A program made the translations under genes and the position numbers. The notes beneath the pieces are model-generated. The model saw only the letters and a program-made list of their open reading frames with translations, searched no databases and was not told the origin of the DNA. A stretch of 56,229 bases of DNA from Sphingobacteriia bacterium (GTDB taxonomy: Bacteria; Bacteroidota; Bacteroidia; B-17B0; Aurantibacillaceae). Location: the NCBI GenBank assembly GCA_009927275.1, contig RFNG01000154.1, forward strand, positions 1 through 56,229. Reading direction: 5' to 3'. Positions 1 through 56,229 of this stretch are shown piece after piece. Each line of letters begins with the position of its first letter. The stretch's first letter is position 1.

Positions 1-24
1 TAAACGAAACAATTTTGTAAAATA

Positions 25-181
25 CGCAATAGGGATACGCAGGGCTTGGTTCATTGCGCAGCAAAAACCGAGCAAAGCGAGCCCGGAGTAGCCCGGGCCG
101 AAGGCATCGCCCTAATACTTCAAACAAAAAATCATATTCAGAAGGCACCGCTCTAAACATAATTCAACATAAAAACAAAAC
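25..181. repeat. GC-rich tandem repeat, unit 1
   Basis: First unit of an imperfect tandem duplication with a 157-bp period. Positions 25-123 match 182-280 with only a few substitutions, and similarity fades out around 153/310. The conserved core is far more GC-rich than its surroundings. It contains a perfect 6-bp hairpin (GCCCGG at 81-86, CCGGGC at 93-98, loop AGTAGC) and a second possible stem (CTTGGTT with AACCGAG, one G-T pair). No ORF runs through it. It may be a dispersed intergenic repeat or a structured RNA; only two copies are visible here. Confidence 0.8.
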
Positions 182-310
182 CGCGATAGGGATTCGCAGG
201 GCTTGGTTCATTGCGCAGCAATAACCGAGCAAAGCGAGCCCGGAGTAGCCCGGGCCGAAGGTATCGCCCTAATATTTCAATCAAAAAAACCTAATCAGAA
301 AGCATCGCCC
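182..310. repeat. GC-rich tandem repeat, unit 2
   Basis: Second unit of the 157-bp-period duplication. It keeps the same GCCCGG-AGTAGC-CCGGGC hairpin (238-255) and the outer AGGG...CCCT ends. The differences between the units fall mainly outside the hairpin, which suggests the structure is kept. The remaining 311-459 is AT-rich spacer in which I see nothing else. Confidence 0.75.
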
Positions 311-459
311 ATGAAAAGAATTAACAAAAAACTAAAAGCATAATCTATAAAATATTAAAATTTAGTAAAAAAATATAAAACTAAAATCGCATTTGTTATA
401 CGGATTATTCTATTGAAATATTACAAACCCACAATACATAAACAAGCTTAATAAATTAA

Positions 460-467
460 TACCTTTA
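460..467 (+). promoter_or_regulatory. -7 promoter box TACCTTTA for the sugar isomerase gene
   Basis: The sequence matches the Bacteroidota -7 element TAnnTTTG except for a final A. It ends 4 nt before the ATG at 472, so transcription would start at or next to the start codon. No Shine-Dalgarno sequence is present. Confidence 0.5.
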
Positions 468-471
468 TCCT

Positions 472-1446
472 ATGAAAGCTTACGTTGAAGATTTTCCTAA
501 CCAAATTTTAAACGCCTTACAACGTTGTGATGAACAAACTGAAATTCATCCTAAAACTTTTAACTGCATAATTATTGCTGGCATGGGAGGCTCGGGCATA
601 TGTGGAATGATTTTTAACGATTTGTATAAAAATAATATTACATGCCCCGTAATACCCTTACAAAACTACGATTTACCGGCTTTTGTAAACCATGAAAGCC
701 TTGTAATTTTATGTAGTTATTCGGGAAATACGGAAGAAACCCTTTCGGTTTTTCAACAAGCTATTGAACGCCAAAGCTACTGTATTGCTATGTGCAGTGG
801 CGGAATATTAGCCAAACGTGCTAAAGAATTGCAAATTCCTTGTTACTCAATGCCCACAGGACAACCACCCAGGGCGAGTATTGCGTACCCCTTTGTATTT
901 ATTTGTGATATTTTTACAAAGTTGGGATTATTAAAAGACGCTTATGCTGAATTAAAAAATCTATCAATATTTTTAAAATCTGAAACTACCGAATTAAAAT
1001 CTCTGGCATTTGATATTGCCAAAACCTGTTTACACAGTTTACCCATATTGTATGGATTTGGATTAACAGAAGGTGTATTGATTCGATGCCGACAACAAAT
1101 TAATGAAAATTCTAAAATGCTTTGCTGGCATCATATGTTTCCAGAAATGAATCATAACGAACTGGTAGGCTGGGCGGAACAACAACCCCATTCCGTTGTA
1201 CTGGCTTTTCATACTGCATTTGATGTGACGCGAAATATTAAACGATTTGAATTTTGCAAGCCTATTTTTGAAAGCCGCTGCAAAGCCGTTTTAAACTTGT
1301 ATGCTAAAGGACATACTGCGCTTGAACAAAGTTTTTACCTTATTTTATTGGGCGATTGGATTAGTTGCTATTTAGCAGATTTAAAAGCTATAGATCCCAC
1401 TGAAGTAAAGGTAATTGACGGTCTAAAGGCATTTTTAAATTCATAA
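472..1446 (+). CDS. Bifunctional phosphoglucose/phosphomannose isomerase (SIS family)
   Basis: 324-residue cytoplasmic sugar-phosphate isomerase predicted to interconvert glucose-6-P or mannose-6-P with fructose-6-P. The N-terminal SIS domain shows the glycine-rich loop GMGGSGICG (about residues 38-46) and the phosphate-binding SYSGNTEE motif (about 82-89). The C-terminal half has PEMNHNELVGW, typical of the PGI/PMI C-terminal domain, whose Glu and His are catalytic in the family. The length is normal for the short archaeal/Bacteroidota type and much shorter than classical Pgi. The stop codon abuts the lipB start, so the two are probably cotranscribed. The class is secure; the relative PGI and PMI activities cannot be read from sequence. 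Confidence 0.88.
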   Translation: MKAYVEDFPNQILNALQRCDEQTEIHPKTFNCIIIAGMGGSGICGMIFNDLYKNNITCPVIPLQNYDLPAFVNHESLVILCSYSGNTEETLSVFQQAIERQSYCIAMCSGGILAKRAKELQIPCYSMPTGQPPRASIAYPFVFICDIFTKLGLLKDAYAELKNLSIFLKSETTELKSLAFDIAKTCLHSLPILYGFGLTEGVLIRCRQQINENSKMLCWHHMFPEMNHNELVGWAEQQPHSVVLAFHTAFDVTRNIKRFEFCKPIFESRCKAVLNLYAKGHTALEQSFYLILLGDWISCYLADLKAIDPTEVKVIDGLKAFLNS

Positions 1447-2190
1447 ATGCAACAGATTTTATTTTGCGATTTAGGTCTAATGGACTTTAAAACATGCTGG
1501 GATTTTCAGGAAACCTTGTTTGAAGACATGCTGAACAAAAAAATGCAAGCACGTACAAATAATACTGCATTACAAAATCCACAACATTATTTATTTTTTG
1601 TTGAACACCCGCATGTATACACCTTGGGCAAAAGTGGTAAAGCTGAACATTTACTGGCTCAACCAGCATTTTTAAAACAGATTCAAGCTACTTTTTACCG
1701 CATCAACAGAGGCGGTGATATAACATACCATGGGCCCGGACAACTGGTCGGCTATCCCCTACTCGATCTTGATTTCTTTTTTACCGATATACACAAATAC
1801 CTACGATTATTAGAAGAAACCATGATTTTGGTATTGGCACACTATGGTATACATGCTGGGCGCAGAAGTGGTGAAACTGGCGTTTGGATTGATGCCGAAG
1901 TAGCACATAAAGCACGCAAGATATGTGCTTTTGGAGTGCGCTGCAGCCGTTGGGTTACCATGCATGGATGGGCTTTAAATGTAAATAACGATTTGAGTTA
2001 TTTTAATCATATTGTACCCTGTGGCATAAAAGATAAAGGGGTAACCAGTATGCAAGCTGAACTCGGTAAACCAATTGATATGCATGCACTTAAAGCACAA
2101 ATAAAACTTCAATTTGGTATTTTGTTTAATGCAGTATTAAAAACATGTACAGTAGGTTCTATAAATGAATCGCTAACAAAATCACTGTAA
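1447..2190 (+). CDS. lipB: Lipoyl(octanoyl) transferase LipB
   Basis: 247-residue octanoyl-[ACP]:protein N-octanoyltransferase, which moves octanoate from acyl carrier protein to lipoyl domains of dehydrogenase complexes and the glycine cleavage H protein. Recognised from RGGDITYHGPGQLVGYP, GETGVWI, the Lys of KICAFGVR and the catalytic Cys of HIVPCGIKDKGVTS. Length and motif order are standard for LipB. It begins directly after the stop codon of the sugar isomerase gene and ends 7 nt from the convergent recR stop codon. The last roughly 20 residues are poorly conserved and may be disordered. Confidence 0.95.
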   Translation: MQQILFCDLGLMDFKTCWDFQETLFEDMLNKKMQARTNNTALQNPQHYLFFVEHPHVYTLGKSGKAEHLLAQPAFLKQIQATFYRINRGGDITYHGPGQLVGYPLLDLDFFFTDIHKYLRLLEETMILVLAHYGIHAGRRSGETGVWIDAEVAHKARKICAFGVRCSRWVTMHGWALNVNNDLSYFNHIVPCGIKDKGVTSMQAELGKPIDMHALKAQIKLQFGILFNAVLKTCTVGSINESLTKSL

Positions 2191-2197
2191 ATTAAAT

Positions 2198-2818
2198 TTA
2201 ATCCTTTTGCAGTATACCTTCAAAAGGTACGCGATGTTTGATAGAACGGCTGAGTGTAATTTCATCTGCAAATTCAAGACTGTCACCAACAGCTAATCCC
2301 CGGGCAATTGAACTTAATTTAACGTTAAAGGGGGCTAATTTTCTAAAAATATAAAAGGCTGTAGTTTCGCCTTCCATAGAAGTATTCAAGGCCAGAATTA
2401 CCTCTTGTACCTTTGTGCTTTCAACTCGATGTACTAAACTGTCTAAATGTAACATGCTGGGCGATATGCCATCCATTGGTGAAATAAGTCCGCCCAATAC
2501 ATGGTAAAGACCTGTAAATGATTTGCTGCTTTCTAAGGCCAATACATCACGATAATCTTCAACAACACATATACATGAGGCATCTCGGTTTGTGTTTTGA
2601 CATACCGCACAAACTTCAGTTTCAGTAAGCGTATAGCAGGTTTTACAATATTGTAATTCATGACTTAAACGATGCAGTAGGGTACTTAAATCTTGTAAAG
2701 CCTCCGGGCCCGATTTTATTAAATTTAAAACAAAGCGGAGTGCAGACTTTTTTCCAATACCTGGAAGCGAGGCAAATCGCTCTGTTGCATCTTGAATTAA
2801 TTTGGAATGCAATTCCAT
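2198..2818 (-). CDS. recR: Recombination mediator protein RecR
   Basis: 206-residue RecR, which works with RecF/RecO to load RecA on gapped DNA. In order it has the helix-hairpin-helix LPGIGKKSALR near the N-terminus, a four-Cys zinc finger (CKTC ... CAVC), a Toprim domain starting ICVVEDYRDVLALE, and a C-terminal tail. A longer reading from TTG at 2824 is possible, but that codon lies inside the -7 box TACTTTTG (2822-2829). ATG at 2818, three nucleotides downstream of the box, is therefore the better start. recF lies about 20 kb away in the same window. Confidence 0.95.
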   Translation of the reverse strand: MELHSKLIQDATERFASLPGIGKKSALRFVLNLIKSGPEALQDLSTLLHRLSHELQYCKTCYTLTETEVCAVCQNTNRDASCICVVEDYRDVLALESSKSFTGLYHVLGGLISPMDGISPSMLHLDSLVHRVESTKVQEVILALNTSMEGETTAFYIFRKLAPFNVKLSSIARGLAVGDSLEFADEITLSRSIKHRVPFEGILQKD

Positions 2819-2821
2819 ATA

Positions 2822-2829
2822 CAAAAGTA
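2822..2829 (-). promoter_or_regulatory. -7 promoter box TACTTTTG for recR
   Basis: Full match to TAnnTTTG on the minus strand, ending 3 nt before ATG at 2818. This predicts a leaderless recR transcript and argues against the upstream TTG start. Confidence 0.55.
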
Positions 2830-2891
2830 TCTATAAGATGGCATTGTTTATAACATTCTCATTACAAGATATGAACCTAAAATACGAATTT

Positions 2892-2899
2892 TAATTTCG
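2892..2899 (+). promoter_or_regulatory. -7 promoter box TAATTTCG for the symporter gene
   Basis: One mismatch to TAnnTTTG, ending 4 nt before ATG at 2904. It is divergent from the recR promoter 60 nt away. Confidence 0.4.
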
Positions 2900-2903
2900 T
2901 AGT

Positions 2904-4352
2904 ATGAATTATATGCCTCTGGTTTTAATAAGCTATCTGGCAATTTTATTAGGAATGGCCTTTTGGACGGCACGACGTGCCGACAATCAAAGCTTTTTTA
3001 TAGGCAATAAAAGCAGCAACTGGATACTTGTTGCATTTGGCATGATTGGCACTTCATTGTCAGGAATGACCTTTATTTCTGTTCCAGGCACCGTAGGCTC
3101 AGGCGGATTTAATTATGGCTGGGTAGTTTTGGGCTATGGATTAGGGTACCTCGTAATTGCATATATTTTATTGCCGCTATATTATAAACTTGAATTAACA
3201 TCCATTTACAAATACTTAAATCATCGGTTTGGCGATTTAGCACATCAAACCGGCGCATGGATTTTTATTGTATCACGTACCCTGGGTGCAACTTTGCGAT
3301 TGTATTTGGTTATACATATACTTGAACGGTATGTGTTACAATCATGGGGTTTAAATTTTCATATTACGGCTGTGTTTATAATGCTTTTAATTGTACTATA
3401 TACATTTAAAGGTGGAGTAAAAACAATTGTTTGGACCGACACCTTACAAACCACCTTTATGCTTTTAGCTCTTGTAATTTGCACCTATTTTATTTTGGAT
3501 CGTTTACAATTAAATATTTCTCAGGCTTGGATTAAAATGCAAGAACAACAGCTTACTAATTGGCATGGTGACCGTATTATGAATTCAGGTTACTGGCTTA
3601 AACAACTATTGGGGGGCTTTTTTATAACCATTGCCATGACCGGGCTTGACCAGGAAATGATGCAAAAAAACATCAGTGTTAAAACGCTTAAAGATGCCCG
3701 TAAAAATATACTATGCTTTAGTGTAATTATAGTGCTAGTAAACTTTGTGTTTTTATTTTTAGGCGGTCTTTTACAATTGTACAATACAAAACTCCATCTC
3801 CATTTAATTGGCGATGCCATATTTCCGGGTATTGCTTATTCGCCTACATTGCCTTGGCTTATGGCTTTATTTTTTTTAATTGGATTAGTTTCTGCATTAT
3901 TTCCAAGCGCAGACGGTGCATTAACCGCTGTAACAGCATCTGTTTGTGTAGATGTTTTACATATTGACCAACGCATGCATTTAAACGCCCTACAAAAAAC
4001 TAAATTGCGTAAAGGCATTCATGGCGTTATGGCGCTACTATTTTTAATTTGTGTTTTTATTTTTAAAGCCGTTGATCAAGGCTCTTTAATTCAATTATTA
4101 CTTAAAATAGCCGCACTTACCTACGGTCCTTTACTGGGTTTATTTGCATTTGGAATTTTTACAAAATTTCAAATTTCTAAACCAGGTATATTAATTACCT
4201 GTATAGCCGCGCCGGTGCTTTCGTATGGACTTCAATTCCTTTTAAATAAACATTTACATTACGAAATTGGTCCTGAATTACTTCTAATAAATGGTAGTAT
4301 TGCGTTTTTAGGATTTTGGATTTTTAAGAAAAATGCTGAAGTACTAATATAA
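2904..4352 (+). CDS. Sodium:solute symporter family transporter
   Basis: 482-residue inner-membrane protein with about 13 hydrophobic helices, the normal size and layout of the SSS family. The N-terminal region has FWTARRADNQSFFIGNKSSNW followed by GMIGTSLSGMTFISVPG, the helix-1/2 region of SSS transporters. PSADGALTAVTASVCVDV in the middle matches the conserved segment of the Bacteroidota branch. It is predicted to take up a small organic solute with Na+. The substrate cannot be inferred because no metabolic genes are adjacent. It is transcribed alone, divergently from recR. Confidence 0.85.
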   Translation: MNYMPLVLISYLAILLGMAFWTARRADNQSFFIGNKSSNWILVAFGMIGTSLSGMTFISVPGTVGSGGFNYGWVVLGYGLGYLVIAYILLPLYYKLELTSIYKYLNHRFGDLAHQTGAWIFIVSRTLGATLRLYLVIHILERYVLQSWGLNFHITAVFIMLLIVLYTFKGGVKTIVWTDTLQTTFMLLALVICTYFILDRLQLNISQAWIKMQEQQLTNWHGDRIMNSGYWLKQLLGGFFITIAMTGLDQEMMQKNISVKTLKDARKNILCFSVIIVLVNFVFLFLGGLLQLYNTKLHLHLIGDAIFPGIAYSPTLPWLMALFFLIGLVSALFPSADGALTAVTASVCVDVLHIDQRMHLNALQKTKLRKGIHGVMALLFLICVFIFKAVDQGSLIQLLLKIAALTYGPLLGLFAFGIFTKFQISKPGILITCIAAPVLSYGLQFLLNKHLHYEIGPELLLINGSIAFLGFWIFKKNAEVLI

Positions 4353-4453
4353 ATACTATCCATACAAATTAGCAACTGTTATTAAAAATATTAGATGTAG
4401 TATATTAAGTATTTAAAAAGAAAAAACAGTAAAACCTTTATGAAACAATGTAT

Positions 4454-5494
4454 TTAAAACACAAAATTAAATGAAGCGTTATAACTAATGCCTCTTAAAT
4501 TTCTGTTTTGAGAAAATGGTATAAAATAACTTACATAGGTATCCAGTAAAATATATTTATTTTTAAAAAGTTCTAATCCTATTGAGGGAGAAATGTAGGC
4601 GGCATTTAATTTTTTGGAATCTGAAGATATCATTACGGTACCTAATGTATAGCCTGAATAGAGATTAAAATATTTACGGTTTCCTCTGCCTAAATGTCGT
4701 GAGTAATAATCCTGTCCAAAACCCAGTAAAAATAATTCTGAATAACGTAAACTGTCATTCGGAGATGGTTTTAATGCCTTGTATGCACCTGCTAAAAGAT
4801 AGCTTTTACCTTTAGTAAATAAATATTTTAAAAAGTAGCCCTGGTAATTTGAATATGAAATACCCGCTTTGGGTGATTCTAGCATAAGATTTGAAAATGT
4901 GATACCTGGCATATTTACAAATTTTAACTTGGTATCGGTTGGCATAGTAGACTCTTCCGTAAAATGGATGTTAACTGTATACATATTATCCTGTAAATTG
5001 TAATTTAAAAGTTCTTTTTCCTTTTGATGTATGGACTCTTCAATTAATTTTAATTCTTTCCAAAATCCGTAATAGGAGTCTGATTTTGTGTCAAGTTTAG
5101 AAATCAATTCCGTGTATGAATTTTTCTTTTCTGTTAAATACTTTATTTCCAGTTGAATTTCTTGTATTCTGCTGGAATTATTTACAGTGGTTATTTTTTT
5201 TATTAATAAAGTGCCAAACGAATTTAAACTATCCTCTAACAATTTATATTGTGCGTCATTTAAAATCAAATTAAAATCAGCATATGCCTTGCTTACATCT
5301 TGACTGTTAATTTGAAATTGATGCGATTCAATAAAATGGGATAATTTTAATTTATGGCTTGTAAAATCTAACGTGTTTATTGAAATATCTACGAGTGTTG
5401 AATGGTATTGGTAATGATGTTGTGCACTACTGTTGGTGAAATATAAAAAAACTAATATTACGTTAAATCCGGCTTTAATTTTCTTAATCATCAT
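4454..5494 (-). CDS. Exported protein with central coiled coil, function unknown
   Basis: 346 residues, not recognised as a named family. A short charged start and hydrophobic stretch ending TNSSAQ look like a cleaved signal peptide. Residues roughly 75-175 are rich in Glu/Lys/Leu and predicted coiled coil. The C-terminal part has alternating aromatic strands (for example YFNLYSGYTLGTVMI) and ends SFNFVF, an outer-membrane beta-barrel-like finish with a terminal Phe. An outer-membrane or periplasmic role is inferred. A second ATG lies one codon downstream. It is convergent with the symporter gene and divergent from clpB. Confidence 0.55.
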   Translation of the reverse strand: MMIKKIKAGFNVILVFLYFTNSSAQHHYQYHSTLVDISINTLDFTSHKLKLSHFIESHQFQINSQDVSKAYADFNLILNDAQYKLLEDSLNSFGTLLIKKITTVNNSSRIQEIQLEIKYLTEKKNSYTELISKLDTKSDSYYGFWKELKLIEESIHQKEKELLNYNLQDNMYTVNIHFTEESTMPTDTKLKFVNMPGITFSNLMLESPKAGISYSNYQGYFLKYLFTKGKSYLLAGAYKALKPSPNDSLRYSELFLLGFGQDYYSRHLGRGNRKYFNLYSGYTLGTVMISSDSKKLNAAYISPSIGLELFKNKYILLDTYVSYFIPFSQNRNLRGISYNASFNFVF

Positions 5495-5684
5495 AAATCA
5501 TTTAATTTAATTAATAAACTATGTATTCAAAAGTACAATTTTTAAAACAAGGCTATACCCCTGAAAATTAGTCACGTTTCAATTACCAATTACGACAATT
5601 TGACTTTAAGTTTTTAAAAACCATGCCGTTATAACTGATTTTGGACATTGGAATAAAATTGGCACCAACAGTATTAAAAAAAAT

Positions 5685-8285
5685 ATGAATTTAAACGCAT
5701 TTACTGTTAAAGCTCAAGAAGCCATTCAACAATCGCTTCAAGAAGCCATGCAGCGTAACCATAATGTAATTGAACCGGCACACATTTTTAAAGGTATAAC
5801 CGATGTTGATCAGCATGTATGGCCCTTTTTATTTAAAAAATTACAGGTACAGCCAGAAAAAATTGCAGCTGTAATTGAGCGTATACTTAATCAGATACCA
5901 AAAGTAAGCGGCACAAATACACAGCTATCTGCAGCCGGACAAGAAGTATTATTAAAAGCACAAAGCGCTGCAAAAAAACTAAACGACGAGTTTGCCGCCA
6001 TTGAGCATCTGCTTTTGGGAATAATTTTAGTTAAAAGTCCGGTACAGCAGTATTTAAATGATATTGGCATTTCAGAAAAAAATTTACAATCGGCAATTTC
6101 AGAATTACATCAAGGCGAGCGTGTTACCAGTGCAACACAAGAAGAACAATACCAAGCCCTAAATAAATTTGCAGTAAATTTAAATCAACAGGTAATTGCA
6201 GGAAAACTTGATCCCGTAATTGGACGCGATGAGGAAATCAGAAGGGTTTTACAAATTTTATCTCGGCGCACTAAAAATAATCCTATTTTAGTTGGTGAAC
6301 CCGGCGTTGGAAAAACAGCAATTGCCGAAGGCCTGGCGCATCGCATTCGCAGTGGTGATGTGCCCGAAAATCTTAAAAGTAAGCAGGTATTTGCATTGGA
6401 TATGGGTGCACTTATTGCCGGTGCAAAATTTAAAGGTGAATTTGAAGAACGCTTAAAAGCTGTTGTAAAAGAGGTTATTAAAAGCTCCGGAGAAATCATT
6501 TTATTTATAGATGAAATTCACACGTTAGTGGGTGCCGGCGGAAGCGGCGAAGGTGCCATGGATGCCGCAAACATTTTAAAACCTGCACTTGCCCGAGGCG
6601 AATTACGTGCCATTGGCGCCACTACGCTTAACGAATATCAAAAGTACTTTGAAAAAGACAAAGCGTTAGAACGTCGTTTTCAAAAAGTACTTGTAGACGA
6701 ACCTGCTGCAGAAGATGCCATTTCTATATTACGGGGCATCAAAGAAAAATACGAATTGCATCATCAGGTTCGCATTAAAGATGAAGCCATTATAGCAGCC
6801 GTTGAATTATCACAGCGGTATATTAACGACCGTTTTTTACCCGATAAAGCCATTGATTTAATGGATGAGGCTGCCTCTAAATTACGAATGCAGATAAATT
6901 CCATGCCAATTGAGCTTGATACCATTGAACGTTCTATAATGCAACTTGAAATAGAACGCGAGGCCATAAAACGTGAACACGAAGACGAAAGGGTAAACAC
7001 CCTTAGTCAAGAAATATCAAAATTACAAGAACAACGAAATATACTTCGCGCACGATGGCAATCTGAAAAAGAATCCATCCAAAAAATTCAGCTGTTAAAA
7101 ACACAAATTGAAGATTATAAACAGCAGGCAGCGGTTTTTGAAAAACAAGGCGATTATGGTAAAGTAGCCGAATTACGCTATGGCCGCATTAAAGACACCG
7201 AACTGCAATTGCAAGCATTAGAGCAACAACTTGGAACCGCTAAAGCCTCTGGTGCCTTATTATTAAAAGAAGAAGTAGATCGTGAAGATATTGCAGCCGT
7301 AATTAGCGCCTGGACCGGCATACCTTTAAAAGGCATGCTTCAAAGCGAAAAAGAAAAATTACTTCAACTTGAAGATGAATTGCACAAACGCGTTGTAGGA
7401 CAATCTGAAGCAATAAATGCACTTTCAGATGCTGTAAGGCGAAGCCGGGCCGGTTTACAAGATCAAAAACGTCCCATAGGATCATTTATTTTTTTAGGCA
7501 CAACCGGTGTAGGTAAAACCGAACTTGCCAAGGCACTGGCTGAATTTTTATTTAATAATGAAAATGCCATGACCCGTATTGATATGAGTGAATTTCAAGA
7601 GCGTCATGCCATAAGCCGATTAATTGGCTCACCGCCCGGTTATGTAGGCTATGAAGAGGGCGGACAACTTACCGAAGCGGTTAGGCGAAAACCTTACAGT
7701 GTTATTTTGTTAGATGAAATAGAAAAAGCACATCCTGATGTATTTAATATTTTGCTGCAAGTTTTAGACGATGGACGATTAACAGATAATAAAGGCCGTA
7801 CCGTCAATTTTAAAAACACTATTGTAATTATGACCAGTAATTTAGGAGCCCAACGCATTCAAGAACAAATAGGCGACATAGACGATGACAATCGTGATCG
7901 GATATTAGCCAAATTAAAGGTGGAACTCTTTGATTTACTCAAATCTACATTACGACCTGAGTTTATTAACCGTATTGATGAATTAATTTTGTTTGAACCT
8001 TTAAACCGTAATCAAATACATGCCATTGTTGAACTTCAATTACAACATTTGCAACAACAATTAGCATTACAACATTTAAAATTTAATTGGACCTCAGAAG
8101 CCCTTGAATGGCTTGCTCAACTTGGTTATGATCCGCAATTTGGTGCTCGTCCGGTAAAACGTGTTATTCAAAAACAAGTGTTAAATGAGCTCTCTAAGGC
8201 ATTGCTATCGGGACGACTGGATACTCAAAAATCAATTATACTGGATATGTTTGAACAACAATTTGTATTTCGGCATGAGCATTAA
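5685..8285 (+). CDS. clpB: ATP-dependent disaggregase ClpB
   Basis: 866-residue Hsp100 chaperone that with DnaK dissolves protein aggregates. The order is the paired N-terminal Clp repeats, AAA+ domain 1 with Walker [14 protein letters not shown] (about residue 205) and Walker B ILFIDEIH, the long coiled-coil middle domain (about 400-525) that separates ClpB from ClpA/ClpC, and AAA+ domain 2 with [16 protein letters not shown] and [17 protein letters not shown]2-small domain with FGARPVKR closes the protein. The length is full. The 190-bp upstream gap shows no clear TAnnTTTG box close to the start, so this gene may use another promoter type. Its end overlaps the convergent pseudouridine synthase gene by 4 nt. 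Confidence 0.97.
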
Positions 8286-9345
8286 GATTTTTTTAACTGC
8301 TCCCGTTCAAATGCATCCCAACGCTCCAGGCAAGTCTTAAAATCTTCGGGGAGTTCAGCTTCAATGGTAAGTAATTGCTGCGTAAAAGGGTGCTTAATAC
8401 TAAGGGATTGCGCATGAAGTGCCTGTCTGGGCAAAAGTTCAAGCTGATGATGAACAAACTGCCGGTACGATGCCGTGTTTAAACCCCGTAATACAATATC
8501 CCCTCCATACTCAGAATCACCAAATAAGGGATGTCCCATGGTTTTAAAATGCACCCGTATTTGATGTGTTCGTCCTGTTTCAAGACGGCATTCAAGCAAT
8601 GTTAAATACGAATAACGTTTTAAAACCGAAAGTGGGTAATTGCAGTTTTTCCTAAATCCGAATCCTCAGCAAAGCCATACATGCGTTTTCTATTTTTTGG
8701 ATCACGCCCCACGCGGTATTTTAAAGTTCCCGAATTTTGAGGGATAACACCCCAACATAAGGCAATATACCTGCGGTCTAAATCGTGTTCATAAAAAAGT
8801 CGTGCCAGGCGCATCATGGCATGTTCTGTTTTAGCAATAAGGAGAATCCCTGAAGTATTTTTATCAATGCGATGAACCAAGCCGGGACGTTCAAGTTTTA
8901 AATCTCCACTTACCAGTTGTGAACGCACTGGTAAATTTTGAAAATGAAACAATAAAGCGTTTACAAGTGTTCCTGAATAATGTCCAAATGCCGGATGCAC
9001 CACCATGCCGGGAGGTTTATTTACCATCAGTAAATATGCATCTTCATAACGAATATCAATTGGAATGGCTTCAGGTTTTAAATCCAATATTCGAGGTGGA
9101 TGCGGCAAAAAAATACGAATGTCATCACCCGGTTTTATGCGGTAATTTGATTTTTTTGCATGTTTATTTACCTTGACAAGCCCCTCTTCACAGGCATACT
9201 GTATTTTAGTGCGCGAGGTTTGTGACAAGCGTTGAAATAAAAATTTATCAAGACGCAAAGGAGCCTGACCCAAATCAACTTGTAACTCAAAATGCTGAAA
9301 CAGCTCAGCATCCATTTCATCAGGCTCTAATTCAGGTGCAGACAT
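8282..9345 (-). CDS. RluA/RluD-family pseudouridine synthase (one frameshift)
   Basis: rRNA pseudouridine synthase predicted to modify 23S rRNA. The N-terminal S4 RNA-binding domain (LRLDKFLFQRL) is followed by the catalytic domain with VHRIDKNTSGILLIAKT, containing the catalytic Asp, and then LLECRLETGRTHQIRVH. The second part is in another frame. The first reads to a stop at about 8621 after ITHFRF; the second is open from upstream of 8599. Adding one base at 8626-8627 (CC on the plus strand, GG in the gene) restores a continuous 354-residue protein of normal size. It is probably a sequencing deletion rather than a dead gene. ATG 9345 overlaps the upstream stop codon and is preferred to TTG 9348. 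Confidence 0.85.
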
Positions 9346-11210
9346 CAAGGATGTGAAATTATAAAGGTGCCTGTAAAAAAATCTTTATTCTGTAAAATAC
9401 GATATGCATAACAGCCGTTTGGCCAATTTGTTACAGAAATTGTATTTTGATTTAAATTTCCAGTATAAACCTTTTGACCAATACTATTATAAATATCAAT
9501 AATACCATCACAAAATTGTGTTTTAAAGCTAATCTGATCATGGGCTGGATTTGGAAAAACAACCCTATCTGATTTTTGATTTTGCATTAGAGACAGCAAA
9601 ACAGCACTTCCTATTAAAGGGCGCATCATGAGTGCACCATACAAACCCGAAATTTGCCATCCAGCGCCAGCATCTATCCAAAGCCTGTTACTAAAATCGG
9701 TGTTACGATCAAACCCAATAGGTATGCCCTCTGCAACGTACTGTTCAATACCCACATAATAACTTCCTTTGGACAAAATCACAGGTGTTTTTAAAAGATA
9801 CGTGGTAAACGGCATTCGTGTAGAATCTGCATACCTGGGGTAACTTGCACCATTATCATACAAAACAATGCCAGGTTTGGCATTTACATCAGACCAAATT
9901 TTTATGTTAAATCTATAGGATAAAGATTTTAATTTTAGCGCGGCAACCGGGTCAAAACACAATTGAAGGCCTTGTACCGTATCGCTTTGCTGCAATTCAA
10001 TTTTATAGGCCATTTTTCCCGACTTGGATTTGTTAATATATCCACATTCGGCGGCACCGTCATCCATGGCAAAATAATTTAACAATTGAATTTGCTGTTG
10101 AAGCGAGTCGTTTTCCGAAAAAAAATCATTTATAGCAGCTCCACGCCTAAGTCTGTGTAAAAAGTTTAAACTTATGGATTGGGAAAGCATCCAAGCTGTA
10201 GGTGTTAAATTTAAAGGCGGTTGCGCATGCGGCACATAAGAACTGATACCATTACTGGCAAAGGGCAATAAATTTGTATATCCCCCATTATATAAAATTG
10301 GAGGCTGCGCAGAAAACTGCAGCGTTCGTTCGTACTGCATATTTACTGCTGTTGAATTTAAATTTGAAATGTATACAGATTGTGAATTGCGCAGCAAATC
10401 GGGTTTGAAATGGGTAAATGGTAATTGTCGGGCTGTTAAAAATATTGGGCCCGGCATGCGAGTAAAACAAATATCATTATAAACGGTGTCGTTTTTGGCA
10501 TTTCTAAATCGGTCTAAATACACATAATCGATATGCCATGTATCAAATGCGCCCAATGGGGTGGCTTTATTACGAAATCTAAACTGAAAACTGTCCTGTA
10601 AAAATTCTGCAGTATTAAAAGGTATAAATACACGTTTAAAAATGGAGTCATTAACCTGTGGTACCGTTGGTCCTTTCATAAACCATATGCGGTTTTTCCA
10701 GGTCTTTAATTGTGGGTTGTAAAAATCTAAAATTATAGAATCTTGTATTTCAGGCATATCGCCTAAAGCCCCCGGAATTATATAAAAACTTAGAGCAATA
10801 CTATCCGAAAGTAAAATCGGTTGTCCATTGTATAATTTAAGATTAATCGGCTGAGATACAAGTGTATCAGCCGGTTCTGAGATACTAAAATTTGTGCCTT
10901 CGGGCTGATACGGTAAACCCCAGCGGTTTAATCCATCAAAGGTAAGCATGCCCAAACTCGGTGCCGATTTAGCCATGCCGTGATTTACATACACCGATGG
11001 ACCATTCCACAAAAGTAAATGCGGTATATCGGTTTTATAAGCATAACTAAAATCATCTTTAAAGGGCAATGCCAAAGTTGCCTGAGACTGCTGACGAGAT
11101 TCTAAATGTGTTTTTTGAAGAAACGTGTTAGGCCTGCCTTGTAAGGGAACTAATAATTCCTGTGCCCAAAAATGTAATGGTAATAATACTAAAATACTAA
11201 AACGCATCAT
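9345..11210 (-). CDS. T9SS type A sorting-domain exported protein
   Basis: About 621 residues. After a signal peptide (hydrophobic run ending HFWAQ) comes a long beta-rich region with no recognised catalytic motif. The end is a T9SS C-terminal sorting domain: VVFPNPAHDQ, then IDIYNSIGQKVYTG, then WPNGCYAYRI. The protein should cross the outer membrane through the type IX system and be released or anchored. The start at 11210 overlaps the PASTA gene's end; an upstream in-frame ATG at 11234 would put a charged stretch before the signal peptide and is less likely. It is part of a tightly overlapping leftward operon ending in the pseudouridine synthase. Confidence 0.75.
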   Translation of the reverse strand: MMRFSILVLLPLHFWAQELLVPLQGRPNTFLQKTHLESRQQSQATLALPFKDDFSYAYKTDIPHLLLWNGPSVYVNHGMAKSAPSLGMLTFDGLNRWGLPYQPEGTNFSISEPADTLVSQPINLKLYNGQPILLSDSIALSFYIIPGALGDMPEIQDSIILDFYNPQLKTWKNRIWFMKGPTVPQVNDSIFKRVFIPFNTAEFLQDSFQFRFRNKATPLGAFDTWHIDYVYLDRFRNAKNDTVYNDICFTRMPGPIFLTARQLPFTHFKPDLLRNSQSVYISNLNSTAVNMQYERTLQFSAQPPILYNGGYTNLLPFASNGISSYVPHAQPPLNLTPTAWMLSQSISLNFLHRLRRGAAINDFFSENDSLQQQIQLLNYFAMDDGAAECGYINKSKSGKMAYKIELQQSDTVQGLQLCFDPVAALKLKSLSYRFNIKIWSDVNAKPGIVLYDNGASYPRYADSTRMPFTTYLLKTPVILSKGSYYVGIEQYVAEGIPIGFDRNTDFSNRLWIDAGAGWQISGLYGALMMRPLIGSAVLLSLMQNQKSDRVVFPNPAHDQISFKTQFCDGIIDIYNSIGQKVYTGNLNQNTISVTNWPNGCYAYRILQNKDFFTGTFIISHP

Positions 11211-11802
11211 TTGTAAAAGGTTCTGATAACGCATTTATAGAATCTAAACCTATGGAATCTTGAACAAAAACGGCTGTTGAATCTATTCCAATCATAAGGT
11301 TTATAGTGCTTCCTTTTAATACAGAGTCACCGGCATTAACTGTATTTAAACCTATCATTTGAGCAATTACACAGCCGTTACAATCCGCTATGGAGGTTTT
11401 TATCCAGCCGGTTTTAAATCCATAACTCTGCATAATGGCTAAAGCCTGTCGTTCAGATTTGTATAATAACGCAGGCATTACAATTAACGGCGGCGTATAC
11501 CGTATACTATGCAAATAAACGGTTCGGCCGGATTTAATACATGCTCCGGGTTCGGGTTCTTGTGCAATTATTGTTCCCGGTTTTTGTAAAGGATCGTAAA
11601 TACTATCTAAAATTTTATATGTAAAATCGCTATCAAAACTGTTAATTTCTGTAACAGATCGTGCAATTAAATGCGGTACAGCTTTACTGTTTTGATGATC
11701 TGTAATTACGTTTAATAATTTAAAGGTGAAGAATAACAACAAAACTAAAGTTAGTATTGCTAATAATGTATGCTTTAGCCAAATAGGCAATTTAAATTTC
11801 AT
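11197..11802 (-). CDS. Membrane-anchored PASTA-domain protein
   Basis: 201 residues. One N-terminal transmembrane helix (about 10-32) is followed by extracytoplasmic PASTA repeats, seen as VPHLIARSVTEI ... GTIIAQEPEPGACIKSGRTVYL and a second unit VIAQMIGLNTVNAGDSVLKGSTINLMIG. PASTA domains bind peptidoglycan in better-known proteins. Here they are not fused to a kinase or a penicillin-binding protein. Single-pass PASTA proteins beside an RluD-type gene are common in Bacteroidota. The gene starts in an ATGA overlap with the upstream gene and overlaps the downstream T9SS gene, so it is cotranscribed with both. Confidence 0.8.
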   Translation of the reverse strand: MKFKLPIWLKHTLLAILTLVLLLFFTFKLLNVITDHQNSKAVPHLIARSVTEINSFDSDFTYKILDSIYDPLQKPGTIIAQEPEPGACIKSGRTVYLHSIRYTPPLIVMPALLYKSERQALAIMQSYGFKTGWIKTSIADCNGCVIAQMIGLNTVNAGDSVLKGSTINLMIGIDSTAVFVQDSIGLDSINALSEPFTNDAF

Positions 11803-12230
11803 TCGGCCTGTTCATGATTTAGTATAAAAGCTAAATAGCGACTTGCAAATACCAGTAAGGCCCCCATACTCTGTTCAAAAATTTGCCATGATAAATCAAT
11901 TAACATGTGATTTGCACTTAAATCTTTAGTTAATGATATATGAACAACCGTTGCAGCCATAAATAAACCTAGGCCGGACACCAAACCGGTTATTAGGGTT
12001 TTAATCCAAAACGAACGAATTTTAAAAAATAACCGAGAATCAAACAAAACTGACATGCCAAATCCAAGTAACAAATACGTTATGGCCGCAAAAACAATAA
12101 ACCACGAAATTGGAAACTGAATTCGGATAAAATCATTTAAAAAAATACCATGCCAATAGTAAAATAAGGCAAACATGCCAGATGATGATAAAATCCAACC
12201 TAAAAAAAAAGACCAGCCAAACCGTATCAC
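11799..12230 (-). CDS. Small integral membrane protein, unknown function
   Basis: 143 residues with four predicted transmembrane helices and short loops. No family is recognised. GTG start, 4 nt after a TATTTTTG box. It is first in the leftward run that continues through the PASTA gene, T9SS cargo and pseudouridine synthase. The stop overlaps the next gene's ATG (ATGA), so the two are probably translationally coupled. Confidence 0.6.
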   Translation of the reverse strand: MIRFGWSFFLGWILSSSGMFALFYYWHGIFLNDFIRIQFPISWFIVFAAITYLLLGFGMSVLFDSRLFFKIRSFWIKTLITGLVSGLGLFMAATVVHISLTKDLSANHMLIDLSWQIFEQSMGALLVFASRYLAFILNHEQAE

Positions 12231-12234
12231 TATT

Positions 12235-12242
12235 CAAAAATA
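12235..12242 (-). promoter_or_regulatory. -7 promoter box TATTTTTG for the leftward PASTA operon
   Basis: Full TAnnTTTG match on the minus strand, 4 nt before the GTG start at 12230. This predicts a leaderless start for the operon. Confidence 0.5.
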
Positions 12243-12313
12243 CACATTTTGTGAGGTAATTATTAACCCGGGGCTATTTTTTAATAATTGTCCTGTAGTA
12301 TTAGGTATTGAAT

Positions 12314-12321
12314 TATATTTG
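12314..12321 (+). promoter_or_regulatory. -7 promoter box TATATTTG for the lipoprotein gene
   Basis: Full TAnnTTTG match, 9 nt before ATG at 12331. A possible upstream -33 TTG lies at 12288-12290. Confidence 0.5.
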
Positions 12322-12330
12322 TTTTAACAA

Positions 12331-13884
12331 ATGATTCGCCCGGCATTATTACTTTTATGGATTATGCTTTTGGGTTGTCAAAAAAACAATCCTACATCCT
12401 GGAATCCAACCCTAAATCTCCCTTTACTAAAGGGGCAACTTAAATTAAGCGATCTGGTGGGAGACAGTTTGATTTATGCCGATGCATCAAAGCTATTGCA
12501 TTTTCACATTGAAAAAGAACTCACACATCTCAAATTAGATACTTCACTGCAAATCCCTGATACGAGCATACAATTAAAATTCAATATTATATTTCCGGTA
12601 ACGCTAAATCCGGGACAAAATATTCCCATAGGCAATATTAATAACCTTGAATTTAAGTTTGATAATGGCATTCAACTTAAAATGCTTAAAATTAAACAGG
12701 GCCAATTACGTGTAAAATTTAAAAACACCATTAGTCAGGCCTTAGATGTAAGTTTTAGTGTTCCGGATGCACAAAAAAACAGTACTGCATTTACTATTTT
12801 TGAAACCATACCACCCGGAACAGCTTGGACACAAAGGCTTTACGATTTAACTGGATTTGAGTTAAACTTACATCCCAGCAATAATATTTATAATACTTTA
12901 CGCCAATCTTTACTTGTTAAATTAAATGCGCAGGCCCCTGTAACACAGGCTGAAAGCGGACAAGGCATAGAACTTGAACTGGAATATGTTAATTTACTAC
13001 CCGAATACATTTTAGGGTACTTTGGAACAATTTCGAGTTCCTTTAAACAACCCGAAACTAAAATTTTTGATGCCGATTGGTTTAAAATTCCGCAATTACA
13101 CTTGCAAAGCGCCACTGCAACATTTTCAGTGATAAATGCACTGGGAGTTGATTTAAAATTTCAATTGGATAGTTTGTTAGGTAAAAACAATTTTTCACAA
13201 TCTGCACTTTTAGATGCCCCCGCTTTAAAATCCCTAAATATCAGCCGTGCACAACAATACAATAACCGAATTACTCCAAGTATTTACACATTCAGCTTAA
13301 ACAGTCAAAACAGTACCATCCATCGCTTTTTATCCTTAATACCTAATGCACTTTATGCCAGTGGTAATTTTAAATTAAATCCTTTTGGCAACACCTCAGG
13401 ATATAACGATTTTTTATTTTTTAATCAGGGCTTACAAATTAAAGCCCACTTAGATATTCCCCTGGCATATACCCATGATTATATTCAACTTGAAAAAACC
13501 TTTACACTTACAAGCGAAGCCTTAAATTCACTTAAAATTGTTACATCCGCTGTGGTAAATTTTGAAACTGAAAATACCTTTCCATTTTCTGTTCAGGCAC
13601 AGGCGCTTATTCCTAATTCGCAGGGTTTTTATGGCGATTCTATTTTTAATAAGGGACCTGTAGATTTGGCCATACATAATCCCACTTCAAGCGCTTCGAA
13701 TTTGCAGCGCATGAGCTTTCCATTAAGCAGCACGCAAATCCAAACACTTATTCGAGAAAAAAAACTACATTTTCGCATCAAAATTTATGGCTTAACACCA
13801 CAGAGTCCAATCGCCCTATTTGAAAATCAAAAATTAAATTTTAATTTATACCTGCAAACCGAAACACATGCAGAAATTCAGTAA
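12331..13884 (+). CDS. Predicted lipoprotein, unknown function
   Basis: 517 residues. The N-terminus is a lipoprotein signal peptide with the lipobox LLGC (Cys at about residue 16), so the mature protein should be lipid-anchored. The rest is beta-rich with repeated Leu/Asn-containing strands and no catalytic motif I recognise. It overlaps the following outer-membrane protein gene by 17 nt. The pair may form a surface unit, but this is inference from position. First gene of the run leading to pyrG and rimM. Confidence 0.6.
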   Translation: MIRPALLLLWIMLLGCQKNNPTSWNPTLNLPLLKGQLKLSDLVGDSLIYADASKLLHFHIEKELTHLKLDTSLQIPDTSIQLKFNIIFPVTLNPGQNIPIGNINNLEFKFDNGIQLKMLKIKQGQLRVKFKNTISQALDVSFSVPDAQKNSTAFTIFETIPPGTAWTQRLYDLTGFELNLHPSNNIYNTLRQSLLVKLNAQAPVTQAESGQGIELELEYVNLLPEYILGYFGTISSSFKQPETKIFDADWFKIPQLHLQSATATFSVINALGVDLKFQLDSLLGKNNFSQSALLDAPALKSLNISRAQQYNNRITPSIYTFSLNSQNSTIHRFLSLIPNALYASGNFKLNPFGNTSGYNDFLFFNQGLQIKAHLDIPLAYTHDYIQLEKTFTLTSEALNSLKIVTSAVVNFETENTFPFSVQAQALIPNSQGFYGDSIFNKGPVDLAIHNPTSSASNLQRMSFPLSSTQIQTLIREKKLHFRIKIYGLTPQSPIALFENQKLNFNLYLQTETHAEIQ

Positions 13885-15050
13885 AGTGTTATATGGTATT
13901 GTGCTTTTTACGTGCTCTACGCTGCGGGGACAAATTTTGGACTCAAGTGTAAAATCTCAAATACAATGGCATTCGCATTTTGAAGCCGGATTTAACAGTT
14001 TATCAGCCCGCTTTTTACAGCCATGGATTTATGGCGGTGCGCTAAGTTCATCATTCATTCAAAATGAATCTGCATTTTTTAATCCGCTAAATAGCGGAGG
14101 ATTTTACAACCTACATGAAGTAAAATATAGTTTTAAAACTAAATTAAACAAAGGTTATGAGATTGGAACCAGTTTGGTTCAAACCGGCGCCTTACAATTT
14201 TCTAATGATTTTTTTCAACTTGTATTTATTGGAAATACATATAATAAAATATACCACATAGCGCCTCTGCATGTTACATTAAATCAATTTCAAACCCTCT
14301 ATTACTCTTGGTGTGGCACTACCAAATCCTCATGGCAATTTTCATATGGCGCTGGACTGTGTTTTGGAAACCGCTATATAATATGTCAGCACATTCCGGC
14401 TCAGCCTTTGACAACCGCAATGCGCCTCAAGATGTTACTTTGTATTTAAATACTGATGTTCAAGCTTCCAGTCTTAAGCAAAAATCAGGTTTTAAACCTG
14501 AAAACGGAATAGGTATAGAACTTAATGGTTCTATACGTTTGGCATTGGATTCGGCATGGCATTTTACAACACATGTTCATCATCTGGGTGTAATGCGATG
14601 GCAGCGATACCTGTATAAACAACAGTGGGACACCTTATTAAATTTTGATGGATTATCATTTAATGCAGGTAAATTAGAACCCTTTAACAATCCATTACCC
14701 GATATTTCCAAAACTGATGTTAATACTAAAACAGCATTTTACACTATTTTGCCTTTTTCTATACATTCTGAATTTTTGCATGTAAACACGTTTCATACCA
14801 TAGACACTCGAATAGGTTTAAACTACCTGTATGTATCAGCCTATAAACCCTTATTTTATATTACACAGTATTTTGGTCCTTATCGGCTTAAACCTTCAGC
14901 TACTATTGGGTTTGGTGGATTTAGCAAAACCCAATACGGATTAGGTTTGCATTTACATTTAAATTCCCTTCAACTTGAACTTCAAAGTAAAGCCCTGCAG
15001 AGTTTTATATTTACAACCAGTCCTTTTGCTTTTCAAATAAACGCCCGAAT

Positions 15051-15066
<16 letters not shown>
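13868..15066 (+). CDS. Outer-membrane beta-barrel-like protein (one frameshift)
   Basis: About 399 residues if one base is restored. The signal peptide ends near CSTLRGQ. The remainder has alternating aromatic and polar strands and ends INARICYVF, a barrel-like terminal Phe, resembling the large uncharacterised OM protein families of Bacteroidota. The first frame reads to 14449 and the second is open from before 14308. The frames join naturally around 14374-14384 (FGNRY to NMSAHSGS), consistent with a 1-nt deletion in a TATATAATAT stretch. It overlaps its neighbours on both sides, so it belongs to the same operon. The family assignment is tentative. Confidence 0.6.
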
Positions 15067-18150
<3,084 letters not shown>

Positions 18151-18158
<8 letters not shown>

Positions 18159-18630
18159 ATTAACCGTTTGTGGCGTAGTTGTAAAATCACATGGTCTGAA
18201 AGGCCAGGTTATTATTCATTTTTACCAATTAATACAACAACCACGGTTTTTAACCATTGCATTAGCAGATGGAAATTCTGTACCCTACCGTATTACCTTA
18301 TTTAAACCGCATCAAAAAGAATGGCTTGTTGCCTTTGAAGGTTTAAACACAGTTACGGATGTTGGGATTTTAATAAAACGCAATGTGCTCATTGATCCAC
18401 AGTTTTTAAAACCTACAAATGCTGTATCAAGAATTGGTTATCAATGCTTTGATAAAACGTATGGTTTTTTTGGAATTGTTTCTAAAGAAATTAAAAACCA
18501 AAATGCACAGTGGTTTGAAATTGAGCCGGGAAATCGTATTATCCCTCAAATTCAAGACTGGATTAAATCAATAGACGCATCGGCAAAAACAATACATTTT
18601 GAGCTTCCAGAGGGTATTTTAAATCTTTAA
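18151..18630 (+). CDS. rimM: 16S rRNA processing protein RimM
   Basis: 159-residue ribosome assembly factor that binds ribosomal protein S19 and helps mature the 30S head. The N-terminal RimM domain begins VCGVVVKSHGLKGQVIIHF, the conserved Gly-rich entry of the family. The C-terminal PRC-barrel-like domain includes QWFEIEPGNRIIPQI. It starts inside the end of pyrG and is followed 24 nt later by tRNA-Ser. The sequence is diverged but length and domain order fit. Confidence 0.85.
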
Positions 18631-18653
18631 TTAATTTGTACATTTGCATGCCC

Positions 18654-18746
18654 GGTTAGGTGGATGAGTGGCTGAAATCAACGGTTTGCTAAACCGTCGT
18701 ACGGTGTTAAGCCGTACCGGGGGTTCGAATCCCCCCCTGACCGCCA
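18654..18746 (+). tRNA. tRNA-Ser (GCU)
   Basis: Class II tRNA with the long variable arm of serine tRNAs. The acceptor GGTTAGG pairs with CCTGACC (one G-T pair). The anticodon stem-loop is ACGGT-TTGCTAA-ACCGT with anticodon GCT at 18688-18690. A variable arm (GTACGG/CCGTAC) follows, then the T arm GGGGG-TTCGAAT-CCCCC. The discriminator is G and CCA is encoded (18744-18746). It reads AGC/AGU codons. Confidence 0.97.
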
Positions 18747-18780
18747 AAGTCAATAAAAGTAAACATTGGCAATTTGTTGT

Positions 18781-18813
18781 AAAAAGAAGGTGATTAACAC
18801 ACCTTCTTTTTTG
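18781..18813 (+). terminator. Rho-independent terminator after tRNA-Ser
   Basis: Perfect 12-bp stem (18781-18792 with 18100-series partner 18800-18811), 7-nt loop ATTAACA, ending in a T run. It would end the pyrG-rimM-tRNA transcript. The A/T ends of the stem also allow some function on the opposite strand. Confidence 0.8.
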
Positions 18814-18845
18814 TTTTCTTGAGCAATTCTATACTTTGTGTTTCG

Positions 18846-18853
18846 TAATTTTA
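18846..18853 (+). promoter_or_regulatory. -7 promoter box TAATTTTA for the HMA-CDF gene
   Basis: TAnnTTTR match ending 4 nt before the GTG start at 18858. Confidence 0.4.
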
Positions 18854-18857
18854 CAAC

Positions 18858-19649
18858 GTGAAAAAAACCTCTTTTCATATATCCAAAATGGATTGTCCTT
18901 CGGAAGAAAATATAATCAGAATGAAACTGGACGGAATCCCATTTAAAAAACTGGAGTTTGATATTACTAATAGAAATTTATTTGTTTTCCATGAAGGAGC
19001 AGTTGATCCTATTTATGCTGCCTTGACAGAATTGAATTTGGGCGCATCCTTAACATACTCTGAAGAAACGGTCGAAAAATTTGATGAAGCTGATCACACA
19101 AAAGAAAAGAGCCTCCTATGGACTGTTTTAATTATCAATTTTGGATTTTTTGTAATTGAAATAATTACTGGCTTTTTTTCTCGTTCAATGGGATTGGTGG
19201 CTGATAGTCTTGATATGTTTGCGGACGCAATCGTTTATGGACTTAGTCTTTATGCCGTAGGTCATATCGCCGCAAAAAAAAAGAAAGTTGCCAGATTAAG
19301 CGGATATTTTCAGTTTGGACTTGCTATTTTAGGTTTTGGAGAGGTCTTACGGAGATTTCTTGGTTATGAACAAGCACCAAATTTTGAAACCATGATCATT
19401 GTTTCTTTATTTGCGCTTATTGGAAATGCAATATGTTTGTTTCTCCTGCAAAGATCAAAAAGTGAAGAGGCACACATGAAGGCAAGCATGATTTTCACAA
19501 GTAATGATGTAATCGTTAATCTTAGCGTTATTGTTGCTGGAGTCTTAGTATATTTTACTAATTCAAAATACCCTGATTTGGTTATTGGCACAATAGTATT
19601 CCTTCTTGTCGCGAAGGGGGCATTAAGAATTCTAAAATTGGCCAAATAA
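18858..19649 (+). CDS. Cation diffusion facilitator transporter with N-terminal HMA-like domain
   Basis: 263 residues, GTG start. Residues 1 to about 72 resemble a heavy-metal-associated domain, with the single-Cys motif KMDCPSEEN in place of the usual CxxC. Residues about 85-263 are a cation diffusion facilitator membrane domain with five or six helices. These include GLVADSLDMFADAIVYGLS, where the spaced Asp residues correspond to the family's metal site, and SNDVIVNLSVI. No long cytoplasmic C-terminal domain is present. It probably exports a divalent metal in exchange for protons; the metal is not predictable. It stands alone between tRNA-Ser with its terminator and a decayed region, a setting that would fit acquired DNA. 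Confidence 0.82.
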   Translation: MKKTSFHISKMDCPSEENIIRMKLDGIPFKKLEFDITNRNLFVFHEGAVDPIYAALTELNLGASLTYSEETVEKFDEADHTKEKSLLWTVLIINFGFFVIEIITGFFSRSMGLVADSLDMFADAIVYGLSLYAVGHIAAKKKKVARLSGYFQFGLAILGFGEVLRRFLGYEQAPNFETMIIVSLFALIGNAICLFLLQRSKSEEAHMKASMIFTSNDVIVNLSVIVAGVLVYFTNSKYPDLVIGTIVFLLVAKGALRILKLAK

Positions 19650-19666
19650 TTAAAGTTGTAGTAATG

Positions 19667-19816
19667 CTACTTCTTAATTCCAAGCTTACCATTTCGTTTA
19701 AGAGTCGTTTGATAATCAATAATTTGCATCAAATCACTTATAAACTGGTTCGAAACGTAAATCTGCTTGCCCGCTGAACGTGTTTTGCTTCAGTTATCTT
19801 TTAAACTAAATTTCAT
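19667..19816 (-). pseudogene. Decayed small ORF B
   Basis: From ATG 19816 the frame reads nine codons to an in-frame TGA at 19790-19792. It then stays open with protein-like content (AGKQIYVSNQFISDLMQ, ending KLGIKK) to TAG at 19667. No family is recognised. It lies just after decayed ORF A on the same strand, as in a former operon. Confidence 0.35.
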
Positions 19817-19831
19817 TTTTTTACTTCTTTC

Positions 19832-20144
19832 TCAAACTTTGTAAAGGCCTTCATCTGCATTTACACCTTCAATGGCTGTAATTCTACCGCTCATAGTGCC
19901 GGGCCAAGTTGCTCTCATTCTTCTGAATCCCACACGAAGGTTAATTTTACCATCCCTATCAGTAAAGGCCTTTACAGGGTTGCGTACTCTGTTTTAAACA
20001 ATAGAGTTTATCAGTTCTTCGATGTTTCCACATTCTTCACGTAGGTTTCTTTATTGTTAACCACCAGCGCATTGGGTGACATCAAAACATAATTTTTTTT
20101 TGTACTGTTGTTAAGGCTTTACCTTATCTGTTTTTTGCTTTCAT
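19832..20144 (-). pseudogene. Decayed small ORF A
   Basis: Roughly 104 codons can be followed only by crossing several lesions. ATG 20144 meets an early TAA. The reading then needs one base added in an A9 run (20093-20101) to reach YVLMSPNALVVNNKE. A further base is needed near 20040, and a TAA interrupts after EELINSIV. The longest clean stretch is NPVKAFTDRDGKINLRVG to NADEGLYKV, ending at 19832. The residue content looks like real protein. The family is not recognised. Confidence 0.4.
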
Positions 20145-20314
20145 GATTTTAATTTTAAAATTTGTGTGCGGAGTGTAACATACGATTTACTACGAATCGC
20201 TTTATCAAAGATACTTTCAGAGGAACTTAATGGAAATGGCTTCTTCTAGCTTTTGCAAAAGATTTAGATTATCTGCATTGATAGAGCATTATTAAACAAT
20301 GACAAAAGCTTCAT
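20141..20314 (-). pseudogene. Decayed small ORF C
   Basis: ATG 20314 begins MKLLSLFNNALS. The content continues in other frames as NADNLNLLQKLEEAISIKF and then SESIFDKAIRSKSYVTLR, ending TCA-TGA at 20141. That stop overlaps the ATG of decayed ORF A (ATGA), as in an operon. At least two frameshifts interrupt it. No family is recognised. Confidence 0.3.
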
Positions 20315-20398
20315 TGTACTACTGTGAATCAGCACAGAATTAAAATATAAAAAGCAGTATAGCTTCTATTATTCAGGAACATATCTTTATTTTTTTCT

Positions 20399-20457
20399 GG
20401 GACATAAGCATGGAAACCTCGGTAATTTGAACATGATTTATGTCCCGTCTATTTTTT
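20399..20457 (+). terminator. Inverted repeat followed by T tract
   Basis: GGGACATAA (20399-20407) and TTATGTCCC (20438-20446) form a perfect 9-bp stem with a 30-nt loop, followed by GTCTATTTTTTT. It could be a terminator with a large loop or a structured leader for the lipoprotein gene 46 nt downstream. The 20315-20398 stretch before it shows nothing else. Confidence 0.4.
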
Positions 20458-20502
20458 TAGAAGAATTTGGAAACATGGATCCTTTGATGTAATATTATAC
20501 TT

Positions 20503-20796
20503 ATGAAAACTAAACACCTCGTTTACGCTTCGTTTATTTTCGTTGCGATAGTATCATTTTCATGCTCAAATAATACAATTGATGCTGACGCCAAACGCTT
20601 AGGCGATTTAACCTGTAAAGCCATGCAATTAATGAAAAAAGTGCCTAGTGGTGATGAAAGTGTACTTGCAGAAAGCCAAAAACTATCACAAGAAGCTGAA
20701 GCCCTCAAAAATGAACTTGAAGCAAAATACACTTCAGATTCAGATAAAACTAAATTAGCTGAAGCAATTGCCAAAGCTATAAGTGATTGTAAATAA
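20503..20796 (+). CDS. Small helical lipoprotein
   Basis: 97 residues. The signal peptide ends with the lipobox-like VSFSC, with Cys at residue 21 as the likely lipidated residue. The mature part of about 76 residues is highly charged, Ala/Glu/Lys-rich and predicted alpha-helical, with a second Cys near the end (SDCK) and one in the middle (LTCKAM). Those two could form a disulfide. Function unknown. It stands alone, upstream of and convergent with ribH. Confidence 0.6.
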   Translation: MKTKHLVYASFIFVAIVSFSCSNNTIDADAKRLGDLTCKAMQLMKKVPSGDESVLAESQKLSQEAEALKNELEAKYTSDSDKTKLAEAIAKAISDCK

Positions 20797-20839
20797 TTTT
20801 ATAAAAAAATATTTTTACCCTTTAATAGTCAATCTCTAT

Positions 20840-21298
20840 TTATTTAAGATTTAATAACTGAATTAGGCTAAGCGCAGCTTCTTTACCTTTATCACCAACT
20901 CTATTTTCATCTGTTCGCTCAAGTGCTTGTGTTTCATTTAATACCGTTAACACTGCAAATACACAGGGTTTAAGGGTTTCCAAACTCACCTGCATCGTAC
21001 CATGAGCACAGGCCTGAGCAATATATTCAAAATGAGGCGTATCCCCTTGTATTAAACAACCAATAACAATAGCCGCATCAGCTTGCGCAAGAGAATATTT
21101 AGCCGCATAGGGCAATTCAAAACAACCAGGAACATACATAATTTGTATGTGATTGGCCGAAAGCCCATTTTCAATTAAAGTTGATTTAGCTGAATTTAAT
21201 AACTTTTCGGTAATAAAGGAATTCCAACGGGCTACAATAATTGAAACCTTTACAGTTGTATTATTTAAAACCTGTATATCAGGCTTAAAACCCTTCAA
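20840..21298 (-). CDS. ribH: 6,7-dimethyl-8-ribityllumazine synthase RibH
   Basis: 152-residue enzyme of riboflavin biosynthesis that condenses the ribityl pyrimidinedione with dihydroxybutanone phosphate. Motifs present are VARWNSFIT at the N-terminus, VPGCFELPYAAK, IVIGCLIQGDTPHFEYI containing the substrate-binding His region, and the C-terminal NRVGDKGKEAALS. The length matches the icosahedral-type enzyme. It starts 1 nt after the TPR gene stop, so the two are cotranscribed. No FMN riboswitch is seen upstream and no other rib gene is nearby. Confidence 0.95.
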   Translation of the reverse strand: MKGFKPDIQVLNNTTVKVSIIVARWNSFITEKLLNSAKSTLIENGLSANHIQIMYVPGCFELPYAAKYSLAQADAAIVIGCLIQGDTPHFEYIAQACAHGTMQVSLETLKPCVFAVLTVLNETQALERTDENRVGDKGKEAALSLIQLLNLK

Positions 21299-21299
21299 T

Positions 21300-22055
21300 T
21301 TACTTTTGTATTTGTTTTGCTTTTACTCGGGCAATAGCCTTTGCTACATCCGAAGCTTCTGTTGAATTATGAAACTCAGTTTGAATACGATCTAATATCA
21401 ACAATGCATTTGCGTAATCTCCCAAAACCTCATAAATAGTTGCGGCTTTTTTTAAGAATAAAGGTGAAGTAAATGTATTACTGATTTTAGAAGCCTTTAA
21501 GTAATGGTCAATGCCCTCATTGGATTTTCCTAGCTCAACATACGCATCTCCAATTGAACCCTCAGCCATTGATTTAACAATTACGTCATCATTTGAATAG
21601 CGTTCAAAATTTGAAATAGCATCTTGAAATTTACCTAAACGCATGAGGCATACGCCCGCATAATAATAGGCTAAATTTCCAGGTTTTGTAGCGCTGTAAG
21701 CATCCGCAATTTGCAAAAAACCCGACATGGTTTTGGGTCCATCCGGAGTTAAAACAGTAATGCCCCCATTTAATGCAATTTTAAAACTATCCTTGGCAAA
21801 AAAATCTTCGGCCCAATACATGGCATTGGCAGCCTCCGCTTCTTGTTCTGGCATGTAAATCATATTGTAGTAATATAGGCCCAGAGCCAACGCAACAATT
21901 AGTCCTGAAATTCCTAAAACTTGTTTTTTGTAATGTTCATACCATGCTGAAAAACCTGAAAGGTTTTTTTCAGATGCCTCTACCTGAACATCCTGTTCGT
22001 TTTCAAATTGTTGTGTACCAGTATTTTTATCCTCAGACACGTGTTGATTTTCCAT
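21300..22055 (-). CDS. Membrane-anchored TPR protein
   Basis: 251 residues. An acidic N-terminal tail is followed by one transmembrane helix (about 49-68, VLGISGLIVALALGLYYYN). The rest is a tetratricopeptide region with units such as LAYYYAGVCLMRLGKFQDAISNFERY and GDAYVELGKSNEGIDHYLKA. The layout resembles YfgM-type periplasmic TPR proteins. A protein-folding or envelope role is inferred only from this. It is the first gene of a two-gene operon with ribH and divergent from recF. Confidence 0.75.
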   Translation of the reverse strand: MENQHVSEDKNTGTQQFENEQDVQVEASEKNLSGFSAWYEHYKKQVLGISGLIVALALGLYYYNMIYMPEQEAEAANAMYWAEDFFAKDSFKIALNGGITVLTPDGPKTMSGFLQIADAYSATKPGNLAYYYAGVCLMRLGKFQDAISNFERYSNDDVIVKSMAEGSIGDAYVELGKSNEGIDHYLKASKISNTFTSPLFLKKAATIYEVLGDYANALLILDRIQTEFHNSTEASDVAKAIARVKAKQIQK

Positions 22056-22106
22056 AATAAATACGTGCGAAGATACAAAATTAAACGAAAAGCGATGTTT
22101 TTACAT

Positions 22107-22114
22107 TAAATTTA
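22107..22114 (+). promoter_or_regulatory. -7 promoter box TAAATTTA for recF
   Basis: TAnnTTTR match 14 nt before the TTG start at 22129, leaving room for only a very short leader. Confidence 0.35.
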
Positions 22115-22128
22115 CGCTTCATCTGTAT

Positions 22129-23229
22129 TTGCAAACTATACATATTCAGCACTTTAAGAATATTTCTGAAGCTGATATAGCTTTTAAGATGGGTATAAAT
22201 TTTATTACCGGCTCTAATGGCATGGGAAAAACCAATATCCTGGATGCCGTACATTATTTATGCATTAGTAAAAGTTACTTTTTACATCAAGATCGTTTAA
22301 ATATTCAGTTTTCACAAAAGCAATTTACATTACAAGGTTCATTTTTAAAAAATCAACAGCTTTTGCATGTAAGCTGCTTGCAAACCCATGACTCCAAAAA
22401 AATTTTTAAAGTAAATCGCAAGGCCTACGAACGGCTTAGTGAGCACTTGGGCGTATTGCCTGTTGTTATGATTTGCCCTGCAGATGCAGATTTAATTACT
22501 GGTACGTCTGAACATCGGCGTCGCTTTCTAGATCAGCTTTTAATGCAATCGGATGCTGTATATTTTAAACATTTTACACAGTATTTACATTTTTTAAAAC
22601 AACGTAATGCACTGTTACGAAATGCACAACATCAGCAAATAGACATGGAAGTGCTTCGCATATTGGATGCTCAACTTGTTTTACACGCACAAATCGTTTG
22701 GCAAAAACGCGAGGCATTAACGCAGCATTTTAAAACCCTGTTTCAAAACCTGCACCGGCAAATTATCCATTCAGGCGAAACAGCAGAATTTATATATTCA
22801 CCATCAACAGATCCCAATCTTTATGCTGCAGAATTAATACAATCCTTGCCTAAAGACCGCATTTTAGGTTATACTTGTTCGGGACCTCATAAGGATGATA
22901 TAGAGCTTCAATTTCAAGGCGTTTCATACCGTAAATTTGGCTCCCAGGGTCAACAAAAATCCTGTATAATTGCCATAAAATTGGCGCAATACCACTATTT
23001 AAAACAAAAACTCCATTGCCCACCCATACTTTTAATTGATGATTTTTCAGATAAATTAGATGCTATGCGTCTTTTACAAGTTTTGGAGATATTAAAATCT
23101 TTTTCAGAAACTCAAATTTTAATTAGTGATACTCAAATACCAAGCATTTTTAAGTCACATAACACGTACCATCATATTCACATTGAAAACGGCAGCATAA
23201 CTACTATGAATTCAAATCAACATCAGTAG
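22129..23229 (+). CDS. recF: DNA replication/repair protein RecF
   Basis: 366-residue ABC-type ATPase that with RecO and RecR loads RecA at single-strand gaps. Walker A GSNGMGKTNILDAVHYL lies near residue 28. The family segment RRRFLDQLLMQ, the signature region FGSQGQQKSCIIAIKLAQ, and Walker B ILLIDDFSDKLD follow in normal order. The start is TTG at 22129; no upstream in-frame ATG fits. The last 26 nt overlap the convergent lspA gene. It is not next to dnaA/dnaN/gyrB here. Confidence 0.95.
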   Translation: MQTIHIQHFKNISEADIAFKMGINFITGSNGMGKTNILDAVHYLCISKSYFLHQDRLNIQFSQKQFTLQGSFLKNQQLLHVSCLQTHDSKKIFKVNRKAYERLSEHLGVLPVVMICPADADLITGTSEHRRRFLDQLLMQSDAVYFKHFTQYLHFLKQRNALLRNAQHQQIDMEVLRILDAQLVLHAQIVWQKREALTQHFKTLFQNLHRQIIHSGETAEFIYSPSTDPNLYAAELIQSLPKDRILGYTCSGPHKDDIELQFQGVSYRKFGSQGQQKSCIIAIKLAQYHYLKQKLHCPPILLIDDFSDKLDAMRLLQVLEILKSFSETQILISDTQIPSIFKSHNTYHHIHIENGSITTMNSNQHQ

Positions 23230-23890
23230 TGGCAGGAGCAGGCTTTTTAAGTCCTTCAATGGCATTTTGAAATCGTTTATTAAATAAAAGCAGAATTATA
23301 ACGCCACAGGTTATACAAGCATCTGCCAAATTAAAAACGGGTCTAAAAAACTCAAAGGCTTCGCCTCCCCATAACGGCATCCAGTTTGGAAAAGTACCTT
23401 TAAATAATGGGAAATAAAACATATCTACAACACACCCTTGCATAATAGGAGCATAGCCGCTTCCAAAAGCTGCAATGCCGTCATAACCAAGGTATGTATT
23501 AAAATCCGCATTATATACCGTTCCACGATCAAACCACAATCCATAACATATACTGTCTACAATATTGCCTAAAGCGCCAGTTAATATTAATACAACAGCA
23601 ATAATATACCCTAAGGGATATTGAGATTTAATGATTTTAATGAGGTAATACAATCCAAATATAGAAGCTAGTATTCTAAATGTGGTTAATGCAATTTTAC
23701 CGTAAACGGCACCAAAAGTAAAACCAAAAGCCATTCCCGGATTTTCAGTAAAATGAATACTGCACCAATTCGTCCACCGCACCACCTCACCTAGTGGAAA
23801 ATGCGTTTTAATATATATTTTAATTGCTTGGTCTGCCAGCAGCAAAACCGTTAAAATGCCAAATGCAATTAAATACTTTCGAGAACTCAA
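23204..23890 (-). CDS. lspA: Lipoprotein signal peptidase LspA
   Basis: 228-residue inner-membrane aspartyl protease that cleaves prolipoproteins before the lipidated Cys. Four transmembrane helices are visible. The catalytic Asp pair sits in GALGNIVDS and FNLADACIT, with ENPGMAF the conserved first-periplasmic-region motif. It is longer than enterobacterial LspA because of a periplasmic insertion around YNADFNTYLGYDGIAAFGSG, as in many Bacteroidota. TTG start, 4 nt after the dksA-like stop. It is the third gene of ileS-dksA-lspA and would process the lipoproteins encoded elsewhere in the window. Confidence 0.94.
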   Translation of the reverse strand: MSSRKYLIAFGILTVLLLADQAIKIYIKTHFPLGEVVRWTNWCSIHFTENPGMAFGFTFGAVYGKIALTTFRILASIFGLYYLIKIIKSQYPLGYIIAVVLILTGALGNIVDSICYGLWFDRGTVYNADFNTYLGYDGIAAFGSGYAPIMQGCVVDMFYFPLFKGTFPNWMPLWGGEAFEFFRPVFNLADACITCGVIILLLFNKRFQNAIEGLKKPAPATTDVDLNS

Positions 23891-23894
23891 GTAG

Positions 23895-25079
23895 TTAAAA
23901 TTGATTTAATTTTGCATCAATTCCCAATGTTGCATGCGGCACAGAACGTAAGCGCTCTTTAGGTATTAAACGCCCCGAAACCCTGCAAATGCCATAAGAT
24001 TTATTTTCAATACGAATTAAGGCATTTTTAAGATTCACAATGTATTTTTCCTGTCGCGAGGCAAGCTGTGCTGTTTCTTCTTTACTCATAACATCACTAC
24101 CATCTTCCAATAATTTAAAGGTTGGTGAGGTATCATCGGTTCCGTGATTATCTTCGTTGCTTAAAGTTTGTTTTAATAAATCGTAATCCGCCTGAGCTTC
24201 CGAAAGCTTTGCTAAAATTAATTTTTTAAACTCTGCCAATTCTTTATCCGAATACCGGGTGCGTTTGTCACTTTGATTAATGTATGGTTTGGGTTCGTTT
24301 AAATGAGATTTATTTATAAGCGTTTTATGTATATCTACCTGCAACGGACGGTTTCTAATATAGGCTTCCATAGATGTGCCCGATGACCTGCCATCATTTT
24401 TCTTTCGTCGGCCGCGCCCCCGCTTTTCAGGCACTTCATCGTCATCTTCATCCGGTTCAGAGGCTGCCGGTAATTCCATATCCATTATGGCTGCATCATC
24501 ATCCAGGGCCACCGCTTGATCGTCATCATCTGGCTTTTCATAATCATCCTGCACATCTGCATCGGGTTCGGCATCCTCGTCTTGCTTTTTAGACTTAGAT
24601 TTTAAATTTTTTACCAGAGGGGTTTTTAAATTTTTAGAGTCTTGTAATTTACTTGCGGCGTTTACTTTACTTTTATTTTTTATTGTTGATTTTGGATTTT
24701 TTAATTCCGTCTTTTTTACCGCATCCGCAGACTTGGAAATTTTTGATGCCCCCTTACGAATTTCAGTAGATTTAACTTTAGCCTTAGGTAAAGATTTTGA
24801 AACCTGAATTTTAGACTTTTGCTTAGCTGCGGGTTTTGAAGCAGCCTTGATTGGTTTTGAAACCTTTTTTGACACTTTGGATTTTGTACCGGTTTTTACC
24901 AAATGTGACGATTTAGATTTTACCTTAACAGGTTTAGAGGATTTTGGTTTTGCCAATTTTAAAGGTTTTGAGGCCTTTGGTGTAACTTTAGATTTCTGCT
25001 TTGTACCGGTTTTAGCTTTAACTGGTTTTTGTTTGTTAAGCTTAACTTTAGTGGTTTTTTTTGTTTTGGACGTTGCCAT
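23895..25079 (-). CDS. DksA/TraR-family protein with long basic histone H1-like tail
   Basis: 394 residues. The last 130 or so (from about YSDKELAEFKKLI) are a DksA/TraR-like coiled coil and globular end, with NALIRIENKSYGICRVSGRLIPKERL. Only one Cys of the usual zinc site remains. Before it come about 160 residues of Lys/Ser/Pro-rich low-complexity sequence like histone H1 tails, then an acidic Asp/Glu block, then an AT-hook-like RGRGRRKK. RNA polymerase binding is expected from the family; DNA compaction by the tail is inference. It lies between ileS (2-nt gap) and lspA (4-nt gap), an order seen in other Bacteroidota. Confidence 0.85.
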   Translation of the reverse strand: MATSKTKKTTKVKLNKQKPVKAKTGTKQKSKVTPKASKPLKLAKPKSSKPVKVKSKSSHLVKTGTKSKVSKKVSKPIKAASKPAAKQKSKIQVSKSLPKAKVKSTEIRKGASKISKSADAVKKTELKNPKSTIKNKSKVNAASKLQDSKNLKTPLVKNLKSKSKKQDEDAEPDADVQDDYEKPDDDDQAVALDDDAAIMDMELPAASEPDEDDDEVPEKRGRGRRKKNDGRSSGTSMEAYIRNRPLQVDIHKTLINKSHLNEPKPYINQSDKRTRYSDKELAEFKKLILAKLSEAQADYDLLKQTLSNEDNHGTDDTSPTFKLLEDGSDVMSKEETAQLASRQEKYIVNLKNALIRIENKSYGICRVSGRLIPKERLRSVPHATLGIDAKLNQF

Positions 25080-25081
25080 AC

Positions 25082-28000
25082 TTAATTAATTATAACTAAT
25101 TCAACATGATGTGAATCATCAAGCTCTACACGTATACAGTTAGATTTTGAAAATTCAGAAACAAAACGACAATTATTCGTTAATGTTTCAGTACAAATAT
25201 AGGTCAAATTTTGAGTAAATAAAGCTTGGGTGGAATCGGTACATTTAATTTCAATATCTATGCGATCTGTTAATTCTAACGCTTGATCTTTACGCATAAT
25301 CTGTATTCGGTTAACCAGCTCCCGGCTTAAACCTTCGGCATATAATTCGGGGCTAATACTCAAATCAACAGCAACGGTAATGCCTTTTTGACTTTGCACA
25401 CTCCAGCCCGGTAAATCAACAGGAACAATTATAACGTCTTCAGGCAATAGTAAAATTGAATTTAACGAATCGGGTAATTGGTGTTGGGTATTCTGTTCAA
25501 TATCTGCAATAATTAGCAAAGCGTTTTCATGCGCATAGTGCTGAACTGCTTTCATTAGCGTTCCACATTTTTTACCCAATGTTTTAAAATTCAATTTTAA
25601 CGATTTTATAATCTGTGCTTCAGATTCATTAATCAATTCAACCCGTTTTACATTAACTTCAGCCTGTATGTAAGGTATCATACGGTTTAATGCGTTATGA
25701 TCTTGTGATTTTAAAACCGGTATTTGAATTTTAGAAAGGGGCTGTCGAACCCGAATGCTTTCTTTTTTACGTACAGAAAGCACCAGTGAACATACTTGTT
25801 GCACCCAAGCCATGTGATTTTCAAGCATTTCATTACGTGCATTCAACTGTATTTTAGGAAAGGACGTAAGATGAACAGATCCTTCATTAGGATTTAAATT
25901 ACGAAATAACCAGTCTGCAAAAAATGGCGCTATGGGTGCGGAAAGTTTTGCAAGTACATTTAAACACTGAAACAATGTATAATAGGCTGCGTTTTTATCT
26001 TCCGAAGGCTCGCCTTTCCAAAACCTTCGGCGTGACAAGCGAACATACCAATTACTAAGTTGTTCAGTGGCAAAATCTTCAATAAAACGCGCGGCGCGAT
26101 GCGGTTCAAATACATTTAAAGCGCTTTCTACATTGTATACCAAACTGTTTAATACCGATAATATCCACAAATCAAGCTCTGAAAACTGGCATGTTTCCGC
26201 TTTTATAGTTGATCCCTTTATTTGGTCAACATTGGCATATAAGGTCCAAAAACTATAGGTATTAAATACCGTTCCAAAAAATTTGCGTTGCACTTCTGTA
26301 ATGCCTATAGAATCAAATTTTAAATTATCCCAAGGCGCAGCATTTGCTAGCATGTACCAGCGCGTTGCATCCGGTCCAAAGGTATTTAAGGTTTCAAATG
26401 GATCTACAGCATTCCCTAATCGCTTACTCATTTTTTGGCCCTGCTTATCTAAAACCAAACCATTGGAAATAACATTTTTAAAAGCCGGGCGATTAAATAA
26501 TAAGGCTGATATAACATGAAGCGTATAAAACCATCCCCGGGTTTGATCTACGCCCTCGGCAATAAAATCAGCCGGAAATTGGATGTTTTGATCAATGGCC
26601 TCATTATTTTCAAAAGGATAATGCAATTGCGCATAGGGCATGGCGCCCGAATCAAACCATACATCTATTAAGTCCGACTCACGATACATGGGTTTGCCCG
26701 AATCAGAAACCAACACAATTGTATCTACGATGTGTTTGTGTAAATCTATTTGCTCGTAATTATTTTCAGAAACATCACCTGATATAAAATGTTCAAATGG
26801 ATTAACTTGCATAAATCCGGCATTCACGGCTTTTGCACATGCCTGTTTAAGTTCAGATACGGATGCTATACAGCGTTGTTCAGCTTTATCAACCGTAGTC
26901 CATATAGGTAATGGAATTCCCCAAAATCGCGCGCGAGAAAGATTCCAGTCATTAGCGTGTTCAAGCCATTTGCCAAATCTGCCACTCCCGGTTGAATCGG
27001 GTTTCCATTGAATTTCAGAATTGAGTTTCACCAACCGGTCACGCATATCAGAAACCTTTATAAACCACGAATCTAAAGGATAATATAATATAGGCGTATC
27101 CGTTCTCCAGCAATGGGGATAGCTATGCTCATATTTTTCAACCTTAAAGGCTTTGTTTTGAGTTTTTAGATAAATAGAAATGCGTACGTCAGCAGATTTT
27201 TCTGGTTCCTGACCTGCTTCGTAATATTCCTGTTTCACATACATTCCCGCCCACTCTCCCAATTCTGGTCTAAATTTACCCTGTAAATCAACCAACGGTA
27301 CCAATGTGTCATTTTCATCTTTAACGAGCATTCCCGGTATATTCCATTCTGCAGCTACACGGGCATCATCAGCCCCAAAAGTTGGAGCCGTGTGCACAAT
27401 TCCTGTTCCGTCATCTGTAGTAACAAAGTCACCGCTAATTATTTGAAATGCACGATCGGGGTGTTCTGCAGGCTGCACAAATGGTATTAATTGCTCATAA
27501 CGCAAATGCAAAAGTGCCAATCCTTTAACAGATCCCAATACGTGATAGGGTATCGGCGTTTGTGATGCATTATCGGGGTTTAATGCTTGTGATGGCGTAT
27601 ACCCCTGCGCAAAGTGCTTAAACAAAGTGGATTCTGCTAAAATAACAAGCTGCGGTTTACGCGTATAGACATTAAATGTAGCAACCAATACATAATCAAT
27701 ATCCGCACCTACAGTTAGGGCCGTATTTGATGGAAGTGTCCACGGGGTGGTGGTCCAAGCCAATGCATAAATATCCCATGTTAAAAATTGGTTTAATCCA
27801 AAAATTCGATGCACTAAAGACGCATCTGTAATTTTAAACTGAGCAATGACACTGGTATCTTTTACAGTTTTATAACAACCGGGTTGATTAAGTTCATGTG
27901 AAGATAATCCGGTTCCGGCTTTGGGTGAATAGGGCTGAATGGTGTAACCTTTGTAAATAACATTTTTTTTATACAACTGAGCCAATAACCACCATACAGA

Positions 28001-28489
28001 TTCCATATATTTAGAATTGTATGTAACGTAGGGATTTGTCATATCAACCCAATATCCCATTTTTTGAGTTAGGTCTTCCCATTGTTGTTTAAACCGCATA
28101 ACTTCCGTGCGGCAAGCCTTGTTATATGCTTCAACAGGGATATAATTTTTACTGCTGGTATTACCAATATCATCTTTGGTAATACCTAATTTTTTTTCAA
28201 CCGCAAGTTCAATAGGTAAACCGTGCGTATCCCAACCCGCTCTGCGCTCTACACGATACCCTTGCATGGTTTTGTAGCGGCAAAACACATCTTTTAAAGT
28301 ACGTGCCATTACATGATGAATACCAGGCATACCATTGGCACTGGGTGGGCCTTCGTAAAACACCCAAGGTTTGGCATTATTACGATTTTCAATACTCTTT
28401 TCAAATGCCGCCTCCTCGTGCCATAGTTTTAAAATTTCAGCGGCAATATGAGGTAAATTCAGTTGTTTGTATTCTTGATAAATAGACAT
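25082..28489 (-). CDS. ileS: Isoleucyl-tRNA synthetase IleS
   Basis: 1135-residue class I synthetase that charges tRNA-Ile. The HIGH motif appears as GIHHV in PSANGMPGIHHVMARTLKD near residue 55. The editing domain includes TPWTLPSNTALTVG and the threonine-rich HTAPTFGADD segment. The KMSKR motif is exact in GQKMSKRLGNAVDP. The C-terminal anticodon-binding region is long, as in the eukaryote-like IleRS form, and lacks the zinc-binding Cys cluster of the short bacterial type. First gene of ileS-dksA-lspA. Confidence 0.97.
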   Translation of the reverse strand: MSIYQEYKQLNLPHIAAEILKLWHEEAAFEKSIENRNNAKPWVFYEGPPSANGMPGIHHVMARTLKDVFCRYKTMQGYRVERRAGWDTHGLPIELAVEKKLGITKDDIGNTSSKNYIPVEAYNKACRTEVMRFKQQWEDLTQKMGYWVDMTNPYVTYNSKYMESVWWLLAQLYKKNVIYKGYTIQPYSPKAGTGLSSHELNQPGCYKTVKDTSVIAQFKITDASLVHRIFGLNQFLTWDIYALAWTTTPWTLPSNTALTVGADIDYVLVATFNVYTRKPQLVILAESTLFKHFAQGYTPSQALNPDNASQTPIPYHVLGSVKGLALLHLRYEQLIPFVQPAEHPDRAFQIISGDFVTTDDGTGIVHTAPTFGADDARVAAEWNIPGMLVKDENDTLVPLVDLQGKFRPELGEWAGMYVKQEYYEAGQEPEKSADVRISIYLKTQNKAFKVEKYEHSYPHCWRTDTPILYYPLDSWFIKVSDMRDRLVKLNSEIQWKPDSTGSGRFGKWLEHANDWNLSRARFWGIPLPIWTTVDKAEQRCIASVSELKQACAKAVNAGFMQVNPFEHFISGDVSENNYEQIDLHKHIVDTIVLVSDSGKPMYRESDLIDVWFDSGAMPYAQLHYPFENNEAIDQNIQFPADFIAEGVDQTRGWFYTLHVISALLFNRPAFKNVISNGLVLDKQGQKMSKRLGNAVDPFETLNTFGPDATRWYMLANAAPWDNLKFDSIGITEVQRKFFGTVFNTYSFWTLYANVDQIKGSTIKAETCQFSELDLWILSVLNSLVYNVESALNVFEPHRAARFIEDFATEQLSNWYVRLSRRRFWKGEPSEDKNAAYYTLFQCLNVLAKLSAPIAPFFADWLFRNLNPNEGSVHLTSFPKIQLNARNEMLENHMAWVQQVCSLVLSVRKKESIRVRQPLSKIQIPVLKSQDHNALNRMIPYIQAEVNVKRVELINESEAQIIKSLKLNFKTLGKKCGTLMKAVQHYAHENALLIIADIEQNTQHQLPDSLNSILLLPEDVIIVPVDLPGWSVQSQKGITVAVDLSISPELYAEGLSRELVNRIQIMRKDQALELTDRIDIEIKCTDSTQALFTQNLTYICTETLTNNCRFVSEFSKSNCIRVELDDSHHVELVIIN

Positions 28490-28558
28490 TTTTAAAGGCA
28501 GGCGAATTTAGTAAATCTTGTGAAAATAACTACAGCAAATACAATAAAATTGGATGTA

Positions 28559-29404
28559 TTACATTCCACCACTACCCCCGCCGCCGCCTGAATTGGTATT
28601 ACGCTTCATGGGGTTTAATAAAATAACGGGTACATTACTAAGTTGCACAATACGGTGAATCATGCCGCCATTCATTTTTTCGGAAAAACTTAAATCTTTT
28701 TGGTTCATCACCATAATAATATCACCTTGATTTTGATGCGTGTACTCTACTATAGCCTCAGCAGGTGTTTTACTTGGTAATGATCGGTTTGAGCAACTTA
28801 TTCCCATATCTTTAATCATTTTCTTTATTTGTTTAATATAGGGAAATAAGCGGTTTTCATAATCCTCATCATTGGGTTTAAAAATGGATACAATTTTAAT
28901 ATCCGCCTGAAACAATTTGGCTAATTGTATACTGGCCCCAACTTTTTCAGAACTGTCATACGATAAATCAAAAGGAAAAATAACACTTTTAATATCTGGA
29001 TTAGAATGTGTACCTCGAACAGTCATTACAGGAACATCCAGTTGCGATAAAAATTTTGGAAGTGTAGGCGTACCGCTAAATAATCCGGATTTAAAGGGCG
29101 TTTCTTCATGTACCGGAAATACTAGTAATGCCGGTTTAGCATCCTCCAGAATTTTAGTAAGTACTGAAAACATTTCACCCGTATAAGTTTTATACTTGCA
29201 TTCAATTTGATGCGAGTCTGTAGAGGTTTGTGCCAACTCTTCTAAATCTTTAATCCGTAATTCTGCATCGGATTTAGCCACTTGAATAATTTCTATTGTA
29301 GCATGCAAAGCCTTAGCCAACTCAATACTTTGTTTGATGGCGATATAGGCTTGTTTTGAAAAATCAAAACAAATAAAAATGGGTTTGTTGGCTTTGATTA
29401 TCAT
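28559..29404 (-). CDS. Tandem universal stress protein
   Basis: 281 residues with two USP domains. The first begins IFICFDFSKQAYIAIKQSIELA; the second begins SVIFPFDLSYDSSEKVGASIQLA and ends GMIHRIVQLSNVPVILLNP, typical of the last strand. The canonical GxxGS ATP-binding loop is not intact in either domain. The extreme C-terminus is a Gly-rich tail (GGGGGSGGM). It is a monocistronic cytoplasmic stress protein, with its own -7 box upstream. Confidence 0.82.
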   Translation of the reverse strand: MIIKANKPIFICFDFSKQAYIAIKQSIELAKALHATIEIIQVAKSDAELRIKDLEELAQTSTDSHQIECKYKTYTGEMFSVLTKILEDAKPALLVFPVHEETPFKSGLFSGTPTLPKFLSQLDVPVMTVRGTHSNPDIKSVIFPFDLSYDSSEKVGASIQLAKLFQADIKIVSIFKPNDEDYENRLFPYIKQIKKMIKDMGISCSNRSLPSKTPAEAIVEYTHQNQGDIIMVMNQKDLSFSEKMNGGMIHRIVQLSNVPVILLNPMKRNTNSGGGGGSGGM

Positions 29405-29418
29405 ACATGGAGTTTAAC

Positions 29419-29426
29419 CAAATATA
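29419..29426 (-). promoter_or_regulatory. -7 promoter box TATATTTG for the universal stress protein
   Basis: Full TAnnTTTG match on the minus strand, 14 nt before ATG at 29404. Confidence 0.45.
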
Positions 29427-29445
29427 ATAATTTTTTTAATTACTT

Positions 29446-29480
29446 GTAAAAATCAAAAAAAAATTGTATTGATTTTTTAC
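29446..29480 (-). terminator. Hairpin at the end of the RidA gene
   Basis: GTAAAAATCAA (29446-29456) is complementary to TTGATTTTTTAC (29469-29480), with one bulged T and an A-rich loop on the plus strand. It includes the RidA stop codon. The AT-rich stem and T-rich flank make termination plausible on the minus strand. Confidence 0.4.
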
Positions 29481-29896
29481 ACGCTTGCTATAACCTTTAA
29501 TTCAATTCCAATTGGAGTCGGTAACTTGTTGATTTCTATTGTAGTACGACACGGGGGGTTCACACTGAAGTATTCTGCCCACAAACGGTTATACGTTGCA
29601 AAATCTGCTTTCATATTGGTTAAAAACACGGTTACATCAATAATTTTATCCCACGAACTTCCGCAATCCTCTAATATGTATTTTACATTTTTAAATACAC
29701 TATGGCATTGTAAAGCAATATCGTATGAAACAATGCATCCGTTTTCATCTAACGTAACGCCGGGAATGGTTTTACTGCCCCTTTCACGGGGACCAACACC
29801 ACTAAGAAACAATAAATTGCCCACACGCCGGGCATGGGGATATAAACCTACGGGTTCAGGAGCTTTTGAAGAATCGTGAGAAGTAAATACGGTCAT
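29477..29896 (-). CDS. RidA/YjgF-family protein
   Basis: 139 residues. RidA family members hydrolyse reactive enamine/imine intermediates from amino acid metabolism, or serve as related catabolic deaminases. Seen are PVGLYPHARRVGNLLFLSGVGPR, a Gly-rich segment of the family, and the end PPCRTTIEINKLPTPIGIELKVIA. Pro-Cys-Arg-Thr contains the Arg that binds the substrate carboxylate in characterised members. A TTG at 29902 would add two residues but overlaps the -7 box, so ATG 29896 is chosen. Divergent from the PAP2 gene. The exact substrate is open. Confidence 0.85.
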   Translation of the reverse strand: MTVFTSHDSSKAPEPVGLYPHARRVGNLLFLSGVGPRERGSKTIPGVTLDENGCIVSYDIALQCHSVFKNVKYILEDCGSSWDKIIDVTVFLTNMKADFATYNRLWAEYFSVNPPCRTTIEINKLPTPIGIELKVIASV

Positions 29897-29899
29897 GTT

Positions 29900-29907
29900 C
29901 AAAAATA
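29900..29907 (-). promoter_or_regulatory. -7 promoter box TATTTTTG for the RidA gene
   Basis: Full TAnnTTTG match on the minus strand, 3 nt before ATG at 29896. It predicts a leaderless mRNA and rules against the TTG start. Confidence 0.5.
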
Positions 29908-29931
29908 AGCAATAAGTACAAGCGCTGAAAT

Positions 29932-30543
29932 ATGTATTTTAAAATCGTGTTAAAAAGCATTGATATTTTATTATTACAACGAATAAACACTTTTGGGCAT
30001 CCGCAGCTGAATTCATTTATGAAGCTGTGCAGTTCAAGCTTTAGCCTTGTTGCCCTGGCATGTATTGTTTTAATATGGGATTTAAGCTTCCGTAAAAATA
30101 ACGTAAATCCCCTAGGTCGAATATTGAAAGTGCTTACAATAGTATTGCTGTGCTGCGGCCTCTGCGATTGGAGTTCCAATTTAATTAAACATCAGGTAAA
30201 GCGTTTGCGTCCCAGTCATGAGGCTCAACTGTCTTCACGTTTAAACTATGTCATCGTTAATGGCGAAGCCTACCGTGGGGGTATGTATGGTTTTTTTTCC
30301 AGTCATGCCTCCAATACGGCGTGCTGTAGCATGCTGTTATGGTTTATGCTGCAAAACAAAGCCCGCAAATTGCAATGGATACTTAGTGCCTTTACGCTTT
30401 TGTGCGGATATAGTAGAATTTATATGGGCGTACATTATCCATCAGATGTTTTGGCTGGTTGGTTTTATGGCATCCTGCTAGCCTATCTCTGCAAGTATGT
30501 TTTATTGAAACTAAAATTTTTTAAAGGTGTTTTTGGTGCCTAA
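29932..30543 (+). CDS. PAP2-family membrane phosphatase
   Basis: 203 residues with about five transmembrane helices and all three PAP2 catalytic motifs: KHQVKRLRPS (KxxxxxxRP), FFSSHASNT (the PSGH-like motif with His) and SRIYMGVHYPSDVLAG (SRxxxxxHxxxD). The active site should face the periplasm. Likely substrates are undecaprenyl pyrophosphate or phosphatidyl phosphates; the sequence does not decide which. Its stop overlaps the convergent methyltransferase gene by 4 nt. Confidence 0.88.
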   Translation: MYFKIVLKSIDILLLQRINTFGHPQLNSFMKLCSSSFSLVALACIVLIWDLSFRKNNVNPLGRILKVLTIVLLCCGLCDWSSNLIKHQVKRLRPSHEAQLSSRLNYVIVNGEAYRGGMYGFFSSHASNTACCSMLLWFMLQNKARKLQWILSAFTLLCGYSRIYMGVHYPSDVLAGWFYGILLAYLCKYVLLKLKFFKGVFGA

Positions 30544-31490
30544 ACAGAAGTGCGTTTTTGTGCTATTATTACCAGTTCTTCTCCAATATTTAACCGGGAT
30601 AAAAGCCCATACACCAAGTTGTGGATTTGAATAAGCATCCATAATACCGGTTTGGGAAAACGTGTAATGCGGTTAAAAAAATGCTGGCGCTCTGCTGCAC
30701 TGATGTTTTGATCAACTTCTCGAATGGACGGCTTTTGTTTTGAATGCACTTTAAAACGTTTTATTAGGGGCAATAATGTATACATAATAAATAATTTCAC
30801 CTCCCATGATGAACGCATTTCAAGCACTTCAAATCCATTGGCGCTTAAAAGATTGGACAACGTTTTTCGGCTGAAATAATTAACATGATCTAACCCCATC
30901 ATATTCCAATTGCATTTTTTTTTTCGAGCAATAAAACTATCAATTTGAGGCACCTGTATTACAAGTAACCCATTTGGCTTTAAGGCATGGTTGCATTTTA
31001 CTACAAAAGGCACCGGCCTGTCAATATGCTCTAACACATCCCATAAGGTTATAACATCAAACTGATTTAAAAAATTTAATTGAAAAAAATCAGCTCGTTG
31101 TACAGGCAAGTTTAAATATTTTACAGAATACACATATGGTTCTTCTGAAAGCTCAACGCCCGAAACGGTATACCCTGATGTTTGTGCTGTTTTTAAAAAG
31201 TGTCCCCAGCCCGATCCTAAATCAAATAATGTGCCTCCTGGCTTGTAACGTTTAATTTGCTTAATACGTAATTTATGCCGTTGAATTTTAAGCCAATTAT
31301 TTCCGGCTTTTACTGCTTCTGTTACTGCTTCCGATTTATAATCAGTATAATTGACGGCTTTTCGATACGATTGGGGAATAAATATAAATTCACAGGCATT
31401 ACATTTTAATACTTGATAGGTATGCGCTTGGCAATATACTGTAAATCGTTCGTGCTCTCCACACAATGCACAAATGGCATGTTCACTCAT
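30540..31490 (-). CDS. Class I SAM-dependent methyltransferase
   Basis: 316 residues. An N-terminal zinc-ribbon-like segment has two Cys pairs (CALC and CNAC). The Rossmann methyltransferase follows with the SAM-binding loop LFDLGSGWGHF, motif II VELSEEP, and VITLWDVLEHIDRP (methyltransferase-23 type). A C-terminal helical region of about 90 residues completes it. Proteins of this layout often modify sugars or small molecules. The stop codon converges on the PAP2 gene and the start overlaps the upstream gene by 4 nt, so it is the second gene of a two-gene unit. Confidence 0.82.
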   Translation of the reverse strand: MSEHAICALCGEHERFTVYCQAHTYQVLKCNACEFIFIPQSYRKAVNYTDYKSEAVTEAVKAGNNWLKIQRHKLRIKQIKRYKPGGTLFDLGSGWGHFLKTAQTSGYTVSGVELSEEPYVYSVKYLNLPVQRADFFQLNFLNQFDVITLWDVLEHIDRPVPFVVKCNHALKPNGLLVIQVPQIDSFIARKKKCNWNMMGLDHVNYFSRKTLSNLLSANGFEVLEMRSSWEVKLFIMYTLLPLIKRFKVHSKQKPSIREVDQNISAAERQHFFNRITRFPKPVLWMLIQIHNLVYGLLSRLNIGEELVIIAQKRTSV

Positions 31491-32683
31491 CGGTCTTGTG
31501 TTTCAATTTCGTAAGTGTAATAACTAATATCTTGACCATTTCGCGTACATTTAATTTGCCCCCATGCAAATGCTGTTTTTACATACACATTAATTACATT
31601 ATCTCGTATAATATACGACTTAAAACTGGTATAGGTTTCGTTTTGTTTGTATTCTTCATATATACCGCGGGCAGACAGGGCTACAAACTGCTCAAAATCT
31701 AAATCGCTAATATGTTTGTTTTTTGTGCGCAAACTAGCCTGAGCTTCTTTCATACGCATTTGTATACTGTCTTTTTGAACACTGTCGGGATTTATGGCCT
31801 GATACATAATCATGGCATCCATGGTTTTTTTCTTGGTCATTAAACTATCTGCATGTTGTAATATTTGTTTGCCGGAATTAATTTTCACACTGGTTTTTAT
31901 TTGTGATTTTACATTTTTAGTGTTTGGTTTTTTGTTACTCTTGGTTATTTCACTCTGTACCTTCGGTTTTATTAAATTGGTGTCCGTTGTATACTTTTGC
32001 CCCAGCTCTGGATCATTTGATTTGGGTAGCTGTTTTAATATCAGTGTGATTTCATAAATACGTTGTTCTGGATACGGCTGATTAGCTTTGTAATTAGCAG
32101 CTTCCTTGTAATATCCCAATGCATTAAGCCAATCTTTTTTTAAAAATGCGCGATCCCCATTTTTTATTGCCTTTTCGTAATACGCATCGGCATCTCTAAT
32201 TTTTTGTTCCGTTTCATATATTACATTTAACTGCGCCTGCATGGATTCGTAATGCAGTTTATCATATTCAAATATATCCAACTGTGCATTATAGGCATAT
32301 TTTAAAATGGGTTGCGACAATACTGAATAATCCACACCATCTACAGGCTTAAATAATACCAAACGGGCTTTTAACGGCGTATAGTCGTTAGGACGTTTAA
32401 CGCCTGTAGTATAAATTTGTATGTGTTTGCTAACATACCCTGCTTTTCCAAATGATATAAAGTAATTTTTATTAAACTCTAAATCTGTTGCATATTGCCC
32501 TTCAGCATCGGTTCCCAGCGTTCGGATTAAACGCGCATCGTTGTAAATCAGAATTGTTACCGAACCTAAAGGGCCATTTTCATCTTGGATATCGCCTTCT
32601 AAACGAATACCTTTGGTTTGTGCAAAAACGCCAAACATCAATTGACATGCCGCCCATATGGTATAAATTACAATTGGTTTCAT
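31487..32683 (-). CDS. Exported protein with carboxypeptidase-regulatory-like domain
   Basis: 398 residues. The signal peptide ends near LMFGVFAQ. Residues about 25-110 resemble a CarboxypepD_reg-like beta-sandwich (IRLEGDIQDENGPLGSVTILIY ... DAEGQYATDLEFNKNYFISFGKAGY). After this comes a helical, TPR-like section (RAFLKKDWLNALGYYKEAANYK), a Lys/Ser/Asn-rich linker and a second helical part. This layout resembles the N-terminal halves of gliding/T9SS-associated OmpA-type proteins, but no OmpA domain is present. Function unknown. It overlaps the methyltransferase start. Confidence 0.65.
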   Translation of the reverse strand: MKPIVIYTIWAACQLMFGVFAQTKGIRLEGDIQDENGPLGSVTILIYNDARLIRTLGTDAEGQYATDLEFNKNYFISFGKAGYVSKHIQIYTTGVKRPNDYTPLKARLVLFKPVDGVDYSVLSQPILKYAYNAQLDIFEYDKLHYESMQAQLNVIYETEQKIRDADAYYEKAIKNGDRAFLKKDWLNALGYYKEAANYKANQPYPEQRIYEITLILKQLPKSNDPELGQKYTTDTNLIKPKVQSEITKSNKKPNTKNVKSQIKTSVKINSGKQILQHADSLMTKKKTMDAMIMYQAINPDSVQKDSIQMRMKEAQASLRTKNKHISDLDFEQFVALSARGIYEEYKQNETYTSFKSYIIRDNVINVYVKTAFAWGQIKCTRNGQDISYYTYEIETQDR

Positions 32684-32715
32684 GTGTTCTAATGTAATAT
32701 TACTAAAACTGTCTA

Positions 32716-33870
32716 ATGCATAATTTTACAGAAACAATCAACAAAGATGTTAACTTAAGCTACTGGCAACACATAAGTTATACTGCTCATTATGATGTAA
32801 TTATTGCTGGTGCAGGCATTGTAGGAATGCACTGTGCTTTGGAGTTTAAACACCTTTACCCCAAATCAAATGTATTGATTTTAGACAAAGACCCCTGGCC
32901 TTCAGGCGCAAGCGTAAAAAATGCTGGTTTTGCCTGTTTTGGAAGTCCTTCTGAAATTTTAGATGACATTTTAAACATGGGTGAAAGCAAAGCGCTCGAT
33001 TTGGTTGAAATGCGCTTTAAAGGCTTACAATTATTACAATCCCGGTTTAAAAATACTAAAATTCAGTACGAAAAAAATGGCGGATTTGAATTGTTTTGGA
33101 ATCCGCGCGTTTTTGAAACCACTGCCGCCCAAATTAAATATTTAAACAGCAATTTAAAATATATAACCGGCCTATCCCATACTTTTAAACCCTACAAATC
33201 CGTTAAGGATTTTAATTTTAAGGGGGTGCATGCAGCCTTGTATAATAAACTTGAAGGCCAGCTTAATCCCGAATTACTTATTAATGGTTTATTTACAAAA
33301 TGTATTAAAGCCGGGATACGCATTTTATGTAACAGTCCGATTTTAAACTGGACTGAACAAACTCAAAATATTTTAGTGCACACCCCCTGGAATACCTTTA
33401 CAGGACAACATCTTTTATTATGTACCAACGGCTATACCAAGTCCCTTTGGCCGGATGTTAATATGACGCCTGCACGTGCACAGGTTTTAATTACAGAGCC
33501 CATTCCCAATCTTACATGGAAAGGCTGCTTTCATTTTGATGCTGGGTATTATTATTTTCGTACTATTAATCAGCGTATTTTATTTGGAGGCGGACGTAAT
33601 ACAGATCGGGAAACAGAATCAACAGCGTTGGAAGGCATAAACCATCGTATACAAAATCATCTGCAAGAACTTTTAGCAAAACGAATATATACCCAAAAAT
33701 CCATTAAAATTGAAATGCGCTGGTCAGGCATTATGGGCATGGGTTTGGAAAAATACCCCTTACTTGAACCCTATTCAAAACGTGTTTTTACATGCATTCG
33801 TATGGGCGGAATGGGCATTGCATTAGCCGCATTTGTAGCTAAAAAAGCCATAACTTCATTTTTTAAATAA
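32716..33870 (+). CDS. FAD-dependent oxidoreductase (DAO family)
   Basis: 384 residues with the dinucleotide-binding motif IIAGAGIVGMHCALEF (about residues 29-44), the second FAD contact VLILDKD, and PSGASVKNAGFACFG, the conserved block of D-amino acid oxidase/glycine oxidase-like enzymes. The C-terminal part has WSGIMGMGLEKYPLL and MGGMGIALA, which close the FAD site. It should oxidise an amine or amino acid, substrate unknown. Cytosolic, no signal peptide. It stands alone, divergent from the preceding pair. Confidence 0.85.
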   Translation: MHNFTETINKDVNLSYWQHISYTAHYDVIIAGAGIVGMHCALEFKHLYPKSNVLILDKDPWPSGASVKNAGFACFGSPSEILDDILNMGESKALDLVEMRFKGLQLLQSRFKNTKIQYEKNGGFELFWNPRVFETTAAQIKYLNSNLKYITGLSHTFKPYKSVKDFNFKGVHAALYNKLEGQLNPELLINGLFTKCIKAGIRILCNSPILNWTEQTQNILVHTPWNTFTGQHLLLCTNGYTKSLWPDVNMTPARAQVLITEPIPNLTWKGCFHFDAGYYYFRTINQRILFGGGRNTDRETESTALEGINHRIQNHLQELLAKRIYTQKSIKIEMRWSGIMGMGLEKYPLLEPYSKRVFTCIRMGGMGIALAAFVAKKAITSFFK

Positions 33871-33894
33871 TATCATTCACTCATTCAAAACTAT

Positions 33895-33929
33895 ATTTCA
33901 CCAATTATAAATAGCATTTCACTAATTAT
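33895..33929. repeat. Pair of 14-bp direct repeats upstream of the sigma factor gene
   Basis: ATTTCACCAATTAT (33895-33908) and ATTTCACTAATTAT (33916-33929) differ at one position and are spaced by exactly 21 bp, two helical turns. They lie in the 172-bp gap before the ECF sigma gene. They could be an operator pair bound by a dimer on one face of the helix, though the site is over 100 nt from the start codon. Confidence 0.4.
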
Positions 33930-34042
33930 TAATAAATTTTTTGTAACTGATTATCAAGTATTTAATTATGGTTTATACGTTGTTTGACATTTTGCTGTAA
34001 CCTGAGTAGGTATTTATCTCTATACCCTAAAAAAACAAGGTT

Positions 34043-34612
34043 ATGAACGCATCCGCTTTTATTAAGTCAGAAGACCTCGAACAGGAATATGCCATTATCC
34101 AAGCCAGCATTTCCAATCCTGAATATTTTGGACCACTTTATGAAAAATATTATAAAAGTATTTTTCGGTTTTTATACCAGCGATTAAACAGCAAGGATCA
34201 AGCCCATGATTTAACCGCAGATGTGTTTATAAAAGCCCTTACCAACTTAAAGCAGTATGAGTATAGAGGTAAACCATTTATCAGCTGGCTCTACCGTATT
34301 GCGTATAATGAACTGATGCAGTTTTTTCGTCAAAAAAAAGCCCAACGAATAATCAATGCAGACATTCAAGATTTACGGTTTATACAAGAGGAAGCTGAGA
34401 TTGTTTATTTTGAGGAATTTATACCCCACATTCAGCATTTAATAACTGCATTACATGCTGAAGAACTGAGCCTTTTAGAAATGCGTTACTTTGAACGCAG
34501 ACCCTATAAGGAAATTGCTGAAATACTTGAAATTACTGAGGTTAATGCAAAAGTTAAAATGCATCGTATAATAGAAAAACTAAAACTTCAGTTACATCAA
34601 AAAAAGAAATGA
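34043..34612 (+). CDS. ECF-type RNA polymerase sigma factor
   Basis: 189 residues. The region 2 core is visible as YYKSIFRFLYQRLNSKDQAHDLTADVFIKALTNL and KPFISWLYRIAYNELMQFFRQKK, the -10 recognition part. Region 4 is LSLLEMRYFERRPYKEIAEILEITEVNAKVKMHRIIEKLK, a helix-turn-helix. No region 1 or 3 is present, as in ECF factors. The ATGA overlap with the next gene, a membrane protein, suggests that protein is its regulator. Two TGTAAC motifs precede the gene (about 33952 and 33998) and could be autoregulatory -35 elements; this is speculative. Confidence 0.92.
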   Translation: MNASAFIKSEDLEQEYAIIQASISNPEYFGPLYEKYYKSIFRFLYQRLNSKDQAHDLTADVFIKALTNLKQYEYRGKPFISWLYRIAYNELMQFFRQKKAQRIINADIQDLRFIQEEAEIVYFEEFIPHIQHLITALHAEELSLLEMRYFERRPYKEIAEILEITEVNAKVKMHRIIEKLKLQLHQKKK

Positions 34613-36219
34613 AACCCGAATTTAAACTTAACCGAACCCCCCCTAACGACGACGACTCAAATCCTAAACAAAATTTTAACACCTTACTGGAACGATTTAA
34701 ATCCGAAAGTTTAAAAAAAGCAAAGCAGCAAAAGCATTTTAAAACCTCATTACGATATACCGCTGTATTGGCAGGTATTACGGTGGTTTGCGTAATAAGC
34801 CTTTCGGTAATACAAAACAGTTCAAAAAACACATCGGGATTAAGCAATTCCGTTTCCGGTATTGTGGTTCAAAAGCCCAAATCCCTGTCCGCGCTTGAAA
34901 CAAAACGTAAGGTTAACCGTAAACGCTATACCGTTTCAAATGCAAAAGGCGGCACTGTAATTCATACGGATGGTACACGTATTGAAATTCCGAAGCATGC
35001 ATTTGTTAAAGCCAAGGGAAAAACCTTAGATACTTTGGTTTCATTTGAATTTGAAACCTTTGTTGGCGCGCGTGATATTATGTTTAGCGGCATTGGTATG
35101 AATTGTGATTCCGCTGGTATTGAACGGCGCTTTGAAAGTGCCGGTATGTTTGAAATTCGGGCTTGCGATTCAAGTATTTCCATTCACCCTGAACGTCCCT
35201 TACAAGTACATATGCCTTCACATCAAACCTCCTCTAAATTTAGATCCTATTATTCTGCAAACCGGGGGCAATTATGGAGCAGTATTTCAGAATACCATGC
35301 AGAAAACTCGGTACCCTCAGCTTCAACAGCATCACGTACCAAGCATCCTAATTTTACCAATGCACACGTTGCTGCAAATCCACTCCAAAAGCCTTTGATT
35401 CCACAAATTTGGAATGCACAAACCGATTATCTAAAACTTCAAATTAATACCTCGGATTTTCCAGAGTTAAAAGCCTTTAACGACCTTTTGTTTATGGCTG
35501 ATTCCCGCTACAATGCAGCTAATCCCGAATGGTATACTGTTTCATGGGCAGATATAAAAATAGAACCCGGACCAGATTCTGCCTGTAATTACAAACTTAC
35601 GCTCCGGTATCGAAATCGTATTGAAACGCTCATTGCCCTTCCGGTTTATAAAGGTAAAGATGCAGAACGGGCATTGGCCCGCTACCAAGATGCCTTAAAA
35701 ACATATCAATCAGCAATACAAAATCATAAACAACAACTTGAAAATGAAAACAATCAACGCGCAAGCGCGCAACGCAAACAACAATACGATTGGAAACAAG
35801 CTCAGGCAGAACAGGTTAAGGCATACAACGCAGCCCGAACCGATTCAAAAACCAAGCTTATTCGCGCATTTTATGTAAAACAGTTTGGCGTGTACAATTC
35901 TGATTATCCACATGAACAGACATTTAACACGTCCATTATTCCTAACTTTTTGATTCAAAATGTAAAAATTAATCCTGATTTTGCATTTGCAATTGATTTG
36001 AAACGCAGGTGTGTTATGCAATTAAATCAAACTCAAAAATTTCGTTTTGCATATGATAGTGAAAGTGCTTACGCCTTTTGTGTAGTTTCAGAAAATCGGG
36101 TATACTGGTGCCGGCAACAAGATGCTATGTTAATGTTAAAACCCGGAAATTGCAACATTACTGTAACAGAAGTGTCAAATTCAGAACTAGAACAATTTGA
36201 TAACGTGTTTTTTATATAA
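34609..36219 (+). CDS. Single-pass membrane protein, candidate regulator of the ECF sigma factor
   Basis: 536 residues. The cytoplasmic N-terminal 45 or so are charged. One transmembrane helix (about 48-66) follows, then a beta-rich periplasmic domain starting GGTVIHTDGTRIEIPKHAF, which resembles ZU5-type domains. Next are a long stretch with a Gln/Lys-rich coiled coil (about residues 345-405) and a C-terminal beta segment. The position (4-nt overlap with the sigma gene) and topology suggest an anti-sigma factor. No classical zinc anti-sigma motif (HxxxCxxC) is in the N-terminus, so the role is inferred from context only. Confidence 0.6.
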   Translation: MKPEFKLNRTPPNDDDSNPKQNFNTLLERFKSESLKKAKQQKHFKTSLRYTAVLAGITVVCVISLSVIQNSSKNTSGLSNSVSGIVVQKPKSLSALETKRKVNRKRYTVSNAKGGTVIHTDGTRIEIPKHAFVKAKGKTLDTLVSFEFETFVGARDIMFSGIGMNCDSAGIERRFESAGMFEIRACDSSISIHPERPLQVHMPSHQTSSKFRSYYSANRGQLWSSISEYHAENSVPSASTASRTKHPNFTNAHVAANPLQKPLIPQIWNAQTDYLKLQINTSDFPELKAFNDLLFMADSRYNAANPEWYTVSWADIKIEPGPDSACNYKLTLRYRNRIETLIALPVYKGKDAERALARYQDALKTYQSAIQNHKQQLENENNQRASAQRKQQYDWKQAQAEQVKAYNAARTDSKTKLIRAFYVKQFGVYNSDYPHEQTFNTSIIPNFLIQNVKINPDFAFAIDLKRRCVMQLNQTQKFRFAYDSESAYAFCVVSENRVYWCRQQDAMLMLKPGNCNITVTEVSNSELEQFDNVFFI

Positions 36220-36308
36220 ATACAAAGGTTTAGTTATTTACCTGATTAACCGAATGGACCCATGTGTAAGGCCTGATTTTCATTATAATCATTACATATA
36301 AATTAAAT

Positions 36309-36316
36309 TATCTTTG
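36309..36316 (+). promoter_or_regulatory. -7 promoter box TATCTTTG for gpmA
   Basis: Full TAnnTTTG match, ending 4 nt before ATG at 36321. It predicts a leaderless transcript for gpmA and the genes behind it. Confidence 0.55.
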
Positions 36317-36320
36317 CATC

Positions 36321-36926
36321 ATGAGTAAACTTGTGATTTTACGGCATGGACAAAGTCAGTGGAATTTAGAAAATCGATTTACAGGCTGGATGAATATTGA
36401 TCTTACCGCCCAGGGTGAAACCGAAGCCCGGCGCGCAGGCTTAAAATTAAAAGACTATACATTTGATTTTGGGTTTAGCTCCGCATTACTTCGTGCCCAA
36501 AAAACACTTGATTTAGTATTGGAAAGTGCGGGTCATCCTAAAATTCCCATTACGTATGATGCGGCTTTAAACGAACGTATGTATGGCGAACTTCAAGGTT
36601 TAAATAAAGATGAAACTGTTTTAAAATATGGCGCAGAACAGGTTAAAATATGGAGACGCAGTTACGATATTGCACCACCCGGTGGAGAATCTTTAAAAGA
36701 TACAGCTCAACGGGTTATTCCCTATTACCAAAACCATATTGCCCCCCTTTTAAAACAAGAACGTAATATTATAATAGCTGCTCACGGAAACAGCCTCAGA
36801 GCCCTCATTATGCATTTGGAAGACTTAAATTCAGAAGAAATTTTGGCTTTTGAGCTGGGCACTGCGCAGCCCCGTTGTTATACTTTTAATGCCCTGCTTA
36901 AATTACAAACTGTTGCATTTATTTGA
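36321..36926 (+). CDS. gpmA: 2,3-bisphosphoglycerate-dependent phosphoglycerate mutase
   Basis: 201-residue glycolytic enzyme interconverting 3- and 2-phosphoglycerate. LRHGQSQWNLENRFTGW holds the catalytic His. ERMYGELQGLNK contains the Glu and Gly of the active site. IIIAAHGNSLRAL carries the second His. It is about 50 residues shorter than the E. coli form, as in the short GpmA group. First of a rightward run: HAD protein 4 nt later, then map. Confidence 0.95.
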   Translation: MSKLVILRHGQSQWNLENRFTGWMNIDLTAQGETEARRAGLKLKDYTFDFGFSSALLRAQKTLDLVLESAGHPKIPITYDAALNERMYGELQGLNKDETVLKYGAEQVKIWRRSYDIAPPGGESLKDTAQRVIPYYQNHIAPLLKQERNIIIAAHGNSLRALIMHLEDLNSEEILAFELGTAQPRCYTFNALLKLQTVAFI

Positions 36927-36929
36927 GTT

Positions 36930-37391
36930 ATGATCACGGAAAATAGCTTAACCATTGCTGTAGATTTTGACGGCACCATTGTAGAACATAAATATCCTGA
37001 CATTGGCAACGAAATGCTGTTTGCCTTTGCTACTTTAAAAGCACTCCAAAAAAAAGGACACAAGCTAATTTTATGGACCTTTAGAAACGGGGCTGCACTT
37101 GATGCGGCCGTTGCCTATTGCAAATCAAATGGTATTGAATTTTACGCCATAAATAAAAATTTTCCTGAAGAAGAAATTAATGCTTCTACTTCTCGAAAAA
37201 TTAACGCCGATATTTTCATTGACGATCGTAATGTTGGTGGCTTTTTAGGCTGGAGTGAAATTTGGCAACTATTACATCCCGAAGGTGGTTCGTTTAATCA
37301 CCAGTTAAAAGCTCCCGACGCACATCGTAATTTTAAAACAAGCAAACGTTCTTGGCTTAGAAATTTATTTAAATCCAATGATTCATTATAA
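36930..37391 (+). CDS. HAD-like hydrolase, BT0820-type
   Basis: 153 residues. The N-terminal TIAVDFDGTIVEHKYP is HAD motif I with nucleophile Asp and general acid Asp. KLILWTFRNG is motif II. DIFIDDRNVGG holds the acidic pair of motif IV, binding Mg2+. A cap domain is missing, as in small sugar-phosphate or polynucleotide phosphatases. The family is common in Bacteroidota and its substrate is not known. It overlaps map by 14 nt and follows gpmA closely. Confidence 0.78.
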   Translation: MITENSLTIAVDFDGTIVEHKYPDIGNEMLFAFATLKALQKKGHKLILWTFRNGAALDAAVAYCKSNGIEFYAINKNFPEEEINASTSRKINADIFIDDRNVGGFLGWSEIWQLLHPEGGSFNHQLKAPDAHRNFKTSKRSWLRNLFKSNDSL

Positions 37392-38172
37392 AACAGAAGC
37401 AGAAATTTCTAAAATTCGAGAAAGTGCCAGATTAGTTTCTCAGACCTTGGCATATATTACGCCCTATATTGTACCGGGCGCAATTCCATTAGAATTAGAC
37501 CGTTTGGCAGAAGATTTTATACGTTCAAACGCAGCAATTCCTGCGTTTAAAGGCTACCGCGGTAGCGGCAGCCGTGCATTTCCAAATACGCTATGCATTT
37601 CGGTAAACGAACAGGTTGTGCACGGAATACCAAATTCCAGGCCCTTAACAGCGGGGGATATAATTTCCATTGATTGCGGAGTTCTTAAAAATGGGTATTA
37701 CGGCGACCATGCCTATACGTTTGCAGTTGGTGACATAAGTAACGAAAATGCTCAACTTTTAAAAGTTACAAAAGAATGCTTAATGCTTGCTATTGCGCAA
37801 ATGCAGCCTGGAAACCGAATTGGTGACCTCAGTTATGCCGTTCAAAAGCATGCGGAAAGCTATGGTTATGGTGTGGTAAGAGAATTAGTAGGTCATGGCT
37901 TAGGAAAGAAATTACATGAAGAACCTGAAGTTCCAAACTACGGTTCAATAAATTCCGGACCAAAATTAAAAAATGGTATGGTGTTGGCTATCGAGCCTAT
38001 GATTAATCGCGGAACGCACCGTATAGATCAATTACCGGATGGATGGTCAATAATTACAGCTGACCGTTTACCCAGTGCGCATTTTGAACACAATGTGGCT
38101 TTTTTTAACGGAAAAGCCGAAATACTAAGCGATTATAGCATCATTGAAAGCCAATTAAAACAAGTATACTAA
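37378..38172 (+). CDS. map: Methionine aminopeptidase, type I
   Basis: 264-residue cytosolic peptidase that removes the initiator Met. All five metal ligands of the pita-bread fold are present: Asp in ISIDCGV and Asp in YYGDHAYTF, His in GHGLGKKLHEEP, Glu in LAIEPMI and Glu in HFEHNVAF. An upstream His in EQVVHGIPN contributes to substrate binding. Normal length. It overlaps the HAD gene and is the last gene of the gpmA run. Confidence 0.96.
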   Translation: MIHYKTEAEISKIRESARLVSQTLAYITPYIVPGAIPLELDRLAEDFIRSNAAIPAFKGYRGSGSRAFPNTLCISVNEQVVHGIPNSRPLTAGDIISIDCGVLKNGYYGDHAYTFAVGDISNENAQLLKVTKECLMLAIAQMQPGNRIGDLSYAVQKHAESYGYGVVRELVGHGLGKKLHEEPEVPNYGSINSGPKLKNGMVLAIEPMINRGTHRIDQLPDGWSIITADRLPSAHFEHNVAFFNGKAEILSDYSIIESQLKQVY

Positions 38173-38244
38173 CAGATTTAACACTTTTAAATACTTATTT
38201 AATAATTTATATCCTATCTTTATATTTATAAAAACTCAAATCAT

Positions 38245-38439
38245 ATGAAACGTATCTTATTAACTTTAGCAATTAGCGGTCTCCTTTATGGCGTAAGTTA
38301 TGCAACACCAGGAGATGGTGATGACAAAGGAAAAACTAAAAAAGAATGTAAAAAAAGCGGTAAATCATGTGCCGGTGAAAAAAAAGAAAGCTGCTCTAAA
38401 GGCGAGCGTTCTTGCTGTAAAGACAAAGCAAAAAAATAA
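38245..38439 (+). CDS. Small Cys/Lys-rich exported peptide
   Basis: 64 residues. A signal peptide (LLTLAISGLLYGVSYA) is followed by a roughly 43-residue mature peptide with five Cys in CKKSGKSC, SCSKGERSC and a directly following C, plus about a dozen Lys and no hydrophobic core. Metal binding or disulfide crosslinking is plausible; function unknown. TATCTTTA lies about 24 nt upstream, so this gene, unlike many others here, has a leader. A strong terminator follows. Confidence 0.6.
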   Translation: MKRILLTLAISGLLYGVSYATPGDGDDKGKTKKECKKSGKSCAGEKKESCSKGERSCCKDKAKK

Positions 38440-38462
38440 TTTTTTTAGTTTTTAGTAATTTT

Positions 38463-38491
38463 AAAAAGCCCTATAATTTATAGGGCTTTTT
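38463..38491. terminator. Bidirectional rho-independent terminator
   Basis: Perfect 13-bp inverted repeat (38463-38475 with 38479-38491) with GCCC/GGGC in the middle, A run before and T run after, 3-nt loop. It separates the Cys-rich peptide gene from the convergent sensor gene and can serve both. Confidence 0.85.
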
Positions 38492-38493
38492 TA

Positions 38494-41400
38494 TTAAAGG
38501 CGAATGCCAATTATACAAATATCATCAACCTGCTCTTGATCCCCCATCCATGATATTAGAGTTGTGTTTAAAATATGTAATTGTTCTGCTTCAGGTTTAG
38601 CTGCTATAGATTCAAGGAGGCTATAAAACGGACGGTACTTAAATTTTTTTCCGGCCGGTCCCCCAAACTGATCCGGGTAACCGTCACTGCACAAATATAT
38701 CATATCCCCACTGTTATAATGACATGAAAATGTTTTATAAGGCATATTGGAATCTGATAAGCCAACGGCCATTCTATCACAAGGTAAAGGGTTATGAAGC
38801 CATTGATTTACAGCTTCTGTTTCGCCCGTTGAATGTTGATGTAATAATACCGGCTTATTATTTGCAGCAGCATAACAAAGTTCGCGGGTTTCCATATTAA
38901 TAGCCAATAAAATTCCATCAAATCCATCGCGTCGCCCTTCTTTTCCAATATGCTGAATTAGACGGTTTTTAACAAATTGAAATACCTCACCGGGTTTTTC
39001 AATTTCTTGTTCATTAATAGCTTCATTCATAAAGCTCATATTTAATAAACTCATAAACGCACCGGGAACGCCATGCCCGGTACTGTCACAAACTGCAATA
39101 TAAAACCAGGCATTCTTTTTGGTAGCCCAGTAAAAATCGCCGCTAACCACATCTTTAGTTTTATATAAAATAAAATACTTACTTAAATGTTGGTTTAAAA
39201 AATCATCATGCGCCAGTAAGGCGTATTGAATTTTTCGAGCATAATGTAAACTGTCTAAAATTTCATGTTGTTTTTTACTTATGATTTTATGCTGAAGCGC
39301 TACCTCCTCATGTTTTTTTCGTAACTCTTGTGTTCTGACTTTTACAACATGTTCAAGTTTTTTTTGACGACGCTCTAAAATACGAGTTCGCTGTTTAAAG
39401 ATTAAAAAAACAATTAAAATACAAACAAGGCCTAACAAGACAATAAACGTGTTGGTTTTCCAAAACGGCGTTCGAATGGTTATATACAACCTCAAGGGTT
39501 TACTCCAGGTTTCAGATTGCCGACGGCATTTAATTTCAATAGTATAAGTTTCTGGTGGAATTTGTGTAAGTTGTATCCGATTTAATGTAAAGGGCTTAGA
39601 CCATTCATCAAAACTACCTAATACCCTATAGGTATATTCAATATTTTCAGGATGTCCGGGTTCAATTGCCGAAAACTCAATATCCAGCGTGTTATTTTTA
39701 TGATGTAAACTTATGGCATTAGGCATCCCTGATGCAAATCGAGATATTACCTGAGGTTGAATTAATTGGGTTTGATTGGAAAACCAGATTAGGGTGTCGT
39801 TTTTGAAAATAGTATGCCAGGGCACGTCGTAATTAAAAACACGAATATGATTAAGCTCTAAATGTAATGGTACATTTTGTTTTTTTAGTTGGGAGGTATT
39901 TACTATAGTTAACCGGTCATTGGCAGCTACAAGTAATTGATTGGAATCTGATTCATGTATGCAATGTTCTGAATTAACACCAATTCCAACAAATCCATCC
40001 CTGAATTGAAAGCATTTAAATTTTTTAGAAGATTCTGAATTTGATTCAAGTTTATAGGCAATGCCATTGCGTGTTCCTATCCATAATCGCTGACTTTTGT
40101 CAGTATTAATACTTATTATATTTAAATTTGGTAAACCGCTTTCAGTACCATACTGTGTTAACGTTGTTTTGTTAAGTGCCAACAGCCCCTCGCCTTCTGT
40201 GCCAATCCAAAGTGTTTTAAAGGCATCTTGATGTAAAGCAAGAATTGGAACGTTTTTTAATGACGGTAACAGTATTTGTTGAAATTGCTGATTTTTTAAA
40301 ACAAATACTTTTCCGCTTTGAGTGCCGATATAAATACCGGAATCCATGATTTGCAGTGCCGTAATGGGTATTGCATTTAAAAGTTGACTTGCCGGATGAA
40401 CAACTATTTTTTTATCCTTTAAAAACAATAATTTGCCTTTTGATGTTCCCATCCATAATACTTTGGAGTGGTTGTGGTATGCCATAGTATTTATGGAATT
40501 TAAATAGCCGGAAGAATCTGTAAAATGATTAACAGAATTTGCATTTAATGCACTTAAGCCGGTTTGAGATGCTATATAATGCATTTCATCTGCTTTACAA
40601 AGTGCCTGTGGATTTTGAAAATTACCGGATGTATTCCAGTGTATTAAATCAATGGTGTTATGGTGCAAACGAGATAACTCACCTGAATTGCTTAATAATA
40701 AGGCTCCTGAATGAACATCCGGTGCAATAGCCCAAATACGTTCACCTATGGGAATACCTGCATGTGTAATATGCTTAAACCGAAAGCCATTATATTTTGA
40801 TAGATTAACGCGGGTGCCAAACCATAATTCATGCGCAAGATCTTCATAAATACTGTACACGGTATTATCACTTAATCCATCACGTTCGGTTAATACCTGA
40901 AATCTATTGGATGGATCTAATTTTAAGACACCTTTATCTGTACCAAACCATAAGCAATCGGATTGATCTGCATGAATGTGATATACATGTTCAACATTAA
41001 ATTCAGGCGTATTAATATAACTTATACTTGTATTTTTAACTTCAAATACCCTTTTTGCACACTGAATCCATATAGTTTTTTGGCATTTACTGCATATACA
41101 TTTTGTACCTGTAATCCTGTTTGTTCGATTGGAAAACGCACACAGGTATTAGATTGAAAACACAATAATCCTGAATTTTCAGTTGCCACATACACGGTAT
41201 CTCCGGAGCCTGAAATGGCATTTACTGATACAACGCCTAAACCTTCAAATGCATATAAACCAAAATCATCCAATTTATAAATACCCTCTTTTGTGCCAAT
41301 CCAAATTGTACCATGCGCATCTTCATATATACTGGTAACGGATTGTACCTGCGCATTTGAAACCTTACATACATGAAGGGTATTGTTTTTAATCCAAACT

Positions 41401-42005
41401 AAACCGCCATCCTCGGTACCGCACCAAATACGTCCGGTGCGATCACACATTACAAACCGTATATAATTACTGGGCATACCGCAATGGCGATTGTAGTGAT
41501 CGTACGAAATACCGTTAAACCTAACTACACCTTCATTGGTGGCTAACCACAGGGCACGTTGGTGATCTTCTGTTATGTCGTATATACGATTATGACGCAG
41601 TCCCTGTTGTTTACCATAACAGCAAAAGGATGCTGTATTTTGATCGCGGGTATAAGGGGGTAAGGCGGGTTCACGTTCAGGTTTTATATATTTGTTTTCA
41701 ATCCATTGATAAGCAACAGGAAAGGTTGTGACATTTAAATTTTGAGGTGTTTTTAATACACGTGTTTCGCGACCGTATGATTGTAAATTATCAAGAATGC
41801 TGTACGTTTTTTTAACATTTACAGAACCGGATACTGTTTGGTATTTAAGCGCTGTAGTGTGAGTTGAATCTAAATTAAAACCTTGCGTACGAATTGTATC
41901 TTTAGAAAATGGTTGACTGGTAATTGGACCTGATGTTTCACCTTGCTTAACCTTGGTATTACATGCTATAAAAGCTAAGATGCATATACTCCATAATATC
42001 CGCAT
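38494..42005 (-). CDS. Propeller/Y_Y_Y sensor with SpoIIE phosphatase output (one frameshift)
   Basis: About 1170 residues after adding one base. The N-terminus is a lipoprotein-like signal (LAFIAC). Two-component-regulator propeller repeats follow (GTEDGGLVWI, IWIGTKEGIYKLD, LWIGTRNGIAYKL), then a Y_Y_Y domain, one transmembrane helix (FIVLLGLVCILIVFLIF), a coiled coil, and a SpoIIE/PP2C domain with VSGDFYW, CDSTGHGVPGAFMS and LCSDGYPDQFGG. It should sense an extracellular ligand and control a phosphoprotein, not phosphorylate one. The reading breaks at an A6 run (T6 on plus strand, 41076-41081); A7 restores the frame between 41022 and 40860. Confidence 0.82.
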
Positions 42006-42012
42006 AACAATG

Positions 42013-43365
42013 TTAAAATAATCCGTACAATAATCGGCCTACTAAAAAATAAATTGTAATGCCTATAATGTCATTGAGTGTGGTTACAAAGGGTCCCGTA
42101 GCAAGTGCGGGATTAATTTTAAAACGATTTAATGTTAACGGCACAAACGTTCCCAAAACCGAAGCGCATAAAATAACTGTGAATAATGACATACTTACCG
42201 TTGCCGCAAGCTGCCAGTCTTGAATTATAAATGCATAACTCCATATCAGCACGGCACAGATTAATCCGTTTAAAACTCCTACACCAAGCTCTTTAAGTAA
42301 ACGCGGGATAATGGTATTAGAAATAATAGATCGGTTGGCTAAGCCCTGTACAATTATTGCACTGCTTTGTACGCCCACATTTCCACCCATTGCACCAATT
42401 AATGGAATAAAATATGCCATTTCGGGATGAATTCGAATTTGGGTTTCATAGGCTCCAATAATACGAGAACCTATGATACCTCCACACATACCCACCAACA
42501 GCCACGGTATGCGTGCCCTGGAATTTCTCCAAAATCTGTCATTGGGATCAACATCATCGGATAAACCACTTAACCGCTGCACTTGCTCATCTGCAGATTC
42601 GCGAATCACATCCACCACATCATCAATAGTAATTCGCCCCACCAAGCGTCCCAGGGTATCTATTACAGGTAATACAACCAGATCGTACTTTTGCATTATA
42701 CCTGCTACTTCTTCACTGGTTGCTAAAACATTTACAGAAATAATATCAGGTTCAAATAGTTCTTCTACGCGCGCCATTGGATGTGCAATAATTAAGCGTT
42801 TTAGCGACAGCATCCCACGTAACCGCCCCACTTCGTCAACCACATACACTGCATACATTACATCAACATTTTCAGCCTGTTCACGAATTTGATGTATACA
42901 CTGCGAAACATGATCACTGGTGTACACACGCACCAGTTCTTTTGCCATAAGCGAACCTGCTGTACCTTCTTGATATGTGATTAATTCTGCAATGTCACTG
43001 GCCTGGGTAATATCCTCAATTTGAGATAAAACTTCTGTTTGAATATTTTCTGGTAATTCAGAAATCACATCCGCAGCATCATCACTGTCCATATTATCAA
43101 GCTGCTGTGCAATTTGTTTTGTGCTTAGGCTGGATAATAAAATTTCGCGGCGCTCTTCATCAAGTTCTAATAAAACTTCGGATGCTGTTTCAGAAGAAAT
43201 GGCTTTAAAAACAATGAGTGCTTCGGTATCGTTTAACTGCCGAATTACCTCCGCAATATCAGCAGGATACCACTCTGCCAGCATTTGCCGGATGTGTTGT
43301 TCTTGTCCAAGCTCAATGGCATGACGGATATGATTTAAAACGTCTGTATTTAGTTCTGCTGGCAT
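42013..43365 (-). CDS. mgtE: Magnesium transporter MgtE
   Basis: 450-residue Mg2+ channel. The N-terminal helical superhelix domain holds ADIAEVIRQLNDTEAL and DDAADVISELPENIQ. The CBS pair follows (TSDHVSQCIHQIREQA, ITIDDVVDVI). The C-terminal membrane domain has about five helices with the pore signature PLIGAMGGNVGVQSSAI and GPFVTTLNDIIGI, where the Asp in the last segment is the Mg2+ site. Length and order are standard. It ends 7 nt before the sensor gene and follows its own -7 box. Confidence 0.95.
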   Translation of the reverse strand: MPAELNTDVLNHIRHAIELGQEQHIRQMLAEWYPADIAEVIRQLNDTEALIVFKAISSETASEVLLELDEERREILLSSLSTKQIAQQLDNMDSDDAADVISELPENIQTEVLSQIEDITQASDIAELITYQEGTAGSLMAKELVRVYTSDHVSQCIHQIREQAENVDVMYAVYVVDEVGRLRGMLSLKRLIIAHPMARVEELFEPDIISVNVLATSEEVAGIMQKYDLVVLPVIDTLGRLVGRITIDDVVDVIRESADEQVQRLSGLSDDVDPNDRFWRNSRARIPWLLVGMCGGIIGSRIIGAYETQIRIHPEMAYFIPLIGAMGGNVGVQSSAIIVQGLANRSIISNTIIPRLLKELGVGVLNGLICAVLIWSYAFIIQDWQLAATVSMSLFTVILCASVLGTFVPLTLNRFKINPALATGPFVTTLNDIIGITIYFLVGRLLYGLF

Positions 43366-43373
43366 GGCGCATG

Positions 43374-43381
43374 TAAAAGTA
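43374..43381 (-). promoter_or_regulatory. -7 promoter box TACTTTTA for mgtE
   Basis: TAnnTTTR match on the minus strand, 8 nt before ATG at 43365. An alternative ATG two codons upstream (43371) would sit only 2 nt from the box. Confidence 0.4.
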
Positions 43382-43397
43382 CAAAGAAGTGTTTGTA

Positions 43398-44309
43398 TTA
43401 TACCGTTACAATTAAAAGTATGGCACCAAGTATTGCAAGTGCAGAAGCCAACAGAGCAGATAGCGTTATGGGTTCTTTATACATCCAACGGTTTATGGGT
43501 AATGTTAATAAGGGTAATAAGGCAAAAATAGATTGCGCCAAAGCGGCGGGTAAAATTTGTATTGTATACAAGGATAAACTGACACCAATGAGCGGACCAA
43601 ACAGCGTACCCCATACTATATAGGTTAATGTACGCTGACGGTTTAAAAAAACGTATTTTACTTGGGGCAGTAAATGGCTATTTAATCCCAGTACAATCCA
43701 ACTTGAAATGCCGGCAAATAGTAATCGAATCCATACGGCTTCCAAGGCATGTACAGGTAATTCTTTAAAAGCCCATTTAGATAAAACCAGGCCAAATCCT
43801 TGACAAAAAGCACCCAAAATTCCGTATACTATACCTTTTGTATTGCGTTTAAATCCATATGCCTCGGATTGCCGCGCATCCGATTTTGAAAAGCTTAGCC
43901 ACGTAACTGCAATTACAATTAAAAACATCCCTAAATAACTTTCCCATTTTAAAATTTCATTTAAAAATATCCAAGAGCACCATGCTGCAGAAACGGGTGC
44001 CAAACTTGTAAATAAACTTCCTAAACGGGGACCTAAATGCACGAAACTTGAAAAGCTAAATCCATCACCTATCGTAAAGCCAACAATACCAGAAACTGCA
44101 AACAGCCAAAATCCAAGATTTGCACTGTCTGTTATCAAATTTAACGCGGAACTACTTGCTAAAACCAAACTTAAAATGATACATGCAAAAGTTAATCTTA
44201 ATGGATTAACTACTTTAGGATTTACACGTTTAGAAGCTTCCGTAAACGGAAAAATACCTATACTCCAACTCATAGTGGTTAGAAGTGCACATATAATTCC
44301 GCTTATCAT
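43398..44309 (-). CDS. EamA-family (DMT) transporter
   Basis: 303 residues with ten predicted transmembrane helices in two repeats, the layout of drug/metabolite transporters. The repeat boundary is near the charged loop SFSKSDARQSEAYGFKR. Each half shows the EamA pattern (GDGFSFSSFVHLGPRLGSLFTSLAPV in the first, SLYTIQILPAALAQSIFALLPLLTL in the second). The substrate is unknown. It overlaps the yggS gene by 4 nt (ATGA), so it is transcribed with it. Confidence 0.83.
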   Translation of the reverse strand: MISGIICALLTTMSWSIGIFPFTEASKRVNPKVVNPLRLTFACIILSLVLASSSALNLITDSANLGFWLFAVSGIVGFTIGDGFSFSSFVHLGPRLGSLFTSLAPVSAAWCSWIFLNEILKWESYLGMFLIVIAVTWLSFSKSDARQSEAYGFKRNTKGIVYGILGAFCQGFGLVLSKWAFKELPVHALEAVWIRLLFAGISSWIVLGLNSHLLPQVKYVFLNRQRTLTYIVWGTLFGPLIGVSLSLYTIQILPAALAQSIFALLPLLTLPINRWMYKEPITLSALLASALAILGAILLIVTV

Positions 44310-44971
44310 TTAGTAGGTTTACGATCTCCAAAAATTGCAGTTCCCATGCGAACCATTGTGCTACCATGTGAAATAGCTAATTTATAATCGGAACTCATAC
44401 CCATGCTTAACACATGGGCGTGTGGAAACAGAGTAGATAACTGCATATATGCCTTTTTAGCCTTTTTAAATTCCTGTTCTAATATGGCTGTTTCGTTTGT
44501 AAAGCTGGCCATTGCCATAAGGCCTAAAATTTTTAGGTGTGGATAGCGTGTGGTAATATCAGAATGTATAAAGGCCTGGAATTCATCCTCACTAAAACCA
44601 AATTTACTTGTTTCGCTCGCTACGTGCAGTTGCAATAATACAGGTTGGATTTTTCCAATTAAAGCTGCTTGTTTTTCAATTTCATGAGCCAACTCTTTGC
44701 GGTCTAAACTGTGTATTAAATAAACATAGGGTAGAATCTGTTTTACTTTATTACGCTGCAAATGGCCGATAAAATGCCAGTGAATGGCTTTTGGCAATTG
44801 TGCCTGCTTGGCATGCAACTCCTGAACATAATTTTCTCCAAAATCTCGTAAACCGGCATTATAGGCCTGTAAAATATTTTCTGGAGTATGATGTTTTGAT
44901 ACGGCCAGCAAAGTAACCCCCTGGGGTAATGCCTGCTGAATGTGATGTATCCGTTTTGAAATTTCGGTCAT
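44306..44971 (-). CDS. YggS-family PLP homeostasis protein
   Basis: 221 residues. It binds pyridoxal phosphate and regulates vitamin B6 and amino acid levels. LLAVSKHHTPENI contains the PLP-binding Lys. DFGENYVQEL, HWHFIGHLQRNKVK and LSMGMSSDYKLAISHGSTMVRMGTAIFG, the phosphate-binding end, are all in place. A reading from 44992 is possible, but ATG 44971 overlaps the DUF1015 stop (ATGA) and starts MTEISKRI, so it is the better start. Confidence 0.92.
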   Translation of the reverse strand: MTEISKRIHHIQQALPQGVTLLAVSKHHTPENILQAYNAGLRDFGENYVQELHAKQAQLPKAIHWHFIGHLQRNKVKQILPYVYLIHSLDRKELAHEIEKQAALIGKIQPVLLQLHVASETSKFGFSEDEFQAFIHSDITTRYPHLKILGLMAMASFTNETAILEQEFKKAKKAYMQLSTLFPHAHVLSMGMSSDYKLAISHGSTMVRMGTAIFGDRKPTK

Positions 44972-46175
44972 GCCTGCATGGAATATATACAAAGCGCACT
45001 CAGTAGTTTAGGCTCTATCCAAGTTGACTTTGGAGGCATGGTTTGATTTGAATCTGCAATACTTTTAAGTTGATTAAGCGAAACCGGATGCAGTACAAAT
45101 AAAATATCAGCCCTACCTTCATTAACCCACTGCGTTTGCTGATGTACAGGACGTATACCGGGAATGAAACTAACCCGTGAATCATTTCTTAAATCTGTAA
45201 TGTTAAACAGCGGTTTTAAAATTAAGTCATTTAAAAGCTGGGTGTCTAATTCGGAATGCGTATAACGTTTTTCAATTGTCCAACAATACCAAATACCATT
45301 TGTATAAAACCATATTTGTCCTTGTGTTACTGGGGCTTTAAATTCAATTTCAGGAATCAATGATCCGTATTTTTTGCAATGCGATACCAGTACATTTCTA
45401 TCTATGGGCCTGTCAAGTTTAATGGCACGGTTAAATTCAATAATACGTAATTGTGTTTCAGAAAAAAATACACCTAAATAATGTGCATATGACTCCGTTT
45501 GGGATTTGGATTTCCACAACCGGGCCGACGAGGCTGACCTGTGATGCCCATCTGCAATATAAACGGCATTAAGTTGTTGAAATTCAAATTGCATTAATTG
45601 CACTAAACCGGAATCAACACAGGCCAAATTTCATGCCGCGTACCTTCGGAATCTGTAAAACCGGTTTCTGAGGGGGTTTGCATTATACCATTTATACATG
45701 ATGTAAGATTAGGCCGTTCAGGATATGCAAACAACACCGGCTCTGCATTAAAGCCACACACATCCAGGTATTTTTGTAATTTAAATTCGCGGGATTCTAA
45801 CGTTTGTTCATGTATTTTAATAATTCCATTAAAATAATCCTGCACTGCAATTGTTGCTATAACACCTGTGTAAACAAAGGCGCCTTTTTGCTGGCGGTAA
45901 ACATAATATCCGGCTTGAACATCCTGTTTTAAAATACCTTGATGTGTAAATTCCACAAACCGCTTTCGGGTTTTTTGTAGTCGCTCATCAGACCCTGCTT
46001 TGGTTATTTGCCCATCCTGAAAATCAGGATGTATAACGTGTAAAAACGATTGCGGGTAATTTTTTAAATGGTGTTTTAAATCCTCTGCAGAATATCGGTC
46101 GGCAGGATGTGATACCACATTAGATGCCTCAGCAGCATTAGGTCGATACGCACGAAACGGACGGATATCAGCCAT
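44968..46175 (-). CDS. DUF1015 family protein (one frameshift)
   Basis: About 402 residues if one base is restored. The N-terminal half begins [12 protein letters not shown] and continues VVSHPADRYSAEDL and YVYRQQ. The C-terminal half has VYIADGHHRSASSARLWK, the conserved His-rich motif of the family. The first frame ends at 45603 with HEIWPVLIPV; the second opens before 45627. Adding one base near 45617-45620 (GTGTT to GTGGTT in the gene) gives HEIWPVVDSGL. In other Bacteroidota this family sits next to serA and serC, and here serA is adjacent. Function unproven, possibly linked to serine metabolism. ATG 46175 is preferred to TTG 46181. Confidence 0.82.
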
Positions 46176-47118
46176 TGGCAAAAGCCTTGATTAATAGTTC
46201 GGCTAGTTCAATACCTATACGTTCTTGGGCTTCACGTGTAGCCGCTCCAATATGCGGACTTAGTGAAAGTTTAGGGTGTTGTATTACCGAGGGATCCGGT
46301 TGAGGCTCATGCGCGTAAACATCTAAACAGGCATGGGCTACGCGTTTAGAATCTAAGGCTTGCAATAATGAATGTTCATGTATGACAGATCCGCGCGACG
46401 TATTAATTAATATAACACCGGGTTTTAAAAGTAAAAACTGATCGGGACCAATAAGTTCTCCACCCGGTACATGACAGGTAATAATATCGGCATGTTGTAA
46501 AACCGATTCTAGTGACTCGGTTTGCACTTCAACGGTTATTTCAGATGCTGCAATGCTCCATGCCAGTTTTAATTTTGTAATATTGGGATCATAAACCCGC
46601 AATTGCATACCAAGGCCCAGTGCCATTTTAGCAACTGCCTGACCAATACGACCAAAACCCAAAATGCCAAGGGTTTTACCCTGCAATTCGGTGCCTTCTG
46701 AAAACTTTTTTTTCAATTCGTTAAAAGCTGTAGTTCCCCGTACAGGCATTTCACGGTTACTCTGGTATAAAAACCGAACTGCTGAAAATGCATGTGCAAA
46801 TACCAATTCGGCAACCGACCGACTGGATGCTGCAGGCGTATTAATAACTTGAATGCCTTTAGATTCGGCAAATGCCACATCGATATTATCCATACCCACG
46901 CCACCGCGTGCAATAATTTTTAATTGTGGGCAGGCTTCAATAAGTTCTTTACGAACTTTAGTTGCACTTCGTACAACCAATGCGTCAATGTTATAAGTAT
47001 TAATATACGTGGCTAATTCAGATTGAGGTATGGCTTGGGTTTGAACATTAAAACCTGCTGCTGTAAGACGTTCGATGCCCGAGGCATCCATCCCATCGTT
47101 GGCTAAAATTGATTTCAC
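46168..47118 (-). CDS. serA: D-2-hydroxyacid dehydrogenase, SerA-type
   Basis: 316 residues, probably D-3-phosphoglycerate dehydrogenase, the first step of serine synthesis. The NAD-binding loop is [18 protein letters not shown]. The catalytic Arg is in INTSRGSVI and the Glu/His pair in [10 protein letters not shown] and [23 protein letters not shown] is the substrate-loop motif. There is no C-terminal ACT domain, as in short SerA forms. The GTG start at 47118 sits 4 nt from a TAATTTTG box. It precedes DUF1015 with an 8-nt overlap. No serC is in the window, so the role is likely but not certain. Confidence 0.85.
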
Positions 47119-47122
47119 GCTT

Positions 47123-47130
47123 CAAAATTA
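47123..47130 (-). promoter_or_regulatory. -7 promoter box TAATTTTG for serA
   Basis: Full TAnnTTTG match on the minus strand, 4 nt before the GTG start at 47118. Confidence 0.5.
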
Positions 47131-47191
47131 GATATTTATGCGTAAATCTCATTGCAAGATGTAAAATCATATTATTTGCAAAGTGTTTTAT

Positions 47192-47199
47192 TACCTTTA
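47192..47199 (+). promoter_or_regulatory. -7 promoter box TACCTTTA for proS
   Basis: TAnnTTTR match ending 7 nt before ATG at 47207. The same TACCTTTA sequence precedes the sugar isomerase gene and pyrG. Confidence 0.45.
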
Positions 47200-47206
47200 T
47201 GGCTGA

Positions 47207-48684
<1,478 letters not shown>

Positions 48685-48699
48685 AATAATGTAAATAGT

Positions 48700-49401
48700 A
48701 TGACACAACACGAAATCATTTTAAAACTGCTTCAGGAAAAATCCTCCATGAAACAGGACGTGTATCTTAAAACCCAAGCTGCATTTGATGAATTACGAAA
48801 CCTGTTAAAAGCACAAAGCGATCGTATATCAAGCGCTATTAATACAATAGATAAACGTATTCGTGTGGAATTTAAAGATGTAGGTATACAATCGATGTTT
48901 ATTAAAGTAGCCGGTGATGTTTTGGATTTTCAAATGCATACTAACGTATTTAATTTTCAAACTACACACCCTATATATAAACATTCCTATGTACGTCAAA
49001 ATCCACAAAATGCTTACAGTGGCATTATCAGTATTTATAATTTTTTAGCCGATTCATACAAATACAACCGCTTGCAAGATGTAGGGTATTTAATAGCCCG
49101 CATTTTTATTAATCGCGAGGGCCGCTTTTGGGTTGAAACCCGTATTAAATCATTACAAGCATATACTTCCATTTCTGAACAAGCTTTTTCGGCAGATGCA
49201 TTACAGCACATTATTGATCACCTGATTATTTTTGCAATTGAATTTGACTTGTACACACCTCCCTTTGAACAAATGCTGCAGGTAACAGTTGCTGAATTGC
49301 AGGAAAAAGCTTCGGCCATGGCCTTACGAACCGGTAAACGTTTAGGTTTTTTAGGAAGTTCGGGGCATGAATTTAATATCGAAGATGTTTCAAACCTTTG
49401 A
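48700..49401 (+). CDS. Conserved-looking cytoplasmic protein, unknown function
   Basis: 233 residues with no signal peptide or membrane segment. The first 55 residues are Lys/Glu-rich helix. The middle is mixed alpha/beta with aromatic motifs (VLDFQMHTNVFNFQTTHPIYKHSYV and IISIYNFLADSYKYNRLQDVGYLIARIFIN). The last third is helical. I do not recognise the family. It starts 15 nt after proS and its end overlaps the glycosyltransferase gene by 17-35 nt, so the three probably share a transcript. Confidence 0.6.
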   Translation: MTQHEIILKLLQEKSSMKQDVYLKTQAAFDELRNLLKAQSDRISSAINTIDKRIRVEFKDVGIQSMFIKVAGDVLDFQMHTNVFNFQTTHPIYKHSYVRQNPQNAYSGIISIYNFLADSYKYNRLQDVGYLIARIFINREGRFWVETRIKSLQAYTSISEQAFSADALQHIIDHLIIFAIEFDLYTPPFEQMLQVTVAELQEKASAMALRTGKRLGFLGSSGHEFNIEDVSNL

Positions 49402-50545
49402 ACATTTGAAAATTAAACGTCTTATCATAATCGGTCCCGCCTACCCGCTTCGTGGCGGCCCTGCAGTTTTTAATGAAAATTTAGCATGGCACTGCCAACA
49501 ATCCGGAATTGAAACCGAAATACTTTCATACACCTACCAATACCCTTCATTTTTATTTCCAGGCAGTACTCAATTTAATACATCAGATGCTCCAAAAGAC
49601 CAAATAAAACGCCGGGCCCTAATTCATACTTTAAATCCCTATACCTGGTGGACTACAGCAAAATACATTAAACAACAAAAACCGGATGTAATTCTTATTC
49701 GGTTTTGGCTGCCCTTTTTTGCTCCCGCATTGGGCAGTATTGCCCGTTTGGTATTTAAAAGCACCCGTGTTATAGCACTTACAGACAATGTAATTCCCCA
49801 TGAAACACGAATTGGCGACCGTATGCTAATTCGTTATTTTATAAAATCATGCCATGGCTTTATAACCATGAGCAAATCGGTTAAAGATGAGTTAGAACAT
49901 TTAAATATTAAAAAACCTATTGCATTAACCCCCCATCCATTGTATGAAACGTATGGTCCCGCCATGGAACGTAAAAAAGCACGTGAGATTTTACAATTAC
50001 CCATGGATGCCGATATTGTATTGTACTTTGGCCTTATTCGCCATTATAAGGGATTGGACTTGTTAATTGAAGCATTTAACAACTGTGCGGCACAACTACC
50101 CAATATGTATTTACTTATAGCCGGAGAATGCTACGAAAAACCTGAACCCTACAGTGCCATGATTGCTGAATCGGCATATAAACAGCGCATTATATGGCAT
50201 CAGCACTTTATTAAAGATGAGGCCATACCCGCTTATTTTTGTGCTGCAAATTTAGCTGCTCAAACCTACAGACATGCCACAAACAGCGGGGTTAGCATGC
50301 TGGCCTATTATTACCGTACACCGTTATTGGTAACGGCCACAGGCGGACTACAAGATATTGTACCCCACAACAAAGCCGGTTTTTGTATACCCGTTAATAC
50401 CTCAGCCATAGCAGAACATTTAGTGTTATATTTTAAAAATAATCTCGAACAGCCGTTTAAACGTGGCTTAGAATCAGAACGTATTAAATACCAGTGGTCT
50501 GCGTTTTTAGATGCCCTTCAAACCCTTTATAAAAGTATTTCCTGA
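49367..50545 (+). CDS. Glycosyltransferase family 4 protein
   Basis: 392 residues with the GT-B fold. The N-terminal domain has IIGPAYPLRGGPAVFNENLA. The C-terminal nucleotide-sugar domain shows VLYFGLIRHYKGLDLLIEAF and the donor-binding region SGVSMLAYYYRTPLLVTATGGLQDIV. No signal peptide is present; the enzyme probably works on the inner leaflet for surface polysaccharide or lipid glycosylation. Met at 49385 is an alternative start that shortens the overlap with the upstream gene. No other sugar genes are adjacent. Confidence 0.83.
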   Translation: MNLISKMFQTFEHLKIKRLIIIGPAYPLRGGPAVFNENLAWHCQQSGIETEILSYTYQYPSFLFPGSTQFNTSDAPKDQIKRRALIHTLNPYTWWTTAKYIKQQKPDVILIRFWLPFFAPALGSIARLVFKSTRVIALTDNVIPHETRIGDRMLIRYFIKSCHGFITMSKSVKDELEHLNIKKPIALTPHPLYETYGPAMERKKAREILQLPMDADIVLYFGLIRHYKGLDLLIEAFNNCAAQLPNMYLLIAGECYEKPEPYSAMIAESAYKQRIIWHQHFIKDEAIPAYFCAANLAAQTYRHATNSGVSMLAYYYRTPLLVTATGGLQDIVPHNKAGFCIPVNTSAIAEHLVLYFKNNLEQPFKRGLESERIKYQWSAFLDALQTLYKSIS

Positions 50546-50580
50546 TTGTAAAATTTTGAATTATTTGTTGAAAACAAATC

Positions 50581-50595
50581 TGTGCAGTACGCACA
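50581..50595. promoter_or_regulatory. Short inverted repeat upstream of the condensin operon
   Basis: TGTGC-AGTAC-GCACA, a 5-bp inverted repeat with 5-nt centre in the 82-bp gap before the operon. TACATTTA (50604-50611), a TAnnTTTR box, follows 8 nt later and 16 nt before the ATG. The position suggests an operator overlapping the upstream edge of the promoter. Weak evidence. Confidence 0.25.
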
Positions 50596-50627
50596 AATGA
50601 ATTTACATTTAGTAGGATTATTGTTTT

Positions 50628-51878
50628 ATGGCTTTGCAAGTTAACATTCATGACATTTTAGGACAGCTGTATCAACATCGCGATTTGGTAGCGTATTTAT
50701 TTGCCAATCGCGATCGTGTTAGCTTAAATGAACTGATAGCAGCAGGCTCACTTACACAAGAACAGTATCTGAAACTTAAATCTCTTGATTTAATTTATGA
50801 TTATGAGGGTGTCATTAGTTTAAATGATGCCGTTGTAAGCATGTTTGAGGAATTTATGGAAATTGGCGAGGTTACTCCTGGATTGGTGCGTGATTACATG
50901 AATGAATTACAACGGCAATTACGATTTTATACCGACATACGCGAATTACGTTTTTTACGTGGTGTAAAAAAATATTTAAAACGCATTGACGTTGCTTTAA
51001 GCCGAGAAATAATTAAACTTCAAAAAAATGTAGACGATACTTATAAAAACGAATCCAATTACCGTGTTAAAATACAAAAGCTTGAAGATTACCGTGAAAA
51101 ACGCGATACTATTATTAGTTTTATTAAAAGCACACATGACATTATAGATACTAACAGAAATTTATTTAACCTATCAAACGATAACGAACTTTTTGGAATA
51201 GTAAGCGCCTTAAAACATAGTTTAATTGAAAACCTGGACTATCTGATAGAAATACAAACCGATATTACAGATTACATTAATAAAATACAGCTTCAGCTTG
51301 ACAGCTATCTTAAAGCCCAGCAAGTAAAAGAAATTAAAGATCGAGGACAATTGTATTACCAAACCAATTTCAAATCCGTTATTGAATCCGTAAATACACT
51401 GCGCCACAATAATATTAAAACGCCGCGAACCCGCATATCCGTGAACGCCTTATTTACGGATGAAGGCCATGTGTTATGTCAAAAAATTGCTGAAAAATAT
51501 AAACTCAGCAGATTACTTGCCCGTGGTATTGCCGAAAAACTCTCTGGTAATTACAAGGAGAAAGCTTTAGAGCAACAATTAAAACTTGATACCGAACGAT
51601 TGGTGGAACGTTTTTTAAATCAAGAAAAACAAAACCTGTTTTTGTATTTAATGGATTATAAATTTCCAAAAGCCATTGGCGACGTACATCTTGAAGATCG
51701 CTTGTCACTATTTGTTGAAATAGCAATGGAATATCAAAATAAAATGGATTTTAAATACCGCTTAGAATATTACAATTATAATGATGCACAGCAACAACAT
51801 CGTAAAATTGGATATACGTTAATTGTTCCGCCAAAACTCAAATCGTCAAAAAAATCAAAAACACCACAACGTACCTAA
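50628..51878 (+). CDS. MukF/MksF-like kleisin of a condensin complex
   Basis: 416 residues. The first 75 or so are winged-helix-like (VSLNELIAAGSLTQEQYLKLKSLDLIYDYEGVISLND). The next 230 are long amphipathic helices with coiled-coil character (IIKLQKNVDDTYKNE, LDSYLKAQQVKEIKDRG). The C-terminal part again looks like a small domain (LFVEIAMEYQNKMDF). This matches the winged-helix, helical middle, winged-helix plan of MukF/MksF/JetA. The assignment rests on this layout plus the two following genes; sequence identity is low. The gene ends 1 nt before the MksE-like ATG. Confidence 0.62.
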   Translation: MALQVNIHDILGQLYQHRDLVAYLFANRDRVSLNELIAAGSLTQEQYLKLKSLDLIYDYEGVISLNDAVVSMFEEFMEIGEVTPGLVRDYMNELQRQLRFYTDIRELRFLRGVKKYLKRIDVALSREIIKLQKNVDDTYKNESNYRVKIQKLEDYREKRDTIISFIKSTHDIIDTNRNLFNLSNDNELFGIVSALKHSLIENLDYLIEIQTDITDYINKIQLQLDSYLKAQQVKEIKDRGQLYYQTNFKSVIESVNTLRHNNIKTPRTRISVNALFTDEGHVLCQKIAEKYKLSRLLARGIAEKLSGNYKEKALEQQLKLDTERLVERFLNQEKQNLFLYLMDYKFPKAIGDVHLEDRLSLFVEIAMEYQNKMDFKYRLEYYNYNDAQQQHRKIGYTLIVPPKLKSSKKSKTPQRT

Positions 51879-51879
51879 T

Positions 51880-52473
51880 ATGCTAGCCGAAGATTTTAAC
51901 CTCCCTAAACAAACACATACTATATTTTCAATTATGGCACGCGGACACTTTATATCAAGCAATGGTACGCGCGAAGGCATGAACAGGCTTTATGATATAA
52001 TTAATAACCCCGAACATTTTGAACGTTTACAAGCTTATTTCAACATCATTCATTACCAAATTGAACGGGGTAACAATTACTTCTATTTTTCAAAAATGCA
52101 AGAACCGCAATCTGAACTCGAAAAAAAACTTGAGCGGTTTGAACGTTATCTTGACATTATTGATTTGTTTGCAAGTATGGATAATAAAATAACCATTGGT
52201 AGCCGATTTCGACCCTCAGAAATTGCAGAGGAATGTGTTGCCAATGTGCGTTTAAAACAAAAGCTTCAAAAAATTCCATTGTACCGCTCTGAAACCTTGC
52301 ATAATAAGGTTCGTGAAATTTGTGATCTTTTAAGCCGCGATTCGTTTTTAGAACTGGAAGATGAAAAAACAGAATCCTATAAAGTACTGGATGCCTACAC
52401 GTATTTATTGGATATTGTAAACGCAATTGCTATTTACGAAGAACCCTCAACCTTAGAAAATACAAAATTATGA
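51880..52473 (+). CDS. MukE/MksE-like condensin subunit
   Basis: 197 residues from ATG 51880, which follows the upstream stop by 1 nt; a longer frame from 51823 overlaps that gene and is less likely. MksE-type features are the early segment IFSIMARGHFISSNGTREGMNRLYDII, then LQAYFNIIHYQIERGNNYFYFSK, i.e. the two small winged-helix folds of the family. A helical C-terminal part follows. MukE-type proteins bind the kleisin dimer and bridge it to the SMC heads. The stop overlaps the next gene (ATGA), so production is coupled. Confidence 0.68.
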   Translation: MLAEDFNLPKQTHTIFSIMARGHFISSNGTREGMNRLYDIINNPEHFERLQAYFNIIHYQIERGNNYFYFSKMQEPQSELEKKLERFERYLDIIDLFASMDNKITIGSRFRPSEIAEECVANVRLKQKLQKIPLYRSETLHNKVREICDLLSRDSFLELEDEKTESYKVLDAYTYLLDIVNAIAIYEEPSTLENTKL

Positions 52474-55400
52474 GTATACCAAATTGCAGAATATTAAACC
52501 GGATTGTTGAAATTAATATAGCCAATGTTCGCTATGCAGATATTGAATTAAGCGGAAATACCTGTTTTGTAGGCACCAATAATTTTGGGAAAACTTCCTT
52601 GCAACGGGCCATACTGTTTTTTTATAGTGCCAACAGTCGTGGATTGGGAATATCCTCATCGCAAAAAAGTTTTGAAGAACATTATTTCAGGTATGAAAAT
52701 TCGTTTTTGATATATGAAATAGCCACGGAAGATAAACCGTTTATGGTTATCGTATACCGTCATAACAAATTGGTATTTAGATTTATTGATGCTGCTTACG
52801 ACGTTGACTTATTTATAAATAGCAGTGATGAAGCCATGAAAATAAAAGAACTTGTAAATGGCCTAGAACGTCGTGGTATTTTTGTATCAAACCAAATTGA
52901 TACTTTTGAAAGGTACCGTAATGTAATTTACGGAACCGAAGTTGATAAACAACTTTCACGGTTTTTTTTACTTAAGGGTAATGAAAAATACCAAAATATT
53001 CCAAAGTCTATAACCAATGTGTTTTTATCTTCTAAAAGCAGTATAGATTCACGTTTTATTAAAGATTTTATTGCAAACTCGCTAAGTACCGAAGACAGCA
53101 GTATAAAACTAGAACAAATTGAGCGGCAATTACGGCAATTCAATGAAAAATTTGTAGATATAGAAACCTATCTTAAAAAGGACACGCAGGCCCTGATTGA
53201 ATTTATAGACAAAAAATACGACCAGGTTCAAATGCTTAAAGGCATGCAGTATGAGCTGGCGGAGAAATTAGGTAGCAGTTTACATTATGCCGAAACCCAA
53301 CACGATGCAATTCGCCAAGCCGCTATTAAAAAAGAGGAAGAGCTGGAAACATTAAAAACTCAACTTGATGCATTTTTAGAAAAAAGTAATGAAAAACAAT
53401 TGGACATACGTGAAGAAATTGGATACTACGATCGCAGCATTCGTGAAGCACAGAAAAAACTAAAAATTTACCAAGATCAACATATTGAAGAGGTGCTTAA
53501 AAAAAACAGTGAGCGTGAAAAACTGCAGGTGGAATTAAATATGGCACGCCGTGAATATGAAAGTTTAACCTCAAATGTTACCAGTCTTGAATTAAAATAC
53601 ACAAGTTTATTAGAACAAATACGAAACGACAAAATTGCTTTTATTAATAAACTTAACAGTAAACTTAATGAGGTTTTTAACCATTATAATGAGTTGATAT
53701 TGGTTGAAAAAAACGAATTCAATAAAACCGATTCCAGATTAAAACTTGAACGCGATGAAAAATTAACAGCTATTCAAGAAGAATGGACTTCCAAGCAAAT
53801 TGAAATTAATGAAATTAAAAATCAGGAAAAATTAATTACAGGAACTCGGTTTTACGAACACGAAATACGATTATTAGAACAGGAAATTTCAGAATTATTG
53901 GCTATAAGCTTAAAAAATAAAAGCGAACGGGCTATTAAGCAAAATTTAGTTCAAACACTTCAACGTGAGTGGGAGCATCATGAACAAAAACTAAAATCTG
54001 CTTTGCAATTACAAGTACAGCACAGTCAAAATGAAATCGAAAAATTAAAAACAGAAATTCAAACCATTGAAGGTAAATTGTCCATTCAGCACGATGCTTT
54101 GTACGGTTTTTTGGAAAAAAATGTAAAAAACTGGCATGAGCATATAGGCAAAGTTATTCGTGAAGACGTTTTATTTAGAACGGACTTACATCCGGAGTAT
54201 ATAAAAGAACATGCTACAGATACTATTTACGGCATTAAAATAAAAACTACAGAACTCAGCAGCAGCTCTAAAACGTTGGAGCTTTATCAGTACGATAAAA
54301 ACGAACGCCTGCAGGCCATAAAAGGTATAGAGGAAGCCCTTAATCAATTTCAGCAAAACAATACGCATGAAAAAATGGCTTTGGCTGACAAATACGGAAA
54401 ACAACTCAGCGAGCTAAAAGAAGATATAAAAGTGCTGAGTTATTCACTTGAATTGGCAGAACAAAAAGAGCAAAAACTCAATTTAGAACTTGAAGAATGG
54501 AATACACGAGCACGTCAAGAAACAGAACAATCTTTAAGTGGTAACCGTCAACGTTATAATATACTTGAGGAAGAATTACAGCTTTTAACGCGTAAAAAAA
54601 ATGTAATGCTTCAGGATTATAACAATCAGCTTGATAAACTTCAGCAAAACCATAAAGGCCGATTAGATGAAATTAAAAAACGTCAAGATACTGAAATGGC
54701 CAGTATGGACACCGAGAAGAAAAGCCGCGTAAAAGAATTTGAATCAAAAGAACTGGAATTACATACTGAAAAAGAAAAAAACTTTAAATCTAAAGGCGTA
54801 GACGCAAAATTACTTAAACAGGTTGAGTCCCAAATTCAAAATCTGCAAACACAAATGCGCGAATTGGAACAATACGATACACTAATTAATGATTATTTAA
54901 AAGACAAGCGCGAGTTATTTGATGTACTTCCCAGTTTAATTGAAAAGAAAGAACAATTTGTAAAATCTAATACAGAAATTATGTCTGCTGTTGAAGATGC
55001 TAAACGCAAGCATAACCTTCAGGAGATGGAATTAAATAAGCAAAAACGAGCATTTGATGAGGAATTGATAGAATTTAATAACGGAATAACTTTTTACACA
55101 TCTAATTTCAGAGAATCACCCGTATATCACAAATTTGCAGATATCATCGAACGCGCTGAACCAAAACGTACACAATATAAAATTTCGGATTTGTGCACCC
55201 AGTTACTAAAAAATGACTCGCATTACAACGAGGAATTTGGTGCGTTTCAGCGTTATATCAATGAGTTTTCGGGTAAATTCAGACTTGAAAATCACTTTAA
55301 TTTTGTTATTCGCAATGATGCCAGCGCTGGAGAATACGACCGATTTGCTCAAAATCTTCGAAATTTTATACACGAAAATAAAATCGAATTGTCAGTTGCT

Positions 55401-56162
55401 GAAACGGCCACACAAATCAGTCTGGTTACCGACAGTATTGCGGGCAAAGTAAAAGAACTTAGTGGACAAAAAGATAAAATTCAGCATATTATTTCATTAA
55501 TTGCTGAAGACTTTAAAAAAGCTGAATTTGAAGAAAGCAAGCTGATTGAGTTTATTAAAATTCGTTTAGATGAATCGGATAATAAAGTGTACAAATTACT
55601 TAAACGTATACAAGAATTTAGAGAAGAAAACGGCTTGATATACAATGAAGGACTCTTTAATACCGATTATGCGACCGCCGGTAAACGTGAAATTAGCAGT
55701 AAAGCAGTTAAATTGTTAGAGCAATTGCGCAGTGCCATAAACGAACAAGAGCAAGAAGAAATACGATTACAGGATTTGTTTGAATTAAAATTCAATATTA
55801 AAGAAGGCATGAACGAAACAGGCTGGACGCATCGTATTGAAAGTATTGGAAGTACCGGTACCGACATTTTAGTAAAAGCCATTATATACATTACTTTATT
55901 GCATGTGTTTATAAAAGAATCTTCACATCGCAGCAGTAAAGACTTTAAAGTACATTGCATTATTGATGAAGTGGGACAGATATCGGCACATTACTTGCGT
56001 GAATTGTTGCGATTTGCAAAAAACCGAAATATTATGATGATTAATGGTTTACCAAATAAATCAGGACTTGAAAGCCACTATAAATACACCTATCAATTTA
56101 GACGTGAAGAAGATCAGAATGTTCGTATATTTCCTAGCATAGTTACAGAGGTTGAAGCTTAA
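52470..56162 (+). CDS. MukB/MksB-like SMC ATPase
   Basis: 1230 residues. Walker A GTNNFGKTS is at 35-43. Two long coiled-coil arms (about 260-520 and 620-880) flank a less coiled middle around 525-615, the likely hinge. The C-terminal head has a signature-like IGSTGTDILVKA (STG at about 1128) and Walker B CIIDEVGQIS (Asp-Glu at about 1166). MukB has a comparable GTGMSILV signature and Walker B spacing. The protein should form a DNA-entrapping ring with the two upstream products. It is diverged from canonical SMC. It could serve chromosome organisation or, if a JetD/MksG nuclease is encoded downstream, plasmid defence. Confidence 0.75.
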   Translation: MSIPNCRILNRIVEINIANVRYADIELSGNTCFVGTNNFGKTSLQRAILFFYSANSRGLGISSSQKSFEEHYFRYENSFLIYEIATEDKPFMVIVYRHNKLVFRFIDAAYDVDLFINSSDEAMKIKELVNGLERRGIFVSNQIDTFERYRNVIYGTEVDKQLSRFFLLKGNEKYQNIPKSITNVFLSSKSSIDSRFIKDFIANSLSTEDSSIKLEQIERQLRQFNEKFVDIETYLKKDTQALIEFIDKKYDQVQMLKGMQYELAEKLGSSLHYAETQHDAIRQAAIKKEEELETLKTQLDAFLEKSNEKQLDIREEIGYYDRSIREAQKKLKIYQDQHIEEVLKKNSEREKLQVELNMARREYESLTSNVTSLELKYTSLLEQIRNDKIAFINKLNSKLNEVFNHYNELILVEKNEFNKTDSRLKLERDEKLTAIQEEWTSKQIEINEIKNQEKLITGTRFYEHEIRLLEQEISELLAISLKNKSERAIKQNLVQTLQREWEHHEQKLKSALQLQVQHSQNEIEKLKTEIQTIEGKLSIQHDALYGFLEKNVKNWHEHIGKVIREDVLFRTDLHPEYIKEHATDTIYGIKIKTTELSSSSKTLELYQYDKNERLQAIKGIEEALNQFQQNNTHEKMALADKYGKQLSELKEDIKVLSYSLELAEQKEQKLNLELEEWNTRARQETEQSLSGNRQRYNILEEELQLLTRKKNVMLQDYNNQLDKLQQNHKGRLDEIKKRQDTEMASMDTEKKSRVKEFESKELELHTEKEKNFKSKGVDAKLLKQVESQIQNLQTQMRELEQYDTLINDYLKDKRELFDVLPSLIEKKEQFVKSNTEIMSAVEDAKRKHNLQEMELNKQKRAFDEELIEFNNGITFYTSNFRESPVYHKFADIIERAEPKRTQYKISDLCTQLLKNDSHYNEEFGAFQRYINEFSGKFRLENHFNFVIRNDASAGEYDRFAQNLRNFIHENKIELSVAETATQISLVTDSIAGKVKELSGQKDKIQHIISLIAEDFKKAEFEESKLIEFIKIRLDESDNKVYKLLKRIQEFREENGLIYNEGLFNTDYATAGKREISSKAVKLLEQLRSAINEQEQEEIRLQDLFELKFNIKEGMNETGWTHRIESIGSTGTDILVKAIIYITLLHVFIKESSHRSSKDFKVHCIIDEVGQISAHYLRELLRFAKNRNIMMINGLPNKSGLESHYKYTYQFRREEDQNVRIFPSIVTEVEA

Positions 56163-56167
56163 TTTAA

Positions 56168-56198
56168 ATCCATCTAATTAATTTTGGATATATTTTTT
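56168..56198 (+). terminator. Weak terminator-like hairpin after the condensin operon
   Basis: ATCCA (56168-56172) pairs with TGGAT (56185-56189) around a 12-nt loop, with a T run from 56193. The stem is only 5 bp. If real, it ends the transcript at the MksB-like gene. Confidence 0.25.
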
Positions 56199-56229
56199 AT
56201 TACTAACTATATAAAAAAATAGAAATTAA

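What the first reader, a model, noticed from the sequence alone, without database searches (positions are those of the whole stretch)
50628..56162. Divergent MukBEF/MksBEF-like condensin operon (F-E-B)
Three tightly coupled genes (gaps of 1 nt and -4 nt) encode a winged-helix/coiled-coil kleisin-like protein, an MksE-like protein and a 1230-residue SMC-type ATPase. The ATPase shows Walker A (GTNNFGKTS), a MukB-like signature (STGTDILVKA) and Walker B (IIDEVGQIS). The F-E-B order matches Mks and Wadjet jetABC. A fourth jetD/mksG nuclease gene would begin after the window's end, so the role (chromosome organisation or plasmid exclusion) is open. The upstream neighbours are housekeeping genes, not defence genes, and a weak terminator-like hairpin follows the last gene. 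Both favour a chromosome role.
Basis: partly seen in the sequence, partly recalled or inferred. Interest (0 to 1): 0.68.

Follow-up and report, generated by a model that had tools for sequence, protein, structure and literature searches.

The report
Nuclease-free MksBEF, apparently the only condensin
The three genes encode a complete MksFEB condensin, the kind of DNA-loop machine that folds and separates chromosomes, and in this uncultured Bacteroidota family it seems to have taken the place of the usual bacterial SMC complex rather than working as plasmid defence.

Summary
The operon is real: mksF (416 aa), mksE (197 aa), mksB (1230 aa), spaced +1 and -4 nt. MksE and MksB match Pfam MksE and DUF3584. 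MksF has no profile match, but its predicted fold ranks Wadjet and MukBEF entries first.

The contig ends 67 nt after mksB, so the next gene cannot be read here. In relatives: 57 of 61 genomes of the family have an MksB (DUF3584) match; none of the 61 has ScpA or full-length SMC above cut-off; and no family orthologue with a readable flank has an MksG/JetD-type gene beside it by three profiles. Six family genomes carry separate JetABCD with JetD. So this is most likely the chromosomal condensin, and the only recognisable one.

Of 247 class genomes, 54 were sorted as carrying a nuclease-free Mks operon (three lineages); none of these has ScpA. Of 25 with nuclease-type systems, 7 have ScpA. The rule is not strict: three Cytophagales outside the sample have both.

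The core call is right. The chromosome role is better supported than defence, by genomic evidence only.

The parts
50628..51878 (+). mksF, kleisin subunit, 416 aa
   Evidence: ORF; family orthologues 51-69% identical; AF2 model pLDDT 74.7, pTM 0.42; top PDB fold matches are JetABCD, JetABC and MukBEF/MukEF entries; no Pfam, PADLOC or NCBIfam family above cut-off
50646..50855 (+). predicted N-terminal helical, winged-helix-like domain of MksF (residues 7-76)
   Evidence: secondary structure of the model; the name winged-helix-like is my reading
51880..52473 (+). mksE, kite subunit, 197 aa
   Evidence: PF21980 MksE, 8.5e-29, 101 bits vs cut-off 27; start chosen from relatives
52470..56162 (+). 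mksB, SMC-type ATPase, 1230 aa
   Evidence: PF12128 DUF3584 2.6e-60 over residues 23-1207; orthologues in or near the family 57-74% identical
52572..52598 (+). Walker A GTNNFGKTS (MksB residues 35-43)
   Evidence: read in the translation; G35, G40, K41 invariant in 15 sequences
54081..55274 (+). predicted hinge-like region (about residues 538-602) and the second long coiled-coil arm (about 603-935); the first arm is about 214-537
   Evidence: helix pattern of the low-confidence model of residues 7-1206, mean pLDDT 66.9
55851..55880 (+). ABC signature-like motif STGTDILVKA (1128-1137)
   Evidence: S1128, G1130, T1131, D1132 invariant
55959..55985 (+). Walker B IIDEVGQIS (1164-1172)
   Evidence: D1166, E1167 invariant
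49367..50545 (+). upstream glycosyltransferase, part of the conserved neighbourhood, not of the complex
   Evidence: PF00534 1.2e-17; next to mksF in many relatives
47207..48684 (+). upstream proS, split by a frameshift in this assembly; part of conserved synteny
   Evidence: two overlapping ORFs; tblastn of a 492-aa relative covers both frames; first part matches proS_fam_I

Best explanation
This is a complete MksBEF condensin without an MksG/JetD nuclease. MksB dimers (ABC head, two long coiled-coil arms, hinge-like middle) would be bridged by the kleisin MksF carrying MksE dimers. ATP-driven head cycling would capture and extrude DNA loops. With no nuclease, the output would be compaction and segregation of the chromosome, not cutting of small circles. 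In this family it appears to be the only condensin, standing in for SMC-ScpAB as MukBEF does in enterobacteria. Shown here: protein identities, motifs, predicted folds, near-universality in the family, absence of SMC-ScpAB by profile search, and no MksG/JetD-type gene beside orthologues by three profiles. Inferred: assembly of the complex, loop extrusion, chromosome role.
For: MksE and DUF3584 matches. MksF model: the best eight PDB matches are all Wadjet or Muk entries (8q72_E 4.3e-4, the only one below 0.001; then 8as8_E, 9gm7_C, 8dk2_A and others). MksB model: Wadjet-II 9qe0_A 7.6e-11, MukBEF 9gm7_A 1.0e-9, condensin, and Rad50 only at 0.04. DUF3584 over the cut-off in 57 of 61 family genomes and in all 40 listed as at least 95% complete; in contrast JetD_C is in 6 of 61. 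ScpA in 0 of 61, SMC over cut-off in 0 of 61, ScpB in 1 of 61, while the same searches found them in 8, 7 and 8 of the other 39 class genomes. Of 102 MksB-bearing loci scanned with profiles of three nuclease families, 4 had a match: L051 and L053 (extra Mks copies in family genomes) and L054 and L157 (other groups). In 84 loci with 1.5 kb or more downstream the next ORF varies and is on the other strand in 26 (contigs fetched twice and three Cytophagales loci included). MksB of the family is one clade, 100/100. In 247 class genomes, 0 of 54 with nuclease-free Mks have ScpA (Fisher 3.5e-7, kinship not corrected), against 7 of 25 with nuclease-type systems (p 0.45).
Against: No experiment. The gene after mksB in this genome is not assembled. 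Three Cytophagales genomes with the sister nuclease-free operon also have ScpA, two Persicobacter plasmids carry nuclease-free F-E-B, and two odd E-B systems (G141, G242) sit with ScpA, so lack of a nuclease does not by itself mean sole condensin. In the family, MksB was not found in G003, G031, G053 and G060: G060 has a frameshifted F-E-B, G031 (73% complete) an MksE piece, G003 only a JetB, G053 nothing. In one contig (L037/L089) a PD-(D/E)XK-family gene lies between mksE and mksB. A distant Toprim nuclease elsewhere is not excluded: the DUF7281 genome search missed a known positive. 123 of 247 class genomes show neither ScpA nor MksE, so life without a recognisable condensin may be common here.
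Confidence: 0.75

Rival explanations
1. It is a Wadjet-like plasmid-exclusion system (JetABC) whose JetD/MksG nuclease lies past the contig end or elsewhere.
For: Same F-E-B order as jetABC; MksF model nearest to Wadjet entries; related F-E-B operons carry a 284-aa Toprim-like gene directly downstream, including extra copies in two family genomes, G021 and G046.
Against: No MksG/JetD-type gene beside the family's own orthologues; JetD_C absent from the own genome and found in the family only in separate JetABCD operons; PADLOC Jet models match weakly (JetB1 0.0007, JetC1 0.035); presence is near-universal, unlike the patchy JetABCD.
Confidence: 0.12
2. A nuclease-free accessory Mks complex that silences or blocks plasmids or other foreign DNA without cutting, while chromosome folding is done by something not recognised.
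For: 123 of 247 class genomes show neither ScpA nor MksE, so an unrecognised folding machine could exist; nuclease-free copies occur on Persicobacter plasmids.
Against: Near-universal in the family and one clade; shared neighbourhood with proS and a glycosyltransferase in many genomes; in the class sample the nuclease-free operons occur only where ScpA is absent.
Confidence: 0.11
3. The ATPase belongs to another coiled-coil family (SbcC/Rad50, RecN) and the neighbours are unrelated.
For: A weak AAA_15 match below cut-off and a weak match to the PADLOC AriA model (1.7e-5).
Against: DUF3584 2.6e-60; the fold search ranks Wadjet, MukBEF and condensin first and Rad50 at 0.04; conserved MksE and kleisin-like partners.
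Confidence: 0.02

Closest known systems
MksBEF of Pseudomonas aeruginosa (nuclease-free Mks condensin)
   Same: Three-subunit condensin without nuclease, linked to chromosome organisation and segregation (PMC7485682, passages; PMC10586767, passages).
   Different: P. aeruginosa also has SMC-ScpAB; here no SMC or ScpA is found in 61 family genomes. No direct sequence comparison with P. aeruginosa MksB was made.
MksBEFG / Wadjet JetABCD
   Same: Same subunit order and kleisin, kite and SMC parts; predicted folds rank Wadjet entries first.
   Different: No MksG/JetD-type gene beside the operon in family relatives; bona fide JetABCD exist separately in six family genomes.
MukBEF of enterobacteria
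   Same: Muk-type complex that stands in for SMC-ScpAB; MukBEF entries rank high in both fold searches.
   Different: Gene order F-E-B as in Mks and Jet. MatP and other Muk partners were not searched for.
F-E-B plus 284-aa Toprim-like gene in other Bacteroidota (L051, L054, L173-L177)
   Same: The same three genes; MksB of L051 and L054 is 28-29% identical to the window's.
   Different: They carry a downstream gene related to DUF7281/JetD_C; in the tree they lie outside the clade of the family plus Cytophagales.

Membership tests
MksBEF | MksE kite subunit | tested here: met
   PF21980 101 bits, cut-off 27
MksBEF | SMC-type ATPase of the MukB/MksB/JetC kind with Walker A, signature, Walker B and long arms | tested here: met
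   PF12128; motifs invariant; arms in the model; fold ranking. The hinge is only suggested, at low confidence
MksBEF | kleisin MksF | tested here: met
   fold ranking: top eight PDB matches are Wadjet or Muk entries. TM-scores are low (0.14-0.26), only one match is below 0.001, chain identities are recalled, and there is no sequence-profile match
MksBEF | F-E-B operon order | tested here: met
   in 18 loci an unrelated gene lies between E and B
MksBEF | subunits form one ATP-driven DNA-binding complex | not testable with these tools
   needs biochemistry
Wadjet JetABCD / MksBEFG | JetD/MksG Toprim nuclease in the operon | tested here: inconclusive
   not found beside family orthologues; in the window itself the contig ends 67 nt after mksB
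Wadjet JetABCD / MksBEFG | match to Jet profile models | tested here: not met
   only weak partial matches to JetB1 and JetC1, none for MksF
SMC-ScpAB | TIGR02168 SMC with ScpA and ScpB | tested here: not met
   0 of 61 family genomes for ScpA and for SMC over cut-off, 1 of 61 for ScpB
SbcC/Rad50 or RecN | closest fold or profile | tested here: not met
   Rad50 at E 0.04, behind Wadjet, MukBEF and condensin
Chromosomal condensin (role) | loss disturbs nucleoid structure or segregation | not tested
   needs a cultured relative

The most novel reading that the evidence does not exclude
In the class to which this genome belongs (Bacteroidota), Mks-type complexes have repeatedly dropped (or never had) the nuclease and taken over chromosome duty from SMC-ScpAB: this long F-E-B lineage, an F3-E3-B3 lineage, and a short B-F-E lineage with an SMC of about 890 residues. 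Each lineage also has cousins with a nuclease-like gene that look like defence systems. That would be parallel exchange between plasmid immunity and housekeeping, and it would supply candidate condensins for part of a phylum in which some members were reported to have none.
Probability: 0.45. Interest if true: 0.75.

Novelty: new member of a known kind. Interest (0 to 1): 0.55.

Why it matters
A Hi-C study reported no homologue of a known condensin in the two Bacteroidetes of its mouse-gut set and argued that other SMC complexes remain to be found (PMC10197239, passages read). MksBEF is described as typically found together with SMC-ScpAB or MukBEF (PMC7485682, passages; PMC12153180, passages). 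A family in which nuclease-free MksBEF is the only recognisable condensin gives a natural test of whether Mks alone can run a chromosome. The class-wide pattern gives testable cases of how a DNA-loop machine moves between plasmid defence and chromosome upkeep, an origin that a review calls unresolved (PMC10586767, section 7 read).

Tried and rejected
Terminator after mksB: scanned and folded, at chance level, rejected.

DUF7281 (PF23947) genome search: nothing rang anywhere, and it missed G021, whose copy (L051) matches the model at 32.4 bits. It is not used as evidence of absence.

A fourth subunit between mksE and mksB: a gene of about 332 aa sits there in 18 loci, some of them one contig fetched twice. 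Its sequence begins with a secretion-signal-like stretch (my reading) and the one copy scanned has no Pfam match. Genes of other families sit in the gaps of the operon elsewhere, a Fic gene between F and E (L088) and a PD-(D/E)XK gene between E and B (L089). Read as insertions into a loosened operon, not a subunit.

Sequence search of the PDB with MksF and MksB profiles: no match for MksF; 14 for MksB, none of them an SMC protein.

Strict exclusion of SMC-ScpAB by nuclease-free Mks: rejected as a universal rule. Three Cytophagales genomes have both (in that of 7 genomes had ScpA). G141 and G242 have ScpA plus an E with a short B and no F found.

Bacteroidales: Parabacteroides distasonis has a nuclease-free F-E-B on a record labelled plasmid but flanked by gcvT, NAD(+) synthase and glutamine synthetase III. 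The control genome Bacteroides ihuae rang for neither MksE, DUF3584 nor ScpA, so this does not settle the Bacteroides question. The DUF3584 search rang in none of the 14 control genomes, so that model is narrow.

Rows and limits. A DUF3584 match does not by itself tell the family's own MksB from an extra copy; orthology was checked only in the loci fetched. The SMC search scored at most 6 candidates per genome. Of 79 MksE-positive genomes in the class sample, 4 were set aside because the operon is cut or incomplete (G089, G150, G178, G211) and 2 as odd (G141, G242); tests with them added are. The lists were made by hand; G026, G027 and the G251 core copy were read afterwards and agree. G000 and G016 were counted as nuclease-free by family although their contigs end just after mksB; G208's B gene is cut by a contig end. 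G106 was counted as nuclease-type by its JetABC, its JetD was not seen in the stretch fetched. The nuclease-like genes in G247 and in L238 match my profile only weakly (29 and 33 bits). The family-level Fisher values use assumed numbers of families and are not relied on.

Full report
WHAT IS THERE. The window is one whole contig of a 2.29-Mb genome in 165 contigs. Its last three genes, 50628-56162 on the + strand, are mksF, mksE and mksB, with gaps of +1 and -4 nt (mksE start at 51880 judged from relatives). Only 67 nt follow mksB.

IDENTITY. MksE matches Pfam MksE (8.5e-29) and MksB matches DUF3584 over nearly its full length (2.6e-60); MksF matches nothing above a cut-off. An AlphaFold model of MksF from 37 sequences (pLDDT 74.7, pTM 0.42) ranks JetABCD, JetABC, MukBEF and MukEF entries in the first eight places in the PDB; that the matched chains are JetA and MukF is recalled, not printed. 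TM-scores are low (0.14-0.26), so the ranking carries the argument. A model of MksB residues 7-1206 (pLDDT 66.9, pTM 0.32) has a poorly predicted head, but two coiled-coil arms of about 325 residues around a small middle region. Its best matches are Wadjet-II JetABC and MukBEF, then condensin; Rad50 is far behind. Nucleotide-binding motifs are invariant over 15 sequences down to 28% identity.

THE MISSING NUCLEASE. Since the contig ends, I looked at orthologues. Gene maps show F-E-B in one shared setting in many genomes (proS, a gene of unknown function, a glycosyltransferase, then F-E-B) and in other settings elsewhere. I scanned 102 loci that hold an MksB of this type or its nearest relatives with profiles of three Toprim-like nuclease families built here. 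Four had a match: two extra Mks copies in family genomes (L051, L053) and two from other groups (L054, L157). True JetABCD with JetD_C exists in six family genomes as a separate operon, in three of them beside a WYL-type regulator. In one contig a PD-(D/E)XK-family gene sits between E and B.

THE ONLY RECOGNISABLE CONDENSIN. Of 61 genomes in the family (own included), DUF3584 is over the Pfam cut-off in 57, including all 40 listed as at least 95% complete. ScpA: 0 of 61. SMC over its cut-off: 0 of 61. ScpB: 1 of 61, at a contig end in G021. The same searches found ScpA in 8, ScpB in 8 and SMC in 7 of the other 39 class genomes, so they work in this phylum. Misses for MksB are G003, G031, G053 and G060; G060 has a frameshifted F-E-B, which may be decay or indel errors.

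CLASS-WIDE PATTERN. In 247 class genomes of at least 90% completeness, ScpA is in 54, MksE in 79, a short B-F-E relative in 30 (all also MksE-positive), and neither ScpA nor MksE in 123. I read the neighbourhoods of the MksE hits and sorted them by hand. 54 genomes carry a nuclease-free operon and none of them has ScpA. 25 carry a nuclease-type one and 7 of these have ScpA. Kinship is not corrected for. By family, 14 have nuclease-free operons and 17 have ScpA, with no overlap. Three nuclease-free lineages contribute (long F-E-B, F3-E3-B3, short B-F-E), and each has cousins with a nuclease-like gene, only weakly recognisable in the short one.

EXCEPTIONS. Chryseosolibacter, Sporocytophaga and Parachryseolinea carry the sister nuclease-free operon and also ScpA. 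A fourth relative of that clade (L157) carries a 281-aa DUF7281 gene and ScpA. Two Persicobacter plasmids have nuclease-free F-E-B and two have nuclease-bearing ones; two Phocaeicola records have nuclease-bearing ones. So co-existence, as in Pseudomonas, occurs; the family of the window looks like the case where SMC-ScpAB was then lost. In the tree the family is one clade, sister to those Cytophagales, with the main nuclease-bearing clade outside (some branches are long, and the root is for drawing only). Whether the nuclease was lost or gained is not decided. No phage record matched, and the seven plasmid records that cover at least 80% of MksB are 25.8-29.4% identical.

KNOWN OR NEW. By the features tested this is an MksBEF, so a member of a known kind. 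What stands out is that it appears alone. In the held open library I found no paper that reports MksB as the sole condensin of a Bacteroidota group (searches; Petrushenko 2011 itself is not held). PMC10197239 comes nearest: it notes distant MksBEF homologues in two gut species for which the passages read mention no Smc-ScpAB, and no condensin in its two Bacteroidetes.

CONFIDENCE. Identity as MksBEF: about 0.95. Chromosome role as the main or only condensin: about 0.75. All functional statements are inference from genomes.

Noticed in passing
window:47207-48684, 16543-18158, 44968-46181, 8282-9348: Several housekeeping genes look split into two overlapping or adjacent frames: proS (shown by tblastn), pyrG (first ORF matches CTP synthase only to position 398), a two-ORF stretch at 44968-46181 and a pseudouridine-synthase-like pair (recalled, not tested). 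Probably indel errors in the assembly.
   Followed up: partly
window:48700-49401: Protein of 233 aa with no Pfam match above cut-off that sits beside proS in many relatives (cluster of 23): a conserved family of unknown function.
   Followed up: no
window:52470-56162: The window's MksB has a longer end branch (0.34) than its family rows (up to about 0.16) in the tree, and the genome (2.29 Mb) is smaller than most of its relatives: perhaps a fast-evolving, reduced lineage.
   Followed up: no
L064, L065, L066 and 27 further class genomes: A short SMC of about 890 aa with its own kleisin-like and MksE-like genes, mostly in order B-F-E and without a nuclease (30 of 247 genomes): a candidate second condensin type in the class. 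In L181 and L238 (G247, G251) a weakly Toprim-like gene lies between B and F.
   Followed up: partly
L051:13549-14403, L054:13911-14765, L157:11683-12528: 281-284 aa gene directly after an F-E-B operon, matching DUF7281 and weakly JetD_C: looks like a compact MksG.
   Followed up: partly
L170, L171 (G141, G242): MksE with a shortened B (1050 and 1020 aa) and no recognisable kleisin; a 115-120 aa gene precedes E in both.
   Followed up: partly
L245 (Parabacteroides distasonis, NZ_OY725754.1): Nuclease-free F-E-B between ordinary chromosomal genes on a record labelled plasmid, perhaps a chromosome fragment filed as a plasmid.
   Followed up: partly
G021 contig 7 end (L183): A lone ScpB match (140 bits) in a family that otherwise lacks ScpA, ScpB and SMC: contamination or transfer.
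   Followed up: partly
class sample: 123 of 247 genomes have neither ScpA nor MksE by these models: either no condensin or one not yet recognised.
   Followed up: no
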